64,000 nucleotides of DNA from Luteibacter sp. OK325 (GTDB taxonomy: Bacteria; Pseudomonadota; Gammaproteobacteria; Xanthomonadales; Rhodanobacteraceae). Location: positions 62,001-126,000 of the forward strand of contig NZ_QAOX01000011.1 of the NCBI RefSeq assembly GCF_003050935.1. Direction: 5' to 3'. The notes under the pieces were generated by a model that saw only the letters and a list, made by a program, of their open reading frames with translations, was not told the origin of the DNA and did no database searches. The stretch's first letter is position 1. Each line of letters opens with the position of its first letter. Positions 1-64,000 of this stretch are shown here, piece after piece. The translations under genes were made by a program, and so were the position numbers.

Positions 1-645
1 TCCGCCGCCCCACATGGCGACCCACACCGAGCCGTCAGGATCGATCGCCATGCCATCGGGCTTGCCGGGTGCGCCAAGGAAGTCGGTGACTACCCGTGGT
101 TCGTCCAGCGCCAGGTCTTTGCCGGGGCGAGGATAAGAAAGCAAAGTGCGGCCAAGCGTGTCGATCACCAGGAGTGACGCGCCGCCATCGGCGAACGCCA
201 TGCCATTGGCCACGCCGAGACCATCGGCAACCTGCACCACCGGGGCGTCGACATCGGCCGCGTAATAGAGCGCACCCTTTCCGGTCAGCAAACCGCGATG
301 CATCGAGCCTGCCCACAGGCCGCCTTCGGCATCGACGACCATATCGTTGAGTCGACAACCTGCCGCCAATGGCGCACGCGTCATGGCCGAGAGGGCACCG
401 GTACGCACGTCGATGAGGCAGAACCCATCCTCACCCGCACCGACCCAGGATCCATCGGGCCGCTGCGCCAGCGACCAGATCGGCATGGACAAGACGATGT
501 CCCGAACGATTCCCTCTGACGCGTACCAGCGCAGCAGACGACGGTTCGGCGGGTCGACCCAGAGCACGTCGTCTCCGTCCATGCGCACCGCTTCACCTAC
601 CAGTGCATGCGGCTGGGCGATCAGGGTCACTTCACGCCTGCTCAT
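1..645 (-). CDS. SMP-30/gluconolactonase family lactonase, C-terminus beyond the left edge
   Basis: The first 215 residues of an SMP-30/LRE-family beta-propeller; the frame is still open at base 1. Family enzymes hydrolyse sugar lactones with a bound divalent metal. Visible marks are the N-terminal 'VGEAVRMDGD', where the family has its first ligand Glu, the blade containing 'RLNDMVVDAEGGLWAGSM' with the conserved Asn-Asp, and 'KPDGMAIDPDGSVWVAMWGG', which holds a second conserved Asp. The start is the ATG at 643-645, whose ATGA overlaps the stop of the kinase gene, so the two are translationally coupled. Next to a 2-keto-3-deoxygalactonokinase it most likely opens an aldonolactone such as galactonolactone; the exact sugar is inference. 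Confidence 0.85.
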   Translation of the reverse strand, partial: MSRREVTLIAQPHALVGEAVRMDGDDVLWVDPPNRRLLRWYASEGIVRDIVLSMPIWSLAQRPDGSWVGAGEDGFCLIDVRTGALSAMTRAPLAAGCRLNDMVVDAEGGLWAGSMHRGLLTGKGALYYAADVDAPVVQVADGLGVANGMAFADGGASLLVIDTLGRTLLSYPRPGKDLALDEPRVVTDFLGAPGKPDGMAIDPDGSVWVAMWGGG

Positions 646-1562
646 GCCGAAGCACCCCCGTTCTCCGAGTGGATGGCGGCAAAACCCTGCGCCGATGCGT
701 CGCCCGCATCCACGACCACCGCACGTAGGTTCAGTCCGGCTAACGCCTCCGCATACAAGGCACAGACCGGTGCTGCACCGACCAGCGTGACGACCTGCCC
801 ATCATCCATCGGGTAGAGCATCCGGGCGTCTGCGATCTCCGCACCGATCAGCAGGCCACGCAGGTAGGAAGCGGCGTCCTCCCGTGTCAGGTCTTTGCGA
901 ATCACCTTCGCCCTGACACCAAACAACTGCGTTCCCAGTCCCAGCGCGCGATCGGCACCTGCCCTCGTGCCGGATGTGAACGCCGCGCCAGCCACCGCCG
1001 GCGCAGCGACGATCGACGCGAGCATGCCGGCCGCCGTCAGCCGGTCGAATATCTCACCGGACATCGCGGTCATGAACTCCATGACGCGACCACCGGCCAT
1101 GCGCACCCATTTGCTGTGCGTGCCAGGGAGCGCGACGATGCCATCGCGCGGTAACCTCCCCGCTCGCATGAGGCCGAAGAGTTCGGTCTCCTCGCCGCGC
1201 ATGATGTCGGGCGCGCCGTCGCGCTCACGGCGACACGCCAGCCCGGGCACGATGTACATAAGGCGCCCCGCGATGTGTGTCGCGTGCAGGTTCGCCGTCA
1301 GTCCGTCGAGTCCGATCGGGCATTCCGCATAAGCCACCTCCTCCCAGCCGACGTTCGAGCCAACCATGCCGCAGGCATAGATCGGCTGCGCATCCGGCCA
1401 GCGCTGTACCATCCGCTCGATCTGCGCGGCCATGCCGTCGCGGTCGAGCGAGCCGATGCCCGCGGGTTCGGCGAAGGCATCCCGCAGAACACCCGTGTGG
1501 TCGATAAGATAAGCGCGAAAGTTGGAACTGCCCCAGTTGATCGCTATGAAATCGCGTCCCAT
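642..1562 (-). CDS. dgoK: 2-dehydro-3-deoxygalactonokinase
   Basis: 306 residues, the usual DgoK length. The family phosphorylates 2-keto-3-deoxygalactonate with ATP to the 6-phosphate in the De Ley-Doudoroff route. Visible motifs: N-terminal phosphate-binding 'INWGSSNFRAYLID', 'ACGMVGSNVGW', 'RGEETELFGLM', the substrate loop 'ALPGTHSKWV', and C-terminal 'LVGAAPVCALYAEAL'. It starts 9 bases after the stop of the dehydrogenase gene and overlaps the lactonase gene by ATGA, so it belongs to the leftward operon that begins with the TonB-dependent receptor. The partner aldolase DgoA is not in the window; it may lie beyond the left edge, or the DHDPS-family enzyme at 5253 may do a related step. Confidence 0.88.
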   Translation of the reverse strand: MGRDFIAINWGSSNFRAYLIDHTGVLRDAFAEPAGIGSLDRDGMAAQIERMVQRWPDAQPIYACGMVGSNVGWEEVAYAECPIGLDGLTANLHATHIAGRLMYIVPGLACRRERDGAPDIMRGEETELFGLMRAGRLPRDGIVALPGTHSKWVRMAGGRVMEFMTAMSGEIFDRLTAAGMLASIVAAPAVAGAAFTSGTRAGADRALGLGTQLFGVRAKVIRKDLTREDAASYLRGLLIGAEIADARMLYPMDDGQVVTLVGAAPVCALYAEALAGLNLRAVVVDAGDASAQGFAAIHSENGGASA

Positions 1563-1571
1563 CGTGTCCCC

Positions 1572-2312
1572 TCAGCGGCGCGTCACCGACGCGCCGCCGT
1601 CAATCGGAAAAATGCCGCCGGTAAGCCAGGCACTGCCGTCGCCGGCAAGGAAAAGGGCGAGTTCAGCGACATCGTCGGCGGTGCCGAGTCGTCCCAGCGG
1701 ATGGCGGCCTATGTTGCGTTGGCGCGCGGCATCCGGATCACGGTCCAGAGCGAAGGAGGCCTGCATCATGGGTGTGTCGACCGAAGCGGGCGCCATGCCA
1801 TTGACGCGCACCTGCCAAGGTGCGAACTCGAGCGCTGCCGTGCGAACCAGCGACTCGATTGCCGCCTTGCTCGCCGCGTAGGCTGCCAGGGTCGGTGTGG
1901 CGAAGCTCGCGTTGATCGACGAGGTCAGCACGACCGAACCGCCGCCTGCGTCGCGCATGGCTGGCACGCAGTGACGAAGCAGCCGCACGGCAGATAGCAC
2001 GTTGACGTCATAGGTCTCCATGAACAGCGCGTCGCCGGACTCGAGGATCGAACCCGGCGGACTGATCCCGGCGCAATGCACCAGGATGGTCGCCGGTCCA
2101 TGCGCAGCGGCGGCGAGGGCAACGGCATCGCTCACCGCCGCATCGTTGCGCAGGTCCACTTCGATCGACCGCGCCACGTTCGGCGATGCGTTCAGGTCGA
2201 AGCCCGTGACCGATGCCCCTTCGTCGCGCAACCGACGCGCCACTGCCGCGCCGATGCCGCTCGCTGCCCCCGTGACGATCGCCGCGCGTCCCGCCAGTGT
2301 CTGTGTTCTCAA
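1572..2312 (-). CDS. SDR-family NAD(P)-dependent dehydrogenase, probable sugar dehydrogenase
   Basis: A 246-residue classical short-chain dehydrogenase. The nucleotide-binding TGAASGIG is at residues 14-21, the structural NNAG motif is replaced by 'HCAG' at 79-82, and the catalytic Ser-Tyr-Lys is Ser132, Tyr145 and Lys149 ('YAASK'). The C-terminus 'PIDGGASVTRR' is typical of the family. The acidic residue ending strand 2 ('GFDLNAS') suggests NAD preference. It lies 34 bases downstream of the receptor gene and upstream of dgoK, so it is the natural candidate for the first oxidation, aldose to aldonolactone. SDRs are poorly predictable for substrate, so galactose or another hexose is only inferred from context. 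Confidence 0.8.
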   Translation of the reverse strand: MRTQTLAGRAAIVTGAASGIGAAVARRLRDEGASVTGFDLNASPNVARSIEVDLRNDAAVSDAVALAAAAHGPATILVHCAGISPPGSILESGDALFMETYDVNVLSAVRLLRHCVPAMRDAGGGSVVLTSSINASFATPTLAAYAASKAAIESLVRTAALEFAPWQVRVNGMAPASVDTPMMQASFALDRDPDAARQRNIGRHPLGRLGTADDVAELALFLAGDGSAWLTGGIFPIDGGASVTRR

Positions 2313-2346
2313 CCGCCCTCTCCCCTGTGGCCGTGCCTGGACATGA

Positions 2347-5076
2347 TCAGAAGCGCCAGGTCAGCGTGGCCATGTAGTTACGGCCATATACCACGTTGGT
2401 GCGCAGACCCTCGGTGCTGCCGTCATAGGTACGCTGTTTGCTGTTCAGCAGATTGGTGGCCTGAAGCTGCATGGAGATCTTGTCGGTGAAGTTGTAGCTG
2501 ACCGACGCCGCCAGGTCCGAATAGTTGTCGTTATAGATACCGGTATTGGCGGCGGACAGGCTCACGAAGTAGTTGTCGCGCCAGTTGTATGCGACACGGG
2601 CGCTGAAGGGGCCGGTCTCGTAGTAGAGGATCAGGTTGACGTTGTTCTTCGACAGACCGGGGAAGCTCAGCGACTGGCCGGTCACATCCTTGATAGGTGT
2701 CGTCGAATCGATATAGGTGTAGGTCGCGACCATGCCGAAGCCACTGAGCGGTTCGGGCAGGAACGTGAAGGGCACCTGGGCCAGGAACTCGGCACCCTTT
2801 ACCGTCGCGTGGTCGCCATTGACCTTGCGATTGACGAAGTAGTCCACGCCGCCGTAGCTCTCGGGACTCTGCTGCTGAACGATGAAGGTCGAGACGTCCT
2901 TGTAGAACAGACCGGCCGAGAGCATGCCCGTATCGTTGTAGTAGTACTCCAGCGACATGTCGTACTGGTCGGCCTTGAACGGCTTGAGCGCCGGTGCGCC
3001 GCCACTGCCCGTTCCAGGGGTGATCTGTACGCCGTTGTCGAACACCGCATTATTGTTGAGCGTCACGCCATTGTTGAGGTCTTCGGTATTGGGGAAGGCG
3101 ACCACGCGAGCGGCGCCGCCACGCAGGAGAAGCTTGTCGGTGATTTCCCACTTGGCGATGGCGGAAGGCAACCACTCGCGGTCCGTGTTGCGGTAGTCGG
3201 TCGGGATCGCCGCGCCGGTCGCGGAAAGGAGGTTACCCCTCGAGTCCAGCTCACGCTGCACATAGCGCATACCGAAGTTGCCCGACACCGGCATGGAGCC
3301 GGCATCGAAGCCCCAGTCGACCTTCGAATACGCTTCGCTGAATTTCTCGTCGATGCTGAAGGTGCCTGCATAAGCGAGCGCGTTGTTACGTCCGTCAAGG
3401 CACTGGGCATTCTGGCTGATCGACGGAATGCCCGTGAACGCGGAGCAGCCGGTGAACACTTCGCGGAAGCTGCCCAGATAACTGCGCGGCAGGCCGTCGA
3501 ACTCGCCCTTCATGAAATCGTCGTTGCTATAGATCCGCAGGAAGTCGCTCAGCTGGGTGGAGGGAACGCCGTTGGTCGGACGGATATCCGCGCGCAGCGG
3601 ATCCTGGTCGCTCTTGACCTTCGTCACCCGGGCGCCGAAATCCAGCGAGCGCCAGTGATCGGAGTCGAAGTTCCAGGTCCAGTCGGTGCGCGCGGCCGGG
3701 GCATCGGTCTTCGCCCGATAGTCGTTATCGAACAGGATGCTCATGCGCATCTGCGAGGGGTCGGTCAGGTTTACGCCACCGACATTGAAGCTTCCGAAGG
3801 CTCCCTGACGCAGATCGTAATCGATGACCGAGGTAACGCCCGCCGCCGGTTGCAGGCGCATGTAGTTCTGGTGGTAATCCGCCTTCGAGCGGTCATAGGA
3901 GACTTCAGCCGAACCATCGAGATGGTCGCCGGCCTGGAACTTGGCTTTCAGTGCCGTGGACCAGACGTCGGCTTCGATATCGGCGATTTCAGTGTTGGCC
4001 TGGATCGGGCTGGTCGAGCGCCCGGCGACCAGGATGTTGTTCGGTGAATACACCGCGTTGCTCAGCCCCGCACTCGGGTTGAACGCCAGCCAGTAGCGGT
4101 CGCGGTCCGCCGTTTGCTTCGAGTAGAACGTGTCGCCGATGATTTCCACGCCTGGCACGGGACGCCACTGGAGGATGGCGCTGACGCCCTTCTTCGTGCG
4201 GTCGTCACTGATGTCCTGGGCGCGCATGTCGGTGGAGCCGTAGCGCGTGACCGCTGGCGTCACCGAGGTGTCCTTGTAGGACGCGTAACCGGAGAACGTA
4301 TCCAGGCCCTGCTGGACCACCGTGCTGTGGCTATAGGTGGCGGCGATCATCGCGCCGAAGCGTTCGTCCTTGGTGTGGCCCGAAAGCAGCGCGAAGCCAT
4401 CGCCGCCGCCCTTCTTCGCCAGCTTGCTGTACGTGCCCGAGACGCTCACCACGTTCTGGTCGCCGTCCACATTGAGCGGCATGCGCGTTTCGATATCGAT
4501 GATGCCGCCGAGCGCGCCCGCGACCTGGTCGGCGCTGGCGAGCTTGGTCACCGAAAGACGCGAGATGAGTTCAGACGGGACGAGGGTCAGAAGCCCATAG
4601 GTGGACGTATTGAGCTGATCCAGGCCATTACCACCGCGCCCGGTGGCATCGAAGATCTCGCGGCCGTTGTAGAGGTAGACGTTCTGGCTGAGACCGCGAA
4701 CGAGCACGCTGCTGCCCTCACCCATCCCGCGTTCCAGTTGCACGCCGGCCACGCGGCCCAGTGACTCGGCCACGTTGGTGTCCGGCAGCTTGCCGATGTC
4801 GTCGGCGACGATCGCATCCACGATCTGCGTGGAGTCGCGCTTGAGGTCGCGCGACTTCTCGAGGCTCTGGCGAATTCCCGACACCGTGACACCCTCGAGC
4901 GTGATCGGGTTCTGGTCCTGCGGCGCGGTGCCTGCTTGCGCCTGCGGCTGAGCGGGCGGCACCGGTACCTTGGTGGTTGTGTCGTTGGCCGTGCTCGTCT
5001 GCGCGACGGCCGGAACGGAAGCGAAGAGCACCTGTGCAATCAAGGTCGACAGGATGGTGCGACGAGTAAGACGCAT
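2347..5076 (-). CDS. TonB-dependent receptor, Xanthomonas/Caulobacter type, sugar locus
   Basis: A 909-residue outer-membrane receptor. Residues 1-25 form a signal peptide ending near 'AVAQ'. A short linker precedes the TonB box region, then the plug ('IVDAIVADDIGKLPDTNVAE', 'LGRVAGVQLERGMGEG', 'VLVRGL'), then a long 22-strand barrel region ending in the aromatic C-terminus 'TLTWRF', the outer-membrane assembly signal. The 'DDIGKLPDTNVAESL' plug sequence marks the large xanthomonad/caulobacter subfamily often tied to plant carbohydrate uptake. It is the first gene of a leftward unit with a dehydrogenase, dgoK and a lactonase, which suggests import of the sugar, or an oligomer of it, that those enzymes break down. 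The ligand is unknown. Confidence 0.92.
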   Translation of the reverse strand: MRLTRRTILSTLIAQVLFASVPAVAQTSTANDTTTKVPVPPAQPQAQAGTAPQDQNPITLEGVTVSGIRQSLEKSRDLKRDSTQIVDAIVADDIGKLPDTNVAESLGRVAGVQLERGMGEGSSVLVRGLSQNVYLYNGREIFDATGRGGNGLDQLNTSTYGLLTLVPSELISRLSVTKLASADQVAGALGGIIDIETRMPLNVDGDQNVVSVSGTYSKLAKKGGGDGFALLSGHTKDERFGAMIAATYSHSTVVQQGLDTFSGYASYKDTSVTPAVTRYGSTDMRAQDISDDRTKKGVSAILQWRPVPGVEIIGDTFYSKQTADRDRYWLAFNPSAGLSNAVYSPNNILVAGRSTSPIQANTEIADIEADVWSTALKAKFQAGDHLDGSAEVSYDRSKADYHQNYMRLQPAAGVTSVIDYDLRQGAFGSFNVGGVNLTDPSQMRMSILFDNDYRAKTDAPAARTDWTWNFDSDHWRSLDFGARVTKVKSDQDPLRADIRPTNGVPSTQLSDFLRIYSNDDFMKGEFDGLPRSYLGSFREVFTGCSAFTGIPSISQNAQCLDGRNNALAYAGTFSIDEKFSEAYSKVDWGFDAGSMPVSGNFGMRYVQRELDSRGNLLSATGAAIPTDYRNTDREWLPSAIAKWEITDKLLLRGGAARVVAFPNTEDLNNGVTLNNNAVFDNGVQITPGTGSGGAPALKPFKADQYDMSLEYYYNDTGMLSAGLFYKDVSTFIVQQQSPESYGGVDYFVNRKVNGDHATVKGAEFLAQVPFTFLPEPLSGFGMVATYTYIDSTTPIKDVTGQSLSFPGLSKNNVNLILYYETGPFSARVAYNWRDNYFVSLSAANTGIYNDNYSDLAASVSYNFTDKISMQLQATNLLNSKQRTYDGSTEGLRTNVVYGRNYMATLTWRF

Positions 5077-5252
5077 GTTTATTTTTCCTCCCCCGAGGTC
5101 TCACGGATTTTGCCGGTTAGCGCCGTGTGCCAACGCGTTTTCTGCTTGGCATGGTGTAACTATTATAGCAATATAGATATCGTTGCAAGGACCGCCGCAC
5201 AACTAAATCATTGATGCAACGCAACAATTCCCTCTTCGAGGAAAGCGACGAC
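5077..5252. promoter_or_regulatory. Divergent promoter region of the sugar-acid locus
   Basis: The 176 bases between the receptor gene and the lyase gene are clearly AT-richer than their flanks around 5155-5215. On the minus strand a perfect TATAAT at 5161-5166 is preceded after about 15 bases by TTGCAA, a plausible -10/-35 pair for the receptor operon about 85 bases from its start. The same place holds a 16-base sequence (5159-5174) that recurs before the MFS gene. For the rightward lyase gene, AGGAAAG lies about 8 bases before the ATG at 5253. Confidence 0.6.
5159..5174. promoter_or_regulatory. Candidate shared operator, copy 1
   Basis: ACTATTATAGCAATAT here matches ACTAAAATAGCAACAT at 8643-8658 in 13 of 16 positions, in the same orientation relative to the leftward genes that follow. 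Both copies sit in AT-rich gaps of one catabolic locus that contains an IclR regulator. Binding by that regulator is inference. Here the site also contains the putative TATAAT of the receptor promoter, so a bound protein would occlude or position RNA polymerase. Confidence 0.4.
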
Positions 5253-6185
5253 ATGACCCACCTGGCAGGCGTTTTTCCCATACTTCCGACGATCTTTCAT
5301 GGGTCGGGCGAGCTCGATCTCGCCGGCACGCGCAACGTGCTCGAATACATTCTCGCCGCCGGTGCGGCAGGCGTCGTCTTCCCAGGTCTGGCGAGCGAGT
5401 ACGACATGCTCTCGATTGACGAGCGGTTCGAGGTTACCGGCGCGCTTGGCGAGTGGATCGGTGGCCGCGTGCCCTTCGTGGTCGGCGCGAGTCATCCCGA
5501 TGGCACGGTGGCGACGCAGCTCGCGAGCGCGGGCGCGAAGGCAGGCGCTGTTGCGGCGATGATCCTTACACCGCACGCACATGCGGGCGACCCGGAAGCC
5601 ATGGCCCGCTATTTCAATGATATCCACGCTGCATCGGGCATCCCGATCATGTTGCAGAACGCACCGGCGCCGATGGGCGTCGGCCTCGGCGTGACGCAAG
5701 TGGCGGCGCTGGCGGCGGCGGTCAAAGGCATTAGCTACGTCAAGGAAGAAACGCAGCCTTCCGGCCACCGCATCACCGCATTGGCGGCGCAGGCGCGCGG
5801 CAACGTGACCGCCGTCTTCGGCGGCGCGGGCGCGCGTTATGTCATGGACGAATTGCAGCGCGGCGCCATCGGTACGATGCCTGCCTGCGAAGTCACCGAA
5901 GTGCACGTGGACATGCTCGCGCGCTACAACCGCGGGGACGTACAAGGCGCGCGGGACCTGTTCGAGCGCACCCTGCCTCTGCTGAGCATGCAGGCGGTGT
6001 TCCGCTGGCGACTGACCAAGGCCGTGCTGTTGCGTCGTGGCCTTATCGCGAATGCCCATGTCCGCGCAGCCGGCCCCACGCTCGACGTCTGGGACGAACG
6101 CGAGCTCGATGCCCTGCTCGCCCGCATCGCCGACCTGGTCCCCCTCGACCACACGCCCGGCGGAAGCGCGAGAATGTCCGCATGA
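5253..6185 (+). CDS. DHDPS/N-acetylneuraminate lyase family sugar-acid aldolase or dehydratase
   Basis: 310 residues of the class I aldolase superfamily that uses a Schiff-base lysine. The lysine is in 'ISYVKEETQ'; the substrate-binding region reads 'VFPGLASEYDMLS', and 'IPIMLQNAPAPMG' carries the usual mid-barrel strand. An earlier ATG at 5211 exists, but the ATG at 5253 follows AGGAAAG by about 8 bases and begins directly with the first barrel strand, so 5253 is preferred. From memory the overall pattern resembles 2-keto-3-deoxy-aldonate enzymes such as L-2-keto-3-deoxyarabonate dehydratase more than true DapA. It overlaps the enolase gene by ATGA, so its substrate should be the 2-keto-3-deoxy acid made by that dehydratase. 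Aldolase versus dehydratase cannot be decided from sequence. Confidence 0.78.
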   Translation: MTHLAGVFPILPTIFHGSGELDLAGTRNVLEYILAAGAAGVVFPGLASEYDMLSIDERFEVTGALGEWIGGRVPFVVGASHPDGTVATQLASAGAKAGAVAAMILTPHAHAGDPEAMARYFNDIHAASGIPIMLQNAPAPMGVGLGVTQVAALAAAVKGISYVKEETQPSGHRITALAAQARGNVTAVFGGAGARYVMDELQRGAIGTMPACEVTEVHVDMLARYNRGDVQGARDLFERTLPLLSMQAVFRWRLTKAVLLRRGLIANAHVRAAGPTLDVWDERELDALLARIADLVPLDHTPGGSARMSA

Positions 6186-7354
6186 ATGCCCATGTCGCCA
6201 AGGTCGAAACCTTCATCGTCACCGTTCCACGGGACACGCCTTACCTCGGCCCGCTCGGGCCCGGGGAGCGCGTCAACTCGCGTGGCTATGTGGTGCGCAA
6301 GGGCAATGGCACCATCTACCCCTCGGTGGATCGCTCCATCGCCGTGCGTATCACCGACGCGGACGGCAACGAAGGCTGGGGCGAAACCTATGGTATCTGC
6401 GCGCCGCGGGCCACCACCGAGATCATCAACGACCTGCTCGTCCCTGAACTCATCGGCCGCCATCCCGACGACGTCGAACAGATCTGGGATGACCTCTACG
6501 GACTCATGCGCGTACGTGGCTGTACCTCGGGCTTTCATGTGGATGCGATCACCGCGCTCGACATCGCCTTGTGGGACCTGCGCGCACGTCACCATGGTTT
6601 GCCCCTGTGGCAGCTGCTCGGCGAGCGACAGCACGACCGCGTGCCCGGTTACCTGTCCGGCCTTCCGGCGGCCACGCTGGAGGGGCGTGTCGAGATGGCG
6701 AAACGCTTCCGCGACGAGGGCCACGACGCGTTCAAGATCCACGCCGTGGTCAGCAGCGAAGGCATCGTCGAGGAGGTAGCCGCGCTGCGCCAGGCACTCG
6801 GTGACGATGCCCTGCTCATGGTCGACCTGCACTGGAAGTTTTCACCCGAAGAGGCTCTGGACCTGATCGGTCGCATGGCCGTGTATCGACCGCATTTCGT
6901 CGAAGCACCGGTGAAACCGGAAGACGTGGAAGGCCTCGCCTGGCTTGCGAAGCGCTCGCCCGTGGCCATCGCGGCCGGCGAAGAGTGGTACACCGAGTAC
7001 GAGGCGCGCCTGCGTCTGTCGCATCGCTCCGTCTCTTTCATCCAGCCGGAGATGGGTCATACCGGCATCACGCAGTTCCGTCGCATCCATGCGCTCGCCG
7101 AAGCCGGCGGCATCGCTACCGCACCGCACGCCACGGTCGGCGCCGGGATGTTCCTGGCGGCGAGCCTGCACGCCTCGGTGACCATGCCAGGCCTGTGGCG
7201 GCATGAGTGGCAGCACTCGGTGTTCTCGCGTTCGCTGGAATTGCTCGACACCGACATGGCCTATGCCGACTGCAATTACCGCTTGCCCACGGGACCCGGC
7301 CTGGGTGCGCGCCCGGGCAAGCGTTTCTGGGATTACGCCGAGCTCGTACCGTGA
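6182..7354 (+). CDS. Enolase-superfamily sugar-acid dehydratase, D-galactonate dehydratase-like
   Basis: 390 residues of the mandelate racemase/muconate lactonizing superfamily, which abstracts the proton alpha to a carboxylate with Mg2+. The barrel shows 'FKIHAV' after strand 2, metal ligands Asp in 'MVDLHW', Glu in 'VEAPVKPED' and Glu in 'AAGEEWY', and the catalytic His in 'TAPHATVGAG'. The His in 'DLHW' and the one in 'APH' align with the two active-site histidines known for E. coli galactonate dehydratase (His185 and His285), which supports an aldonate dehydratase. The start overlaps the lyase stop by ATGA. The last 22 bases overlap the 3' end of the convergent MFS gene. The true substrate could be another aldonate. 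Confidence 0.8.
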   Translation: MNAHVAKVETFIVTVPRDTPYLGPLGPGERVNSRGYVVRKGNGTIYPSVDRSIAVRITDADGNEGWGETYGICAPRATTEIINDLLVPELIGRHPDDVEQIWDDLYGLMRVRGCTSGFHVDAITALDIALWDLRARHHGLPLWQLLGERQHDRVPGYLSGLPAATLEGRVEMAKRFRDEGHDAFKIHAVVSSEGIVEEVAALRQALGDDALLMVDLHWKFSPEEALDLIGRMAVYRPHFVEAPVKPEDVEGLAWLAKRSPVAIAAGEEWYTEYEARLRLSHRSVSFIQPEMGHTGITQFRRIHALAEAGGIATAPHATVGAGMFLAASLHASVTMPGLWRHEWQHSVFSRSLELLDTDMAYADCNYRLPTGPGLGARPGKRFWDYAELVP

Positions 7355-8625
7355 GTCAACGGCACCGTGTCCGCGATGAGTCGCGAGCGCGGTGCCAGCT
7401 TCACTGCGAGCCACGCCACGCCAAACGCCAGCGGATGCAGGAAGGCCATCAGCACGAAGCTGCGATCGAAGTTCCCGCTCGACACGAGGCTGGCGACGAC
7501 CTGGGCGGACAACATGCCACCGAGCGCACTGCCTGCGCCGATGATGCCGAATATCGTGGCGATGTTGCGACCCGGATAGAGGTCGACGACCAGGGTGCTG
7601 ATGTTGATCTGGTAAACCAGGTGCGCGAACGCCACCGCCGAGCCGATGGCGAACAACAACGGCAATGCGGGATGGAACGCGGAGAACATGCCCACCGGCG
7701 CGATCACGGCCGCACCGGCCATGGCGATAAGGCGGCTTCGCGTGGGTTCGATGCCACGCTTTACCAGCCAGCTCGAGATCGCACCGCCGCCAACGCTGCC
7801 CACGTCGGCCGCGAGATAAACCACCCACGCCACTGACGCCACCGCGGCCAGTTTCATACCACGCACGTCGTTGAGGTACTTGGGAAACCAGAACAGGTAG
7901 AAGTACCAGACCGGATCGGCGACGGCCCGCGACAGCACAAGCAGCCACAGCGTGCGATCACGCAGCAAGGTTCGCCAAAGCACGCCCTCCTGCGCTACGC
8001 CCGGCCCTTTCACCGCGCGCTCTTCGCGCGGATGGATCCACAGCCAGGCACCGAGCCAGAGCAGCCCCGCTGCACCGGTCACCACGAACGCCGAACGCCA
8101 GCCGTAAACCATGGCGACGCCGCCGATGAGCGGTGGCGCCAGCGTGGCGCCGACCATCGCACCGGCCGTGTAGATACCGAACGCGAGGCCGCGCTCGCCC
8201 GCCGGGAACCGCTCCGACACCACCTTGGAACCGACCGTGTAATTGCCCGGCTCACCGAGTCCGAGGGCAAAACGCGCGGCGCCGAGTTCGAAGGCGCTGC
8301 GCGCCAGGCCCGTGAGCAGATTGGCCACCGACCACCAGGCCACGAACAAGGCGAGGGCCATGCGCGAACCGAGCCAGTCGGTGATACGCCCGGCGAGCAG
8401 ATAGGCCACCGTATAGGCGAACAGAAACACCTGCACGATGTGCGCGTAAGCAGCATCGGTGATGCTCAGGTCCACCTGGATGGTGGTCGCAAGAATGGAG
8501 AGCGCCTGGCGGTCGAGATAATTGATCACCGTCGAGACGAACAGCAACGCGAGCAGCGCCCAACGCAGCCGCCCTGGCCGTGCGCCCTCCCCGTTTCCTG
8601 CCGTCATACCGTGCACCCCCACCAA
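7333..8625 (-). CDS. MFS transporter, anion:cation symporter (hexuronate/galactonate) type
   Basis: 430 residues with about twelve hydrophobic spans. The N-terminal 'STVINYLDRQALS' is the hallmark of the ACS family that includes ExuT, GarP and DgoT, and 'DWLGSRMAL' is the MFS loop 2-3 motif. Translation may start at 8625 or at the internal ATG at 8607 ('MTAGNGEGARPG'). It probably imports the sugar acid used by the neighbouring enzymes across the inner membrane. The gene converges on the dehydratase gene with a 22-base overlap and is preceded 58 bases upstream by the IclR gene. A candidate operator lies at 8643-8658, just before its start. Confidence 0.85.
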   Translation of the reverse strand: MVGVHGMTAGNGEGARPGRLRWALLALLFVSTVINYLDRQALSILATTIQVDLSITDAAYAHIVQVFLFAYTVAYLLAGRITDWLGSRMALALFVAWWSVANLLTGLARSAFELGAARFALGLGEPGNYTVGSKVVSERFPAGERGLAFGIYTAGAMVGATLAPPLIGGVAMVYGWRSAFVVTGAAGLLWLGAWLWIHPREERAVKGPGVAQEGVLWRTLLRDRTLWLLVLSRAVADPVWYFYLFWFPKYLNDVRGMKLAAVASVAWVVYLAADVGSVGGGAISSWLVKRGIEPTRSRLIAMAGAAVIAPVGMFSAFHPALPLLFAIGSAVAFAHLVYQINISTLVVDLYPGRNIATIFGIIGAGSALGGMLSAQVVASLVSSGNFDRSFVLMAFLHPLAFGVAWLAVKLAPRSRLIADTVPLTHGTSSA

Positions 8626-8642
8626 GACGCATGGAACGTATT

Positions 8643-8658
8643 ACTAAAATAGCAACAT
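8643..8658. promoter_or_regulatory. Candidate shared operator, copy 2
   Basis: ACTAAAATAGCAACAT, 18-36 bases upstream of the two possible MFS starts, matches 13 of 16 positions of the copy at 5159-5174. It lies in the 58-base gap between the IclR gene and the MFS gene, in an AT-rich patch. Likely IclR control is inference from proximity. Confidence 0.38.
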
Positions 8659-8683
8659 GGTCAAGGCAGGGTGCGGCGAGAAA

Positions 8684-9403
8684 TCAGCCGATCTCCAGCG
8701 CCGCCAGGCGTAGGGCCTCGACCAGCTCGGCCGTGGCCGATTCCGGAATCCAACCCGACATGGCCAGGCCAGCGACTACCGGCTCGCCGCTCGCCACCGC
8801 CACGATGTGGTGATCGCGATCGTCCGCCACGTGCACGCGCGCATAACCCTGCTTGCGTGTCCGCTGCAGGGTATCGAGGAGGCTGTCGACGCCGTCGGTG
8901 AACATCGGGATGTCGCGGTCGGCATAAAGCTCGCGCACTTCGTCATCCGGCAACTGCGCCAGTAGCACGATGCCGATGCCGCTTGTCGTCGCCGGCAGCA
9001 GGCCGATACGTCCCAGGCCACGCGCCGCTTCAATGCCCGGTGGCGCATGGAACAGGTAGCTGACGCTGTCGTTCCAGAGGACGCCCATCGCCACGGTGTG
9101 TCCGAACCGACGCAGCCGCTCCAGCTCGGGCAAGGCGCGGCGGATGAGTCCCGAAGCGAAGAGGCTCTGCGCGGCGAGCACATGCATGCCCGGACCCGGC
9201 GCGTACTTGCGATCGGAGGTCTGCCGCACGATGCCCATATAGGCGAGCGTCTTCAGCAGGCGGTTCACGCGCGTGGTGTTGGCGCCCAGTTGCCGGGCAA
9301 GTTCGCGGCAACCCACGGGCTCGGAAGCCGAAGCCAGGGCCTGCAACGTGAGAATGCCGTCGATCAGGCTCTGGTTGGGCTGTGCATTGGGCTTTGCGCG
9401 CAT
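8684..9403 (-). CDS. IclR-family transcriptional regulator
   Basis: 239 residues. The N-terminal winged helix-turn-helix spans about residues 10-70 ('SLIDGILTLQALASASEPVG', 'ELARQLGANTTRVNRLLKTL'), and the C-terminal GAF-like effector domain runs from about 80 to the end ('LFHAPPGIEAARGLGRIG', 'ATTSGIGIVLLAQL'). IclR proteins commonly sense 2-keto-3-deoxy acids or aromatic acids and control adjacent catabolic genes. It is the only regulator inside the catabolic locus, lies just upstream of the permease gene and starts 2 bases after the TetR-type gene ends, so it may also be read from the TetR promoter. Confidence 0.88.
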   Translation of the reverse strand: MRAKPNAQPNQSLIDGILTLQALASASEPVGCRELARQLGANTTRVNRLLKTLAYMGIVRQTSDRKYAPGPGMHVLAAQSLFASGLIRRALPELERLRRFGHTVAMGVLWNDSVSYLFHAPPGIEAARGLGRIGLLPATTSGIGIVLLAQLPDDEVRELYADRDIPMFTDGVDSLLDTLQRTRKQGYARVHVADDRDHHIVAVASGEPVVAGLAMSGWIPESATAELVEALRLAALEIG

Positions 9404-9405
9404 GG

Positions 9406-10050
9406 CTACAGATTAGCCGTACGCGAGTTCGGATCGCCACAGCTGTCTTGATCGCGTGAGGACGAATGCTCATGGATCCCCCTCAAGAGGAGCTCGACGA
9501 TCCTGCGCAGTTCGGGCTCGAGATCGTCCTGTGCCGTTTGCGCAATCAACGTTGGATGATGGAAGGCCGCGGTCGCTCGATAGAGAAGATTCGCCGTTTG
9601 CAATGCATCGGGTCCATCAGCCAGTCCCGCCGTCATGACAAGGCTGGATAGTTGGTCCATGCGGCTTTTGAGGTGCGCGATGACGAAGGGTTTGTCGAGA
9701 GCCGACGCGATGTCGAAGGCCCGATAGAGTTCGGGATCATCGATGGCCCGCGCCCGCTTCATACGGTAGAGCGTGACAAACCATTCAAGGATCTGGCCAT
9801 CGGGCGTGCCGTTCCCTTCGGTGACCGGGATTGCGGCGGCGTGGCTCGCCTGCAGCCATTGTGCGGTGACCGCGTCGAGCAAAGCCGCCTTGTCCGTGAA
9901 ATGCGCGTACAGCGCTGCATGGCTGACGCCAATGTCTCGCGCGACGTCGCTTAGCCTGACTTTGTCGAAACCTACGAGCCGCATGCGTGCCAAGGTCGCG
10001 TCGATGGCCTTTTTCTTGAGTTGATCGGCGGGTAAACCAGTGCGCGGCAC
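9406..10050 (-). CDS. TetR/AcrR-family transcriptional repressor
   Basis: 214 residues. An N-terminal TetR helix-turn-helix covers about residues 12-57 ('IDATLARMRLVGFDKVRLSD', 'ARDIGVSHAALYAHFTDKAA'); the rest is an all-helical ligand and dimerisation domain. The last 20 or so residues are polar and probably disordered. It faces the aldo/keto reductase gene across 100 bases holding a perfect inverted repeat 37 bases from its own start, the usual arrangement for a TetR repressor that controls itself and its divergent neighbour. The IclR gene follows 2 bases after its stop. Confidence 0.9.
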   Translation of the reverse strand: MPRTGLPADQLKKKAIDATLARMRLVGFDKVRLSDVARDIGVSHAALYAHFTDKAALLDAVTAQWLQASHAAAIPVTEGNGTPDGQILEWFVTLYRMKRARAIDDPELYRAFDIASALDKPFVIAHLKSRMDQLSSLVMTAGLADGPDALQTANLLYRATAAFHHPTLIAQTAQDDLEPELRRIVELLLRGIHEHSSSRDQDSCGDPNSRTANL

Positions 10051-10086
10051 GGTGCGTGGGTCCTTGTTGACGGGCGCGGTGATTAT

Positions 10087-10107
10087 AAGTTACAAAATAT
10101 GTAACTT
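10087..10107. promoter_or_regulatory. TetR operator: perfect inverted repeat
   Basis: AAGTTAC (10087-10093) and GTAACTT (10101-10107) are perfect inverted 7-base arms around a 7-base AT spacer, in the middle of the TetR-reductase divergent gap. Size and position fit a TetR-dimer operator that would block both promoters. Confidence 0.75.
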
Positions 10108-10113
10108 GTAACC

Positions 10114-10136
10114 ACTAGCTGAATTCTCCGGCTAGT
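10114..10136. repeat. Second inverted repeat before the reductase gene
   Basis: ACTAGC (10114-10119) and GCTAGT (10131-10136) are perfect 6-base arms with an 11-base spacer, ending 5 bases before the GGAG ribosome site of the reductase gene. It could be a second protein site or an mRNA hairpin near the 5' end; nothing in the sequence decides between them. Confidence 0.4.
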
Positions 10137-10150
10137 TATCGGAGTTTCGC

Positions 10151-11140
10151 ATGACAGAAATGACCACGCGCCGCCTTGGATCCCATGGCCCGACAGTTTC
10201 CGCCCTCGGCCTGGGCTGCCAGACCTTCGGCCGCAGCCGGAACGATGCCGAGGCCGAGGTCGCCGTCGGGACCATCCAGGCGGCCCTGGATGCAGGCTTC
10301 AGCTTCCTCGACACCGCCGATTTCTACGGCAGCGGAGTCAGCGAACTGAATGTTGGCCGGGCCCTGAAGGGTCGGCGCGACCAGGCGTTCCTCAGTGTGA
10401 AATTTGGCGCACAGCTGTCACCGAGCGGCAAGATCATCGGCCTCGACGGCCGGCCGAACTCGGTGAAGAACTTCGCCGCCTACTCGCTGAAGCGGCTGGG
10501 CGTCGATGTCATCGACCTCTACCAGCCGGGCCGGGCCGATCCCGACGTTCCTTACGAAGAGACCATCGGCGCCATTGCGGACCTGATCCAGGAAGGTAAG
10601 GTGCGATACCTCGGCGTGTCCGAAGTAGGCGCCGATCTGATCCGGCGCGCGCATGCGGTGCACCCGGTGACAGCGTTGGAGATCGAGTATTCGCTGGCGT
10701 CCCGCTTCATCGAAGCGGAAATCCTGCCCGTAGCTCGCGAGCTTGGCATAGGTGTCGTCGCCTACCGCATCCTGGCGGAAGGGATGCTCGCGGGCACGCT
10801 ACCGCAAGGCCAGCCGCCGGAAGGGGCACACTTCCTGGCACCGCGCATGCATGGCGAGAACTACACGCGCAACAGGGCGACGGCGAAGGCGCTCGACGAC
10901 ATGGCGGCGGACAAGGGCGTGACCTCGGCACAGCTCGCGCTGGCCTGGGTCCTGTCGCGTGGTCAGGACATCATTCCGCTGACTGGCGTCAGCCGCCCCG
11001 CCCGGATCGCCGACAACATGCGCGCCCTCGATGTGGCGTTCACACCCGACGAACTCGCGGCACTCGATCGCGCGTTTGCGCCTGGAGCGATCGTCGGTTC
11101 GCGATACCCGGAGTTCGTGCTGAAGTGGGCGGCGAGGTGA
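10151..11140 (+). CDS. Aldo/keto reductase lacking the usual catalytic histidine
   Basis: 329 residues with the AKR (alpha/beta)8 pattern: 'LGLGCQTFGRS', 'FLDTADFYGSGVSE' with Asp54 and Tyr59, and 'LSVKFGA' with Lys84. The fourth tetrad residue, normally His in a 'YQxHR' context, is Gly127 in 'LYQPGRADP'. The C-terminal NADP-binding region reads 'IIPLTGVSRPARIADNM'. The start at 10151 is set by GGAG six bases upstream. A divergent TetR repressor suggests induction by a toxic carbonyl or xenobiotic. Enzymes of this subfamily often carry Ala or Gly at this position, so it may still be active with a narrower substrate range; the physiological substrate is unknown. Confidence 0.85.
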   Translation: MTEMTTRRLGSHGPTVSALGLGCQTFGRSRNDAEAEVAVGTIQAALDAGFSFLDTADFYGSGVSELNVGRALKGRRDQAFLSVKFGAQLSPSGKIIGLDGRPNSVKNFAAYSLKRLGVDVIDLYQPGRADPDVPYEETIGAIADLIQEGKVRYLGVSEVGADLIRRAHAVHPVTALEIEYSLASRFIEAEILPVARELGIGVVAYRILAEGMLAGTLPQGQPPEGAHFLAPRMHGENYTRNRATAKALDDMAADKGVTSAQLALAWVLSRGQDIIPLTGVSRPARIADNMRALDVAFTPDELAALDRAFAPGAIVGSRYPEFVLKWAAR

Positions 11141-11171
11141 ATCGTCATCCGTCCGGGCTGGCAGCGCTATG

Positions 11172-11966
11172 TCAGACCGCCACCGGTGCCTTGATCGCCG
11201 GATACGGGTCGTAATCCACGATGGCGACATCGTCGAAGCGGAAGTCGAAGATCGACTTTATCTCCGGGTTGAGCGAAAGCCGGGGCAGCGGACGCGGCTC
11301 GCGAAGGAGCTGTTTGTCCGCCTGCTCCATGTGATTGGAGTAAAGATGCGCGTCGCCCAGCGTGTGCACGAAGTAGCCCACTTCCAGCCCGGTCACCTGG
11401 GCCATCATGTGGGTAAGCAGTGCGTAACTGGCGATGTTGAACGGGATACCCAGGAAGATGTCCCCCGAGCGCTGGTAGAGCTGGCACGACAGCTTCCCGT
11501 TAGCCACGTAGAACTGGAACATCGTGTGGCAGGGCATCAGCGCCATCTTCGGCAACTCGCCGACGTTCCATGCGGAAACGATGAGGCGACGCGAGTCCGG
11601 GTTGCGCTTGATCTCGTCCACCACCCAGGCGATCTGGTCGACCACCTTGCCGTCAGCCGTGGGCCAGGCGCGCCACTGGCGCCCGTACACGGGGCCGAGG
11701 TCGCCGTTCGCATCGGCCCACTCGTCCCAGATTCTGACGCCGTTTTCTTTCAGGTACGCAACGTTCGTGTCGCCCTGCAGGAACCAGATCAGTTCATGGA
11801 CGATGGAGCGCAGGTGAAGCTTCTTCGTCGTGACCAGCGGAAAACCTTTGGCCAGGTCGTAACGCATCTGCCAGCCGAAGACGCTGCGCGTGCCGGTACC
11901 GGTCCGATCCGATTTCTCGGTGCCGTGGTCGCGCACGTGGCGCAGGAGTTCGAGATAGGGCTGCAT
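11172..11966 (-). CDS. thyA: Thymidylate synthase
   Basis: 264 residues, the same length as E. coli ThyA. It makes dTMP from dUMP using methylene-tetrahydrofolate in the cytoplasm. The nucleophile is Cys146 in '[13 protein letters not shown]', the same number as in E. coli. Other marks are '[11 protein letters not shown]', '[10 protein letters not shown]', the 'PVYGRQWR' loop and the dUMP/folate-binding 'HLYSNHMEQ'. A longer in-frame reading upstream overlaps lgt and is not needed, because the ATG at 11964-11966 gives the exact family N-terminus '[11 protein letters not shown]'. It follows lgt by 14 bases, the common lgt-thyA pairing in gammaproteobacteria. Confidence 0.97.
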
Positions 11967-11980
11967 GGCTCGGGACGATA

Positions 11981-12808
11981 TCAGGTCGCCGTCGCGGGGG
12001 TGACCGCGACGGGAGCGTAGGGCGCGCGGCGCGACATCGCCAGCCACAGGATGCCGAGCGCGATCAGCGGCAACGAGAGCACCTGCCCCATCGTGACCCA
12101 GCCGAACGCCAGGTAGCCCAGCTGGGCATCCGGCACGCGGACGAATTCGATGATGAAGCGGAAGCAGCCATACATGAGGGCGAACAGGCCCGAGATGGCA
12201 TAGCGCCGGCGCGGCTTCAACGAGAAAATCCAGAGCACGGCGAACATCACCACGCCTTCGAGCGCGAACTCGTAGAGCGGATTGGGATGGCGCGGAAGCG
12301 CATCCGGTGCGTGCGGGAAAATCATGCCTATGGGGAGGTCGGTGGGCTTGCCCCACAGCTCGCCATTGATGAAGTTGCCCAGGCGGCCGAGGCCGAGACC
12401 CAGGGGGACCAGCGGTGCGACGAAGTCGATCGTGTCGAAGAACTTGACGTTATTCCGCCGCGACCACCAGATGCCTGCCACCACCACGCCGAGCAGGCCG
12501 CCATGGAAGGACATCCCTCCGTCCCAGATGCGGAAGATCGCCAGGGGGTCGGTCCAGATCCAGGAGATGGCCGTGTAGAACAGCATGTAGCCGACCCGGC
12601 CGCCCAGCACCACGCCCATCATGCAGTAGAACATGAGGTCGCCGAAGCGGTCCGCGCTGACAGGCAAGCGACCCTGCCGGCGGCGATACTCGCCAAGCGC
12701 CCATCCGCCGAGGAAGCCGCCGAGGTACATGAGCCCGTACCAATGGACCTGGAGAGGCCCGAGGGACAGGGCGACGGGATCGATATTGACGACGAACGGA
12801 GTTGCCAT
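11981..12808 (-). CDS. lgt: Prolipoprotein diacylglyceryl transferase
   Basis: 275 residues, inner-membrane enzyme that attaches diacylglycerol from phosphatidylglycerol to the lipobox cysteine of prolipoproteins. About seven membrane spans. Signature sequences are '[11 protein letters not shown]', 'MSFHGGLLG' with the conserved His102, and '[13 protein letters not shown]' at about 141-153, which holds the essential Arg and Asn. The ATG at 12806-12808 gives the expected N-terminus; an upstream extension in the same frame has no family similarity. Leftward, directly upstream of thyA. Confidence 0.96.
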
Positions 12809-12962
12809 GGAAGGCCCAGTAAGAACGCAGGGGGCAAGTGTAGCGCCCCGTCCCCTTCCGCAGATCGCCTTGCCGTACGTCCACGAATGGGATATATCCC
12901 GCCTCGGGGTGCCATCCGGGGGGACGGGCGCCGACACGGAAGCATCACCAGGGGAGTTGACG

Positions 12963-14939
12963 ATGAACCACCGTTTCGTGCGGCCGTTGCTGGCCGCGCT
13001 TTGTCTTGCCACGACCGCCGCGGGTGCGGCCGACCTGATCCCGGTGGCGGACTTCGCCCGGCGGATGCCACTGACCGATCCCAGCCTCTCGCCCGACGGC
13101 CAGTACGTCTCGATGGCCTTCCACGACCCCGACGGCAAGACCCATGGCCTGGCGATCTACAGGGTCGGCGACATGACCAAGCCGGTCACGCTGATCCGCA
13201 TGCCACCCTACGAGCTGCCGGCGAGCATGATGTGGGCCAGCAACACCCGGCTGGTTGTCGCTCGCGGCAAGGTCGACGGATCCATCGGTGCGGCTTCTTA
13301 TACCGGCGAGATCATGGCGATCGACGTCAACGGCAAGAACCCGGATTACCTGTTCGGCTACGAGGCCGTCGGCAAGCGCGCTGCCACGCGCGCACTCGAC
13401 CGCGGCTGGGGCACCATCGATGGTGGCCCGATCGACGCCAACGGCCACTTCTACATGCGGGCCACTCTCTGGGGCGACGAGGATCGCAGCACCCTCTACG
13501 ACGTCGACGCGCAAACGAGCGCGCGCCGGCAGATGGCCGATATCGGCCAGCCCAACATGAGTTTCCTGGTCGCGCCCGACGGCACGCCCCGCTTCGCCTT
13601 CGGCACGGGCACGGACGCGAAGTGGCAGGTGTACCACCGCGAAGGTAGCGGCTGGACGAAACTTGCGATCAATCAGGCACACCGATCCTTCGAACCGGTC
13701 GCTTCGGTGGCAGGCAATGACAAACGGATCTATGCGCTGGCCAGCCCTGACGGCAAGGGTGGCGAGTTCATCGAGCAGGACGAGGACGGCAGCAACCTGA
13801 AGGTGATCCGCAAGGACGACTTCGGCTGGGTGTCTGCTGCGGGCCTGTGGACACCGGCGCCGTTGCGTCCCTTCGGCACTATCGTCGACACCGGCATCCC
13901 GAAAGCCGAGTACATCGACCCGCAAGCGCCGATCGCCAAGCTGCATATGGCCTTGTCGCTGAAATTCCCGGGCAACTTCGTCAGGTTCGTCGACTTCAGC
14001 CGGGACGGGGGCCAACTGATGTTCGAAGTCGCCAGCGACCGCGAACCCGGCCGTTTCATGTTGATCGACACCAAGACCTACAAGGTGACGAAGCTCTTCG
14101 ACGCCCAGCCGTGGATCGACCCGGCGAAGATGTCCGAACGCCGGCCGCTCCGCTTCAAGGCCAGCGACGGCCTGGAACTCGAGGCCATCCTCACCTTCCC
14201 CAAGGGGCGCCCGGAGACCAACCTGCCGATGGTGCTGCTGCCCCACGGCGGTCCGTACGAGGTCTCCGATGACTGGTACTACGACACGGACGCGCAGTTT
14301 CTCGCCAGTCGTGGCTACGTCGTGTTGCAGGTGAATTTCCGCGGTTCGACAGGGCGTGGAAGCGCCTTCGAAAGCGCCGGCCTGAAGAAATGGGGCACGC
14401 GTATCCAGGAAGACCTGATCGACGGCGTGAAATGGGCCATCGCGCAGAACTATGCCGACCCGAAGCGGGTATGCGTTTTTGGCGCCAGCTTTGGCGGTTA
14501 TTCGGCGCTGATGGCGCCGGTGCGCGCACCCGGCATGTTCAAGTGTGCGGTGGCCTACGATGGCATCTACGACCTGGGCATGATGTACACCAAGGGCGAT
14601 ATCCAGGAGAAAAAACTGGGCGTCAACTATCTCAACATGGCGATCGGCAACGACCAGGCCGAGCTGGCGGCGAACTCGCCCACCCACCTCGCCGACAAGA
14701 TCGACGTGCCGGTGTTCCTCATCCACGGCGAAGACGACGAACGGGCCCCTTTCGCCCACTTCAAGGCCATGCGCGCGGCCCTGGATGCGGCGCACAAGCC
14801 CTACGAGGTCCTGACCAAGCCCGATGAGCGCCACGGCTTCGTCAAGCCGTCGAATATTGAAGAGATGTACACCCGCCTGGAAGCGTTCCTGGAAAAGAAT
14901 ATCGGTGGCGGGCAGCAGGCGACGGCCTCGACCCAGTAG
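12963..14939 (+). CDS. Secreted S9-family prolyl-oligopeptidase-type peptidase
   Basis: 658 residues. Residues 1-21 are a signal peptide ending 'GAA'. An N-terminal beta-propeller contains the strand '[14 protein letters not shown]', and the C-terminal alpha/beta-hydrolase holds the catalytic triad Ser509 in '[10 protein letters not shown]', Asp592 in '[10 protein letters not shown]' and His624 in 'ERHGFVKP'. The start at 12963 follows GGGGAG by 6 bases; longer in-frame readings upstream lack a signal peptide. The family removes dipeptides or acylated residues from peptides. The next gene is a TonB-dependent receptor in the same direction, so a periplasmic or surface peptidase paired with peptide uptake is likely. 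Confidence 0.92.
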
Positions 14940-14953
14940 CAAGCCAGACCCCG

Positions 14954-14982
14954 ACCGGCGGGCGTCCATGACTTCCGCCGGT
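14954..14982 (+). terminator. Hairpin after the S9 peptidase gene
   Basis: ACCGGCGG (14954-14961) and CCGCCGGT (14975-14982) are perfect inverted 8-base arms with a 13-base loop, 15 bases after the peptidase stop. No T-run follows, so it may slow or stabilise the transcript end rather than act as an intrinsic terminator. Confidence 0.3.
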
Positions 14983-15065
14983 TGCCCCCGTCACGCCGCA
15001 CGCGTTATCTTCGCGTGATCGTCGGTCCCGGGTGGGGTATGGCGGGGCTTGGGAGGCTTCAGGGT

Positions 15066-17987
15066 ATGCACGTCAGTTCCGGGCACAAGCGCCTCGTCGC
15101 AGGGCGACGCGTAGCGCTTGCCGCAGCGCTCGGAGCCTGTTTGCTCGCAGCCGGGGCCCACGCGCAGGAAGCCAGTTCGTCGGCGGAAATGCTCGCGCCG
15201 GTAAACGTCAGCGTGACCGGCTCGCGCATCCGCGGCACCGACGTCGAAACCGCCCAACCCATCTTCACGATGGATCGCCAGGCGATCCGAGACACGGGCC
15301 TGACCAGCCTGGCCGACATCATCGGCCGCATTCCGTCCGCCGGGACCCCAGAAGTCACGCCGCAGGACACGCTCTCGTCCAGCACCGACGCCGGCGGCCG
15401 TTACGCCAACCTGCGGAACCTCGGCGCCGTGCGTACGCTTGTCCTGGTCAATGGCCGTCGCTGGGCCACCAGTCTCAATGGCCTCACCGACCTGTCGACC
15501 ATTCCCGTGGCGATCGTCGAGCGCATTGAAGTCCTCAAGGACGGCGCTTCGTCGATCTACGGCTCCGATGCCATCGGCGGCGTGGTCAACATCGTTACCA
15601 CCGACCGCTTCGAGGGCGCTTCGGCGGATGTGCTCTACGGCGTCAACGGCAAGGGTGACGGCACCCAGAAGAACGGCACGTTCACCTGGGGCAAGAGCAG
15701 CGAGCGCGCGTCGATCATCCTTGGCGCCAGTTATGAAGACAGCGACGAGCTATACGACAGCAAGCGTTCGCTGACCGACACGGCGTATGGACCGCGCCAT
15801 CCGGATGACGGTTTCGGTATGGGGCCCTATGGCGGCGTGGTCGATCCACGTGCGCCCGGCACGTCAGGCGCCGGCGCGTATGCCGCCGATGGTTCCTGGA
15901 TGGCCAACCGCTACGTGGTCAACCACCCTGGCGGCGTGGCCGGCAACACCGCAGACCTGGCCAACTATCACCCGTACGACGTCGACAGTAACGCCGACAA
16001 ATATTCGACGCCGCAGGACATGACCTTCCGCGCCGGTAGCAAGCTGCGCAACCTGTTCGCGACGGGCCGCTACAACATCACCGATGACATCGCCCTGCGC
16101 GGCATGGCCAGCTACGGCGTGCGCGACACACGCAGTCAGGCGGCCGGCTATCCACTGGAGAGTGGCTCGGGTCGCACCAGCGATCTGGTTATCGACGCCG
16201 CCAACGCTTACAACCCATTCCCGGGTTACGACACTGATTTCTTCCGCCGCACCACCGAGCTTCCGCGCATGAGCTGGGCGAAGAGCAAGGCGTTCCATGT
16301 CGATGCCGGTGCAGAGGGCAGCTTTCTCTGGGGCGAGCGCACCTGGAATTGGGACGTCACCTACGGTTATTCCGAAGCGCGCGACAGCCGCACCGACAGC
16401 GGCAACATCAACCTGGTCAACGCAGCCAAGGCGCTGGGACCCACCGCAGTCGTGAACGGCAATGTCGTCTGCGCCAATGCCGCGGATCGCGCGGCGGGCT
16501 GCGTGCCGTGGAACATCCTCGCCGGTCCCGGCGGCACGCCGGATGCCGTGTGGAACTACGTGCAGTCCACGACCACCGCACGCCAGGTGACGCGGACCAA
16601 CGACATCGTCGCCAACCTGACCGGCGGCGTGTTCGACCTGCCTGCCGGCACGGTACGCGTTGCCGGTGGCTTTGAGCATCGCGACGAGAACGGCCGCTAC
16701 GTGCCCGATCCCGCCGACTCCGCTGGACTGACCACCCAACTGGCCAGCAATCCAACCAACGGTGGCTACATCGTCAACGAGGCTTACCTCGAACTCGACG
16801 TACCGTTGCTGGCCGACCTGCCGCTCGCCCGCGAACTGGCGGTGAATGCATCGTCGCGCTACTCGCACTACACCGCGTTCGGTGGCCGTACGAACAACAA
16901 GTACAGCTTCCGTTGGAAGCCGTTCGACGACCTGCTGCTGCGTGGTACGTACGCCGAAGGTTTTCGTGCGCCGACGGTTGCCGATCTCTACGCGGGTTCT
17001 GGCGAGAGCTTCGAAAGCTTCCTCGACCCCTGCGACAGTGCCTACGGCGCGGCAGCCTCCGACGCCGGTGTGCGAGGGCGCTGCGCGGCAGCCGGTGTGC
17101 CGGCGAACTACCGGCAGATCGACCAGTCAGGCGCGCAGGTCAACTCAGCCACCGGCGGCCAGAATCCGGTGGCTTTCCGCACGGGCGCCAATCCCGCATT
17201 GCGGCCGGAAACGTCGATCACGCGCACCGCGGGTCTGGTCTATAGCCCCAGCTATGCCGATGGCCTTGATGTCACGCTCGACTATTACAAGGTCGACATC
17301 CGCGACGTGATCACGCCGATCCTCGCCGGCGACATTCTCAACTTCTGCTACGTGCGCAACGATCCGACGTATTGCGGTCGTTTTACGCGCGCGGCGGACG
17401 GACACATCACTTCGTTGGATGAAAGCCTGACCAACCTGGGCACACTGCGTACCGAAGGCTACGACCTCGGCGCGCACTATCGCTTCCCGGAAACGCGCTA
17501 CGGTGAGTTCACGCTGCTTTCGGATAGCACCTATCTGAAGGACTACACGCAATCGAGCAGTCCTGGTTCGGCACCGCGACAGCTCGCTGGCTACATGAAC
17601 GGCGTGCAGGGTTTGTACCGCGTGCGTTCGAACCTGTCGCTCGACTGGTCGTGGCGCCGCTTTGGTGCGACGTGGACCGTGCGCTACTTCGACGGCCTGA
17701 AGGACTCGTGCTGGTCGTCCACGGTCGAGTGCAACCGACCGGATGAAATCAACGCGATCACCGGTGTCACAGGCGTGAGTCGCAAGGGCTCGGTCGCGTT
17801 CCACGACGCACAGTTGCGTTGGCAGGCACCGTGGAATGGCAACTTCCGCGTCGGCATCAACAACGTTTTCGCGCGCAAGGGACCGCTGTACTACAACGTG
17901 TCCAGCGCCGGTGGCGGCAGCCCGCCGTATAACCCTGCCTTCGACATCGACCGCTATTTCTATGTGGGTTATCAGCAGAAGTTCTGA
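15066..17987 (+). CDS. TonB-dependent receptor, probable peptide uptake
   Basis: 973 residues from the ATG at 15066, which follows GGGAGG by 9 bases. Signal peptide to about residue 32 ('AAGAHAQ'), then plug with 'SVTGSRIRGTDVETAQPI', 'LVLVNGRRWATSLNGL' and 'IEVLKDGASSIYGSDAIGGV', all typical plug strands of large xanthomonad receptors. The barrel ends in the aromatic 'VGYQQKF'. Loop cysteines such as those in 'FLDPCDSAYG' and 'LNFCYVRNDPTYCGRF' recur in this subfamily. The S9 peptidase gene lies 126 bases upstream in the same direction, which suggests, without proving, that peptides are the ligand. Confidence 0.92.
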   Translation: MHVSSGHKRLVAGRRVALAAALGACLLAAGAHAQEASSSAEMLAPVNVSVTGSRIRGTDVETAQPIFTMDRQAIRDTGLTSLADIIGRIPSAGTPEVTPQDTLSSSTDAGGRYANLRNLGAVRTLVLVNGRRWATSLNGLTDLSTIPVAIVERIEVLKDGASSIYGSDAIGGVVNIVTTDRFEGASADVLYGVNGKGDGTQKNGTFTWGKSSERASIILGASYEDSDELYDSKRSLTDTAYGPRHPDDGFGMGPYGGVVDPRAPGTSGAGAYAADGSWMANRYVVNHPGGVAGNTADLANYHPYDVDSNADKYSTPQDMTFRAGSKLRNLFATGRYNITDDIALRGMASYGVRDTRSQAAGYPLESGSGRTSDLVIDAANAYNPFPGYDTDFFRRTTELPRMSWAKSKAFHVDAGAEGSFLWGERTWNWDVTYGYSEARDSRTDSGNINLVNAAKALGPTAVVNGNVVCANAADRAAGCVPWNILAGPGGTPDAVWNYVQSTTTARQVTRTNDIVANLTGGVFDLPAGTVRVAGGFEHRDENGRYVPDPADSAGLTTQLASNPTNGGYIVNEAYLELDVPLLADLPLARELAVNASSRYSHYTAFGGRTNNKYSFRWKPFDDLLLRGTYAEGFRAPTVADLYAGSGESFESFLDPCDSAYGAAASDAGVRGRCAAAGVPANYRQIDQSGAQVNSATGGQNPVAFRTGANPALRPETSITRTAGLVYSPSYADGLDVTLDYYKVDIRDVITPILAGDILNFCYVRNDPTYCGRFTRAADGHITSLDESLTNLGTLRTEGYDLGAHYRFPETRYGEFTLLSDSTYLKDYTQSSSPGSAPRQLAGYMNGVQGLYRVRSNLSLDWSWRRFGATWTVRYFDGLKDSCWSSTVECNRPDEINAITGVTGVSRKGSVAFHDAQLRWQAPWNGNFRVGINNVFARKGPLYYNVSSAGGGSPPYNPAFDIDRYFYVGYQQKF

Positions 17988-18022
17988 CGTTCCATACCAT
18001 CCAGGCACCTGCCTGAAAATCT

Positions 18023-18038
18023 AAGTACTTATATACTT
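18023..18038. promoter_or_regulatory. Likely antitoxin operator
   Basis: AAGTACTTATATACTT carries perfect 5-base inverted arms (AAGTA/TACTT) in an AT-rich gap 23 bases before the ATG at 18062. XRE-type antitoxins commonly repress their own promoter at such short palindromes. It marks the promoter of the broken antitoxin gene that follows. Confidence 0.55.
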
Positions 18039-18061
18039 GGCGCCAAGGAATGGAGCTTCTT

Positions 18062-18367
18062 ATGCCAATGACCCGCGATGACACAACGTTGAGCCGGTCT
18101 AACGGAAATGTGTTCGCTGACCTTGGATTTGCCGAACCCGAAGCCAGTGTTCACAAGATGCGATCCGAACTCATGATCGCCATCGAAAAGATGATCGACG
18201 ATAAGCATCTGTCCCAGACAGAAGCGGCCCGGGTCTTGAAAGTGAGCTAAAGCCGGGTATCGGACCTTCGCCGTGGCAAGGTCGAGAAGTTCAGCCTGGA
18301 TATACTCATGACGTTTGCCGCCCGCATGGGCAACGAGGTCCAACTCAACTCGCTTGATGGCGACTGA
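18062..18367 (+). pseudogene. XRE-family antitoxin gene with an in-frame stop in the HTH
   Basis: From the ATG at 18062 (GGAG six bases upstream) translation gives 62 residues ending '...SQTEAARVLKVS' and then TAA at 18248-18250. Continuing in the same frame gives 'SRVSDLRRGKVEKFSLDILM' and 'TFAARMGNEVQL' to a TGA at 18365-18367. Together this is a complete 101-codon HigA2-like XRE antitoxin (HTH_37 type), with TAA exactly where relatives have Gln in 'VSQxRVSDL'. One C-to-T change (CAA to TAA) would explain it. The product made here lacks the recognition helix and cannot bind DNA normally. No toxin gene is recognisable next to it. Loss of function is inferred; readthrough is the alternative. 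Confidence 0.8.
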
Positions 18368-18522
18368 GGAACGCCTGTGGCGGTCTGATCGTCGTGGAGT
18401 GACGTGCCGGCGAACGACGGCCGGCGTGTACCAGGTCGGTTACTTCAGCGCTGCTGGCCGAATGGCACACGGCGGACAGGGCGCGTTGAGTACCCCGAAG
18501 GCCCGCCTTCTCACCATGCAAG

Positions 18523-18696
18523 ATGACCCCACTCACTCGTGAGCTGGCAAAGGAGGGCCACGAGGCGCGCTGCTTCCGTTGCCGCCATCCCGAGGGGGAT
18601 GATTTCGCAACGAGCGTGTCCTTGAATGGTCTTAGGCCACGAATCAATGGTTATCTGGCCGACGATCCGGAAACGTGTATCGAATGTCGAAAATGA
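18523..18696 (+). CDS. Possible 57-residue protein with two CxxC motifs
   Basis: An ATG at 18523 opens a 57-codon frame to a TGA at 18694-18696. The product has Cys17-x-x-Cys20 ('ARCFRCRHPE') and Cys52-x-x-Cys55 ('PETCIECRK'), spaced like a small zinc ribbon. Against it: no ribosome site before the ATG and no family recognised. It could be the 3' part of a longer lost gene, since the frame stays open only 11 more codons upstream. Confidence 0.3.
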   Translation: MTPLTRELAKEGHEARCFRCRHPEGDDFATSVSLNGLRPRINGYLADDPETCIECRK

Positions 18697-18844
18697 AACG
18701 CCGACTCGCTATGCCGGGCACTTGTGCAAGAGTGCCGCGACGCGCAGCATTTCACAGCCATTGAATAGCGCTGTCTGTTGGTGTTGGGCGCATGTTGCCG
18801 GCATCACCCTGATGGCATCGACTATCGGACTGGCTCACTTGCCT

Positions 18845-18876
18845 GGCAGGGCAGTGACGATTGAAGTAGCCCTGCC
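18845..18876 (+). terminator. Hairpin upstream of the CAP-protein gene
   Basis: GGCAGGGC (18845-18852) and GCCCTGCC (18869-18876) are perfect 8-base inverted arms with a 16-base loop, followed by TCTTTTC. It could end transcripts entering from the left before the CAP gene; the loop is long for an intrinsic terminator. Confidence 0.35.
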
Positions 18877-18922
18877 TCTTTTCAGGAGGCTTCATATCCA
18901 TGGATAGGAAGAGGAAGACATC

Positions 18923-20023
18923 ATGATTCGCACCGCAGGAAGCATCGAAAAATCCCCAAGAGCCAGTGATGTCCTACCCTTTGCCATGATCGACGTAAGT
19001 CCAACGGGAAGAACATTTTCTCGTCATCGATTCTTGAGCTTTGGGGTCTTTTTTTTCCTTGTCGCGACTCCTGTCGCAATACCACAAGCCGCTCGCGCAG
19101 CGGTGTCGCAAGCCACCGCACAAAGTCTGGTCGATGCAGTGAACAAGATTCGACGGGAACAGTTCGACACACCTCCGGTAACCTACAGCACTAGCTTGCA
19201 GTCAGATGCCCAGCAATGGGCCGAACATTGCGTTTATGATTATTCGAGTTCGGAAAGCAATGGAGAAACCCTCGCCTTTCTTACCAGTCCTACGCCGCTG
19301 ACACACGAAGTAATTGTCGCCAAGGCCATAGACCTGTGGGGTGCTGAGATCGTCGACTACGATTACTCAACTGGCAGTGTGTCTCCGGGCAAACTCGCTC
19401 CCAATTGGACCCAGATTGTGTGGCGTACCACACGTCAAGTGGGCCTCGGCATCGCATCGTGCTCCTCCGTACCGGGGCTCCCGACGGCAGGGTATGCATA
19501 CATAGTTGACGCTCAATGGGACGAGCCAGGTAACGTTCTTGGGGAATATTCCGAGAACGTCGGCTTGCCAACGTTCTACGCCGAGGCCGTGCACAGCGCC
19601 GCGAATGGTGGCACCGCACCTCCACCCCTCACCACGCCTTTGTTGGTACTAGGCGCGGATAACGCCGTTGGATTCCGCGATGGGGTTAACGCTACCGTTC
19701 TCCTTACCGGCAACCTTACCCTCGATTTCGGCACCACCTCCAACGGGGGTGTGGCGGCCGGAAACCTCGTCGTATACACACAGGGCCTCGACATTGACGC
19801 CCGCGTTGATTTCTTCGACGAGAACCGCGTTTCCATTGGCCAGGGAGTCCTGCGTCCTCGCGCTACCGTCAATGGAGTTCATTCGGCCATGGCATATCCG
19901 CCGACAGCAACGCGTTACCGTTACATTTCTCTAAGCGGTGTCGGTATTTATGGCGTTGATGCCGTTTCGGCCGTTGTCGGCACTCACGATGGAGATCCCG
20001 GCTTTGTCAACGGTCCTCAGTAA
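18923..20023 (+). CDS. Secreted CAP/SCP-domain protein with a C-terminal beta domain
   Basis: 366 residues; GAGGAAG lies 5 bases before the ATG at 18923. A hydrophobic segment at about 38-58 looks like a signal peptide after an unusually long polar start; an ATG at 18986 would shorten it. Residues 64-225 match the CAP (PR-1-like) fold: 'LVDAVNKIRREQ', 'DAQQWAEHCVYDYSS', 'SNGETLAF' and 'NWTQIVWRTTRQVGLG'. The two cavity histidines of the family are replaced (Tyr107 after the Cys, Asn161 in 'NWTQIVW'). The remaining 140 residues are beta-rich ('GNLTLDFGTTSNGG', 'RVDFFDENRVSIGQGVL'), perhaps a binding domain. Two sampled 60-base lines (19021 and 19201) are each 28/60 G+C, far below the flanks, so recent acquisition is likely. 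Function unknown. Confidence 0.75.
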   Translation: MIRTAGSIEKSPRASDVLPFAMIDVSPTGRTFSRHRFLSFGVFFFLVATPVAIPQAARAAVSQATAQSLVDAVNKIRREQFDTPPVTYSTSLQSDAQQWAEHCVYDYSSSESNGETLAFLTSPTPLTHEVIVAKAIDLWGAEIVDYDYSTGSVSPGKLAPNWTQIVWRTTRQVGLGIASCSSVPGLPTAGYAYIVDAQWDEPGNVLGEYSENVGLPTFYAEAVHSAANGGTAPPPLTTPLLVLGADNAVGFRDGVNATVLLTGNLTLDFGTTSNGGVAAGNLVVYTQGLDIDARVDFFDENRVSIGQGVLRPRATVNGVHSAMAYPPTATRYRYISLSGVGIYGVDAVSAVVGTHDGDPGFVNGPQ

Positions 20024-20049
20024 GCGCGGTCCTCGCCCACATGGTGGCT

Positions 20050-20556
20050 TCACGGCACCAACGCCAACGGTGAAACAATGTCGGCCCCTTCACTACGTGC
20101 AGCCGCCCCATTCGTGTTCTGCCCCACCGCAATAAGCCACTGCCCGTGTTGCTTGCGTGCGAGCAGCACCATGAGGCCGGAGCGCGGCGGGAGCGCGCGA
20201 CCCGCTTCATCCGTCGCGCCGGTGATCTGCCAGGTGTAGTGCACCGAGGCGAGGTCCGGCGCGAGGAAGCGCACGTTCGCGCCCATGACACGATTCATCG
20301 AGAGACGAAAACGGTCGCCAAGAATGCGCGTGTGATACGTCTCGAAATCCTTCTGTCCGCGCATCCACTTGCCGTCGACCGTGACGAAATCCACGTCGCG
20401 TTCGGTAAGCACGGCCAGGCCATGACCATCGTGGCGGTTCCATGCATCGATGAAGGCCTGGGGTAGCGCCGTGAGCGCGGCTTCATCGTTAGCCGTCTGC
20501 GCCCGGGCCAGGGACGGGCCGAACAGTAGAACGAGCAAGAACAGGAAGGTCTTCAT
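20050..20556 (-). CDS. Secreted NTF2-like (SgcJ/EcaC-type) protein
   Basis: 168 residues: signal peptide 1-20 ('MKTFLFLLVLLFGPSLARAQ'), then a SnoaL/NTF2-like cone fold seen in 'ALPQAFIDAWNRHDGHGLAV', 'DVDFVTVDGKWMRGQ' and 'SVHYTWQITGATDEAGRALP'. Proteins of this type bind small molecules in a hydrophobic pocket; many have no known reaction. The ATG at 20554-20556 fits the signal peptide although the ribosome site is weak. It stands alone between the low-GC island and the TPM operon. Confidence 0.75.
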   Translation of the reverse strand: MKTFLFLLVLLFGPSLARAQTANDEAALTALPQAFIDAWNRHDGHGLAVLTERDVDFVTVDGKWMRGQKDFETYHTRILGDRFRLSMNRVMGANVRFLAPDLASVHYTWQITGATDEAGRALPPRSGLMVLLARKQHGQWLIAVGQNTNGAAARSEGADIVSPLALVP

Positions 20557-20662
20557 GCGTCGCACCGGACGGGAATGACCTGACGAGGGTGCTACGGCAG
20601 GCGTCGCAGGACCATTCCCCGAATGGCGTATGCCTGCGGCACCCTGGTGCGTAACACCGGAG

Positions 20663-21163
20663 TTACAGCACCAGCGGTCTATCAGGCAGCTGGTTCTCGC
20701 GTGGGCGGCCGTCGGCCGGGAAATGCCGCGCGAGCAAGGCACCCGCGTCGGCCACGCCGATCTGTACACCTTCGCGGAAACGCCCTTCAGCGAAGGCATC
20801 GCGCATGTGGGTCGTGATGGCTTCCCACTCAGCCGGTGCGACGGCCTTGGCAATGCCGCGGTCCGCGATGATCTCGATACGATGCTCGGCGAGCAGGACG
20901 TAGAGCAGGACACCGCAATTGTCGTCGGTGTCCCAGACGCGCAGGTGCGCGAACAGCATCGCCGCGCGGTCGCGAGCCGTGACACCCGACGCGACGGCGG
21001 ACATCGGCAGGCGCGATTCGATCGCGACGCGCAGTTCGCCACGGTGCGTGGCTTCGCCGGTCGAGACCGTGCTCGCAATGGCGTCCAGCGTATCCGGGCC
21101 GAACTGTCGGCCGATCTGGAACCAGGCGCCGAACAGGTTGGCGGTTATCCGTTGCATATCCAT
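20663..21163 (-). CDS. TPM-domain protein (COG3762 type)
   Basis: 166 residues with a TPM-like domain: 'TGEATHRGELRVAIESRLP', 'AAMLFAHLRVWDTDDNCGVL' and 'YVLLAEHRIEIIADRGI' match the strand order of the YgcG/TPM phosphatase-like fold, here without signal peptide or glycine-rich tail. Its ATG shares a base with the TGA of the preceding TPM gene (TGATG at 21161-21165), so it is coupled to it. LemA, TPM protein and this shorter TPM protein form a conserved trio in many proteobacteria; the biochemical role is unresolved. Confidence 0.8.
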   Translation of the reverse strand: MDMQRITANLFGAWFQIGRQFGPDTLDAIASTVSTGEATHRGELRVAIESRLPMSAVASGVTARDRAAMLFAHLRVWDTDDNCGVLLYVLLAEHRIEIIADRGIAKAVAPAEWEAITTHMRDAFAEGRFREGVQIGVADAGALLARHFPADGRPRENQLPDRPLVL

Positions 21164-22050
21164 CACCAACTCCCCGACGCACCGCCGCCACCAAAGCTGC
21201 CACCGCCTCCGCTGAAGCCGCCGCCTCCGCTGCCTCCGCCGAAGCCACCGCCACCAAAGCCGCCGCCACCGCCAAAGCCACCCCAGCCGCCGCCACCGAT
21301 GGAGCGGCCAGCGCCACCCGGAATCGCCATGAACAGGGCGCCGGCGACCAGACCGATAACCCCGCCGAAAATCGAACTCATGATCAGCCAGGCCAGGCCA
21401 CCCGTGATCGCCCCGCCGATGGGCATGCGTGCCCACAGCGGTGCGCGGCCGAGGATGCCGCGGAGGAAGAGCACGCCGAAAATCAGCGGCAGGAACAGGT
21501 TGCCACCGCCGTGTCGGCGCTCGTGGGCTTCGTCGGGATTGACCGGCGGAGGCAGGGCTTCGCCGTCGACGATCTGGGTGATCGCGGTCAGCGCATCGCT
21601 GATGCCGCCGTAGTAGTCGTTGGTGCGCAGCTTGGGCGCCATGTATTCGCGGATGATCCGCGAGGCGATGGCGTCGGGCAGAGCACCTTCGAGGCCGTAA
21701 CCGGTTTCGATGCGCACCCGGCGGTCGTTCTTGGCGACCAGCAGGAGGACGCCGTCATCCGGCCCCTTGCGGCCAATCTTGTTGGCCTCGGCGACCTTGA
21801 GGGAGTAGCCCTCAAGGTCGTCCGGCTGGGTGGTCGGCACCATCAGCACGACCACCTGGGCGCCCTTGCGCTTTTCCAGATCGGCCAGCCGGGTATCCAG
21901 CTGGCTGACCTGGTCGGCACTCAGGGTTCCGGTGAGGTCGGTCACGTGCCGCTGCAACGTCGGCACGGCGGGGTCGCCGTCCGCCAGCGCCACCAGTGGC
22001 GGCACCAGCAGGGTGACGGCGAGCAACAGCCGCGCCGCGAACCGGAGCAT
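21163..22050 (-). CDS. TPM-domain membrane protein, YgcG family
   Basis: 295 residues. Signal peptide to about 23 ('PPLVALADGD'), TPM domain at about 30-170 ('HVTDLTGTLSADQVSQL', 'VRIETGYGLEGALPDAIA', 'RTNDYYGGISDALTAI'), one or two membrane spans at about 185-245, and a C-terminal glycine-rich tail of GGGG and GFGGG repeats. The extracytoplasmic TPM domain resembles photosystem II repair factors, but the bacterial role is unclear. Its ATG overlaps the LemA stop (TGATG at 22048-22052). Operon: lemA, this gene, short TPM gene. Confidence 0.88.
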   Translation of the reverse strand: MLRFAARLLLAVTLLVPPLVALADGDPAVPTLQRHVTDLTGTLSADQVSQLDTRLADLEKRKGAQVVVLMVPTTQPDDLEGYSLKVAEANKIGRKGPDDGVLLLVAKNDRRVRIETGYGLEGALPDAIASRIIREYMAPKLRTNDYYGGISDALTAITQIVDGEALPPPVNPDEAHERRHGGGNLFLPLIFGVLFLRGILGRAPLWARMPIGGAITGGLAWLIMSSIFGGVIGLVAGALFMAIPGGAGRSIGGGGWGGFGGGGGFGGGGFGGGSGGGGFSGGGGSFGGGGASGSW

Positions 22051-22691
22051 CAGCGGCTGGCCGAAGAAGCCGGTGCCGGTGCCTGGGTCGGGGCCGGAGT
22101 GGACCCGAAGTCCACGGTCGGCGCGGTGGAGATCGCCTTCTCGTTCTCGACGCTGAAGTTCGGCTTCACCTTGTAGCCCATGACCTTGGCGGTCAGGTTG
22201 TTCGGGAAAGAGCGGATCAGCGTGTTGTAAGACTGGATGGCGGCCACGTAGCGATTACGCGCGACGGTGATCCGGTTCTCCGTGCCTTCGAGCTGGGCCT
22301 GGAGGTCACGGAAGGAACCGTCCGCCTTGAGCTGCGGATAATTCTCGCTGACCACCATCAGGCGCGAAAGCGCACCGGACAGCTGGCCCTGGGCTGCCTG
22401 GAACTTGGCGAGTGCCTCGGGATCGTTGGCGAGCTCGGGGGTGATCTGGGTCTGGCCGACCTTCGCACGGGCGTTGGTCACTTCGGTGAGCACACGTTCT
22501 TCGTGCTGGGCGTAGCCCTTCACGGTGTTGACCAGGTTCGGCACGAGGTCGGCGCGGCGCTGGTACTGGTTGAGGACTTCAGACCAGGCGGCCTTGACCG
22601 ATTCGTCCTCGCGCTGGATGGCGTTATAGCCACAGCCGGAAAGGAAGCTGGCGAACAGGACGAGGGCAAAAGCACGGACGAGTGTCTTCAT
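22050..22691 (-). CDS. lemA: LemA-family lipoprotein
   Basis: 213 residues from the ATG at 22689-22691, with AAGGAA a few bases upstream. The N-terminus has a lipobox LSGC with Cys20, so the mature protein is probably lipidated. The LemA helical bundle follows: 'NAIQREDESVKAAWSEVLNQ', 'YQRRADLVPNLVNTVKGYA', 'ENYPQLKADGSFRDLQAQLE' and 'NRYVAAIQSYNTLIRSFPNN'. LemA proteins are envelope helical-bundle proteins of unknown biochemical role, almost always next to TPM genes, as here. Confidence 0.92.
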   Translation of the reverse strand: MKTLVRAFALVLFASFLSGCGYNAIQREDESVKAAWSEVLNQYQRRADLVPNLVNTVKGYAQHEERVLTEVTNARAKVGQTQITPELANDPEALAKFQAAQGQLSGALSRLMVVSENYPQLKADGSFRDLQAQLEGTENRITVARNRYVAAIQSYNTLIRSFPNNLTAKVMGYKVKPNFSVENEKAISTAPTVDFGSTPAPTQAPAPASSASR

Positions 22692-22764
22692 GGCGACGGT
22701 TCCTTGGGGTGCGGGGGACAAGTTAACCCAAACCCGGGGCGTTCGCAGGAAATCGCAGGAAGAG

Positions 22765-22790
22765 CATCGCCGGCGGAGCCGGCTCCCACA
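22765..22790. repeat. REP-like element (diverged copy)
   Basis: ATCGCCGGCGGAGCCGGCTC followed by CCACA resembles, with changes, the repeat found at 28537, 38976 and 56303 (ATCGCCGATGAATCGGCTCC then TACA). It can fold on GCCGGC arms. It sits in the gap between the dgkA stop and the lemA start. Confidence 0.6.
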
Positions 22791-22822
22791 AGGAGCTGGC
22801 TGTCACGCAGAACTTGAAGATT

Positions 22823-23197
22823 TCAGTGGGTGTAATGGGGGATGAGGATCAGGGCCCAGCTCACGCCGATCATCAGCAGGAGGAAAAAGACCGCGGCGGA
22901 GCCCATGTCCTTGGCCCGACCGGCCAGTTCGTGGAATTCGGGGCTGACCAGATCGACCACGGCCTCGATGGCCGAGTTCAGCAGTTCGGCGGCGAGGACG
23001 AGGATAGGAAAGGTGACCAGCAGGATCTTTTCGACCCCGCCCTGACCCAGCCAGAAGCCGAGGGGAACCAGGATCACGGCAAGATAAACCTCAAGCCGGA
23101 ACGAGGCCTCGTGCTGGTAGCAGGCTTTCAGGCCCTTCATGGACCACTGGAACGCCGAAAAAACCTGTCGCGGCCCGCGCGGAATCGAGGAAGCCAT
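22823..23197 (-). CDS. dgkA: Diacylglycerol kinase
   Basis: 124 residues, a small trimeric inner-membrane kinase that phosphorylates diacylglycerol to phosphatidate for lipid recycling. Three hydrophobic spans. The active-site signature is intact: 'ELLNSAIEAVVDLVSPEFHE' followed by 'LAGRAKDMGSAAVF', along with the N-terminal 'EASFRLEVYLAVIL'. It is transcribed away from the POT transporter gene across a 249-base gap. Confidence 0.95.
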   Translation of the reverse strand: MASSIPRGPRQVFSAFQWSMKGLKACYQHEASFRLEVYLAVILVPLGFWLGQGGVEKILLVTFPILVLAAELLNSAIEAVVDLVSPEFHELAGRAKDMGSAAVFFLLLMIGVSWALILIPHYTH

Positions 23198-23446
23198 AGG
23201 GGGTCAGGTCGCCGAAGCGGACAAAAATGAGAGATTCGGGACCATGGCTCCGGGCTGGATAGGGCGGTAGGCCTCATATGATGCCATAGCCCGCGTGGCG
23301 TATCGCCGCGCCCCTCTGGCGCTGCAGCACAACCCGGTGGAACATTTGTATTACGCTTGAACGGTTGTGACTTTGTTCAGGGTCACGGCGACGGGAGCCA
23401 GGGTTCGATCGCCCGGCTCGCTGTTTCCAATGCTTCCGGAAAATAC

Positions 23447-24982
23447 ATGGCAATCCAGAACCCGCCCGTTTCACAGACCAAGTCATTCAGCACGGTCTTC
23501 CTCATCGAAATGTGGGAGCGCTTCGGCTTCTACGGCATGCAGGTGCTGATGGTCACCTACATGGTGAAGAAGCTCGGCTTCCCCGACGTCGACGCCAACC
23601 TGGTCTGGGGCGCAGCCTCTGCCCTGATCTACGCCACACCCGCCATTGGCGGCTGGATCGGCGACAAATTCCTCGGTACGCGTCGCACGATGCTTACCGG
23701 CGCCGTGGTTCTCATGTTCGGCTACGCGCTGCTCTGGATCCCGACGAACAGCACCTACTTCCTGTATATCGCGCTAGGCGTGATCATCCTCGGCAACGGC
23801 CTGTTCAAACCCAACGCCGGCAACCTCGTACGCAAGATTTACGAAGGCGACGAGATCAAGATCGACAGCGCGTTCACCATCTACTACATGGCGGTGAATG
23901 TCGGCTCGACGATCTCGATGCTGCTGACCCCCTGGATCCGCGACTACGTCGGCGCCCACTACAGCGACGCGCTCGGCTGGCATACGGCCTTCGGCGTCTG
24001 TTCCATCGGCCTGATCCTCGGCCTGGTCAACTACTTCTTCATGCGCCGCACGCTGGCCCACGTCGGCTCGGAACCGGACGAGCATCCGCCGCTGGTGAAG
24101 AACATCCTCGCCATCATCGGCGCGGGCATCCTGATCATCGCCGCCTCGGCGTACATCCTGCAGAACCAGGGCGTTGCGCAGGCCTGCGTTTACATCGCCG
24201 GCGTAGTCATCCTCGGCATCTTCGTGCACCTGATTCGCTCGAGCGCCCAGGGCGAGCGCGCCGGCCTCATCGCCGCGCTCGTGCTGACCGTGCAGACGAT
24301 CTTCTTCTTCATCTTCTACCAGCAGATGTCGACCTCGCTGAACCTGTTCGCCCAGCGCAACGTCGACCTGCAGTTCAGCCTGTTCGGCTGGAACATCTTC
24401 ACGTGGATTCCGGAGCAGTTCCAGTCACTGAACGCGATCTGGATCGTGATCCTCTCGCCGATCCTGGTGTGGCTGTACAACACGCTCGGCAAGCACGGCA
24501 AGGATTTTCCGGTCGCCGCCAAGTTCGCCCTGGGCTTCGCCGCCGTGGCCGCCGGCTTCTTCATGTATGGCCTTGGTGCCACCACCGCGATCGCCGGCAA
24601 GATCTCTTCCTGGTACATGGTCTGGGGTTACGGTCTGTACTCGCTGGGCGAAGTGCTGGTGAGCGGCCTTGGCCTGGCCATGATCGCCCGCTACGTGCCG
24701 GCGCGCATGGGCGGCTTCATGATGGGCGCCTACTACGTCGCCTCGGGCGTGGCCCAGTACATGGGTAGCGTGGTCGCCAATTATGCGGCCATCCCCGACA
24801 ACATCACCGATCCGCTGCAGTCGCTGACGATCTACACCAGTCTGTTCAACAAGCTCGGCCTGGTCGGCATCCTCTGCACGGGTATCGCCGTGGGCATGCT
24901 GCCGCTGATGAAGAAGCTTTCGCTCAATCATGCGCTGGCCAACGTGCCGCCGTTCCCGCCGGTACACAACGAAGACCTGTAA
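23447..24982 (+). CDS. POT/PTR2-family proton-coupled oligopeptide transporter
   Basis: 511 residues with about 14 hydrophobic spans. The proton-coupling signature ExxERFxYYG is present at residues 21-30 ('EMWERFGFYG'), and the PTR2 loop appears as 'GLFKPNAGNLVRKIYEGDE'. The ATG at 23447 is chosen because the signature then lies at the usual depth; a TTG at 23357 would add 30 residues without support. It imports di- and tripeptides with protons and fits the peptide uptake theme of the S9 peptidase and receptor at 13-18 kb. An intrinsic terminator follows. Confidence 0.93.
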   Translation: MAIQNPPVSQTKSFSTVFLIEMWERFGFYGMQVLMVTYMVKKLGFPDVDANLVWGAASALIYATPAIGGWIGDKFLGTRRTMLTGAVVLMFGYALLWIPTNSTYFLYIALGVIILGNGLFKPNAGNLVRKIYEGDEIKIDSAFTIYYMAVNVGSTISMLLTPWIRDYVGAHYSDALGWHTAFGVCSIGLILGLVNYFFMRRTLAHVGSEPDEHPPLVKNILAIIGAGILIIAASAYILQNQGVAQACVYIAGVVILGIFVHLIRSSAQGERAGLIAALVLTVQTIFFFIFYQQMSTSLNLFAQRNVDLQFSLFGWNIFTWIPEQFQSLNAIWIVILSPILVWLYNTLGKHGKDFPVAAKFALGFAAVAAGFFMYGLGATTAIAGKISSWYMVWGYGLYSLGEVLVSGLGLAMIARYVPARMGGFMMGAYYVASGVAQYMGSVVANYAAIPDNITDPLQSLTIYTSLFNKLGLVGILCTGIAVGMLPLMKKLSLNHALANVPPFPPVHNEDL

Positions 24983-24989
24983 CGCGCCG

Positions 24990-25014
24990 AAGGGCCGCCC
25001 CCTGGGCGGCCCTT
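24990..25014 (+). terminator. Strong hairpin after the peptide transporter gene
   Basis: AAGGGCCGCCC (24990-25000) and GGGCGGCCCTT (25004-25014) pair over 11 bases with a 3-base loop, followed by CCCTTT. It ends 18 bases before the GTG start of the RegB-like gene, so it separates the two units. The T-tract is short but the stem is very stable. Confidence 0.75.
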
Positions 25015-25032
25015 CCCTTTGAAGAGACCCCC

Positions 25033-26313
25033 GTGAGCGACAACCTGCACTCGCCGTCATCCCGCTCCGGTCCCTTCGCACTAGCGCGTACCCTTGCCTG
25101 GCTCCGCCTGTGCGCTATCGCCGGGCAGAGCGTGGCGATTCTTTCCTGCGTCACCCTGCTCAATCTCGACATTCCCTTGCTGCCGCTGATGATCGGCGTC
25201 TGCGTCCTCGCGGTGTTCGCTGCGGCGGCGTCGTTCCGGCTCGGCATGCCGTGGAAGGTCAGCGAAGGCGAAGCCATCGTGCACATCGCCGCCGACACGC
25301 TCGTGCTCGGCTACCTGCTCTATTTCACCGGCGGTGCGAGCAATCCGTTCGTGACCCTGCTCCTGGTACCCATCGCGCTTTCCGCCGCCGCTTTGTCGAT
25401 CGCCGGGGTGTCGCTGGTGGCGATCCTCACCGGGGTCGCTTACGTCCTGCTCGTGCCTTACCACCTGCCGCTGCCGACGCTGGGCAACAGCAGCCTGGAC
25501 CTCGACCTCTACGTGGCCGGCATGGGCGTCAACTTCGTCATCATGGCGATCCTTCTCGGCGTGTTCATCAGCAACCTTGCCAAGGCTATCCGCCACCAGC
25601 AAGGCGAGGTGCAACGCGTACGCGAGCGAGCACTGCGCGACGAGGGCATCCTCGCCATCGCGACGCAGGCCGCTGGCGCCGCGCATGAACTCAATACGCC
25701 GTTGTCGACCATGCGCACGTTGTTGCCTGAGATCCGCCGCGAGCATGCGGCCGACAACGCGCTCGGCGACGACCTGGACCTTCTCCAGGGCCAGGTGGAA
25801 CGTTGCCGCACCATCCTTCGCGAGATGGTTGCCTTTGGCCAGGCGCAACTGTCGCAGGTGCCGGAGCGGGTCACCCTGGACGAGTTCATCCGTGGCTGCA
25901 TGGAGCGCTTCCAGCTGCTGCGCCCCGAAGCCGACGTGACACTCCACGTCGCCGCCGACGCGGCGCGCCTCGCCTTGCGCTCGCCACCTGGCCTGCGTCA
26001 TGCGCTGATCAACCTGCTGAACAACGCCGCCGACGCCTCGGCGATGAATGATAGTACCGCCGTCTCGCTGGCTATTCGCCGCGACGACCGCTGGCTGGAA
26101 CTCGTCGTCACCGACGAGGGCCCCGGATTTGACGAGTTCGACGAACTCGGCACGCTCGGCCTGTCGCAAAAGGCGACCGGCCTCGGTATCGGCCTTGCCC
26201 TTGCCGAAGCGACCGCCGAGCGTCTCGAAGGTGAACTTGCCGCCAGCAATACCGGCCACGGCGCACAGATGCGCCTGCGCCTGCCTCTTTCGGTTATCGG
26301 AGATTCGGCATGA
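25033..26313 (+). CDS. regB: RegB/PrrB-type redox-sensing histidine kinase
   Basis: 426 residues from a GTG start with GAAGAG upstream. Six N-terminal spans to about residue 183, then HisKA with His218 in 'GAAHELNTPLS', then HATPase with 'LINLLNNAADA' and 'DEGPGFDE'. RegB hallmarks: the quinone-site heptapeptide GGASNPF at 100-106, and Cys258 in 'VERCRTILREM' exactly 40 residues after the phospho-His, the same distance as between His225 and redox Cys265 in Rhodobacter RegB. It should sense respiratory redox state and phosphorylate the RegA-like protein, whose gene overlaps it by ATGA. Confidence 0.92.
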   Translation: MSDNLHSPSSRSGPFALARTLAWLRLCAIAGQSVAILSCVTLLNLDIPLLPLMIGVCVLAVFAAAASFRLGMPWKVSEGEAIVHIAADTLVLGYLLYFTGGASNPFVTLLLVPIALSAAALSIAGVSLVAILTGVAYVLLVPYHLPLPTLGNSSLDLDLYVAGMGVNFVIMAILLGVFISNLAKAIRHQQGEVQRVRERALRDEGILAIATQAAGAAHELNTPLSTMRTLLPEIRREHAADNALGDDLDLLQGQVERCRTILREMVAFGQAQLSQVPERVTLDEFIRGCMERFQLLRPEADVTLHVAADAARLALRSPPGLRHALINLLNNAADASAMNDSTAVSLAIRRDDRWLELVVTDEGPGFDEFDELGTLGLSQKATGLGIGLALAEATAERLEGELAASNTGHGAQMRLRLPLSVIGDSA

Positions 26314-26891
26314 ATGAGCTCGTCCCGTCCGGCGGTCGCCCGCTGCTGATCGTCGATGACGATCCGACCTTTGCCCGCGTACTGGGTCGCGCCATGACCT
26401 CGCGAGGCTTCGAAGTCATCACCGCCGATAATGCGGACGATGCTCGCGCCCTCACCCGCCGCCATCAGCCGCGCTACTGCGTGCTCGACCTCAAACTGGG
26501 CGACGAGAACGGCCTGCGGCTGATTCCCGAACTGCAGTCGCTGGTGCCGGACATCCGCGTGTTGCTGCTCACCGGCTACGCCTCGATCGCGACTGCGGTT
26601 GAGGCAATCAAACGCGGCGCACACGATTACCTCGCCAAGCCCGTCGACGCCGACGCGGTGGTTCGCGCCTTGCTCGATGGCGATTCGGGTCCCGCCGATC
26701 CGGACGATCTGGTCGATGCGCCCGACGCACCGCTGCCGCTGCGGCGCCTGGAGTGGGAGCATATCCAGCGCGTGTTGACCGAGTGCGAGGGAAATATCTC
26801 CGAGACGGCACGGCGTCTTGGCATGCATCGGCGCACGCTCCAGCGCAAGCTGAGCAAGCATCCGGTGCGCGAACGTCCGGACGAGCGCTGA
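26310..26891 (+). CDS. regA: RegA/PrrA-type response regulator
   Basis: 193 residues. Receiver domain 1-125 with acidic pocket 'VDDDPTF', phospho-acceptor Asp60 in 'CVLDLKLGDE', Thr in 'LLTGYAS' and Lys in 'YLAKPVD'. The C-terminus is a Fis-type helix-turn-helix ('EGNISETARRLGMHRRTLQR'), as in RegA/PrrA/ActR. A proline-rich linker ('APDAPLPLRRLEWEHIQRVL') matches the RegA linker position. It overlaps regB by ATGA and is followed 2 bases later by a secreted beta-propeller gene, so the regulator is co-transcribed with its presumed targets. Confidence 0.92.
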   Translation: MNELVPSGGRPLLIVDDDPTFARVLGRAMTSRGFEVITADNADDARALTRRHQPRYCVLDLKLGDENGLRLIPELQSLVPDIRVLLLTGYASIATAVEAIKRGAHDYLAKPVDADAVVRALLDGDSGPADPDDLVDAPDAPLPLRRLEWEHIQRVLTECEGNISETARRLGMHRRTLQRKLSKHPVRERPDER

Positions 26892-26893
26892 GC

Positions 26894-28075
26894 ATGCGCC
26901 ACCTCTCCTTTCTCGCTTCGCTTCTTCTTGCCGGCGTTACCGCGGTGCACGCCGACGACATGCATGGCATGGCCATGGGACACGAGGCGCCGTTGGGTTT
27001 CGATGCGGCCATCGATCCCACGGGCCACCTATGGGTCGTCGACACCGTGGGTGAGCATGTGCGCGCGCGTCGTTCGGACGACATGGGCCGCACCTTCGCC
27101 CTCTCGACCATCGTCAATCCCACCGGCGAACCGATCTACGCCGAGGGCGAGAATCGTCCCAAGATCGCATTGGGACCGAAGGGCGAGCTGTATGTCACCT
27201 GGTCGCAGCCACGCAAGCTGCCGTGGACCGGCTTCGTGCGCTTCTCGCGTTCGCTCGATGGTGGTGCGCACTTCGACTCGCCGACCACCGTGCATACGGA
27301 CCGCGCGGAAATCACCCACCGTTTCGACTCCCTCGCCGTCGACGGCAAGGGCAATGTCGTCGTTGCCTGGATCGACAAGCGCGATGTCGAGACCGCCAAG
27401 AAAGCCGGTAAGCCCTACTTCGGTGCAGCCACCTATTACAGCTGGTCGACCGATCGCGGCGCGCACTTCGCGCCGGAGCGAAAGATCGTCGACGAAAGCT
27501 GCGAGTGCTGCCGTATCGCGCTCGCGCGTGCGCCGGACGGATCGATCGACGCGTTCTTCCGCGCCATCTACGGCGACAATATCCGTGACCATGCCTTCGC
27601 CAGCCTGCCTGTCGGCGGCACGTCGCCCAAGGTCGAGCGCGCGACGTTTACGCAGTGGCATATCGAGGGCTGTCCGCACCACGGCCCTTCGTTGTCGATC
27701 GATGCAAAAGGCACGCGCCACGCCGTCTGGTTCAGCGCGGCCGACGGCAAGGCGACGATCTGGTACGGCCAGCTGGCACCGGGCGCGCCGCCGGCGCATC
27801 TGGCCACGGTCGCCGCCGCCGGTGCGTCGCACGCCGATCTTCTTGCCGACGGCACGCATGTGTGGATCGCATACCACCAGATGTCGCCCGAAGGACTGAA
27901 CCTGATGCTGCGTGAGTCCACCGACGGTGGTGTCACCTTCAGCGAACCGCGTCAGATTGCCCACACGGCGAACGAGTCGGGCTGGCCGAAACTGGTGCTC
28001 TGGGATCATCGCGCCTTCGTGGCATGGAATCCGGAAGGACAGTTCCGACTGGTGCCGACGGAGGCGTTGAAGTGA
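26894..28075 (+). CDS. Secreted Asp-box beta-propeller protein with Met/His/Cys-rich sites
   Basis: 393 residues from the ATG at 26894. Signal peptide 1-20, then a Met/His-rich segment 'DDMHGMAMGHE' at 21-31. Asp-box motifs typical of sialidase-like propellers occur at 61-68 ('SDDMGRTF'), 120-127 ('SLDGGAHF'), 185-192 ('STDRGAHF') and near the C-terminus ('STDGGVTF'). A cysteine cluster 'ESCECCR' (Cys203, 205, 206) and 'EGCPHHG' (Cys260, His262, His263) could bind metal. The sialidase catalytic Arg triad is not evident, so it is probably not a sialidase. It lies between regA and a thioredoxin-fold gene with near-zero gaps, which suggests a periplasmic redox or metal-linked role. Confidence 0.78.
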   Translation: MRHLSFLASLLLAGVTAVHADDMHGMAMGHEAPLGFDAAIDPTGHLWVVDTVGEHVRARRSDDMGRTFALSTIVNPTGEPIYAEGENRPKIALGPKGELYVTWSQPRKLPWTGFVRFSRSLDGGAHFDSPTTVHTDRAEITHRFDSLAVDGKGNVVVAWIDKRDVETAKKAGKPYFGAATYYSWSTDRGAHFAPERKIVDESCECCRIALARAPDGSIDAFFRAIYGDNIRDHAFASLPVGGTSPKVERATFTQWHIEGCPHHGPSLSIDAKGTRHAVWFSAADGKATIWYGQLAPGAPPAHLATVAAAGASHADLLADGTHVWIAYHQMSPEGLNLMLRESTDGGVTFSEPRQIAHTANESGWPKLVLWDHRAFVAWNPEGQFRLVPTEALK

Positions 28076-28533
28076 TGACGCGCCTGCTTCTGGTTACTGC
28101 CCTGGCAGTCGCGATGCCCGCATTTGCCGCACCGCCTGTCGCCCTCGCCCCGACCGATGTGGAAGCGTTGGTCGCGCCGCCGGCGAAGGGAGTACGCATC
28201 GTGGCGCTATGGGCACTCGATTGCGCCTATTGCGAAGAGAACCTGTCCGCACTGGCCACGTGGCAGCGTCAACACGCTGGCGTCGACCTTGTCTTCGTGG
28301 CGACGGATTCGATCGGCCAACGCGACGTGCTGAGTGCGCGGCTCAGAGCGGCACGACTGGATACCGTTCCATCGCGGGCGTACGCCGATGCGACACCTGA
28401 CCGGATCAATTACCTGATCGATGCGAGCTGGGGCGGTGAGACGCCGCGTACGCTGGTGATTCATGCAAATGGGACGCGTAAGGCATTCAGTGGTGCATTG
28501 AATGCCGAGCGCATTGCCAGTCTGATGGATTGA
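28075..28533 (+). CDS. Secreted thioredoxin-fold protein (TlpA-like)
   Basis: 152 residues: signal peptide 1-19 ('VAMPAFAAPP'), then a thioredoxin-like domain with Cys50-Ala-Tyr-Cys53 in 'ALWALDCAYCEENL', the strand 'DLVFVATDS' and a cis-Pro region near 'ETPRTLVIHANGTRKAF'. The ATG shares bases with the preceding stop (TGATG at 28073-28077). In regB loci of other proteobacteria the usual neighbour is the Sco-type chaperone SenC, also a thioredoxin fold; this protein may fill a similar slot, acting on the cysteines of the propeller or on copper delivery. That link is inference. Confidence 0.8.
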   Translation: MTRLLLVTALAVAMPAFAAPPVALAPTDVEALVAPPAKGVRIVALWALDCAYCEENLSALATWQRQHAGVDLVFVATDSIGQRDVLSARLRAARLDTVPSRAYADATPDRINYLIDASWGGETPRTLVIHANGTRKAFSGALNAERIASLMD

Positions 28534-28536
28534 AGT

Positions 28537-28740
28537 GTGGGAGCCGATTCATCGGCGATGCTTTCTGTGGGAGCCGATTCATCGGCGATGCTTTCTGTGG
28601 GAGCCGATTCATCGGCGATGGGCGCCATGGCGTCTCCGCTTCGTTGGCATTTCGCCGCTGAAGCGGCTCCCACATGAAGCTGCTCCCACATGAAGCGGCT
28701 CCCAGATGAAGAAGCTCCTACATGAAGAGGATCCCCCAAT
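28537..28740. repeat. REP cluster with 16-base tandem repeats
   Basis: Three identical direct copies of a unit beginning GTGGGAGCCGATTCATCGGC start at 28537, 28567 and 28597 (period 30). After a spacer of about 30 bases an inverted copy (from about 28652) leads into five units of about 16 bases, consensus GAAGCGGCTCCCACAT, at 28660, 28676, 28692, 28708 and 28724. The cluster fills the gap between the convergent thioredoxin-fold and histidine kinase genes. The spacer is similar to the one in the element at 38976-39086. Such elements are non-autonomous and can fold into hairpins. Confidence 0.9.
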
Positions 28741-28753
28741 GAAGGCGGTTCGA

Positions 28754-29746
28754 TCAAACCTCGATCGGCTGCGGGTGCGGAAACCTCACGCTGGCGACGC
28801 GGTTAGCCCCGGGCAACGAGCGCAGTTCAAGCGGCCACTGGAACCGATCCGAGAGGCGGCGCGCAATCGCCAGGTCGAAGCCGTGGCGATCCACCGAGGC
28901 ATGTCGACGGCTGCCCTCCTCCGGCGTATCCACGGCAGGGTTGATCACACTCACGCTGCCCGGCATTACAGTCACCACGATCACGCCCTGGTCGGTCTGC
29001 TGTAGCGCGTGACGGATCAGCTGGCCACAGAGCACCGCGAACACGCGTGGTGATGCGTGCAGCGCAAAGCTGGCCGGCTCGTCGAGTATGAGTTCCACGG
29101 GTCGTCCGGCGATCAACTCCCGCGCATATTCGACTTCCTGGCGCAGGATCTTGTTGACGACGAAATCTTCTTCGGCCAGGCCCTGGTCGGATTCCCGCGA
29201 GAGGATGAGGAAGGCCTCAACCAGTGCTTCGAGCTCGCGCGTCGAACGGCGGATGCGCTCCAGCGACCGATGACCGAAGTCGGAGAGGTCCGTCTCATCG
29301 GCAAGCATGTCCGAGGACATCTTGATGACCGTGAGCGGGCTACGGAGTTCGTGGCTCGCATCACGGGTGAAATTGCGCTCGCGCTCGCCATACCCGTCGA
29401 TACGCGATGCCAGCCCATGCAGGCCACGAATCAGCGAGCCCACATCGTTGTTCGATTGCTTGCCACCTTCCGCGTCTAGCTGGGCCATGTCCGGTTTATC
29501 CGGGTCCCAGCCTTCGAGCAGACGTGCGAGTGCCGCGATCGGCACCCACTCGCGCGACACCGCCAGCCAGGCCAGCCCCGCCGACGAAAGCATGATGGCG
29601 ATCGCCGCTCCGATCGGCGCGACGTTCTTCGCCGCCATCAGCGAGGCGATGACGACGACCAGCGTCTGCAGAGCGAAGACGATGGCGATGCGGGCGCGGA
29701 ATGATCCGCGCCGACGCTTAGTCCCCTGCGATGTGCTGCCTTCCAT
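28754..29746 (-). CDS. Sensor histidine kinase with a diverged ATP-binding domain
   Basis: 330 residues. Two spans at about 19-38 and 46-64 flank a very short loop, so sensing may be within the membrane. HisKA carries His132 in 'DASHELRSPLTV'. The catalytic domain is unusual: the N-box reads 'CGQLIRHAL' (240-248), with Gln and His where Asn residues are usual, the G1 box DxGxG is absent ('VINPAVDTPEEG'), and only part of G2 remains ('HGFDLAIARRLSD'). Ordinary ATP binding may be lost. It is the partner of the OmpR-type regulator 26 bases upstream. Ligand unknown. Confidence 0.85.
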   Translation of the reverse strand: MEGSTSQGTKRRRGSFRARIAIVFALQTLVVVIASLMAAKNVAPIGAAIAIMLSSAGLAWLAVSREWVPIAALARLLEGWDPDKPDMAQLDAEGGKQSNNDVGSLIRGLHGLASRIDGYGERERNFTRDASHELRSPLTVIKMSSDMLADETDLSDFGHRSLERIRRSTRELEALVEAFLILSRESDQGLAEEDFVVNKILRQEVEYARELIAGRPVELILDEPASFALHASPRVFAVLCGQLIRHALQQTDQGVIVVTVMPGSVSVINPAVDTPEEGSRRHASVDRHGFDLAIARRLSDRFQWPLELRSLPGANRVASVRFPHPQPIEV

Positions 29747-29772
29747 CGATTACATCCGGTGCCGCCGTGCCT

Positions 29773-30501
29773 TCATGCCGTCTGCGACGCCGCGACTTCG
29801 GAATCGAGGTCGGCCAGGCGGTAACCCGCCGAATGGATCGTATGCAGGAGCGGCCGGTCGAACGGCTTGTCGATGACACGACGCAGGTTGTAGAGGTGCG
29901 AGCGCAGCGTGTCGGAATCGGGCAGGGTATCGCCCCAGATCTCGCGTTCGATATCGCGGCGGCTGACCACGCGCGGCGATTCGCGCATGAGGATGGCGAG
30001 CAGCTTCAGCCCGATCGGCGACACCGTGAGTTCCTGGCCGCCGCGGGTGAGGCGAAGCGTGGCGGTGTCGAGGGTCATGTCGCCCACATTGAGCACTTCG
30101 GACGAAACCTGGCGGCGATCGCGACGGATCAGCGCACGCAGGCGCGCCTCGAGCTCGCGCACTTCGAACGGCTTGACCAGATAGTCGTCGGCGCCAGCCT
30201 CCAGGCCGACCAGTTTGTCTTCCAGGGTGTCGCGCGCGGTGAGCATGAGCACCGGGGTCGACTTCTTGCCGTCCTTGCGCAGTTTGCGACAGACGTCCAG
30301 GCCGTCCATGCCCGGGAGCATGAGGTCCAGCACGATCACGTCGTAGCTGTTGGAGACCGCCAGGTGAAGGCCGCTGACGCCATCGGCGGCGTAGTCGACC
30401 GAGTAGCCCCGACGCTCAAGGAATTCGCCCACCATCTCGGCGATCTGGCGATTGTCCTCGACAAGAAGGATCAGACCGGCCTGTTCGTCGCGGTTGCTCA
30501 T
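29773..30501 (-). CDS. OmpR/PhoB-family response regulator
   Basis: 242 residues from the ATG at 30499-30501, preceded by GAGGAG about 8 bases away; an upstream ATG at 30525 is less likely. Receiver domain with 'LLVEDNRQI', Asp59 in 'VIVLDLMLPGMDG', Thr in 'MLTARD' and Lys in 'YLVKPFEV'. Winged-helix output domain with 'TVSPIGLKLLAILMRESPRV' and 'LRSHLYNLRRVIDKPF'. It is first in an operon with the histidine kinase. A TTCACA-AA-TGTGAA palindrome precedes it and could be its own site. Confidence 0.92.
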   Translation of the reverse strand: MSNRDEQAGLILLVEDNRQIAEMVGEFLERRGYSVDYAADGVSGLHLAVSNSYDVIVLDLMLPGMDGLDVCRKLRKDGKKSTPVLMLTARDTLEDKLVGLEAGADDYLVKPFEVRELEARLRALIRRDRRQVSSEVLNVGDMTLDTATLRLTRGGQELTVSPIGLKLLAILMRESPRVVSRRDIEREIWGDTLPDSDTLRSHLYNLRRVIDKPFDRPLLHTIHSAGYRLADLDSEVAASQTA

Positions 30502-30520
30502 CGTTGCCACTCCTCTGTGA

Positions 30521-30534
30521 TTCACAAATGTGAA
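30521..30534. promoter_or_regulatory. Palindrome before the OmpR-type regulator gene
   Basis: TTCACA (30521-30526) and TGTGAA (30529-30534) are inverted arms with a 2-base spacer, 20 bases before the regulator ATG. The octamer TGTGAAGA at 30529-30536 recurs at 30563-30570, about three helical turns away. This may be an autoregulatory region. Confidence 0.4.
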
Positions 30535-30619
30535 GAGTTAACGGCCGGACCAGTGAGACCCGTGTGAAGACCGCAAACAAGCATTCATTCTGGGTACGAC
30601 GACGTGGACGTTATGTCGT

Positions 30620-31231
30620 TTAGCGAAGCAGCGGTGTTAGCGCTTTCCACACATTGTCCGCGACACGAGGCTCTCCCCGGGCTGTGGGATGGAGGCCGTC
30701 ATCCTGCATCAGGGCCGGGTCCAGCGCCACGCCATCGAGAAGAAAGGGCACCAGAGCGACGTCGTGCTTTGTGGCGGCGTCCGCGTAGACCTTGCGCAGG
30801 CCATCGCGATATTGGGGACCGTAGTTCACCGGCAGCTCGATGCCGAGCAACAGGACTTTCGCCCCTGCGCCCTTCGCCGCGTCGATCATGCTGTCCAGGT
30901 TACCCGCGAGTTGTCCCAGTTGCAGCCCCTGCAGGCCATCGTTTGCACCCAGTTCGATCACCACGACCGAGGGATGCTGTTTCTGCAGCAGGCCCGGCAG
31001 ACGGTTGCGCCCGCTCAGCGACGTCTCCCCGCTGATGCTGGCATTGACCATCGTCCACGGCGTCGCCATCTTTGAGGTGCGAGCGTCCAGCAAACGCACC
31101 CACCCGGCGTCCACCGGGATGTTGTGCGCCGCCGACAATGAGTCCCCGAGCACCAGCACCTTGCGTGGCGCCTCCGCCCCGGAGGCGATGGCGCACCAGA
31201 CGAACAGCAACAGGAACAGGCAACGGCGCAT
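30620..31231 (-). CDS. tesA: Arylesterase / lysophospholipase of the GDSL (TesA) family
   Basis: 203 residues: signal peptide 1-19, then an SGNH hydrolase. Block I 'VLVLGDSLSAAHN' has Ser31, block III is 'ELGANDGLQG', and block V 'DDGLHPTARGEPRVADNVW' carries the catalytic Asp and His. It hydrolyses acyl esters in the periplasm. Its start codon lies in the palindrome CATG at 31229-31232, which also supplies the start of the divergent YbbA-type ATPase gene. The same divergent tesA-ybbA order is known in E. coli and Pseudomonas. Confidence 0.9.
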   Translation of the reverse strand: MRRCLFLLLFVWCAIASGAEAPRKVLVLGDSLSAAHNIPVDAGWVRLLDARTSKMATPWTMVNASISGETSLSGRNRLPGLLQKQHPSVVVIELGANDGLQGLQLGQLAGNLDSMIDAAKGAGAKVLLLGIELPVNYGPQYRDGLRKVYADAATKHDVALVPFLLDGVALDPALMQDDGLHPTARGEPRVADNVWKALTPLLR

Positions 31232-31916
31232 GAGCGATTCTTCCCGAGTTCTTCTTGAAGTGGCCGATGTTAGCAAGTCGGTTTTCGGCCCGGAGGGACA
31301 GCTGGATATCCTGTCCGGGGTGAACCTCAGCGTGGCGGCCGGCGAGAGCTTCGCCATCGTTGGCGCCTCGGGCTCGGGCAAGACCACCCTGCTTGGCCTC
31401 CTGGCCGGCCTGGACGTGGCCACGGCGGGCAGCGTGCGGCTCGACGGCCAGGCCCTCGAGGCGATCGACGAGGAAGCCCGCGCGGCCATTCGCCGCCGCC
31501 TGGTCGGCTTCGTATTCCAGTCGTTCCACCTGCTGCCGGCACTGACCGCGGAAGAGAACGTGATGCTGCCGCTCGAGCTGGAAGGCGACAACACGGCGCG
31601 CGAACGGGCGCACGCCGCGCTCGATTCGGTAGGCCTCGGCGCGCGCCGCCGGCACTACCCGGCCCAGCTCTCCGGTGGCGAACAGCAACGCGTGGCCCTG
31701 GCCCGTGCCTTCGTGCACCGGCCCCGCATCCTCTTCGCCGATGAGCCGACCGGCAACCTGGACCAGCATACGGGCGAACACATCGGCGACCTGCTCTTCG
31801 CGATGAACAGCGAGCATGCCACTACCCTGATCCTGGTCACCCACGACGCACGCCTCGCCGCCCGCTGCGCGCGCTCGGCCGAACTGCATGAAGGCCGTCT
31901 CGGGGTGCCCGCTTGA
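31230..31916 (+). CDS. ybbA: ABC transporter ATPase, YbbA type
   Basis: 228 residues of the LolD/MacB-like ATPase family. Walker A GASGSGKT at 45-52, Q-loop 'GFVFQSFHLLPALTAEEN', signature 'LSGGEQQRVALARAF', Walker B 'ILFADEPTGNLD' and switch His in 'LVTHDARLA'. It overlaps the permease gene (TTGA at 31913-31916), and its ATG overlaps the divergent esterase start. With YbbP it forms an envelope ABC complex with unclear substrate, often linked to lipid or lipoprotein trafficking. Confidence 0.9.
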   Translation: MSDSSRVLLEVADVSKSVFGPEGQLDILSGVNLSVAAGESFAIVGASGSGKTTLLGLLAGLDVATAGSVRLDGQALEAIDEEARAAIRRRLVGFVFQSFHLLPALTAEENVMLPLELEGDNTARERAHAALDSVGLGARRRHYPAQLSGGEQQRVALARAFVHRPRILFADEPTGNLDQHTGEHIGDLLFAMNSEHATTLILVTHDARLAARCARSAELHEGRLGVPA

Positions 31917-34396
31917 ACGTCACCCGGCTTGCCCTGCGCACGCTGCGACGCGAATGGCACCTGGTCGAGCTGCGCACCCTGGCCGCGTCACTGGTACTGG
32001 CAGTGATCGCGCTGGGCGTGGTCGCGACGCTGTCCACGCGCATCGAGCGCGGCATCCTTGCCAGCGCCGCCGAGCTGATCGGCGGCGACATGGGCGTCTC
32101 CGCCCCCGCACCCTTGCCCGACGCGCTGCTGCGCTCGGCCACGGACGATGGGCTGAAGACATCCCGTGGCGCCGCATTCCGCAGCGTTGCCTTCGTCGGT
32201 GAACACAGCCAACTGCTCGATGTGCAGGCGACCGACGATGGGTATCCGCTACGCGGGACGCTGGAAGTGCGCGACGCGAAGGGAAGCGACCACGCCAGCC
32301 ACGGACCGGCTCGCGGCGAAGTGTTTCTCGACCATCGCGCCCTCGTCGGCCTGGGCATCGCACCGGGCCAGAAGCTGCAGATCGGCGGACGCGATCTCAC
32401 GGTTGGCGCCGAGCTGATCCGCCAGCCGGATGGCGGCGAGCTGTTTGCCCTGGCCCCGCGGGCGCTGATGAACCTGGACGACGCAACCGACGCCGGTCTG
32501 CTGTCCCTGGGCAGCCGCGCGCGGCACAACCTGCTCGTCGCCGGATCGCCGGCCGGCATCGCCGCCTGGCGTGCCAGCGTGGAGCAAGGCGCGCTTCCGC
32601 ACGGCGGTGATCTGATCACCCCTGAGAAGATGCAGGAACGCATGCGCTCGGCTTTCGATCGCGCCAGCGCCTTCCTGCGCCTGACCGCCCTGCTTTCCGC
32701 CTTGCTTGCCGGCGTGGCGATCGCCCTGGCCTCGTCGCGTTATGCGCGGCGCAAGGCCGCCGAGGTGGCCCTGCTGCGTGCGCTGGGCACGCCGCGCCGA
32801 CGAATCGCCGCGCTCCTGGTGACGACGCTCGCGGCGCTGGCCATTCCGGCCGCGGCGCTCGGCATGGCGATCGCGCTCGGGCTCGCACAGGGCGCCTGGT
32901 ATTTCGCACGCACCTTGTTCGACAACATTCCCACCACATTGCCCCTCGGCCCGGCCTTCGCCGCCGCGGCGATGGGCCTGGCCGTGCTCGCGGGTTTCGC
33001 GTTGCCGCCGCTGGTCCGCCTTGCCGAGGTGCCGCCCGTCGCCGTGTTCCGCGAATCCATGCAGCGCCGGGTGCGCCGGTTCGATGCGCTCTACCTCGTA
33101 CCGGTGCTGACCGCCGTGGCCTTGGTCTGGCTACAGAGCGATTCGGCGAAACTCGCCGGCATCCTCGCCGCCAGCCTCGCCGGAGTAGCAGTAGTCGCCG
33201 CGCTGCTGTCCGGCTTGCTCCTGGTAGTCGCGCGGCGCGTCGCACCGGGTGCCCACCCCGCCCTGCGGCTTGGACTCGCCGCGCTCGCCCGTCGTCGTGG
33301 TCTTTCCCTCGTGCAGGCCACCGCGCTGTCACTCGGTCTCTGCGCCCTCCTGCTGCTGGCCGTGATCGCCCCGTCCCTGCTCGATGGCTGGCGACGCGAG
33401 CTGCCGGCGGACACACCGAACTGGTTCGCCCTCAACCTGCAGAACGAACAGCGCGATGAGTTCTCGCATGCGCTCGAGCGCATGGGCGCAACCAGGACGA
33501 ACATGATGCCGCTCGCCGTCGGCAAGCTCACCGCGATCAACGGTCAGCCGATCGACCGCATCGCGTTCGTCGACGACCAGGCCAGGGATGCCGCAGACCG
33601 CCAGCTGCGCCTGTCGTGGAGCGCTGACCTGCCACCGTCCAACAAGGTCGTCGCGGGCGCATGGCCGGGCGCTTCACCCGCGCAGGCCGAGGTGTCGGTC
33701 GATACCTCGTGGCGCGATCGCTTCCACCTCAAGCTTGGCGACACCCTGCGCTTCGAGGTCGGCGAGGGCAGCGTGGATGCGCGCCTGACCAGTGTGCGTC
33801 AGGTCGACTGGGGCTCGTTCCGGGTCAACTTCTTCCTGATGATCGACCCCGCCCACGCCACCGAGCTGCCGCATACCTGGCTGACCAGCTTCTATCTTCC
33901 GCGCGGTCACGCCGACGACCTCGCGAAAGTCTCGCGTGACTTCGGCAACCTCAGCCTGATCGACGTCGATGCCCTGCTCGATCGCGTCCGCGAAATCGTC
34001 GACCGGGTCGGCGGTGCCGTGCGCTGGGTGCTCGGCTTCAGCCTGCTCGCCGGTGCGCTGGTACTCGCCGCCGCCCTCGCGGCCAGCGCCCAGGAGCGAC
34101 GCAAGGAAGCCGCGCTCTTGCGTACACTCGGCGCCACGCGCGCGCAACTGCGCGCTGCTGCCGCCTGCGAGTTCGCGCTGCTCGGGCTGGTCGCCGGCCT
34201 CACCGCGGCGCTCGGTGCGAGCGGCGCGGGCTTATGGCTGGGCAATGCGGTATTCCATATCGAGCACTTCGTCCCGCCCGTGTGGCCGCTGGTCGGTGCC
34301 GCGGTACTGGCCGCGCTGGTCGTCATGGCGATCGGCCTGTTCGGCACACGACGGGTGTTGAGGACCTCACCCATGGCCCTGCTGCGCGAGGGCTGA
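31913..34396 (+). CDS. ybbP: FtsX-like ABC permease, YbbP type
   Basis: 827 residues starting at TTG 31913, which overlaps the ATPase stop. Two FtsX-type halves are visible: the first around residues 243-390 ('ALASSRYARRKAAEVALLRA', 'LGTPRRRIAALLV') and the second around 700-827 ('AASAQERRKEAALLRTLGAT', 'LFGTRRVLRTSPMALLREG'), with large periplasmic segments between about 45-240 and 490-690. About ten membrane spans. This architecture is that of YbbP, the partner of YbbA. It ends 3 bases before the convergent rimI stop. Confidence 0.9.
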   Translation: MNVTRLALRTLRREWHLVELRTLAASLVLAVIALGVVATLSTRIERGILASAAELIGGDMGVSAPAPLPDALLRSATDDGLKTSRGAAFRSVAFVGEHSQLLDVQATDDGYPLRGTLEVRDAKGSDHASHGPARGEVFLDHRALVGLGIAPGQKLQIGGRDLTVGAELIRQPDGGELFALAPRALMNLDDATDAGLLSLGSRARHNLLVAGSPAGIAAWRASVEQGALPHGGDLITPEKMQERMRSAFDRASAFLRLTALLSALLAGVAIALASSRYARRKAAEVALLRALGTPRRRIAALLVTTLAALAIPAAALGMAIALGLAQGAWYFARTLFDNIPTTLPLGPAFAAAAMGLAVLAGFALPPLVRLAEVPPVAVFRESMQRRVRRFDALYLVPVLTAVALVWLQSDSAKLAGILAASLAGVAVVAALLSGLLLVVARRVAPGAHPALRLGLAALARRRGLSLVQATALSLGLCALLLLAVIAPSLLDGWRRELPADTPNWFALNLQNEQRDEFSHALERMGATRTNMMPLAVGKLTAINGQPIDRIAFVDDQARDAADRQLRLSWSADLPPSNKVVAGAWPGASPAQAEVSVDTSWRDRFHLKLGDTLRFEVGEGSVDARLTSVRQVDWGSFRVNFFLMIDPAHATELPHTWLTSFYLPRGHADDLAKVSRDFGNLSLIDVDALLDRVREIVDRVGGAVRWVLGFSLLAGALVLAAALAASAQERRKEAALLRTLGATRAQLRAAAACEFALLGLVAGLTAALGASGAGLWLGNAVFHIEHFVPPVWPLVGAAVLAALVVMAIGLFGTRRVLRTSPMALLREG

Positions 34397-34399
34397 GCC

Positions 34400-34873
34400 C
34401 TAGCTTGAAATGCGCATTTCCAGCGACATCACGATCGCCTCCTCGCGTCCACCCTTGGCCGGGTAGTACGCGGGGCGGCGACCGATTTCGGTGAAGCCGA
34501 GCGTCTCGTAAAGGGTCTTGGCCACCGGGTTCGATGGACGGACTTCGAGGAAGATGCGTTCGACGCCATACCAGCGGGCGAGATCGATCAGGCGGCGCAT
34601 CATCCGACGGCCATAGCCCAGGCCGCGGTACGCATCCGCGATGCAGACATTGAGCACGTGCGCTTCGCCGGCAGCTACCGAGAGGATGCCGTAACCGGCG
34701 ATGTCGCCCTCGTGCACCAGTACCCAGCAGTTGTGCCCGGCCTGCAGGCAATCACGGAAAATACCCGCGGTCCAGGGAAATTCGTAGGACGCGTGCTCGA
34801 TCGCCACGACCGCGTCGAGGTCCTCGCGACGCATCGCGCGCACTTCAGTGGAGGGGCGGGCCACGGCGACCAT
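34400..34873 (-). CDS. rimI: Ribosomal protein S18-alanine N-acetyltransferase
   Basis: 157 residues of the GNAT fold. Acetyl-CoA loop 'YRGLGYGRRMMRRL', substrate strand 'HVLNVCIADA', and the RimI signature 'ERIFLEVRPSNPVAKTLYET' followed by 'LGFTEIGRRPAYY'. It acetylates the N-terminal alanine of ribosomal protein S18. The ATG at 34871-34873 is 4 bases after the holD stop (TGACACCATG), the same holD-rimI order as in E. coli, so an upstream in-frame extension is not the start. Confidence 0.93.
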   Translation of the reverse strand: MVAVARPSTEVRAMRREDLDAVVAIEHASYEFPWTAGIFRDCLQAGHNCWVLVHEGDIAGYGILSVAAGEAHVLNVCIADAYRGLGYGRRMMRRLIDLARWYGVERIFLEVRPSNPVAKTLYETLGFTEIGRRPAYYPAKGGREEAIVMSLEMRISS

Positions 34874-34877
34874 GGTG

Positions 34878-35342
34878 TCAGCCCGTGACGAAGGCGCGTC
34901 CAAGCGCGCGCAGGCCGTTCCACAAGCGGCGCTTCGCGGCCGGATCGGCGAGGATTGCCGAAGGCGGATCGACGAGGACGATCTGCGCGGCGCTGAGGGC
35001 CGCCGCCGACAGATCCCGGCCCAGCGCGTGGGCCTGTGCGTCGCCGAATACGAGATAGGCGACGGCCGCCGGAACCTGGCCGAGGCCCTTTTCGCCGACT
35101 TCGAGGCGCGCGGCCCGACCGGTGACCGGGCCGAAAGCACGCAACGCCTTGCCGAGCAGATCCAGTTCACGCGCACTGCTGCCAGCCGGGAGGATGACCA
35201 CACAGCCCACATGCTCGCCCACTCCGGCCTCATTGGCGGGCGGGACGCCGTCCACCGGAGCCACATCGCCCACTCGCAGGCGCCACGGGGTGACACCCAT
35301 GACCCGGAGCAGACGTTCGCGACGCTCGACGATGACTGGCAT
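34878..35342 (-). CDS. holD: DNA polymerase III psi subunit (HolD-like)
   Basis: 154 residues. The N-terminus 'RRERLLRVMGVTPWRLR' parallels E. coli psi 'LQQLGITQWSLR', and the C-terminal 'ADPAAKRRLWNGLRALGRAF' parallels its 'ANPTARAALWQQI' helix. In E. coli the N-terminal peptide contacts the clamp loader and the globular part binds chi. Position directly upstream of rimI is the conserved holD place in E. coli and Pseudomonas. Overall similarity is weak, as is normal for psi proteins, so the call rests on the two ends plus gene order. Confidence 0.72.
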   Translation of the reverse strand: MPVIVERRERLLRVMGVTPWRLRVGDVAPVDGVPPANEAGVGEHVGCVVILPAGSSARELDLLGKALRAFGPVTGRAARLEVGEKGLGQVPAAVAYLVFGDAQAHALGRDLSAAALSAAQIVLVDPPSAILADPAAKRRLWNGLRALGRAFVTG

Positions 35343-35351
35343 GGCCGTGGC

Positions 35352-36137
35352 TTACTCCGACGTCCTGGCGTGCCGGCGCACCCGACGGCGGTGCGTGGCG
35401 CGACCCCACAGCGTGTGGATGGGACCGGAAATGGTGTAGATGACGGCCACGGCGAACAGGACCCGGGCGGTATCGATCAGCAGAAGTACGACGACGAGTA
35501 CCGCGGCGATCAGCCAGATAAAGGGTACGCGGTCGCCCTTGGGCCACGCCTTGAAGCTGTAGTAACGCACGTTGCTGACCATCAGCAGGCCGGCGATCAC
35601 GGCCAGCGGCATGGCGAAAAAGGCTACCGAGGGACCGGGAATATCGAACTTTTCCATCGTCCAGACGAACGACATGCACAGCCCGGCAGCAGCTGGACTG
35701 GCCAGGCCCTGGAAGTAGCGCTTGTCTGCCACGCCCACCTGGGTGTTGAAGCGGGCCAGGCGCAGCGCGGCGCACACGGCATAGATAAAGGCGGCGGCCC
35801 AGCCGATCTTGCCCCATACCTGGCCATAGGCCGCCAGCGAGGACAGCGACCAGGTGTACATCACCAGCGACGGCGCCAGGCCAAAGCTGACCAGATCTGA
35901 GAGTGAGTCGTACTGGACGCCGAATTCGCTCTGCGTGTTGGTCATGCGCGCGACGCGACCGTCCATGCCGTCAAGGATCGCGGCGACGAAAACCGCCAGG
36001 GCCGCGGTCTGGTAGTGCCCACCGATCGCCGAGACGATCGCGTAGAACCCGGCGAACATCGCGCCGGTGGTGAACAGGTTGGGGAGCAGGTAAATGCCGC
36101 GATGTCGCGGCCCCTGGGCCTGGATCGGATCGCTCAT
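35352..36137 (-). CDS. pssA: CDP-diacylglycerol-serine O-phosphatidyltransferase
   Basis: 261 residues, membrane enzyme that makes phosphatidylserine from CDP-diacylglycerol and serine, the step before phosphatidylethanolamine. The CDP-alcohol phosphotransferase motif is complete: Asp56, Asp59, Gly60, Ala63, Arg64, Gly73, Asp77 and Asp81 ('DGMDGRVAR' and 'FGVQYDSLSD'). About seven spans follow the 'GIYLLPNLFTTGAM' start typical of the integral type II (Bacillus-like) enzyme. It is first in a leftward pssA-holD-rimI unit. Confidence 0.94.
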   Translation of the reverse strand: MSDPIQAQGPRHRGIYLLPNLFTTGAMFAGFYAIVSAIGGHYQTAALAVFVAAILDGMDGRVARMTNTQSEFGVQYDSLSDLVSFGLAPSLVMYTWSLSSLAAYGQVWGKIGWAAAFIYAVCAALRLARFNTQVGVADKRYFQGLASPAAAGLCMSFVWTMEKFDIPGPSVAFFAMPLAVIAGLLMVSNVRYYSFKAWPKGDRVPFIWLIAAVLVVVLLLIDTARVLFAVAVIYTISGPIHTLWGRATHRRRVRRHARTSE

Positions 36138-36301
36138 GGGCCAATGCCGTGACGTGGGATGACAGTGTAGCCCAGGCGCCGTGACGCGTCAGTCGGGCGC
36201 TGGCCCGGCTACCGCCGCACGAAACGAGACACCATCGCTTGCGTGCTTACCGATCCGGTGATAGTTGTTTGAGCCACTATTCACCCTGCCGGATGGCCCG
36301 C

Positions 36302-36724
36302 ATGCGCCGTTACTTCGTCCTCGCCCTTCTGGTGGCGGTTTGTCCTCTGGCGTTCGGCCAGGCCTATAAGTGGAAGGACGCCCAGGGCGTCACGCACTAC
36401 TCCGATTCGCCGCCGCCGGCCGGCACCAAGGTCGAGAAGATCAAGACCAGCGGTGTCGTGATTCCGCCCGCGGGTAACCCCGCACCCGTCCCGGCCCCGG
36501 CTGCGACAGCCGGGGCGAAGCCCGCCACGCCGGGCGCCGTCGCCGATACCCAGGCCAACCGCGCCAAGCTGTGCAGCCAGCTGCAGAAGAACGCGGACAC
36601 GCTGGACAAGGAAAAGAACGTGTCCGTGGATGACGGCAAGGGCGGCACCCGCCCCCTGGATGACGCGGGTCGCAAGCGCGAGGTCGAAACCACCCAGGCG
36701 CAGATGACTATTTACTGCAAGTAG
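36302..36724 (+). CDS. Secreted DUF4124-domain protein
   Basis: 140 residues from the ATG at 36302 (an ATG at 36293 is possible). Signal peptide 1-19 ('[12 protein letters not shown]'). The DUF4124 core '[20 protein letters not shown]' follows at once, then a Pro/Ala linker at about 60-85 and a helical C-terminal part with two cysteines ('[15 protein letters not shown]', 'QMTIYCK'). DUF4124 proteins are small periplasmic proteins common in xanthomonads, of unknown function. It lies 40 bases upstream of proS. Confidence 0.8.
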
Positions 36725-36764
36725 CCAGCCTATAATCCACGTTTTCACCCGAAAGACATCCTGC

Positions 36765-38471
36765 ATGCGCCTCAGCCAGTTCCATCTCGCCACCGTCAAG
36801 GAAATCCCCGCCGACGCGGAAGTCGCCAGCCACAAGCTGATGCTGCGCGCGGGCATGATCCGCAAGCTCGCCTCCGGCCTCTACACCTGGTCGCCGCTGG
36901 GCCTGCGCGTGCTGCGCAAGGTCGAGCACGTGGTTCGCGAAGAGATGGTCCGCGCCGGGGCGATCGAGGTCCTGATGCCGTCCGTGCAGCCGCGGGAGCT
37001 TTGGGAAGAAACCGGCCGCTGGGAAAAGTTCGGCGGCCAGCTCCTCAAGATCAAGGATCGCAAGGAGCAGGAGTTCTGCTACGGCCCGACACACGAGGAA
37101 GTCATCACCGACTTCGCGCGCAACGAGTTGAAGAGCTACAAGCAGCTGCCGCTCAACTTCTTCCAGATCCAGACCAAGTTCCGCGACGAGATCCGCCCGC
37201 GATTCGGCGTCATGCGCGCGCGCGAGTTCCTCATGAAGGACGCCTACTCCTTCCACCTCACGGCGGAATCGCTCGGCGAAACCTACCAGGTGATGTACGA
37301 CGCCTACTCGCGCATCTTCACCCGTCTCGGGCTGGAGTTCCGCGCCGTCGACGCCGATACCGGCGCTATCGGCGGCAGCGCCAGCCATGAGTTCCAGGTG
37401 CTTGCCGACTCCGGCGAAGACGCCATCGCGTTCTCGGATGCCTCCTCGTACGCGGCCAACATCGAAAAGGCCGAAGCCATTGCGCCGACCGGCGAACGCC
37501 CGGCTCCCTCAGCCGAACTGACTCGTGTCGACACGCCGAAGCAGCGCACGATCGACGAGGTCACCGCGTTCCTCGCCGTGCCGGCTAGCCGGCTGGTCAA
37601 GACCATCCTGGTGCGCGGTCGCGAGGGCCTCGTGGCGCTGTGCGTTCGCGGTGACCACGAGATAAACGAGGTGAAGGCAGCCCACCTGGCCGAACTGCCC
37701 GACGATTCCGAGCTGGCCAGCGAGGAGGAAATCCTCGCCGCCACCGGCGCCCGCCCGGGCTCCATCGGCCCCGTCGGCCTGCCCGAGTCGATCCCGGTCA
37801 TCGTCGACCGCAGTGCGGCCCTGCTCGCCGACTTCGTCTGCGGCGGCAACCAGGACGGCACCCACTACACCGGCGCCAACTGGCAGCGTGACGCACGCAT
37901 CAATCGTGTCGCCGACATCCGCAAGGTCGTCGACGGCGACCTCTCGCCGGACGGCAAGGGCCATATCCGTCTTGCACGCGGCATCGAGGTCGGCCACATC
38001 TTCCAGCTTGGCCAGAAATATGCCGAAGCCATGGGTGCCAGCGTGCTCGACAGCAACGGCAAGAAGGCCACCATGTTCATGGGCTGCTACGGCGTCGGCG
38101 TGAGCCGCATCGTCGCGGCCGCCATCGAGCAGCGCAACGACGAGGCCGGCATGATCTGGACGGATGCGATGGCGCCGTGGCGCGTCGCCGTGTGCGTCAT
38201 CAACCCGAAGAACACCGACCCCGTCGTCGCCGAAGCCGGCGAGTCCCTTTACCAAGAACTTTCGCAGGCCGGCGTCGACACCGTGCTCGACGATCGCGGC
38301 CTGCGGCCGGGCTCGATGTTCGCCGACATCGAACTCATCGGCATCCCACACCGTGTCGTCGTAAGCGCACGCGGACTGGAAGCGGGTACGTTCGAATACC
38401 GCGCCCGCACCGACACCGAAAGCCGCAATGTGTCACGCCAGGAACTATTGGCCCTGCTTGGCGCCTTATAA
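36765..38471 (+). CDS. proS: Prolyl-tRNA synthetase, bacterial type with editing domain
   Basis: 568 residues, class II synthetase. Motif 1 region '[18 protein letters not shown]', motif 2 '[17 protein letters not shown]', motif 3 '[14 protein letters not shown]', and between motifs 2 and 3 a YbaK-type insertion of about 180 residues (roughly 225-405) that edits mischarged Ala-tRNA. The C-terminal anticodon-binding domain begins near '[13 protein letters not shown]'. A perfect intrinsic terminator follows. Confidence 0.97.
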
Positions 38472-38537
38472 TCGGTCCATTAATGGTGAGGTTATCCACC
38501 GCTAATCGATGTAGGTAAATATCGGGTAATTCACGCC

Positions 38538-38570
38538 AATGCCGGATGGAAACATCCGGCATTTTGCTTT
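38538..38570 (+). terminator. Rho-independent terminator after proS
   Basis: AATGCCGGATG (38538-38548) pairs with CATCCGGCATT (38553-38563) over 11 bases around a GAAA tetraloop, followed by TTGCTTT and more Ts. It lies 67 bases after the proS stop and separates proS from the H-NS-like gene. Confidence 0.92.
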
Positions 38571-38629
38571 TTGTCGCATAACCAGCTAAAAATCCCGGCG
38601 CACACGTTAATCCTCCACGGGAGACCCCA

Positions 38630-38953
38630 ATGGCTGTCGATATCAAGAACCTCAATCACAACCAGCTCAATGAGCTGATTTCCAAGGCACAGGTCCGCCA
38701 GACCGAACTGCGCAAGGAGAAGGTGGCCAAGCTGCGCGAGAAGATCAACGCGCTGATCAAGGCCGAGGGGTTCACCTTCGACGACTTATTCGGCGCACGC
38801 GCCCCGAAGTCCAAGCGCGCCGGTACCACGGTCGCAGCGAAATATCGCAATCCCGACAACGCCGAACAGACCTGGTCCGGCCGCGGCAAGCGCCCACGCT
38901 GGTTCAATGAGGCGCTGAAGGGCGGCAAGAAAGAAACCGACCTGCTGGTCTGA
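38630..38953 (+). CDS. H-NS family nucleoid protein
   Basis: 107 residues. An N-terminal coiled-coil for dimerisation ('NELISKAQVRQTELRKEKVA', 'KLREKINALIKAEGF') and the C-terminal DNA-binding motif 'NAEQTWSGRGKRPRWFNEAL', the TWSGRGxxPxW signature of H-NS-like proteins in Xanthomonas, Bordetella and Burkholderia. It silences AT-rich, often acquired, DNA. GGGAG lies 7 bases before the start. It stands alone behind the proS terminator and is followed by a REP element. Confidence 0.93.
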   Translation: MAVDIKNLNHNQLNELISKAQVRQTELRKEKVAKLREKINALIKAEGFTFDDLFGARAPKSKRAGTTVAAKYRNPDNAEQTWSGRGKRPRWFNEALKGGKKETDLLV

Positions 38954-38975
38954 TCGCCTGTCATTAGAATTTTCT

Positions 38976-39086
38976 GTAGGAGCCGATTCATCGGCGATCG
39001 GGCGCGTGGCTTCACCGCTCCGTTGGCTTTTCGCCGATGAATCGGCTCCTACATGTATCTAATTCGCCGATGAATCGGCTCCTACA
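38976..39086. repeat. REP element: forward copy, spacer, two inverted copies
   Basis: GTAGGAGCCGATTCATCGGC starts at 38976; the inverted form (TCGCCGATGAATCGGCTCCT then ACA) occurs at 39031-39053 and 39064-39086. The spacer between forward and first inverted copies contains CCGCTCCGTTGGCTTTTCGC, nearly the same as the spacer in the cluster at 28537-28740, so the whole unit is a composite element. It fills the gap between the convergent H-NS-like and ThrE-like genes and ends one base before the latter's stop. Confidence 0.9.
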
Positions 39087-39087
39087 C

Positions 39088-40371
39088 TCAAAGCGAGCGG
39101 CGTGGCGCCACGATCAGGTCGCCGAACAGCAGGCCGGCGACGAGCGACACCAGCAGGGTCACGCCGAGCAGACCGGTGTCCATGCTCAACGAAGCATCGC
39201 GATCCAGCAGGTAAGACACACTTCGAAAGCTGACCGATCCCGGCACCAGGAGAATGATGCCCGGCTCACGCACCACCGCCCCGGGCCGCTGCGCGTAACG
39301 GGCATAGACGTTGCTGAGCGAGCCGAGCAACAATCCACCGACGAACACGCCGAACGGCGCTCCCGGCAGCGAGCCGGAAATACTGCCGCCCCATCGCGTG
39401 GCGAGGTAACCCAGGATCACCGAACCCATCACGACCAGCCAGTCGCGCTTTGCGGCGCGGAACAGAATGGCGAAGGAAAAGGCGCCCAGGAGCAGCGACG
39501 GCCAGTCCGCCCAACCTGGCAAAGGTGGCAAAGCGTAACTGCGCGGAATGATGCCCACGGCTTCGCAGAGCTGGCTGGCTGCCACGGTGCCGAAGGTGAG
39601 CTTGAGCAGGGTGGCCACCGCGCCGCCCATGCGGGCCACGCCGGCTACCAGATGCTGGCTGGATATCTCGCGCACGGCGGTCGTCAGGGCCATGCCCGGC
39701 AACAGGACGATCAGGCTGCCAAGGATCACCGACTTCAAGGCAAGTGGTACGACATACGCGCTGACGACCGTGGCGATGATCGTCGCCACCATGGCGCTGA
39801 TCGCTTCGCTGGCGGCGGCCAGGCGCGGACGACTGCCCGACGCGACCGTGATCAACCCGATCAGCACACCGATGACACCGGCGGTGATCAGGTCGGGCCA
39901 GGAACTATGCAACAACAACGCGACGACGCTGGCGGCGCACAGGCCATAGCTGGCGATCACGCCGAGCTGGGCCAGGAAGGTTTCGGGCGCGCCCAGCTTA
40001 CGCAGCAGGTGAAAGCCTTCGCGCAACTCCATCTGCCCGTCGATCACCGAATCCGCGATGCGATCGGCTTCGCTCAGGCGCGCCAGGTTCACATCACCCG
40101 GTGGCAGGCGCATGACCTGGGTCACCTGGGCCACCCCGTCCTCGCCCTGCCCCAGATCGGCGAAGGACACGATGATGGCCGTGGGGCTCGACCACACTTC
40201 GGCGGAGAGACCCAGGCGTTGGGCCGAACGCGCGATGGCCGTTTCCAGGCGAGGCGCGGTGGTACCGTACTGATGCAGACGACGGGCGAGTTCGGTCAGG
40301 AAAGCGATGCGGGTGTTGATCGCCGTGGTGGCGAAACTCACCGGTACGCTCAGCGGCACGGCCTCAGGCAA
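39088..40371 (-). CDS. ThrE-family threonine/serine exporter, fused type
   Basis: 427 residues combining both ThrE parts in one chain (YjjP-like then YjjB-like). The N-terminal cytoplasmic part has 'FLTELARRLHQYGTTAPRLE' and 'WSSPTAIIVSF'; about ten spans follow with 'IVLLPGMALTTAVREISSQH' and 'GIILLVPGSVSFRSVSYLLD'. The start is probably the TTG at 40369-40371, which overlaps the NfeD stop; GTG codons just downstream are alternatives. It exports small amino acids across the inner membrane. It ends next to a REP element. Confidence 0.85.
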   Translation of the reverse strand: MPEAVPLSVPVSFATTAINTRIAFLTELARRLHQYGTTAPRLETAIARSAQRLGLSAEVWSSPTAIIVSFADLGQGEDGVAQVTQVMRLPPGDVNLARLSEADRIADSVIDGQMELREGFHLLRKLGAPETFLAQLGVIASYGLCAASVVALLLHSSWPDLITAGVIGVLIGLITVASGSRPRLAAASEAISAMVATIIATVVSAYVVPLALKSVILGSLIVLLPGMALTTAVREISSQHLVAGVARMGGAVATLLKLTFGTVAASQLCEAVGIIPRSYALPPLPGWADWPSLLLGAFSFAILFRAAKRDWLVVMGSVILGYLATRWGGSISGSLPGAPFGVFVGGLLLGSLSNVYARYAQRPGAVVREPGIILLVPGSVSFRSVSYLLDRDASLSMDTGLLGVTLLVSLVAGLLFGDLIVAPRRSL

Positions 40372-40819
40372 CGTCCACCGCCTTCACGCGTAGGGTGGTG
40401 CCGTCGATACCGACGACCTCGATCGTTGCGCCCAGGGGCAGGTCGGGGCCGACGACCAGCCACATGCCGTCGCCCACGCGCGCCTTGCCACGACCGTTGA
40501 CGATAGGCTCACAGAGAGAGAAACGCTGCCCGATGAGTTGATCGCCACGACGATTCAGGCGCTCGTTGCCAACCGGCACGATGCGATCGAGACGCGGACG
40601 CACGAACTTCCAGTAAGCGAAGCACGAGACGAACGCGAGCACCCCGAATACGATGGCCTGGGTAATCGCGCCCATGTCGGGAAAGACGAACACGAGGCCG
40701 CCCATCACGGCGGCGGCGATGCCGATCCACAGCATGAAGTAACCGGGCAGCATGACTTCACCGCCGATCAGCACCAACGCGGCGACCCACCAGAAGTAGT
40801 GAAGGGCAAGTTCGGTCAT
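40364..40819 (-). CDS. NfeD-family membrane protein
   Basis: 151 residues from the ATG at 40817-40819. Two or three membrane spans ('HYFWWVAALVLIGGEVMLPG', 'YFMLWIGIAAAVMGGLVF') precede a C-terminal OB-fold ('QRFSLCEPIVNGRGKARVGD', 'ATIEVVGIDGTTLRVKAV'). NfeD proteins partner with SPFH/stomatin proteins, and here the SPFH gene ends 4 bases upstream, so a complex in membrane quality control is likely. An in-frame extension further upstream lies inside the SPFH gene and is not needed. Confidence 0.9.
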   Translation of the reverse strand: MTELALHYFWWVAALVLIGGEVMLPGYFMLWIGIAAAVMGGLVFVFPDMGAITQAIVFGVLAFVSCFAYWKFVRPRLDRIVPVGNERLNRRGDQLIGQRFSLCEPIVNGRGKARVGDGMWLVVGPDLPLGATIEVVGIDGTTLRVKAVDVA

Positions 40820-40823
40820 GGCA

Positions 40824-41789
40824 TCAACGCGGCGGTAGTGGCGCGCGGGGGCCGCCGGCGACGGGCTCGGCAGGAACACGCTGGGCGGCGAGGGAATCCT
40901 TGGCCAGCTCGGCAATACCGGCGAGCGACCCGAGGATTCCGGCCGATTCCATCGGCAGCAGGAGCATCTTCTGGTTCGGCGACTTCGCCATTTCCTTCAG
41001 CGCCTCGACGTAGTTGTTGGCGACGAAGTAATTCAGCGCATTGACGCTACCACCGGCGATCGCATTGGAGACCATCGTGGTCGCCTTGGCTTCGGCTTCG
41101 GCCAGACGCTCGCGCGCCTCGGCTTCGCGGAATGCGGCTTCCTTCTTGCCTTCAGCGGAAAGGATGGCCGACTGCTTTTCACCTTCGGCCTTGAGAATGG
41201 CGGCCTGGCGATAACCTTCGGCGTCCAGGATATTCGCGCGCTTCTCGCGCTCGGCCTTCATCTGCCGGGCCATGGCGTCAACGAGGTCGCGCGGCGGCGA
41301 GATGTCCTTGATCTCGATGCGGGTGACCTTCACCCCCCAGGGATGGGTCGCTTCGTCGATCACGCCGAGCAGCTTGGCGTTAATCGCATCGCGCTGGCTG
41401 AGGCTCTCGTCGAGATCCATCGAGCCGAGCACCGTGCGGATGTTGGTCATGATCAGCGCCAGCGCCGCGCCTTCGAGGTTGGCGACCTCATAAGCGGCCT
41501 TGGCGGCATCGAGGATCTGGTAGAAGACGACGCCGTCGACGCGCACGACGGCGTTGTCCTTGGTGATGACGTCCTGCGAGGGGACTTCGAGCACCTGTTC
41601 CATCATGTTCATCTTGCGACCGATCGCATAGACGAACGGAATGAGGAAATGCAGGCCCGGTGACAGGGTGCCGGTGTACTTACCGAACAGCTCCACGGTC
41701 CACTCGTAACCCTGGGGCACGATGCGGATCAGCTTGGCCAGCACGATAACGACGACCACGACGACAACCAACGCTACGACGCTTCCCAT
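40824..41789 (-). CDS. SPFH/band 7 protein, QmcA/stomatin type
   Basis: 321 residues: one N-terminal span ('[17 protein letters not shown]'), SPFH domain at about 20-190 ('[20 protein letters not shown]', '[20 protein letters not shown]', '[16 protein letters not shown]'), then a coiled-coil rich in Glu and Ala ('[20 protein letters not shown]'). These form large ring oligomers that organise membrane microdomains and proteases. First gene of the SPFH-NfeD-ThrE unit. Confidence 0.92.
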
Positions 41790-41883
41790 TGCCCTTGCAC
41801 TCCCTCATCCGGTGTATGCCCGGAGTATAGGCGAAGCGGGCCAGGGTGTTCTCACCGCCGTGCGCTGGTCCCCGCCGACAGCG

Positions 41884-44800
41884 TTATGGGTATCTCCCCA
41901 GCGCCATGCGCAGCGTCGCGGTGCTGTCAATGAGACTGCCCGAAAGCGGCGGAACCACTTCCAGGCCCACCCTCACCGACTTCTGGATGAGCGCCGGCGC
42001 CTGGAAAACCGCGACGATTCCATCGGCATAGGGCTGGAAATCCAGCGGCCGGGCGTACCCTTCGACGTGTAGCTTGAACGTCGGCGTGATCGTGCCGGCC
42101 ACCTGTGGCCCGAGCATCACGAAGACGTGATAGCGGCGGCTGGCTGCGAACTTGACGTCGAACAGCAGAAGGGTTCCGGACCGGCCTCGCTTATAGGTGT
42201 ACCTGTTGAATTTTCCCGCTGGAGTCACGGCGGCATATTGCTCGCCCAGGCCGGCGTAGGTCTTCAGCAGACCGAATGCGCCCGACCCCGCTTCATCGCC
42301 ATACAGGTTCAGATAACAAAGCGGCATACGGCCTGTAGGCTTGTCGATTCCAAAGCCCTCGATGTCGATCACTCGCGGTGGAGGGCTGATCGTGATGTCA
42401 GACTGGCCTTCGGTCCCGGTTCCCGTGCCCGCCTCAACCTTGTCGAGGCCCACTACGTTCACCACTGCGACGGGAAGGCGCATGAACTTGAAGCTCTCGC
42501 TCGCCAACGGGCGTTCGATAACGACAACGATCTTGAGATCCGTGGACGACACCCTAGGCTGGCCAAGTACCCATGAGTTGGGCAGGTTCAACGACAGGCC
42601 GTTGGCGAGATCGGACTCGAGCACCGGACGCTTCGTAGCCAGTTCGATCGACGTCGTAAATTGCTTGCTGCTGTCGATGCCGAGGATCGACACGCTTACG
42701 GTCTGGCCAGCGCGCATGAATGGCCATGGTGGCACGACGACCGTCAGCGAGCTCGTCGCCAGTGTCTTCGCATCGATGTATGGATTGCCCTCGCCGGTCG
42801 CCGCCTGTTGTAACTGCTTGATACGGGGTCTGGGCAGGCGTGGATCGTTCTTGTCGTAAGCCACCAGGGTCAGCACAAGATCGTCCGATGTCTTGGATTG
42901 CCCGTCACGAGTGACCACGTACCGCGCGGCGAAGCTGCCGCCCAGCGAGGGAATGAGGTCCTCGGTCGTCACGTTGCCAGACTTCGGATGACCCTCCATC
43001 GGCGACACCCGCCGCCATGTATCGCCCGCCGCCCTGACCTCGAAGGCGATGGTGTCGGTCTGTCGCACATCCGCATTGCCGGGCACCGTCAGCACGATGC
43101 CATCCTTGGCTTTCTCCACATCGAGGGTGCCGGCACTGGCGGCAGCACTGAGTAAGGATGGCAGGATACCGATGGTCACCGGAGCGACACGAAGACGGAA
43201 CGGCCTGCTCGGCTGTGGACCAATAACGTTACCGACACGCTTCACGACGTAGTTCGCCGTGACGACGGCACCCGCCGACGCGACCACGCGTGACCGGGGT
43301 ATGCCGAAGGCGAGCGAACCCTCTGCCTTGTCCACCGTATACGGACCGAAGGCCGTACCCTGCCAGTCGAGAGTGACCTGGTCCCCGGGCTGAAACCGTC
43401 CATTCAACGGAACCCACACCGGCAACGAGTCGCCCGTCATGTCATCGAGCGCGAGCTGTTCGTCAGCTTTCAAGTCAGAGATGACAAGCGAGGGCCATTC
43501 CGGCGCAACGACGAACGGACGAAAGGAAAGCTTGCGCTCGCGCGAGCGAACGCTCGCTCCATCGGAATCGCTGAACACCACGAGAAGGGAGAGCTCGCCA
43601 TCGGCGAAGTTTACAAACCGCTCCCGCGCAAGCACCCACACCAGCTTGCCGTTATCGTCGGTCGAGAGGAGGGACGCATTTTGCTCGAAGCCCTGGTTCG
43701 AATTCGGCGAGCGAACCTTGAGCGACGCCGTCAGATCCCGACGGGGCCAGATTGAAGATACCTCGACCGAAACGCTGAGATCATCGGCAAAGCTGTTCAG
43801 GTCGAGAACGTCGCCATCCTCGGGAGCCCTCTCGACGATCGGCGCGGGAATGGTCAGCGCGCTGCCCACCACCGACCTCGTGCGCGTCGCCGAATTGAAA
43901 TCAAGCCCCCTGCGCTTGACCACGTAGGAGAAAAAGATACTCCCTCCCGCGAGGTAGCCGAGCCATGCGATGGGAACATTGAAGACGTAACGGGCCGACG
44001 GAGGCTGATTGGGATCCACGGCCGCCTTCGGGTCATCGTTGAGAGGAAGCGCAGGCGCGGCAACTTGCACGTACTGCAAAGGTACGATGCGCAGTTTCGT
44101 ACTCGTCGTGCCGGCCAGGCTGACGACAATCTGGTCACCCGACTCGACATCGATATATTCGACGATGAGTGGGGTCGAGTCCGGAGAGTCCGTCACCGAT
44201 GCCATTTTCTTCGCGAGATCGACATCGACATTGCCTTTGGCGTTGATCGCGTACGCGAGGCTAGGTAGCGGCAACAAGGGGGCAAAAACCACGGTGACTT
44301 CTACCGCCGGTGCGTTACCCGAGGTATTACCGACGCGGTCGCGGATGGCATAAGTCACTGACACCAGACCTTGCGGTGCACCGTCGATGACCGACCACGG
44401 AACGGTCACCTTCACTGGCTGGCCGACCGTGATCGCCGATGCATCAACCTCGATATTCGTCTCACCCCAGTAGATCGTGAGCTGCGCACCCTTCTCCATG
44501 TTCTTCCATGCAGGAATCGTCAGTACGAGATCCTTCCCCTTCGCCAGTCCACTCGTACCCTCGACAGGCTTGAGGTTTTCGTTGATGTAAGGTGTCTGTG
44601 CGTCCGTGTCCTCGCCGCCGGGGCGAGTAAACTTCGCATCGAGTACAAGCGCTGGCGAACGACGCATGCTCTCCAGCGAAGTGGCTCCGTATTTCTCCAG
44701 GACGTAGAAGACTTCGATCATCCTGCCGGGATGATCCCGACCTGGATGACGCTCGAGGACCGATACCGGCACGAGGAACTCCAGGCTGTACGTCACTGCA

Positions 44801-44994
44801 CCGACATAGCCTTTGTCGACGAGTTCACCGTCCCAATAAAGTTGGACATAGTCGCCCCACTTGAATGTGTCTGTCTCCACTGTCACCGAAAAGCCCCCCG
44901 ATTCGGCGCAGAGGTGCGAGCGATTGACCACAAGGGGTGTTTCCGGCTCGAGCGCCGGGCGCGGATAAGCGTCATCGATTTCCCAACTGTCCAT
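41884..44994 (-). CDS. Large modular beta-sandwich protein of unknown function
   Basis: 1,036 residues from the ATG at 44992-44994, chosen because AAGGAG lies 8 bases upstream; no signal peptide, lipobox or membrane span is visible. About seven diverged modules of 100-140 residues can be traced (roughly 22-120, 131-238, 245-385, 386-493, 495-605, 608-712, 718-848). Each begins with a strand such as 'LTIPAWKNMEKGAQLTIYWG', 'VWVPLNGRFQPGDQVTLDWQ' or 'VVVPPWPFMRAGQTVSVSIL' and ends near 'VSVTYAIRDRVGN', 'FFSYVVKRRGLDFNS' or 'AARYVVTRDGQSKTS', an Ig-like pattern. Residues 872-1036 form a separate beta-rich domain. G+C of two sampled lines (43441: 33/60; 44161: 35/60) is below that of neighbours. 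Could be a secreted adhesin or effector exported without a Sec signal; function unknown. Confidence 0.8.
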   Translation of the reverse strand: MDSWEIDDAYPRPALEPETPLVVNRSHLCAESGGFSVTVETDTFKWGDYVQLYWDGELVDKGYVGAVTYSLEFLVPVSVLERHPGRDHPGRMIEVFYVLEKYGATSLESMRRSPALVLDAKFTRPGGEDTDAQTPYINENLKPVEGTSGLAKGKDLVLTIPAWKNMEKGAQLTIYWGETNIEVDASAITVGQPVKVTVPWSVIDGAPQGLVSVTYAIRDRVGNTSGNAPAVEVTVVFAPLLPLPSLAYAINAKGNVDVDLAKKMASVTDSPDSTPLIVEYIDVESGDQIVVSLAGTTSTKLRIVPLQYVQVAAPALPLNDDPKAAVDPNQPPSARYVFNVPIAWLGYLAGGSIFFSYVVKRRGLDFNSATRTRSVVGSALTIPAPIVERAPEDGDVLDLNSFADDLSVSVEVSSIWPRRDLTASLKVRSPNSNQGFEQNASLLSTDDNGKLVWVLARERFVNFADGELSLLVVFSDSDGASVRSRERKLSFRPFVVAPEWPSLVISDLKADEQLALDDMTGDSLPVWVPLNGRFQPGDQVTLDWQGTAFGPYTVDKAEGSLAFGIPRSRVVASAGAVVTANYVVKRVGNVIGPQPSRPFRLRVAPVTIGILPSLLSAAASAGTLDVEKAKDGIVLTVPGNADVRQTDTIAFEVRAAGDTWRRVSPMEGHPKSGNVTTEDLIPSLGGSFAARYVVTRDGQSKTSDDLVLTLVAYDKNDPRLPRPRIKQLQQAATGEGNPYIDAKTLATSSLTVVVPPWPFMRAGQTVSVSILGIDSSKQFTTSIELATKRPVLESDLANGLSLNLPNSWVLGQPRVSSTDLKIVVVIERPLASESFKFMRLPVAVVNVVGLDKVEAGTGTGTEGQSDITISPPPRVIDIEGFGIDKPTGRMPLCYLNLYGDEAGSGAFGLLKTYAGLGEQYAAVTPAGKFNRYTYKRGRSGTLLLFDVKFAASRRYHVFVMLGPQVAGTITPTFKLHVEGYARPLDFQPYADGIVAVFQAPALIQKSVRVGLEVVPPLSGSLIDSTATLRMALGRYP

Positions 44995-45115
44995 TGTTCG
45001 ATCTCCTTCCATGGTGAAGACGAACCGCCGGCATGCGCGGCGGCTGGCAACAGCATGCACCGCAACGGCGTGCGTCACTATCTCTCGAAGGTCGTAGGCG
45101 CAACCTGCGCCAATC

Positions 45116-45135
45116 CGGCACGCGGAAGCGTGCCG
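45116..45135 (-). terminator. Hairpin after the NtrY-type kinase gene
   Basis: CGGCACGC (45116-45123) and GCGTGCCG (45128-45135) pair over 8 bases with a GGAA loop, 30 bases past the kinase stop and upstream of the modular-protein gene. No T-run follows on the minus strand, so termination is likely only partial. Confidence 0.4.
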
Positions 45136-45164
45136 ACCTGATTCACCTCGAAAAGAGGACGATG

Positions 45165-46556
45165 TCAGTGCGCTCCAGCAGGAAGAACCAGGGTGACGCG
45201 TAACCCACCGCCCTCGCGGTTGGCCAGTGCGATGCGCCCACCGTGGGCCTCGGAAATCTCGCGCGCCAGGGCCAGCCCAAGACCTGTACCCGAGCGTTTG
45301 GTCGAGTAGAACGGCAATAAGGCCTGGGCCAGCACGGTCTCGCTCATGCCGGGGCCACGGTCGGATACTTCGATCAACGTTTCGCGGCCAACAGCGTGCA
45401 CCGCAACCGTGACCTCATTCGATTCGCCACCTGCCTCGTGGGCATTCTTGATCAGGTTGATCAGGACCTGCTCCACCTGGGTCGTGTCGAACCAGCCCGG
45501 GTGTTCGGGCGGTGGCGCTACGATGCGGAATGAAGCGTGCAGTCCGAGCGCGTCAAGGAACGGCCCCCACGGCACCGCCCTTGCCTGTGGACTAGGCAGC
45601 TTCGCGAAGCTCGCATAGCCGGAAATGAACGTATGCAGGTGCTTCGCGCGATCGCCGATCGAGGCGAAGACGCCGGGCAGCCGCGCGAGGTCGCCACGCC
45701 GGGCGAGCTCCGCGCCGGAGTGCGACAAGGACGAAATAGGCGCCAGCGAATTGTTCAGCTCATGGCTGATGACGCGGATCACACGCTTCCACGTATGCAC
45801 TTCCTGCCGGGACAGCTCGCGCGTCATGCGTCGGTATAGCTGCAGCCGATGCGGACGCCCCTGCAGGCGGAACCCTCGCTGGGACAGGTGGAAGGTTTCC
45901 TCACTGCCTTCCATCTCGACCGAGAACAAGGCGTCCTCACCGGTCGCTGCCGCGTCACGCAGGCTTTCGGGCATGCTTGCGAGCACGGTGGAGAAATCCA
46001 GACCCGCCAGCGAACGCCCTTCGTTGAACAGATGCCGCGCCGCGATGTTCGCGTAGGTGACGTTATCCGCCGCATCGGTGAGCACGAGCGCCACCGGCGT
46101 GTTCTGCACCACGGTATCGAGCAGTAGTTCACGCTGGGCCAGATGCTGGCGCTGGTCGCGCAGGGTCTGCCCTAGCGCGTTGTGCATGCGAATCAGGTCG
46201 CCGAGCTCATCGCGTCGCGTGGTGCCGATCGACATGCTGAAGTCGCCGTCGCGATAGCTCGCCACGGCGCTTTCCAGCGCGCGTACCAGACGCCGCAGGG
46301 GCTCCACCAGCGCATGGGCGACCCACACCGAAAGCGGTACCAGCACGAGGAGGCAGATCATCAGCGCCGTTCCCCCGTCGAAGAATTCGACAGGGACGGC
46401 ATCGGGGAGCTTGCCGCCCTTGGCGGGCGCTTCGCGCATCCATGCCACCAGCTGCGGAAACGGCCAGATCGACACGCCGGCGAACACCAGCGCGCCGACG
46501 ATCGCCGAACCGGCAACGACCAGGGTCATCCGTCCTTCAAGCGAGAGCGTCTTCAT
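45165..46556 (-). CDS. NtrY-like sensor histidine kinase (HAMP-PAS-HisKA-HATPase)
   Basis: 463 residues. Two spans at about 10-35 and 62-85 with a short periplasmic loop, HAMP at about 85-140, PAS at about 145-230 ('LLDTVVQNTPVALVLTDAAD'), HisKA with the phospho-His in 'RVISHELNNSLAP', and an intact HATPase ('QVLINLIKNAHEAG', 'VSDRGPGMSE', 'STKRSGTGLGLALAREI'). The 'HELNNSLAP' H-box is typical of NtrY/NtrB-like kinases that pair with sigma-54 activators, and such an activator lies 18 bases upstream. It closes the exporter operon and probably responds to the exporter's cargo or to envelope stress; the signal is unknown. Confidence 0.92.
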   Translation of the reverse strand: MKTLSLEGRMTLVVAGSAIVGALVFAGVSIWPFPQLVAWMREAPAKGGKLPDAVPVEFFDGGTALMICLLVLVPLSVWVAHALVEPLRRLVRALESAVASYRDGDFSMSIGTTRRDELGDLIRMHNALGQTLRDQRQHLAQRELLLDTVVQNTPVALVLTDAADNVTYANIAARHLFNEGRSLAGLDFSTVLASMPESLRDAAATGEDALFSVEMEGSEETFHLSQRGFRLQGRPHRLQLYRRMTRELSRQEVHTWKRVIRVISHELNNSLAPISSLSHSGAELARRGDLARLPGVFASIGDRAKHLHTFISGYASFAKLPSPQARAVPWGPFLDALGLHASFRIVAPPPEHPGWFDTTQVEQVLINLIKNAHEAGGESNEVTVAVHAVGRETLIEVSDRGPGMSETVLAQALLPFYSTKRSGTGLGLALAREISEAHGGRIALANREGGGLRVTLVLPAGAH

Positions 46557-46574
46557 GGCCGGGACGCTAGCAGA

Positions 46575-47909
<1,335 letters not shown>

Positions 47910-47999
47910 CTGTACCCTTCGCATGCAGCCATGGATGCTTCCCCCACCGAAAGGGTTGTAACCCGTCGGCACATTTTTTTGTTCAAGCCAGGACTCATT

Positions 48000-49223
48000 C
48001 TAGCCACGGGTGGCGACCACCGGGGGAACCGAGGCGGCACGGAGCGCCGGTGCGAGGACGGCCACCTGACCGAGCAGCCAGAGCAGCACCGCGCCAATGG
48101 GCAGGTAGACGAGGGGCAGCCGGGGCAATTCATACTCGCGCATCAGGAACAGATTGATGCCGTAAGCCAGGGCCATGCCGATCACGATTCCCATGCTGGC
48201 GAGCAGGAAGTTCTCGGTCTGGAAATAACGCAGTACATCCACCCGGCGCGCGCCCAGGGCGCGGCGCACGCCGATCTGGCGGCGGCGTTGGCCAACCCAG
48301 AAACTGGCCAGGCCGACGATGCCCAGCGCCGTAACGATCAGCAGGATCACGCAGACCGCTACCAGCAAGCCGGCCATGGCGCGGTCACCGGCGAAACGAT
48401 CGTCACGGATGGCCTTGTAGGTCTCCTTCTTGACGATGACGCGTCGCGGGTCGATCTTCTTCAATGTCTCCACGGCCAGCGCCAGTACCCGGTCGGCCTG
48501 CCCTGGCTGGCTGCGAATGATGAAGGAGCCCCCGACCGACGTACTCTCGCGCCAGGGCATCAGCGTCGTTAGCTCGACATCGGAGCGATCCACGCCGCCT
48601 GCAGCGGCGAGCCGGTCCACCACGCCGACCACACGCATCTCCGTGTCGCTGCTACCGGCCCAGACCGAACGGCCGAGCGCCGATGCGTCGCCGAAGAGGT
48701 GCCGGGCCAGGCCTTGCGTAATCACGATGACCGCCGCCGGCTTGGCCTTGCCTGCCACAAGGTCATCGAGCCAGACGTACTCGGTTGGCTCAAAAAAGCG
48801 TCCGGCCACGAGATGCGTGCCAAGCGTCTCGCCGACGCTCTCGCCGTAGAAATTCTTCACGTCCACGGTCGACGTTCGCTGGTTGGGCGCAAGGTTGAGG
48901 TTGCTGCCCCAGCTGGTGTCGCCAAAAGGCACGCTATTGCTGATCGTGGCGGCCATGACGCCCGGGATTGCCCTCAGCGCGGCGAGATCAGCCTCGGTTC
49001 GGGCGTGGTCGTCACCATGCCTGCCGATGTCGGAAGCGACGATGTGCACCACGTTGGCCTCGTCGATACCGCTGGGAGTATCCGCGATCGCCAGGCGGTC
49101 ACCCACGAGAAAGACAGCGTTGCAGACGATCGCACAGGTGAGTGCGATCTCGAGCACCACCAGGCTGGCGGTGAGCCGGTGCCTGCGCAAGGCGGAAAAG
49201 ATCGGACCAATTTCCATCAGCAT
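48000..49223 (-). CDS. FtsX-type ABC permease, B' copy
   Basis: 407 residues; the second codon pair 'MLMEIGP' allows a start at 49223 or 49217. One N-terminal span ('TASLVVLEIALTCAIVCNAV'), a periplasmic MacB_PCD-like domain at about 40-275, then three spans with the FtsX core 'SFWVGQRRRQIGVRRALGAR'. It is a paralogue of the permease at 50566-51792: both start 'EIGPIFSALRRH'/'QIKPILSALRRH' and share the FtsX core almost word for word. It probably pairs with the A' permease immediately upstream to form the membrane part of a MacB-like exporter. Confidence 0.88.
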   Translation of the reverse strand: MLMEIGPIFSALRRHRLTASLVVLEIALTCAIVCNAVFLVGDRLAIADTPSGIDEANVVHIVASDIGRHGDDHARTEADLAALRAIPGVMAATISNSVPFGDTSWGSNLNLAPNQRTSTVDVKNFYGESVGETLGTHLVAGRFFEPTEYVWLDDLVAGKAKPAAVIVITQGLARHLFGDASALGRSVWAGSSDTEMRVVGVVDRLAAAGGVDRSDVELTTLMPWRESTSVGGSFIIRSQPGQADRVLALAVETLKKIDPRRVIVKKETYKAIRDDRFAGDRAMAGLLVAVCVILLIVTALGIVGLASFWVGQRRRQIGVRRALGARRVDVLRYFQTENFLLASMGIVIGMALAYGINLFLMREYELPRLPLVYLPIGAVLLWLLGQVAVLAPALRAASVPPVVATRG

Positions 49224-49224
49224 G

Positions 49225-50544
49225 TCATTGGCTCTTCAGTTGCAGCGCGGGGGCCACACGGCAGGCACGCCACGCGGGCAGCACACCGGCGATGGCCGTC
49301 GCGCCGATCGCGACCACGAAGGTCAGGCAGAGCATCGTCAGGTCAAGGTGCGCCAGTTTCGCGTAGGACACCGGTTGCAACCTGACCAGCCACAGGCCCA
49401 TCCAGGACAGCAGGAGCCCGGCGATGCCACCGACAAGGCCGACCATCCCGGCTTCGGTCAGCAACTGCGCGAACACGCTGACGCGCGACGCGCCCAGCGC
49501 GCGCCGAACGCCGACCTCGCCCGAGCGACGCATGAACTTCGCCAGCATCAGGCCCACGGTATTGATGAGGCAGACGAGGAAAAAAGCGAGCGCCAGCCAG
49601 ACCTGCAGACGCACATCGCTTGGCACGACCTTCTCGTTGTCCAGCCAGCCCATGAGGTCGAGCATGCGCGTGTTGGCGGGACGCTCGAAGCGTCCGATGG
49701 CTTTCTGCTCTGCGGCGTAATGGGAGAGGAAATCACGATAGGCCGCTACCTTTTCCGGCCTGTCGAGCTCCACCCAGAACTGTAGCCACGCACAGTCGGA
49801 GCTTTCCAGGGTGCTCTCGTCGCCCGAGCCCTTCCCCCAGCACTGGATGCCGCCGGCCCGCGCGAGCAGGAAGTCGCGAGCCGTCGAGAGCGGGATAAAA
49901 ACACCTTCCTCTCCGGAGTACGTTCCCACGTTCAGGTCGAAGAAATGCGGGGCCGGACGCCAGGGCTCGAGGACGCCGATCACACGCAGATCGCGTCCGT
50001 CGACGTGGATCACGCGACCGGTACTGTCCTCGCCGTGGAAGAGTTTGTCGTTGAGATCGCTACCGATCACGACAACGCGCGAACGGCTATCGTCCTCCGC
50101 AGAGGTCCATCCCCTGCCGTAGCGGAACGGCGTGCCGAACATCGGAAAGAAGTCGGCGGTGGTGTAACGCGACGACGAGAGGAAGGGATCCATGCGCTGT
50201 CCCGCCGCCTGCACGGCCACCTGGCCACCGACCATCAAGGCCTGATGATCCGCGCGACGCGAGTGCAGCAGGTTCATGCCGTCGACCCAGGTCAGTTGCC
50301 TGGGAAATCTCTGGCTCGGGGACGCCTGGTCCGGCGCGTAGTCTTTCATGTCCCGCGGATCCATTTGAGGATAAAAGATCGACGCGCTGCGCCCCGGCAG
50401 AGGATCACCCGACAGCACATGCAGCACGGTAAGCGTGGTCATGCACGCCCCGATGCCGAGGGCGATCGCGAGAATCATCAGTGCCGTCAGTGCCCTGCTC
50501 CGCTTCAGGCTGCGGAGCGCGAGTTCCATGTAATAACCGAACAT
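49225..50544 (-). CDS. FtsX-type ABC permease, A' copy
   Basis: 439 residues. N-terminal 'MELALRSLKRSRALTALMIL' span, a large periplasmic domain (about 45-310), then spans with 'TVGLMLAKFMRRSGEVGVRR' and C-terminal 'LPAWRACRVAPALQLKSQ'. It is a paralogue of the permease at 51797-53104, sharing 'AKFMRR', 'GVRRALGASR' and the 'LQLKS' ending, but is clearly diverged in the periplasmic domain. The next gene starts one base after its stop. Confidence 0.88.
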   Translation of the reverse strand: MFGYYMELALRSLKRSRALTALMILAIALGIGACMTTLTVLHVLSGDPLPGRSASIFYPQMDPRDMKDYAPDQASPSQRFPRQLTWVDGMNLLHSRRADHQALMVGGQVAVQAAGQRMDPFLSSSRYTTADFFPMFGTPFRYGRGWTSAEDDSRSRVVVIGSDLNDKLFHGEDSTGRVIHVDGRDLRVIGVLEPWRPAPHFFDLNVGTYSGEEGVFIPLSTARDFLLARAGGIQCWGKGSGDESTLESSDCAWLQFWVELDRPEKVAAYRDFLSHYAAEQKAIGRFERPANTRMLDLMGWLDNEKVVPSDVRLQVWLALAFFLVCLINTVGLMLAKFMRRSGEVGVRRALGASRVSVFAQLLTEAGMVGLVGGIAGLLLSWMGLWLVRLQPVSYAKLAHLDLTMLCLTFVVAIGATAIAGVLPAWRACRVAPALQLKSQ

Positions 50545-50565
50545 TCCGTTCTCCGTGATGACCCG

Positions 50566-51792
50566 TCAGACGCTGCGCGTGGCCTCGACCGGCGACACCC
50601 GCGATGCGCGCAGCGCAGGTGCGAATACCGCGGCCTGGCCGAGGGCGAGCAAGGCCACCACCCCGATGCCGACATAGGTGAGCGAAAGACGTTTCATCTC
50701 GAAGTGCGTGAACATCCACTGGCTGAGACCCACCGCCAGCACCACGCCGACAACCACGCCGACCAGGGCGATGAGGAAGTTTTCGGTCATGAAATAGCTG
50801 AGGATATCGCTGCGCCGTGCGCCAAGCGCACGGCGCACGCCGATCTGCTTGCGGCGCTGGCCGACCCAGAAGCTGGACAGGCCGACGATGCCCGCCGCCG
50901 TGATGGCCAGCAGCACGCCACAGACCACGCTCATGAGGATCGCCATGCCGCGATCGGCCTCATACGCACGGGCTCGAACATCCTCGAACCGGCGAACACC
51001 GAGCTTCTCCGGAAGCACGCGCATGCGGTTGACCGCGTACAAAGCCTGCGGGATAGCCTTGAAGACCGCATCTTCCTGCCCCGGCTGGGTACGCACGAGG
51101 AAGTTCTGGAAGCTGCTATCGAAGATCACCGGCATGATGACGACGTAGTCGCCGTCCACGTAGTTGTTTTCAATCCACGGCGAGGTGAGCTTCTCGACGA
51201 TACCGATAATCGTCGAGGGCTTTCCCTTGGCGAGGTAAACCACCTTACCCAGCGCGTTGCCGTCCGGAAAGACCTTGTCGGCCAGCGCCTTGGTGACGAT
51301 GATCTGCGGCGAACCGGGTTGCTGCTCTCGCTTGACGGTCTGCGTTTCGCCCGCGTTGAAGTTGCGACCGGCGATCAGTCGGACGCCGAGCGTCTTCAGC
51401 GCATGGTCGTCGCCGAAGTACAGCGCCGTGGAAATGCCCTCCTTCTTCGAATCCGGGTCCGTCTGCACGCCGGTGGACCAGCCACCCTGGCGCAGCGGAT
51501 ATGCGTTGGTGACATACGCATCGACCACGCCGGGGAGAGACCGCAACGTCTGCAGATCGGTTTTCATCAGGGGGGCGAAGGTCTCCGGGGCGCCGACGTA
51601 GTCGTTACCGATGGCGATCAGATTCGTCTCGTCCAGGCCCGTCGTGCGGTTCACCTTGTCGACCCGCTCATGCACGATGAACAGGGCGTTGCAAACGATG
51701 GCGAGGGTGAGCGCGATCTGCAGCGCGATGAGGATCGTGCCTGCCTTGTGCCGGCGCAACGCGGAAAGAATGGGCTTGATCTGCATGATCAT
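50566..51792 (-). CDS. FtsX-type ABC permease, B copy
   Basis: 408 residues as listed; GAGG eight bases before the second ATG (51786, 'MQIKPILSALRRH') favours that start. N-terminal span 'GTILIALQIALTLAIVCNAL', periplasmic MacB_PCD-like domain, and the C-terminal FtsX core 'SFWVGQRRKQIGVRRALGAR'. It follows the A permease by 4 bases and should form a heteromeric permease pair with it. The ATPase is encoded separately upstream. Confidence 0.88.
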   Translation of the reverse strand: MIMQIKPILSALRRHKAGTILIALQIALTLAIVCNALFIVHERVDKVNRTTGLDETNLIAIGNDYVGAPETFAPLMKTDLQTLRSLPGVVDAYVTNAYPLRQGGWSTGVQTDPDSKKEGISTALYFGDDHALKTLGVRLIAGRNFNAGETQTVKREQQPGSPQIIVTKALADKVFPDGNALGKVVYLAKGKPSTIIGIVEKLTSPWIENNYVDGDYVVIMPVIFDSSFQNFLVRTQPGQEDAVFKAIPQALYAVNRMRVLPEKLGVRRFEDVRARAYEADRGMAILMSVVCGVLLAITAAGIVGLSSFWVGQRRKQIGVRRALGARRSDILSYFMTENFLIALVGVVVGVVLAVGLSQWMFTHFEMKRLSLTYVGIGVVALLALGQAAVFAPALRASRVSPVEATRSV

Positions 51793-51796
51793 GTCC

Positions 51797-53104
51797 TCAG
51801 TTGGATTTCAGCTGCCAGGCCGGCTGGACCTGTGCGGCGCGCCATGTGGGATAGAAGGCTGCGATCAGCGAGGCCACGATCGCGACAACCAGGGTGATCA
51901 GGATCAACACCGGATCGAGCTTTGCCAAGCGGGCTACCGGTTCGGGGAAAACCAGTCCGACGCCAAGGATGCCAACCCCGGTAAGGATGAGTCCAAGTAC
52001 ACCACCAGCGACGCCGATCGTTCCCGCCTCAATCAGGAACTGCGCGTAGATGTCCTTGCGCGACGCGCCCAGTGCCCGGCGCACCCCGATCTCCGGCGCA
52101 CGGCGCATGAACTTGGCCAATAGCAGGCCGACGGTGTTGACGAGACAGATAACCAGGAAGCCCAGCGAAACGATCAGGGAAACCTGGGACTCCTTCGGCA
52201 CTACGTGCTGTACGTCCAGCCAGGTCGGCACGTCGCGCACCTTGATGTTCGGCGCCCAGCTAAAGCGGCCCGCGCGTTGCTGGTCGGCGGCATAGCCCTC
52301 GATGTACTGACGGTACGTTTCCGCTTCCGCCTTCGTAGGCAGTTCGCTCCACAGCGACAGCCAGATGCATTCCGAGCGCAGGTAGTTGTCCCAGCCTTCG
52401 CCCGGCTCTTCGGTACAGCTGTTATTGCCGGCATTCGGCAGCTTCAGGTCGACGGCGCGCGTGAATGGCACGTACACCTGGGCGCCATCGTCAAAACCGC
52501 CCGTATTAGGCACGTCGAAGAACAAGGGCTGCGGTGCCCAGTCCTGGATCACGCCGGTAATGCGATACAGGTGGCCGTCGATGTTCATCTGCTTGCCGAC
52601 GCTCTGGCCGCCGTCGAACAACTTGTCGTTGAGGGACTTGGCGATGACCACGACGCTGGCATGTTTCTCGTCGTCCTCGAGCGTCCAGCCAGTCCCCTGG
52701 ATGAACGGCACGTCGAACATCGGGAAGAAGTCAGCGCCCGTGGCGTATGCACCCTCGCGTACCGGCAGGCGGGACGGGTTGTCGGGAATCACCGAAACGC
52801 CGATGGGGTACGTGACCGCTTGCCGTTTCGCCTTATGCGCTCGCAGCAGCGCCGTCGCGTCTTTATAGGAAAGCGCCGGCGGCGGCTCGCCCTTCTCGAG
52901 CTTGTCGGGACCCCGGTTGTCCAGCTGGGTGTTGTACAGCTGGCTCGACTTCTGCGGTATCGGATCTTGCGACGTCGCGCGGAACACCGAGTACGTCGTC
53001 ATCGAGGCGGCGACGCCAAAACCGATGGCCATCACCATCAATGCGGTGAGGACCGGATTGCGGCGGAGGCTGCGCAGGCCGAGCTGGAGGTAGTAACTGA
53101 ACAT
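51797..53104 (-). CDS. FtsX-type ABC permease, A copy
   Basis: 435 residues: N-terminal span ('LGLRSLRRNPVLTALMVMAI'), periplasmic domain about 40-305 containing several cysteines ('NNSCTEEPGEGWDNYLRSEC'), then three spans with 'TVGLLLAKFMRRAPEIGVRR' and the end 'FYPTWRAAQVQPAWQLKSN'. Together with the B copy it has the layout of a split MacB-type permease. It lies 29 bases after the ATPase gene. Confidence 0.88.
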   Translation of the reverse strand: MFSYYLQLGLRSLRRNPVLTALMVMAIGFGVAASMTTYSVFRATSQDPIPQKSSQLYNTQLDNRGPDKLEKGEPPPALSYKDATALLRAHKAKRQAVTYPIGVSVIPDNPSRLPVREGAYATGADFFPMFDVPFIQGTGWTLEDDEKHASVVVIAKSLNDKLFDGGQSVGKQMNIDGHLYRITGVIQDWAPQPLFFDVPNTGGFDDGAQVYVPFTRAVDLKLPNAGNNSCTEEPGEGWDNYLRSECIWLSLWSELPTKAEAETYRQYIEGYAADQQRAGRFSWAPNIKVRDVPTWLDVQHVVPKESQVSLIVSLGFLVICLVNTVGLLLAKFMRRAPEIGVRRALGASRKDIYAQFLIEAGTIGVAGGVLGLILTGVGILGVGLVFPEPVARLAKLDPVLILITLVVAIVASLIAAFYPTWRAAQVQPAWQLKSN

Positions 53105-53133
53105 GAGTGTCCCCGGAACGTTGGGCGGACGGA

Positions 53134-53844
53134 TCAGGAAAGGGCGACGTGCGGCTGCGTGTGGAAACGCGGCTCTTCGGAGAGGTCGACGACCTGGCCG
53201 TCGATCACGTGCACGTTGCGCTGCGCGCGCGCGGCGAGTTCGGGATCGTGGGTGACCATGACGATGGTGGCGCCTTCGCGATGGATCTCCTCGAGTAGTT
53301 CCATCACGCCGCGGGCCATCTGCGTGTCGAGGTTACCGGTCGGCTCATCGGCCAGAAGCAGGCGCGGCGAACCGGCGAGTGCGCGGGCGATGGCGACGCG
53401 CTGCTGCTGACCACCGGAGAGCTCAGCCGGATAGTGCTTGGCACGCGAAGCGAGACCCACACGCTCCAGCGCATCCATGATCCGCTGCTTGCGCTCGGCC
53501 GCCTTCATGCCGCGATAGCGCAGCGGCACTTCCACGTTGTCGAACACGTTGAGGTCGGGAATCAGGTTGAAGGCCTGGAAAATGAAGCCGATCTTCTCGT
53601 TGCGGATTCGCGAACGGGCGTTGTCGTCGAGCTGGCTGACTTCGACGCCGTCCAGGTGGTACTGGCCGCCGGTAAAGGTTTCGAGCAGGCCGGCGATCGT
53701 CAGGAATGTGGTCTTGCCCGAACCCGACGGTCCGGTCACGGCGACGAACTCGCCTTCCTTCACGTCGATGTTGAAGTCGCGCAGGGCGTAGGTCTCGACG
53801 ACTTCCGTGCGGTAGACCTTGGCGAGATGGGTCATCTTGAGCAT
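53134..53844 (-). CDS. ABC transporter ATPase, MacB/LolD type
   Basis: 236 residues. Walker A GPSGSGKT at 38-45, Q-loop 'GFIFQAFNLIPDLNVFDNVE', signature 'LSGGQQQRVAIARALAG', Walker B 'LLLADEPTGNLD' and switch His in 'VMVTHDPELA'. The 'DEPTGNLD' form is typical of mechanotransmission ABC systems (MacB, LolD, FtsE). It is the only ATPase gene of this operon and must therefore energise both permease pairs, unless one pair is inactive. Confidence 0.95.
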   Translation of the reverse strand: MLKMTHLAKVYRTEVVETYALRDFNIDVKEGEFVAVTGPSGSGKTTFLTIAGLLETFTGGQYHLDGVEVSQLDDNARSRIRNEKIGFIFQAFNLIPDLNVFDNVEVPLRYRGMKAAERKQRIMDALERVGLASRAKHYPAELSGGQQQRVAIARALAGSPRLLLADEPTGNLDTQMARGVMELLEEIHREGATIVMVTHDPELAARAQRNVHVIDGQVVDLSEEPRFHTQPHVALS

Positions 53845-53879
53845 GGCGGTTCCTTCGTTGGTAAGGGAATGAGGTTGGA

Positions 53880-55151
53880 TCAGCGGCTGATGGCGACGTG
53901 TTTCGCGTCACCGAAGGTGTCGGCACCGGAGATGACGATCTTGTCGCCCTCTTTCAGGCCGCTCAGGATTTCGACCTTGTCGATACTGCTCGCACCGACC
54001 CGGATGTCGCGACGATCGGCCATGCCGTCGGCGACGACGAAGGCATAACGGCCGGCGCTTTCGTCGACGAACGAACCGCGCTGCACGGTGAGCACGTTGT
54101 CGCGTTTGTCGAGCAGTACGCGTACGGAGAGGCGCTGGCTCTGGCGAAGCTGGCTGGGCGTGGCGCCGTCGAAGCGCAGGCGCGCAGCGACTTCTCCGTT
54201 GACCACTTCGGGCGAGATCGCACTTACCTTGCCGCTCCACACCTTGCCGTTGCCACTGATCTCACCGGGCATGCCGATGGCGAGATCACGCGCGAAGCTC
54301 TCCGGCACCTTCATTTCCACCTGCAGCGCGGACAGATCGATCACGCTGACCAGCTGTGCGTCCTTGGCGACCGTAGCGCGTTCGGCAATGAACGCCTGGC
54401 CCACCTGGCCGTCGACCGGCGACTTCACGTTGAGTTCTTCCACCTGGCGCTCGAGGTCCTGCACGAGCAGCACCTGGCGGTCGTAGGCAAGCTTCTTCGC
54501 CTGGATGTCGAAGGTCAGGCTGCCATTGTCCGTGGCGAGGTCGGACTGAGCGTGTTTCACCGTTACGTTGGCCTTGTCCAGCGTGGACTTTGCCGTGTCG
54601 ACCGCCGCGGCGGGAACCGCCCCCTTGCCGTAAGCGCCCTCGTAGCGCTTGAGATCGCGCTGGCCGGCAGTCTGGTCGATCACCGCGTTGTCGTAGGCCT
54701 TCTGCAGCTCCGAACGCTTCTTCGTGGCGTCCACCTGTGAACGCAGGAAATCCACCTTCGCGGCATCCGCGGCCGAGCGTTCCTGGGCCAGCTTGGCGGC
54801 GAGGTCAGGGCTGGTAATCACAGCAAGCACCTGATTCTTCTTCACCACGTCGCCCGGATGCACGGTCAGCACCACCGCACCGGCGGAGGTGGCGTACAAA
54901 GTGGGGCTTACCGCGGCGACGACCTTGCCTTCGGCGGCGATGTCGCGGACGAAGGGTCCGCGCGTCACCGTGGCAAAGCTGAGGCGGGAGGCACTCACCG
55001 AGCTGTCGGCGGAGAACATCGTGGCGACATGGGGGGCCGCGAAGGCAAGCGCGGCGACTGCGGCAATGCCGGCGCCGATGTAGATCAGCTTGCGTTTACG
55101 GTTGGAACCGACTTCGACGAGGCGGTCCGTGGCGGAGGTATCGCGGATCAT
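53880..55151 (-). CDS. HlyD/MacA-type periplasmic adaptor protein
   Basis: 423 residues: one N-terminal span at about 20-45 ('LIYIGAGIAAVAALAFAAPH'), a lipoyl half-motif ('LYATSAGAVVLTVHPGDVVK'), a long helical hairpin at about 115-245 ('AQERSAADAAKVDFLRSQVD', 'RQVLLVQDLERQVEELNVKS'), the second lipoyl half 'SPVDGQVGQAFI', then beta-barrel and membrane-proximal domains ending 'SGLKEGDKIVISGADTFG'. It bridges the inner-membrane ABC complex to an outer-membrane channel; no TolC-like gene is in the window. AGGGAA precedes the ATG. A sigma-54 promoter lies 34-50 bases upstream. Confidence 0.93.
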   Translation of the reverse strand: MIRDTSATDRLVEVGSNRKRKLIYIGAGIAAVAALAFAAPHVATMFSADSSVSASRLSFATVTRGPFVRDIAAEGKVVAAVSPTLYATSAGAVVLTVHPGDVVKKNQVLAVITSPDLAAKLAQERSAADAAKVDFLRSQVDATKKRSELQKAYDNAVIDQTAGQRDLKRYEGAYGKGAVPAAAVDTAKSTLDKANVTVKHAQSDLATDNGSLTFDIQAKKLAYDRQVLLVQDLERQVEELNVKSPVDGQVGQAFIAERATVAKDAQLVSVIDLSALQVEMKVPESFARDLAIGMPGEISGNGKVWSGKVSAISPEVVNGEVAARLRFDGATPSQLRQSQRLSVRVLLDKRDNVLTVQRGSFVDESAGRYAFVVADGMADRRDIRVGASSIDKVEILSGLKEGDKIVISGADTFGDAKHVAISR

Positions 55152-55184
55152 GCTGGCTTCCCTGGATTCTCTTGAGGGGAAGAG

Positions 55185-55201
55185 AGCAAGCGGCGTGCCA
55201 A
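55185..55201 (-). promoter_or_regulatory. Sigma-54 promoter of the exporter operon
   Basis: On the minus strand the sequence is TTGGCACGCCGCTTGCT, a full match to the consensus YTGGCACG-N4-TTGCW with correct spacing of the -24 GG and -12 GC. The predicted start lies near 55173-55175, giving a leader of about 23 bases with the AGGGAA ribosome site of the adaptor gene. Confidence 0.88.
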
Positions 55202-55231
55202 GCCATTACATTGTATTAAAACAGTGAGTTA

Positions 55232-55256
55232 CGGCGCTCCTTGGAGAGCAGCGCCG
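55232..55256 (-). terminator. Stem-loop between the hemP unit and the exporter promoter
   Basis: CGGCGCT (55232-55238) and AGCGCCG (55250-55256) form a 7-base stem around an 11-base loop that itself contains CTCC-TT-GGAG. It lies 51 bases after the stop of the gene at 55307 and may reduce readthrough of the hemP transcript into the exporter operon. Confidence 0.4.
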
Positions 55257-55282
55257 TGTCCGCGGACAAAGTGTCCGGACAC
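55257..55282. promoter_or_regulatory. Two palindromes, probable NtrC-type activator sites
   Basis: TGTCCGCGGACA (55257-55268) and GTGTCCGGACAC (55271-55282) are both perfect 12-base palindromes sharing TGTCC/GGACA arms, with a further GGACA half-site at 55293-55297. They lie about 56-80 bases upstream of the sigma-54 promoter, where dimers of a Fis-type HTH activator bind. The NtrC-type regulator at 46575-47909 is the likely binder. Confidence 0.75.
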
Positions 55283-55306
55283 TGCGCCGGTCGGACAGGC
55301 GGTGGC

Positions 55307-55870
55307 TCAGACGGTAATACCCACCGACTCCGAGACCGCTATGTCGCGCGCCACACCACGGCCCAGCGATGAGATCAGCACGTCGCGCGCGCCGAGCACA
55401 GTGAAGCCAACCAGGCGCCGACGGGTGAAGCAGAGAACGCGGGCCCGCGAGGCACGCAGCCACTCGCGATCGGGCAGTTCGCGGTTCGGCGCTTCGACGG
55501 GCGTGGCATCCACGAAGAGACCGTCCCAGGCGAGGTAGTCCGTATCAGGCAGCAGGTAGATCCGGGCGAGGGCTTCGCCCTGCCCGCCCACGCAATCGAT
55601 CCACTCACGCGGGCCCTCCGCGGTGATCGCGCAGGTGAGGCCAACGTAACGCGTCGCAAGCAACGGCGCGAGGTCTACCGACTCGACAAGGCAACCGGAC
55701 GGCGTGTTGTCCGGCAGCGGACAGACAGCGGATCCCGGGGCGAGGTACAACACACCACCGAGCTGGCCAAGACCTTCCACCAACGTACGCGGCGTGATGG
55801 CCAGCCAGCGCGTGGTGGGGATAGAACGGGCGCGCGAGTGCATGCCGAAGGAAGCTAACCAGCCGAACAT
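55307..55870 (-). CDS. Hypothetical protein, hemP-linked
   Basis: 187 residues, not recognised. GGGAG lies 7 bases before the ATG at 55868-55870. No signal peptide or membrane span. A mixed alpha/beta sequence with 'TLVEGLGQLGGVLYLAPGSA', 'PDTDYLAWDGLFVDATPVEA' and 'RARVLCFTRRRLVGFTVLGA'; cysteines are scattered (Cys50, Cys60, Cys80 and others). It follows hemP on the same strand after about 120 bases, so iron/heme-responsive expression is likely. A role in heme handling is only a guess from position. Confidence 0.65.
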   Translation of the reverse strand: MFGWLASFGMHSRARSIPTTRWLAITPRTLVEGLGQLGGVLYLAPGSAVCPLPDNTPSGCLVESVDLAPLLATRYVGLTCAITAEGPREWIDCVGGQGEALARIYLLPDTDYLAWDGLFVDATPVEAPNRELPDREWLRASRARVLCFTRRRLVGFTVLGARDVLISSLGRGVARDIAVSESVGITV

Positions 55871-55989
55871 AGTGCGTCTCCCGGGTGACTGCCGGAATGG
55901 GATGCCTGGCTGGGTGGCCTGGGAGGGCCCGCGTGGCTTGGCGTCGGGGAGGTTGTCCCTATTGAAGCGGGCCCTGTTGGGGTAGGCCC

Positions 55990-56187
55990 TTACTTGGTAA
56001 GGATGAGCTTGTCATTGCGCGTGAGGCGCAGGTGGTATTCGTTGCCCTGGTGCTCAATGACGAGCTCCCGCGAGCCATCGAGCAGACGCGTGCTTTCGAT
56101 ACGACGGGCAACGGCGGGGGTGGCACGCAGCGCGACGACTTTGTCACGGCCGCCGTTATCGGTCAGGGGAAGCGTTCTCATCAACAT
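55990..56187 (-). CDS. hemP: Hemin uptake protein HemP
   Basis: 65 residues. The HemP/HmuP core is present: 'STRLLDGSRELVIEHQGNEY' followed by 'HLRLTRNDKLILTK', where 'G...L.I.H.G..Y.LR.T...KLIL.K' is the family pattern. GGAG lies 7 bases before the ATG at 56185-56187. HemP proteins are needed for heme uptake in several proteobacteria, in some cases as activators of a heme receptor gene. A Fur box lies 35-53 bases upstream. No heme receptor gene is adjacent in this window. Confidence 0.9.
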   Translation of the reverse strand: MLMRTLPLTDNGGRDKVVALRATPAVARRIESTRLLDGSRELVIEHQGNEYHLRLTRNDKLILTK

Positions 56188-56221
56188 GGCCGGGCTCCGG
56201 GTCTGAGGGTTCGGCTTTGAT

Positions 56222-56240
56222 GATAACGATTCTCATTTAC
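56222..56240 (-). promoter_or_regulatory. Fur box of hemP
   Basis: GATAACGATTCTCATTTAC matches 14 of 19 positions of the Fur consensus GATAATGATAATCATTATC, 35-53 bases before the hemP start. Iron-dependent repression of hemP and the gene after it is expected. Confidence 0.8.
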
Positions 56241-56261
56241 ACGTCAAGGGGGGTGGCTCAC

Positions 56262-56287
56262 AAAAAAGCCCGACCTGAGTCGGGCTT
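56262..56287 (-). terminator. Rho-independent terminator of the chp operon
   Basis: Read leftward, AAGCCCGAC pairs with GTCGGGCTT around a TCAG loop (56266-56287) and is followed by a run of six T (56262-56267 on the complement). It is about 58 bases past the stop of the chpC gene and ends that operon before hemP. Confidence 0.9.
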
Positions 56288-56302
56288 GCGTTGACCTGCC
56301 AT

Positions 56303-56345
56303 CGCCGCTGAAGCGGCTCCCACATATAAAGCGGCTTCCACCTAT
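56303..56345. repeat. REP-like element after the chp operon
   Basis: CGCCGCTGAAGCGGCTCCCA starts at about 56303 and is followed by a shortened unit 'AAGCGGCTTCCACC', as in the 16-base units at 28660-28740. It lies between the chpC stop and the terminator. Confidence 0.65.
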
Positions 56346-56815
56346 CAAGCCTCGGCGTGCATATCCAGCAGTGTCGCTTCCAGGGCTTCCAGGTCCGGAA
56401 TCACCGCCGTGTCGTCGCGGACGAGGACGCGGGCGCGGACGCCGAAGGGGAGATCGTGGCCGTCGTGCGTGGGCAGGAGCAGTTCCGCGTTGAGCGTGGT
56501 CAGCCGAGGAAAGCCGTGCGTGAGCACCGCGATATACGGCATGTCCGGGTGGTTGGTCACGCCCTTCAGCACCGCCACGCGAGGCGCCTGCGCGCCGCCG
56601 TCTTCCGGCAACGCAGCGACGTGGTCGAACTTCACCAGCGGAATCCGCCAGCCACGCCACGCAATGCGCCCGACCAGCCACTGCGGCGCGTCGGCGACCG
56701 GTTCGACACCGGCCAGCGTGATCACTTCGGCTACCGCGGCGTTCGGCAACAGCAGGCGAACGCCGCCGCTGGGAATCAGTACGCAGCGGATTTCGCGCGG
56801 TAACGGCTCGCTCAT
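56345..56815 (-). CDS. chpC: ChpC-like CheW-domain protein
   Basis: 156 residues from the ATG at 56813-56815, which overlaps the chpB stop in ATGA. A CheW-like fold is visible: 'IRCVLIPSGGVRLLLPNAAV', 'WLVGRIAWRGWRIPLVKFD' and 'YIAVLTHGFPRLTTLNAELL'. In Pseudomonas ChpC is an adaptor of the Pil-Chp system that controls twitching motility and surface sensing. It is last in the leftward chp operon, which ends at an intrinsic terminator. Confidence 0.85.
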   Translation of the reverse strand: MSEPLPREIRCVLIPSGGVRLLLPNAAVAEVITLAGVEPVADAPQWLVGRIAWRGWRIPLVKFDHVAALPEDGGAQAPRVAVLKGVTNHPDMPYIAVLTHGFPRLTTLNAELLLPTHDGHDLPFGVRARVLVRDDTAVIPDLEALEATLLDMHAEA

Positions 56816-58509
56816 GGGAATTCCTCGATCAGTTTCTGCGCCAGCGCGTGAACGTCGCCGGCGAAGCCGGCCACGCGTTCCTCGCGAATGCCGGCGACCA
56901 TGTGTCCTGCTTCCACGTCGGCAGCGACGGTCTCGACCCATACGCGGCCACCGGCGTCATACACCGCCTGCGAGCCGGCGACGGCATCGTTGCCACGACC
57001 AGCGAAGACGATCGCCAGCGCGTCCGAACCAAAGCCGCCGGCGAGCGTGCTGAAGATGCCGTCGATGGACGGCCCTGTCGCGGATGCCGGGCTACCGTCC
57101 TCGCGTACGGTGACGCTGCCGTCGCGACGGATCTGGACATGCGAACCACGCGGCACCACGAGAATCTCACCGTGTTCCGTGTGCGAGCCATCCGTCGCCA
57201 CGCGGGCGCGGCCCAGCCGCTGCGCGAAACCGCTCGGATCGACGTCGTGATGCACGGCGACCAGGATCACCGCAGGCATGCGTTTGGGCAATGCGGCGAC
57301 GAAGGCGGCCACCGTCGATTCACTTTCACGCGCACCGCCAAGGGCGACGACGCGACGAACGGCGCGCGACGTACCTTCGAGGAACATCTCATGCGAGAAC
57401 TCGCCATCGGTACGCGGCGCGATCGCCTCTTCGAGCGACACGAGCTCGAGTGACAACCCAGCCTGGAGGCCGTGCGAGCCGTCGTCGACGATATCCTGAG
57501 CGAGGTACTCGGCGGCACTGATCGTCTCGATGCCGAAATCGGCGGGCTTTCCGTGCGCCGGCGTCTCGATGACGATCGTATCGTGATCGACCAGGTCCCA
57601 CTCGGGAGCCGGTGCCGGCACGTATTCCGTGGCGCGTGATTCAATCTGGATTGAATGCTCGTTGGACGCGGCCGATGTGCCCTCGTCGTCACCCGCCAGG
57701 CTGAACTGGCCGACATCGAACTCGCGTTCCACCGCAGTAGCCGGCGGCGGCGCCTCATCCACCACTTCGAATCCGGAGAGATCCAGCGACGCCAGCTCGG
57801 TTAGCTCCAGCGGCGCGGACGGAACATCTTCCAGGCCATCGGAACCGTTGATCGTGTTCGCGTCACTGTCGGCCAGCAAGGCTTCGAGTTCCGCCGCGAG
57901 CACCAGCGGATCGGTGCCCTCACCGTCTTCCGGCGCTTCGTCCAGCGGCGTGGAGAAATTCAGGGAGTCGGCGAGGTCGTCGGCGCGGGCCGTGGCGGGC
58001 TCGTCTTCCTCGCTGACAGGCATCGGCGTTTCCGCGTAGCCATGACTGCCGGTGATGGCGAGATCGTCCACCAGCGGTTCGTCGAAGCGTTCCTCGGCCG
58101 GTGCGGCCACCCCGGCGATCGCTTCGACACGCGGCTCGATGGCGCGTGCGTCTTCGGGGCGCGGCGGATCCATGGGATTGGCGCCAACCAGCTTGGCAGC
58201 AAGATGTCGGGCCCAACGGGCGCGATCCCAGCCTTCCAGATTGCGGCTGGCATCGGCATCATTGAAAACGAGGCGCGGATGGCCGCCTTCGACCGTGTCG
58301 TAGAGACGGTCGAGATCGCCATCGCTGGGATCGTCGAGATCGACCACGACCACGTCGGCGGACGAGCCGACCAGTTCGGCCGGAGCGAAGGCCCGCAGGT
58401 CCGACTCGTAGACGATCCGCGCACCATGCGCGACGAGGGCGTCGCGCAGGTGTGCGGCAAGCGCCGCGTCGTCGAACAGCAGTGCGACCGACGGCTCGCG
58501 ATCAGCCAT
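56812..58509 (-). CDS. chpB: ChpB-like CheB methylesterase protein
   Basis: 565 residues. The N-terminus looks like a diverged receiver ('VALLFDDAALAAHLRDALVA', 'ADVVVVDLDDPSDGDL'), followed by a long acidic, low-complexity linker to about residue 370 and a C-terminal CheB-type methylesterase: Ser in 'ALGGARESESTVAAFV', His in 'VAVHHDVDPSGF' and Asp in 'VFAGRGNDAVAGSQ'. It should demethylate the PilJ-type receptor of the pilus chemosensory system. It is longer than classical CheB because of the linker. It overlaps chpA by 8 bases and chpC by 4. Confidence 0.85.
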   Translation of the reverse strand: MADREPSVALLFDDAALAAHLRDALVAHGARIVYESDLRAFAPAELVGSSADVVVVDLDDPSDGDLDRLYDTVEGGHPRLVFNDADASRNLEGWDRARWARHLAAKLVGANPMDPPRPEDARAIEPRVEAIAGVAAPAEERFDEPLVDDLAITGSHGYAETPMPVSEEDEPATARADDLADSLNFSTPLDEAPEDGEGTDPLVLAAELEALLADSDANTINGSDGLEDVPSAPLELTELASLDLSGFEVVDEAPPPATAVEREFDVGQFSLAGDDEGTSAASNEHSIQIESRATEYVPAPAPEWDLVDHDTIVIETPAHGKPADFGIETISAAEYLAQDIVDDGSHGLQAGLSLELVSLEEAIAPRTDGEFSHEMFLEGTSRAVRRVVALGGARESESTVAAFVAALPKRMPAVILVAVHHDVDPSGFAQRLGRARVATDGSHTEHGEILVVPRGSHVQIRRDGSVTVREDGSPASATGPSIDGIFSTLAGGFGSDALAIVFAGRGNDAVAGSQAVYDAGGRVWVETVAADVEAGHMVAGIREERVAGFAGDVHALAQKLIEEFP

Positions 58510-61500
58510 GGGTCACTCCGAGCACGTCATTGATCTGCACGATGAGGTCGTTCTCCTGGTACGGCTTGCCGATGTAGCGGTCGACGCCGATGTCGAACGC
58601 GCGCTGGCGATGCTTATCGCCGGTACGCGAGGTGATCATGATGATCGGCACACCCGCCAGGCGTTCATCCGCCTTCATCTGCGTCGCCAGTTCATAGCCA
58701 TCCATGCGCGGCATCTCGATATCGAGCAGCATGAGGTCAGGCACGCGCTCGTTGAGCTTCTCGAGGGCGTCCACGCCATCCTTCGCCGTCATCACTTCGA
58801 ACTCGTGACGTTCCAGCACACGACCGGTGACCTTGCGCATGGTGATCGAATCGTCAACCACCATGACCAAGGGCTTCACGCGTACTTCGTCCTGGACGCG
58901 CGGTGCGTGAGGTACGGCGGCCTCGGCCTCGAACGCGCGGCGTGCCACGCCGTGGCGCACCATCGGTGCGAGGTCGAGAATCATCAGCACCGAACCGTCG
59001 CCCATGATCGTCGCACCGAGGATGCCCGGCACCGAGCTGACCTGCGGGCCCACCGGCTTGACCACGATTTCGCGGGAACCGAGTACGGCATCGACGCGGA
59101 TCGCGGCACGCAAGTCACCCGAGCGGGCCAGCAGCAGCGGAACATCGCCTTCCTCGGGCGAGGAGATCACGTGCACGCCAAGGAGCTGCGGCAGATCGTG
59201 AATGGTGTAGTCGTCGCCGAGGTAGTCGAAGCCCGGATTGGCATCGGCCATGCGGTGCGCGAGCTCATTGGGAGCGACGCGCGCCACACCGTGTACCGAG
59301 GTCATCGGGATCGCGAAGTTGGTTTCGCCGATACGGACGATCAGGGCCTGGGTCACCGCGAGGGTGAATGGCAGGCGCATCACGAACGTCGTGCCAACGC
59401 CCTTCTGCGATTCGATACCGAGGGTACCGCCGAGCTGTTTGATCTCGTTCGCAACAACGTCCATGCCGACGCCACGACCCGCCACCTGGGTAACCTTCTC
59501 CGCGGTGGAGAAACCGGGCACCTGGGTGAGCTGGAAGATCTGGTCGTCGGAGACGCGGGCTTCCGGACGCAGCAGGCCGCGTTCGATCGCCTTGGCCCGG
59601 ATCGCGTCGCGATCCATGCCGGCGCCGTCGTCGGACAGACGTACCACCACCTCGGTCGCTTCACGCGACACCTGGATACGCACGGTACCTTCCGGGTTCT
59701 TGCCGGTGGATTCGCGTGTCTCGGGCGACTCGATGCCGTGGGCGACCGCGTTGCGCAGCATGTGCTCGAACGGCGCCTTGATGCGGTCGAGCATGTTGCG
59801 ATCCATTTCACCGTTCGCACCCTCCACCACCAGCTGGGCCCGCTTGCCGACATCGCCGGCCGCCTGGCGCAGCGTACGGCGCAGGTTGGGCACCATCGCG
59901 TCGAACGGCAACATGCGCGTCTGCATGAGACCTTCCTGCAGTTCCGCGTTCACCCTCTGCTGCTGGAGCAGGAGGTTTTCGGACTGACGGGTCAGCTCGT
60001 CGAGGATCGTCTGCAGGGACACCAGATCGGATACCGACTCGGCCAGCGCTCGCGAGTACTGCTGTAGCTGCGAGAAGCGGTCGAGCTCGAGCGGATCGAA
60101 GTTCGTCGCACCCGTTTCGCGGTGCTCCTGGTGGTAGCGCGCGATGATCTGCGCCTCGGTTTCGATCTCGAGCATGCGCAGCTGGCTGCGTAGGCGGCTG
60201 ACCGTCTGTTCGTGTTCGGTGAGCGTCGAACGGAAGCTGGCCGTCTGCTGTTCCAGGCGCGAACGGTAGATCGACACCTCACCGGCATGGTTCACCAGCG
60301 TATCGAGCATGTCTGCGCGAACGCGGATCTGCTCCTGCGACGAACGCTGAAGTTCTTCTTCCTCGAACTCCGGCAACAGCTCCGGCAGGTCGCGGTCGAG
60401 GACAGGAATCGTCTCGACGTCGGCCAGCGGTTCGAAGCCGGGGATCGGCGCAGGCTCGACCGTGATGATCGCGGCTTCGCGCTCTTCGCGATAGCTTTCG
60501 GCGGTAAGCGTGTCCGGCGCGATCGGCGCACCGGCCAGGCGTGCGAACGGCTCGATATCGGCGTCGTTAAGCGTGATGGCGCGACCCAGCGCAATGCTCT
60601 GGATCATCCCGTGCAGACGGTCGAAGCCTACCTCGGTCGCTTCAATGGACGGGCGATCGCTGTCGCGCTGACCACCGGCCACGGCGTCCAGCAAGGCTTC
60701 CATCGCATGGGCGAGATCGCCCACCACAGCCAGGCCGGCCATGCGTGCGCTGCCCTTGAGCGTATGCAGGTCACGCTGCAGGGCGGTGATGTGCTCCGCC
60801 GTCTGCGGTTCGATACGCCACGCCGCAAGGGCGCCGTCAGCGTGATCGAGGATCTCGCGGCCTTCTTCGACGAACACCTCGAGCAGATCGGGGTCGATGT
60901 CCGCGTAGGGAGAGAGCTCCGGAACCATGGCAACGACCGGCTGCTCGACCGGCGTGTGTACCGGCACGGCGACAGGTTCGTGAGACTGGTCCTCGATGAC
61001 GACGGGTTCGTCCGATGGCTCGTCGACGTTCGCGGCGACACCCACGGTCTCCTCGATATCGGTGAGCTCCGTGGGTTCGATGGAGGCGAAAGCCTCATCG
61101 GCGAGGAAGCCCTCCTCTTCCGACGCGGTCTCGTCAATGATCTCCTCGTCGTCGACCAGACGCGGCTCGACCAGGCCATCGGTGCTGTGCAGTACCTCAC
61201 CGTCGAGCGACATCGGCTGCGGCAGGGCTTCTTCCGTGGCAGGTGTTTCGTCGGCGAGATCGCCGATGAGCGAGCGCCACGCGGCGTCTTCTTCCGCGTC
61301 GTACTTCAGGATCGGCTTGACCTCACCTTCCGGCTTGTCGATCTGGAAGCCTTCGAGCGAAGCAAGCAACTCGGCGGTGAGATCGGCCGTATCGTCGGTC
61401 AGGTCGATCGGGGAGAGATCGATGGCCGGGATGGCATCGTTCTCCTCCAGCGCGTCGACCGGGGCAGCAGGCTGTGCACGCTCGGCCGCGGCGGCTTCGC

Positions 61501-64000
61501 GCGCGGCGAGTTCGCCCGCCAGCATGGCTTCGAGCTCGGCTTCGAGATTCTCCGGCGTCACAACAGCGTCGTCGGCCTCGACCGGCGTCTCGTCGAACGA
61601 GAGCAGCTCGTGGTGAACGTGCGTGTGCTCCACCGTCTCGGGAGCGTCGAACGTCCCGGATTCCTCGAGGGTCTCGAGTGCTTCGACAGCGTCGGAGGCT
61701 TCGATAGTTTCGGCAGCCTCGACGGTCTCGGGTTCCTCGAAGGCGACCGGGGCTTCGTCGTGTACGACCGGCGCTTCTTCGTGGACGACCGGCGCTTCGT
61801 CGTGATGAACGACCGAAGCCTCCGCCACCACTTCGTCTTCCAGCGGCTGCGGATCCGGCTCGTACAGGATGTGGGCTACCGTGGCTTCTGGCTGCTCGTC
61901 ACGCAGCGCGATGATCTGCGCGGCAAGATCGGAAACATCGGGAACACGCGGATCCGGTGCGTCGAACTGCTCCATGACGTGGTCGACCAGGTCGGCCGCG
62001 TCCGTGAGGGCATCGACACCGGCCGGGCGCAGCGGCACGCCGCTGGCACGGACGCGCTTGATCAGTCCCTCGAGCGGCGCGAGTACCTGGATGAGCACCG
62101 GGATGTCGACCATGCCGATGGCACCGTGCAGCGTATGCACGGCGCGCAGCAAGCCGTCGTCCACCGGCAGTTCGCCGTCGCCGGCGAGCGCGAGGTTGGC
62201 GCGGATCACGTGCAGGTACTGGGCTACCTCGGTACGCAGGATGTCCAGCAGTACGGCATCGACCGGAGGCAACGGCGGTGCCACGTACGGCGGATCCATC
62301 AGCGCGGCTTCGACAGGCTCCGACGGTGTGTGACCATAACCGGCGAAGGCGGCCGTCGGCACCGCGGCAATGGTGTCGCGCGGTACGCGACGCTTGACCT
62401 TGGTGCGAACGGTGTGGACCGAGCTCTTCGCGACGTCTTCGACAAAGGCACTGTCGCCCATCCCCAGGCGATCGGCCGTCTCCATGATGGCGGCGATCGG
62501 CGCGCCCGGCGTGGACTCGCCTTCGAGTGCCGACTTCAGCTGCGGCAGCGCATCCACCGCGTGGCGGATGAGCGCCTGCACGCCGTCGTGCGGGGTAATG
62601 GTGTGATCGAGCACGCGGTTGAGCATGTTCTCGACCTTCCAGGCGAACTCGCCCAGCAGGCGGGCACCGACGAGGCGTCCGGAACCCTTCAACGTGTGGA
62701 ATGAACGACGGATCGGCACCAGCGCCTCGATCCGCTCGGGATCCTTGAGCCATGCCTCCTGCGCGGCGAGCAGGTTGCCGATTTCCTCTTCGGTTTCCTC
62801 GAGGAAGATCTCGCGGATCTCGTCGTCGATGCCGTCGACCGTGATCTGGAAGCCGGCGAACTCGGCATTGCCGCTGCCTCCGACTTCCTGCTCGACTTCC
62901 TCTTCGATTTCGACCCAGTCTTCCTCGCCCGTCGCGGCGGCTGCCACGTCGTGCGTCACGGCTTCGCTGGCATGCGCCTGCGTCGCCTGGATCTCTGCCT
63001 CGGTGGGCGGCTCGTCGAGCAGGTCGAAGGTCTCGGCGAAACTGGACACGGTCTCGCCTGCATCGACACTGGTCGATGGCACGGCGATGTGTTCGACGGC
63101 TGCTGTGTCGATAGCTTCCAGCGCGGCGTCGCCGAGCGACTCCGGCGCTCCGACGACCGGCACCGGCCAGTAGCCGAGCTCGGCCAGGCTCTGCTGGGTC
63201 ACGTCGAGGATGTGCTCGAGGCCGCCGCGATGTTCGCGGGCCGCTTCCAGGTAGTACTCGAGCGCGGCCAGCGCATCGGCAAGCCGATCCATCTGCGCGC
63301 CGTTGGGCACACGCCGGTCACCGAGCAGCTCGCGGTGGATGAACAGGCCGATGCCATCGGCCAGCTCGGCCGGACGCGGGGCACCGAGCATGTTCATGGC
63401 ACCACCGATCTCACCCATGAGTTCGGGCGTACCTTCGAGCTGCGCGTGGTCCCATGAGGACTCCACGAACGCGACGATCGCGTCCTTCACCCTGGAGGTG
63501 TTGGCCGTGGCCTCTCGCATCAGGGTGGAGAGGATGTGTCGCGCTTCGCTACGCGGCAGCGGCGACGGGCCCGAGTCGGATGCCTGGACTTCGCCCTCGC
63601 CCTCCGCACCGAGACGCTCGATGTGGTCGTCCAGCGAGGCTTCGACGTAAAGCAGTGCACCGGCGACGTCGAGTAGCGACTCTTCGTCCGGAGAACGCTG
63701 GCCCGTGGCGATTTCGCCAAGGATCCGGCGCTGTTCGCCGACGACGCGACGCGGCACGCCCAGGGCAAGCATGCCCAGCGTGTCGCCGACGCGGTCGAGC
63801 ACCTCGGCCTGCGGGCCGAGCTGCGCGGGATCGCCATCGGGACGACGCAGGAAAAGGTCGAGCGATTCCTTCACCCGCAGCAGGTCTTCCTTGATCGCCG
63901 CCGATACGGTGTCGAGCAGCGCGCGGTTGTGCCCGGACATCGAGCCACGGGCGTGTTCGAGCTCGGCAGCCCGCGGAAGCAGGCCATCCAGGCGATAGGT
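58502..64000 (-). CDS. chpA: ChpA/PilL-type hybrid chemotaxis kinase, N-terminus beyond the right edge
   Basis: At least 1,832 residues; the frame stays open through base 64000, so the start is outside. From the N-terminus: an FimL-like helical part without a phospho-His, an Hpt domain with 'RRSFHTLKGSGRLVG' (about 62.69 kb), an Hpt-like part with 'VHTLHGAIGM' (about 62.13 kb), a long acidic linker with repeats such as 'APVVHEEAPVVHDEAPV' (about 61.75 kb), a second canonical Hpt with 'RDLHTLKGSARMAG' (about 60.76 kb), the dimerisation and ATPase domain with 'RNAVAHGIESPE' and 'SDDGAGMDRDAI' (59.4-60.1 kb), a CheW domain (59.0-59.4 kb), and a receiver with 'VDDSITMRK' and 'LMLLDIEMPRMDG' (58.5-58.9 kb). 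It drives phosphorelay to PilG/PilH-type regulators. Confidence 0.93.
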   Translation of the reverse strand, partial: TYRLDGLLPRAAELEHARGSMSGHNRALLDTVSAAIKEDLLRVKESLDLFLRRPDGDPAQLGPQAEVLDRVGDTLGMLALGVPRRVVGEQRRILGEIATGQRSPDEESLLDVAGALLYVEASLDDHIERLGAEGEGEVQASDSGPSPLPRSEARHILSTLMREATANTSRVKDAIVAFVESSWDHAQLEGTPELMGEIGGAMNMLGAPRPAELADGIGLFIHRELLGDRRVPNGAQMDRLADALAALEYYLEAAREHRGGLEHILDVTQQSLAELGYWPVPVVGAPESLGDAALEAIDTAAVEHIAVPSTSVDAGETVSSFAETFDLLDEPPTEAEIQATQAHASEAVTHDVAAAATGEEDWVEIEEEVEQEVGGSGNAEFAGFQITVDGIDDEIREIFLEETEEEIGNLLAAQEAWLKDPERIEALVPIRRSFHTLKGSGRLVGARLLGEFAWKVENMLNRVLDHTITPHDGVQALIRHAVDALPQLKSALEGESTPGAPIAAIMETADRLGMGDSAFVEDVAKSSVHTVRTKVKRRVPRDTIAAVPTAAFAGYGHTPSEPVEAALMDPPYVAPPLPPVDAVLLDILRTEVAQYLHVIRANLALAGDGELPVDDGLLRAVHTLHGAIGMVDIPVLIQVLAPLEGLIKRVRASGVPLRPAGVDALTDAADLVDHVMEQFDAPDPRVPDVSDLAAQIIALRDEQPEATVAHILYEPDPQPLEDEVVAEASVVHHDEAPVVHEEAPVVHDEAPVAFEEPETVEAAETIEASDAVEALETLEESGTFDAPETVEHTHVHHELLSFDETPVEADDAVVTPENLEAELEAMLAGELAAREAAAAERAQPAAPVDALEENDAIPAIDLSPIDLTDDTADLTAELLASLEGFQIDKPEGEVKPILKYDAEEDAAWRSLIGDLADETPATEEALPQPMSLDGEVLHSTDGLVEPRLVDDEEIIDETASEEEGFLADEAFASIEPTELTDIEETVGVAANVDEPSDEPVVIEDQSHEPVAVPVHTPVEQPVVAMVPELSPYADIDPDLLEVFVEEGREILDHADGALAAWRIEPQTAEHITALQRDLHTLKGSARMAGLAVVGDLAHAMEALLDAVAGGQRDSDRPSIEATEVGFDRLHGMIQSIALGRAITLNDADIEPFARLAGAPIAPDTLTAESYREEREAAIITVEPAPIPGFEPLADVETIPVLDRDLPELLPEFEEEELQRSSQEQIRVRADMLDTLVNHAGEVSIYRSRLEQQTASFRSTLTEHEQTVSRLRSQLRMLEIETEAQIIARYHQEHRETGATNFDPLELDRFSQLQQYSRALAESVSDLVSLQTILDELTRQSENLLLQQQRVNAELQEGLMQTRMLPFDAMVPNLRRTLRQAAGDVGKRAQLVVEGANGEMDRNMLDRIKAPFEHMLRNAVAHGIESPETRESTGKNPEGTVRIQVSREATEVVVRLSDDGAGMDRDAIRAKAIERGLLRPEARVSDDQIFQLTQVPGFSTAEKVTQVAGRGVGMDVVANEIKQLGGTLGIESQKGVGTTFVMRLPFTLAVTQALIVRIGETNFAIPMTSVHGVARVAPNELAHRMADANPGFDYLGDDYTIHDLPQLLGVHVISSPEEGDVPLLLARSGDLRAAIRVDAVLGSREIVVKPVGPQVSSVPGILGATIMGDGSVLMILDLAPMVRHGVARRAFEAEAAVPHAPRVQDEVRVKPLVMVVDDSITMRKVTGRVLERHEFEVMTAKDGVDALEKLNERVPDLMLLDIEMPRMDGYELATQMKADERLAGVPIIMITSRTGDKHRQRAFDIGVDRYIGKPYQENDLIVQINDVLGVTHG

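What the first reader, a model, noticed from the sequence alone, without database searches (positions are those of the whole stretch)
55185..55282. Consensus sigma-54 promoter with two perfect palindromes in front of an ABC exporter operon that carries its own NtrC-type regulator
Seen: TTGGCACGCCGCTTGCT on the minus strand, 34-50 bases before the adaptor gene, and upstream palindromes TGTCCGCGGACA and GTGTCCGGACAC plus a GGACA half-site. Known: NtrC-family activators bind such sites and open sigma-54 promoters. Inference: the activator at 46575-47909 with its kinase at 45165-46556 switches on the operon in which it lies, making a self-contained sense-and-export module of about 10 kb. The cargo is unknown; antimicrobial peptide or secondary metabolite export is possible.
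Basis: partly seen in the sequence, partly recalled or inferred. Interest (0 to 1): 0.78.

Follow-up and report, generated by a model that had tools for sequence, protein, structure and literature searches.

The report
Exporter switch controlling scattered small-peptide genes
The DNA switch in front of this bacterial exporter is real and conserved, and copies of it elsewhere in the genome sit in front of extra exporter parts and a family of tiny, probably membrane-bound peptides, which may be what the exporter handles.

Summary
The sigma-54 promoter and TGTCCGCGGACA are exact where stated, and this palindrome is the conserved activator site: exact in 27 of 28 orthologous operons compared (Rhodanobacteraceae and Burkholderiales), one mismatch in the last, Solimonas. 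The second palindrome is nearly confined to Luteibacter (7 of 28). "Self-contained module" is too small. In the window's genome all three exact copies of the palindrome precede sigma-54 promoters: this operon, a second permease pair and two small-peptide genes. Palindrome plus promoter occurs in 182 of 233 family genomes, reversed-pattern control 0, and in 0 of 367 sampled genomes of the class outside the family. Genes behind it include the exporter operon, permease pairs, TolC, hydrolases and one-helix peptides of 27-73 aa; the peptides tested have no meaningful Pfam or NCBIfam match. Searching peptide-first in 23 Luteibacter genomes, 80 of 83 hits lie behind this switch, all but the three weakest. 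Best reading: the adjacent NtrC-type regulator switches on a dispersed regulon of MacB-like exporter plus peptides. Regulation is well supported in silico; peptides as cargo is inference.

The parts
55186..55200 (-). sigma-54 promoter, -24/-12 elements TGGCACGCCGCTTGC
   Evidence: exact consensus; such a site stands before 22 of 28 orthologous adaptor genes by pattern (window included), the other 6 differ from the consensus at one base by eye
55257..55268 (.). activator site (UAS) TGTCCGCGGACA, the conserved palindrome
55271..55282 (.). second palindrome GTGTCCGGACAC, part of an upstream half-site array; core TGTCCGGACA exact in 7 of 28 orthologues, 6 of them Luteibacter (window included)
55292..55297 (.). 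further CGGACA half-site
53880..55151 (-). periplasmic adaptor (RND_mfp/MacA-like, HlyD_D23)
53134..53844 (-). ABC ATPase (DarD/LolD/MacB-like), the only ATPase gene of the operon
51797..53104 (-). FtsX/MacB_PCD permease, type A (matches N half of ADOP model)
50566..51792 (-). FtsX/MacB_PCD permease, type B (matches C half of ADOP model)
49225..50544 (-). FtsX/MacB_PCD permease, type A, second pair
48000..49223 (-). FtsX/MacB_PCD permease, type B, second pair
46575..47909 (-). NtrC-type response regulator: receiver, AAA+ with GAYTGA loop, Fis-type HTH ([14 protein letters not shown])
45165..46556 (-). histidine kinase: two TM segments with a loop of about 35 aa, HAMP, H-box at H265 (by eye), HATPase_c

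Best explanation
55186-55282 is a sigma-54 promoter with the upstream activating site of the NtrC-type regulator encoded at 46575-47909. When phosphorylated by the neighbouring kinase, the regulator binds TGTCCGCGGACA (plus upstream half-sites), contacts sigma-54 RNA polymerase by DNA looping (perhaps helped by IHF at the trmL-linked peptide promoter) and opens the promoter. This switches on its own operon and, in trans, a dispersed regulon: extra permease pairs, a TolC-type outer-membrane channel, apparently secreted hydrolases/peptidases, and several one-helix peptides of 27-73 aa. The peptides insert or are sent into the inner membrane/periplasm with their variable tails outside, and the MacB-like pump removes or exports them through TolC. 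Shown in silico: sites, promoters, conservation, regulon membership, coding nature of the peptides. Inferred: binding by this regulator, sigma-54 dependence, peptide topology, peptides as cargo. My odds: regulatory part about 0.9, peptides as cargo about 0.5.
For: UAS exact in 27 of 28 adaptor upstreams. Pattern UAS+promoter in 182 of 233 family genomes with reversed-pattern control 0, and in 0 of 367 sampled genomes of the class outside the family. Recognition helix L-G-[LM]-S-R-Q-A-L-Y-R-R-[MI] in all 101 regulators that the script could read in 110 loci (some loci are the same genome from two collections). 17 of 17 more distant adaptor upstreams carry 2-7 TGTCCG/CGGACA half-sites, mean 3.8 against 0.17 in shuffles, and a sigma-54 match of at least 8 of 10. 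Of 122 matches whose downstream DNA was read, 115 assign to the operon, permease pairs, TolC, hydrolases/other proteins or the peptides. Peptide-first search: 80 of 83 hits behind the switch, 31 of them new sites with exactly one mismatch in the UAS. Peptides are coding: in-frame pN/pS 0.19-0.54, other frames 0.81-3.65. The hydrophobic leader is more constrained than the tail (0.39 against 0.62 in the 43-aa set; 0.15 against 0.73-0.76 in the 64-aa set). One rpoN locus in the genome. [quoted passage not shown]
Against: No experiment. 38 of 210 family genomes with the regulator lack the exact pattern, 24 of them in genera g20 and g21; the 12 of these 38 that I looked at carry other half-site arrangements. 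10 of 23 genomes without a found regulator still have a match (three of the 23 are not printed and were deduced); 7 of the 8 printed ones are in 110-510 contigs, but G057 is one contig and its only match lies before a transposase-like ORF. (15 of 16 genomes) is no independent test, since one search had already shown the site in those operons. The 31 one-mismatch sites include one duplicated cassette (seven copies in G003), so they are not independent. The shortest peptides (27-28 aa) have no tail, which fits a membrane partner as well as a cargo. No peptide lies in the exporter-operon loci searched. The -24/-12 match alone is not beyond chance. Spacings cluster (58-60, 69-73, 79-83) but the periodicity test is not sharp. 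Of 24 spacers (of 122) with an IHF consensus, 21 are copies of one promoter; the window's spacer has none.
Confidence: 0.62

Rival explanations
1. The peptides are not cargo but small membrane partners: one-helix proteins that bind the permeases or the kinase and tune them, as AcrZ or MgrB do for other proteins (recalled examples).
For: 27-28 aa versions consist of the helix alone; the N-terminal helix is the most constrained part; the kinase has only a short periplasmic loop, so a membrane ligand is plausible.
Against: Many paralogues per genome (up to 10 hits in one genome) with variable tails are unusual for a subunit; tails of 33 of 33 seed peptides of 60 aa or more hold C-x8-C; TolC and a peptidase are in the regulon.
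Confidence: 0.3
2. One reading: the palindromes serve only the autoregulated exporter operon, whose cargo is unrelated to anything else in the genome (for example a drug or secondary metabolite).
For: The autoregulatory site is conserved; in 14 of the 15 matching non-family genomes there is one site per genome with that pattern.
Against: 3 of 3 exact UAS in the window's genome stand before promoters, and 22 of 23 Luteibacter genomes have 2-8 UAS-plus-promoter matches, mostly before defined gene classes. The peptide-first result is not expected.
Confidence: 0.06
3. The UAS is bound by another sigma-54 activator of the genome, not by the operon's own regulator.
For: The genome has at least 36 matches to this regulator; 10 of 23 genomes without a found orthologue still show a match.
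Against: The site precedes the operon in loci picked by the regulator alone, also outside the order; nearly invariant recognition helix with invariant half-site; the regulator gene lies in the operon that carries the site. The recognition helices of the paralogues were not compared.
Confidence: 0.08
4. Detoxification module: the pump answers to envelope stress or foreign antimicrobial peptides, and the small peptides are alarm or immunity factors.
For: MacAB in enteric bacteria is under PhoPQ, which responds to antimicrobial peptides (PMC5985334, passage); the short sensor loop recalls transporter-sensing kinases (recall).
Against: A duplicated promoter-peptide cassette and TolC plus hydrolases in the regulon fit production/export better; no other resistance signature was looked for.
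Confidence: 0.2

Closest known systems
MacAB-TolC pump and its peptide substrate STII (Escherichia coli)
   Same: FtsX/MacB_PCD permease domain, adaptor, TolC-type channel; best solved relatives of permease 51797-53104 are MacB chains; exports a small disulphide peptide from the periplasm (PMC5985334, passages)
   Different: here ATPase and permeases are separate genes, two A/B permease pairs share one ATPase gene, further pairs lie elsewhere, and control is by a sigma-54 two-component system
YknXYZ and sporulation delaying peptide (Bacillus)
   Same: adaptor and MacB-like permease linked to protection from a 42-aa peptide with one disulphide (PMC5985334, passages)
   Different: Gram-positive, no outer-membrane channel, other regulation; the peptides here are a different family
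ADOP permeases (TIGR03434)
   Same: type A permeases match the N half and type B the C half of the model; the satellite pair of the window's genome has no ATPase gene beside it
   Different: halves are separate genes here and score 157-192 bits against a cut-off of 622; regulation in common with a core ATPase operon
Darobactin exporter DarBCD
   Same: best NCBIfam model for the ATPase is DarD, and DarC hits the adaptor
   Different: both below cut-off (256.7 against 375; 59.7 against 450)
PrsK/PrsR, PEP-CTERM system regulators
   Same: best model for the regulator is PEP_resp_reg TIGR02915, also a sigma-54 response regulator
   Different: 332 bits against a cut-off of 502.6, so not a member
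BceRS-BceAB transporter-sensing modules (recalled, except that PMC5985334 lists BceABS for bacitracin sensing)
   Same: FtsX-type exporter next to a kinase with a short outside loop
   Different: sigma-54 regulator, tripartite pump; sensing through the transporter not shown here

Membership tests
NtrC-type sigma-54 activator (bEBP) | receiver + AAA+ sigma-54 interaction domain + Fis-type HTH | tested here: met
   Response_reg 70.9, Sigma54_activat 222.2, HTH_8 40.2 bits, all above cut-off
NtrC-type sigma-54 activator (bEBP) | GAFTGA-type loop that contacts sigma-54 | tested here: met
   exact GAFTGA is absent; GAYTGA is present in the window's regulator (read by eye). Among the 101 regulators readable: GAYTGA 90, GAFTGA 10, GAFTGS 1
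Sigma-54 promoter with UAS | TGGCAC-N5-TTGC with invariant GG/GC, activator site upstream | tested here: met
Sigma-54 promoter with UAS | transcription depends on RpoN and the activator | not testable with these tools
   rpoN is present in the genome; dependence needs an experiment
MacB | ATPase fused to the FtsX-type permease in one protein | tested here: not met
   ATPase 53134-53844 and four permeases are separate genes
MacB superfamily (type VII ABC) | MacB_PCD periplasmic domain + FtsX C-terminal domain | tested here: met
   all four permeases above cut-off for both
ADOP (TIGR03434) | fused duplicated permease above curated cut-off | tested here: not met
   157-192 bits against 622.3; halves are separate genes
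PEP-CTERM regulator PrsR | TIGR02915 above cut-off | tested here: not met
   332.3 against 502.6
Darobactin exporter | DarD/DarC models above cut-off | tested here: not met
   256.7 against 375 and 59.7 against 450
BceS-type intramembrane-sensing kinase | outside loop under about 25 aa (recalled) and signalling through the transporter | tested here: inconclusive
   hydropathy gives TM about 12-30 and 66-84, loop about 35 aa; signalling not testable

The most novel reading that the evidence does not exclude
A new kind of Gram-negative peptide secretion system: a sigma-54 two-component switch turns on, in one dispersed regulon, a tripartite MacB-like pump with one core ATPase and interchangeable permease pairs, and a duplicating family of one-helix peptides with a shared leader and variable tails, some with a C-x8-C loop, that the pump exports as toxins or signals. 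Orphan ABC permease pairs would then be explained as substrate-specific modules fed by an ATPase in trans.
Probability: 0.4. Interest if true: 0.86.

Novelty: new variant of a known kind. Interest (0 to 1): 0.72.

Why it matters
It gives a sequence signature (UAS plus sigma-54 promoter) by which the targets of one regulator can be read in 182 genomes of one family, it links at least one permease pair without a neighbouring ATPase to a core exporter, and it brings out a family of tiny peptide genes: the members I tested have no meaningful Pfam or NCBIfam match, and the paper searches made found nothing on them. Whether these peptides are cargo, signals or pump partners becomes directly testable.

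Tried and rejected
Chance palindromes: rejected by genome counts, reversed controls and the class-wide sample. Both palindromes as equal activator sites: rejected, the second is exact in 7 of 28. Helical phasing: spacings cluster at 58-60 (9), 69-73 (11) and 79-83 (98) of 119 sites, with one at 65; a resultant-length test gives 0.71 at 10.5 bp but 0.74 at 11.5, so I do not claim a measured period. IHF as a general helper: 24 of 122 spacers hold the consensus against 0.26 in shuffles of single bases, but 21 of the 24 are Luteibacter copies of one peptide promoter, so this is evidence for that promoter only. TolC of the window's own genome: one-mismatch UAS and a -24/-12 match exist, but their distance (about 105 bp by my reading) is outside the usual range, so I count it as probable only. 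Peptides inside the exporter operon: none found among 40,135 ORFs of the loci then held. PADLOC and PHROGs for the 1064-aa ORF: nothing. Literature for the motif or the regulon: searches gave nothing on point in their listings; the one paper holding the 12-mer is about a human gene (listing only). Papers: passages seen in PMC5985334, PMC7943197 and PMC3162934; all others seen only as search listings. Structure prediction was not used: a lone 27-73 aa helix would not decide between cargo and partner.

Full report
Setting. The window lies in a genome of 4.94 Mb in 21 contigs, at C11:62001-126000. Its nearest named relatives by the regulator protein are Luteibacter species (98-87% identity), so I treat it as Luteibacter (Rhodanobacteraceae). 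The operon on the minus strand runs adaptor, ATPase, four FtsX-type permeases, NtrC-type regulator, kinase, with gaps of 1 to 90 bases. A GGCACGC-N4-GCGTGCC inverted repeat lies between kinase and the next ORF (read by eye, function not tested).

The observation. The promoter and both palindromes are as described. The -24/-12 match by itself would not be convincing: 9 matches with up to one mismatch in the window against 5.07 expected. The palindromes are: 3 against 0.33 expected, 0 of 100 shuffles.

Conservation. In 27 of them the adaptor gene and its upstream lie inside the locus; the other 53 were not used for this count. In the window plus these 27, TGTCCGCGGACA is exact in 27 of 28 and has one mismatch in the last (Solimonas). 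A -24/-12 site is found by pattern in 22 of 28, and the six others differ from the consensus at one base by eye. The second palindrome core is exact in 7 of 28, six of them Luteibacter including the window. Upstream of the conserved site there is usually a run of TGTCCG half-sites (by eye). The set spans Luteibacter, Pinirhizobacter, a Lysobacterales MAG, many Burkholderiales (Roseateles, Paucibacter, Rhizobacter and others) and Solimonas.

A regulon. In the window's genome the exact 12-mer occurs three times and each copy has a promoter: this operon; C11:59143, in front of a second A/B permease pair with no ATPase gene beside it, ending about 190 bases before the window starts; and C1:623085, in front of two small ORFs. 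The pattern UAS plus promoter is found in 182 of 233 genomes of the family; the same pattern read backwards is found in none. In 369 genomes drawn evenly from the class only the window's genome and one other of the same family match; this is a sample and does not exclude carriers, since Burkholderiales with the site exist. Of 16 Burkholderiales/Solimonas genomes whose operon I had already read, 15 match (promoter set as GGCAC-N6-TGC); this is no new test, but it showed extra sites: two Paucibacter genomes have one before a beta-lactamase-fold hydrolase (Pfam run on one of the two), a fold also found behind three sites of genus g24 in the window's family.

What stands behind the sites. I read the downstream DNA of 122 matches: 64 of the 79 listed in 23 Luteibacter genomes and 58 from other genera of the family, taken from the tool's best loci or picked by me, so not a random sample; two sites (L134/L178, L136/L183) are counted twice. 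Result: peptides 51 (3 of them followed by a beta-lactamase-fold gene), adaptor operon 29, permease pairs 22, TolC-type channel 6, serine carboxypeptidase S10 2, an unnamed protein 2, NTF2/DUF4440 2, alpha/beta hydrolase 1, unassigned 7. Names rest on Pfam for one or two members of each class and on tblastn for the rest. Of the unassigned, L173, L227 and L232 match only the looser promoter pattern, L174_0 and L194_0 lie on the strand opposite a better site, L133 is before a transposase-like ORF (by eye) and L215 before a short ORF. Whether the 22 satellite pairs have an ATPase gene further on was not checked, except for the window's genome.

The peptides. They are 27-73 aa and begin M-[KNQT]-x-E-x3-L (with an insert of five residues in the 73-aa forms), then one hydrophobic helix and a tail that is absent (27-28 aa), short (42-52 aa) or holds two cysteines: C-x8-C in 33 of 33 seed peptides of 60 aa or more, C-x9-C in the three 73-aa forms by eye. 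Four peptides against NCBIfam and two against Pfam gave no meaningful match (best E 0.014, to a pyrophosphatase model far below its cut-off). They evolve as coding sequence: in-frame pN/pS 0.53, 0.54, 0.19 and 0.48 in four groups, against 0.81 to 3.65 in the other frames. Leader against tail: 0.39 and 0.62 (43 aa, n=20); 0.15 against 0.76 and 0.73 (64 aa, n=9). The profile used to count them was built from these sites, so the fair test is the reverse one: a profile search of 23 Luteibacter genomes gave 83 hits. By coordinates, compared by eye, 49 lie just behind sites already listed. I fetched the other 34: 31 have a UAS with exactly one mismatch (29 times CGTCCGCGGACA), 69-83 bp from a -24/-12 match of 9 or 10 of 10; the three without a UAS are the three weakest hits (E 1.9e-5, 0.06, 0.09). 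Seven of the 31 are copies of one cassette in one genome, and no shuffled control was run for this step. In the window's genome it adds peptides at C10:135896 and C15:29351.

Regulator and kinase. The regulator has GAYTGA (F to Y) and a P-loop; the kinase has an H-box at H265, two predicted TM segments and an outside loop of about 35 residues (by hydropathy and by eye). The recognition helix is nearly invariant in the 101 of 110 loci whose regulator the script could read, some of them the same genome twice. In the family the regulator is found in 210 of 233 genomes (E up to 1e-140). Comparing by hand, 172 of these 210 have the exact pattern, 38 do not, 24 of the 38 in two genera (g20 and g21). 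I looked at the adaptor upstream in 12 of the 38 and in 5 genomes of other families of the order; 2 further genomes gave no adaptor. All 17 carry TGTCCG/CGGACA half-sites (2-7 each, mean 3.8, shuffle mean 0.17) and a -24/-12 match of at least 8 of 10; eight have the everted form with GGACA-C-TGTCC, one of them beside an exact UAS. So the half-site is kept while its arrangement changes. Against: 10 of 23 genomes with no regulator found have a match (three of the 23 deduced because one search does not print them). Of the 8 printed ones 7 are in 110-510 contigs, and G044 shows the adaptor behind its site, so gaps are likely, but this is not proved.

Mechanism. Shown: an operon with its own activator; a conserved site-promoter unit; the same unit before the other genes. 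Established knowledge (recalled): NtrC-type activators bind upstream and act on sigma-54 polymerase by looping, often with IHF. An IHF consensus stands in 24 of 122 spacers against 0.26 in shuffles, but 21 of the 24 are Luteibacter copies of one peptide promoter; the window's spacer has none. MacB-type pumps move substrates from the periplasm, and their known peptide substrates are commonly small and disulphide-bonded (PMC5985334, passages); the Aat system is another composite pump for a small secreted protein (PMC7943197, passages). Inferred: the peptides are that kind of substrate here. A constrained leader with freer tails, many paralogues, TolC and hydrolases in the same regulon favour cargo; tail-less forms favour a membrane partner. 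I put cargo at about one half.

Novelty. Each part is of a known kind; the combination, the site and the peptide family I could not find in the held literature (listings only) or, for the peptides tested, in Pfam/NCBIfam. Most subscription papers are not in that library.

Noticed in passing
window 41884-45078 (-): A 1064-aa ORF between kinase and the Band_7 gene has no Pfam, NCBIfam, PADLOC or PHROGs match, lower GC (0.607 against 0.645), and no tblastn relative in the 80 loci, where the Band_7 gene often follows the kinase directly: probably a recent insertion.
   Followed up: partly
L307, L309-L312, L315, L322 (one Luteibacter genome, G003): Seven dispersed copies of a promoter-plus-peptide cassette of roughly 0.6 kb in nearly identical form, with REP-like flanks by eye: the unit seems to spread within the genome.
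   Followed up: partly
L116 4300-4600, L147, L150, L158 and others: One peptide locus sits just upstream of a gene that looks like trmL (tRNA methyltransferase; name by eye, no family search) in Luteibacter and genus g22, so the same promoter may also read into it.
   Followed up: no
L262, L263, L267, L268, L270, L272, L275, L278: In more distant genera the half-sites are often arranged as GGACA-C-TGTCC (everted) instead of TGTCC-GC-GGACA, although the recognition helix hardly varies in the orthologues read.
   Followed up: partly
L087 and L089 (Rhodanobacter sp. C06): The operon region occurs twice on one contig in opposite orientation with identical matches: recent inverted duplication or assembly artefact.
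   Followed up: no
L190, L192, L241; L244, L248: Beta-lactamase-fold hydrolases stand behind the same switch in three genomes of genus g24 and in two Paucibacter genomes.
   Followed up: no
L185 2170-2499 (-): A peptide found by profile only, with CGTCCGCGGACA and a -24/-12 site in front, on the strand opposite the site that brought the locus in.
   Followed up: yes
window 29308-29319: TGTCCGAGGACA, one mismatch from the UAS and the form found before a peptide in L313, but here no promoter pattern follows at 45-75 bp.
   Followed up: partly
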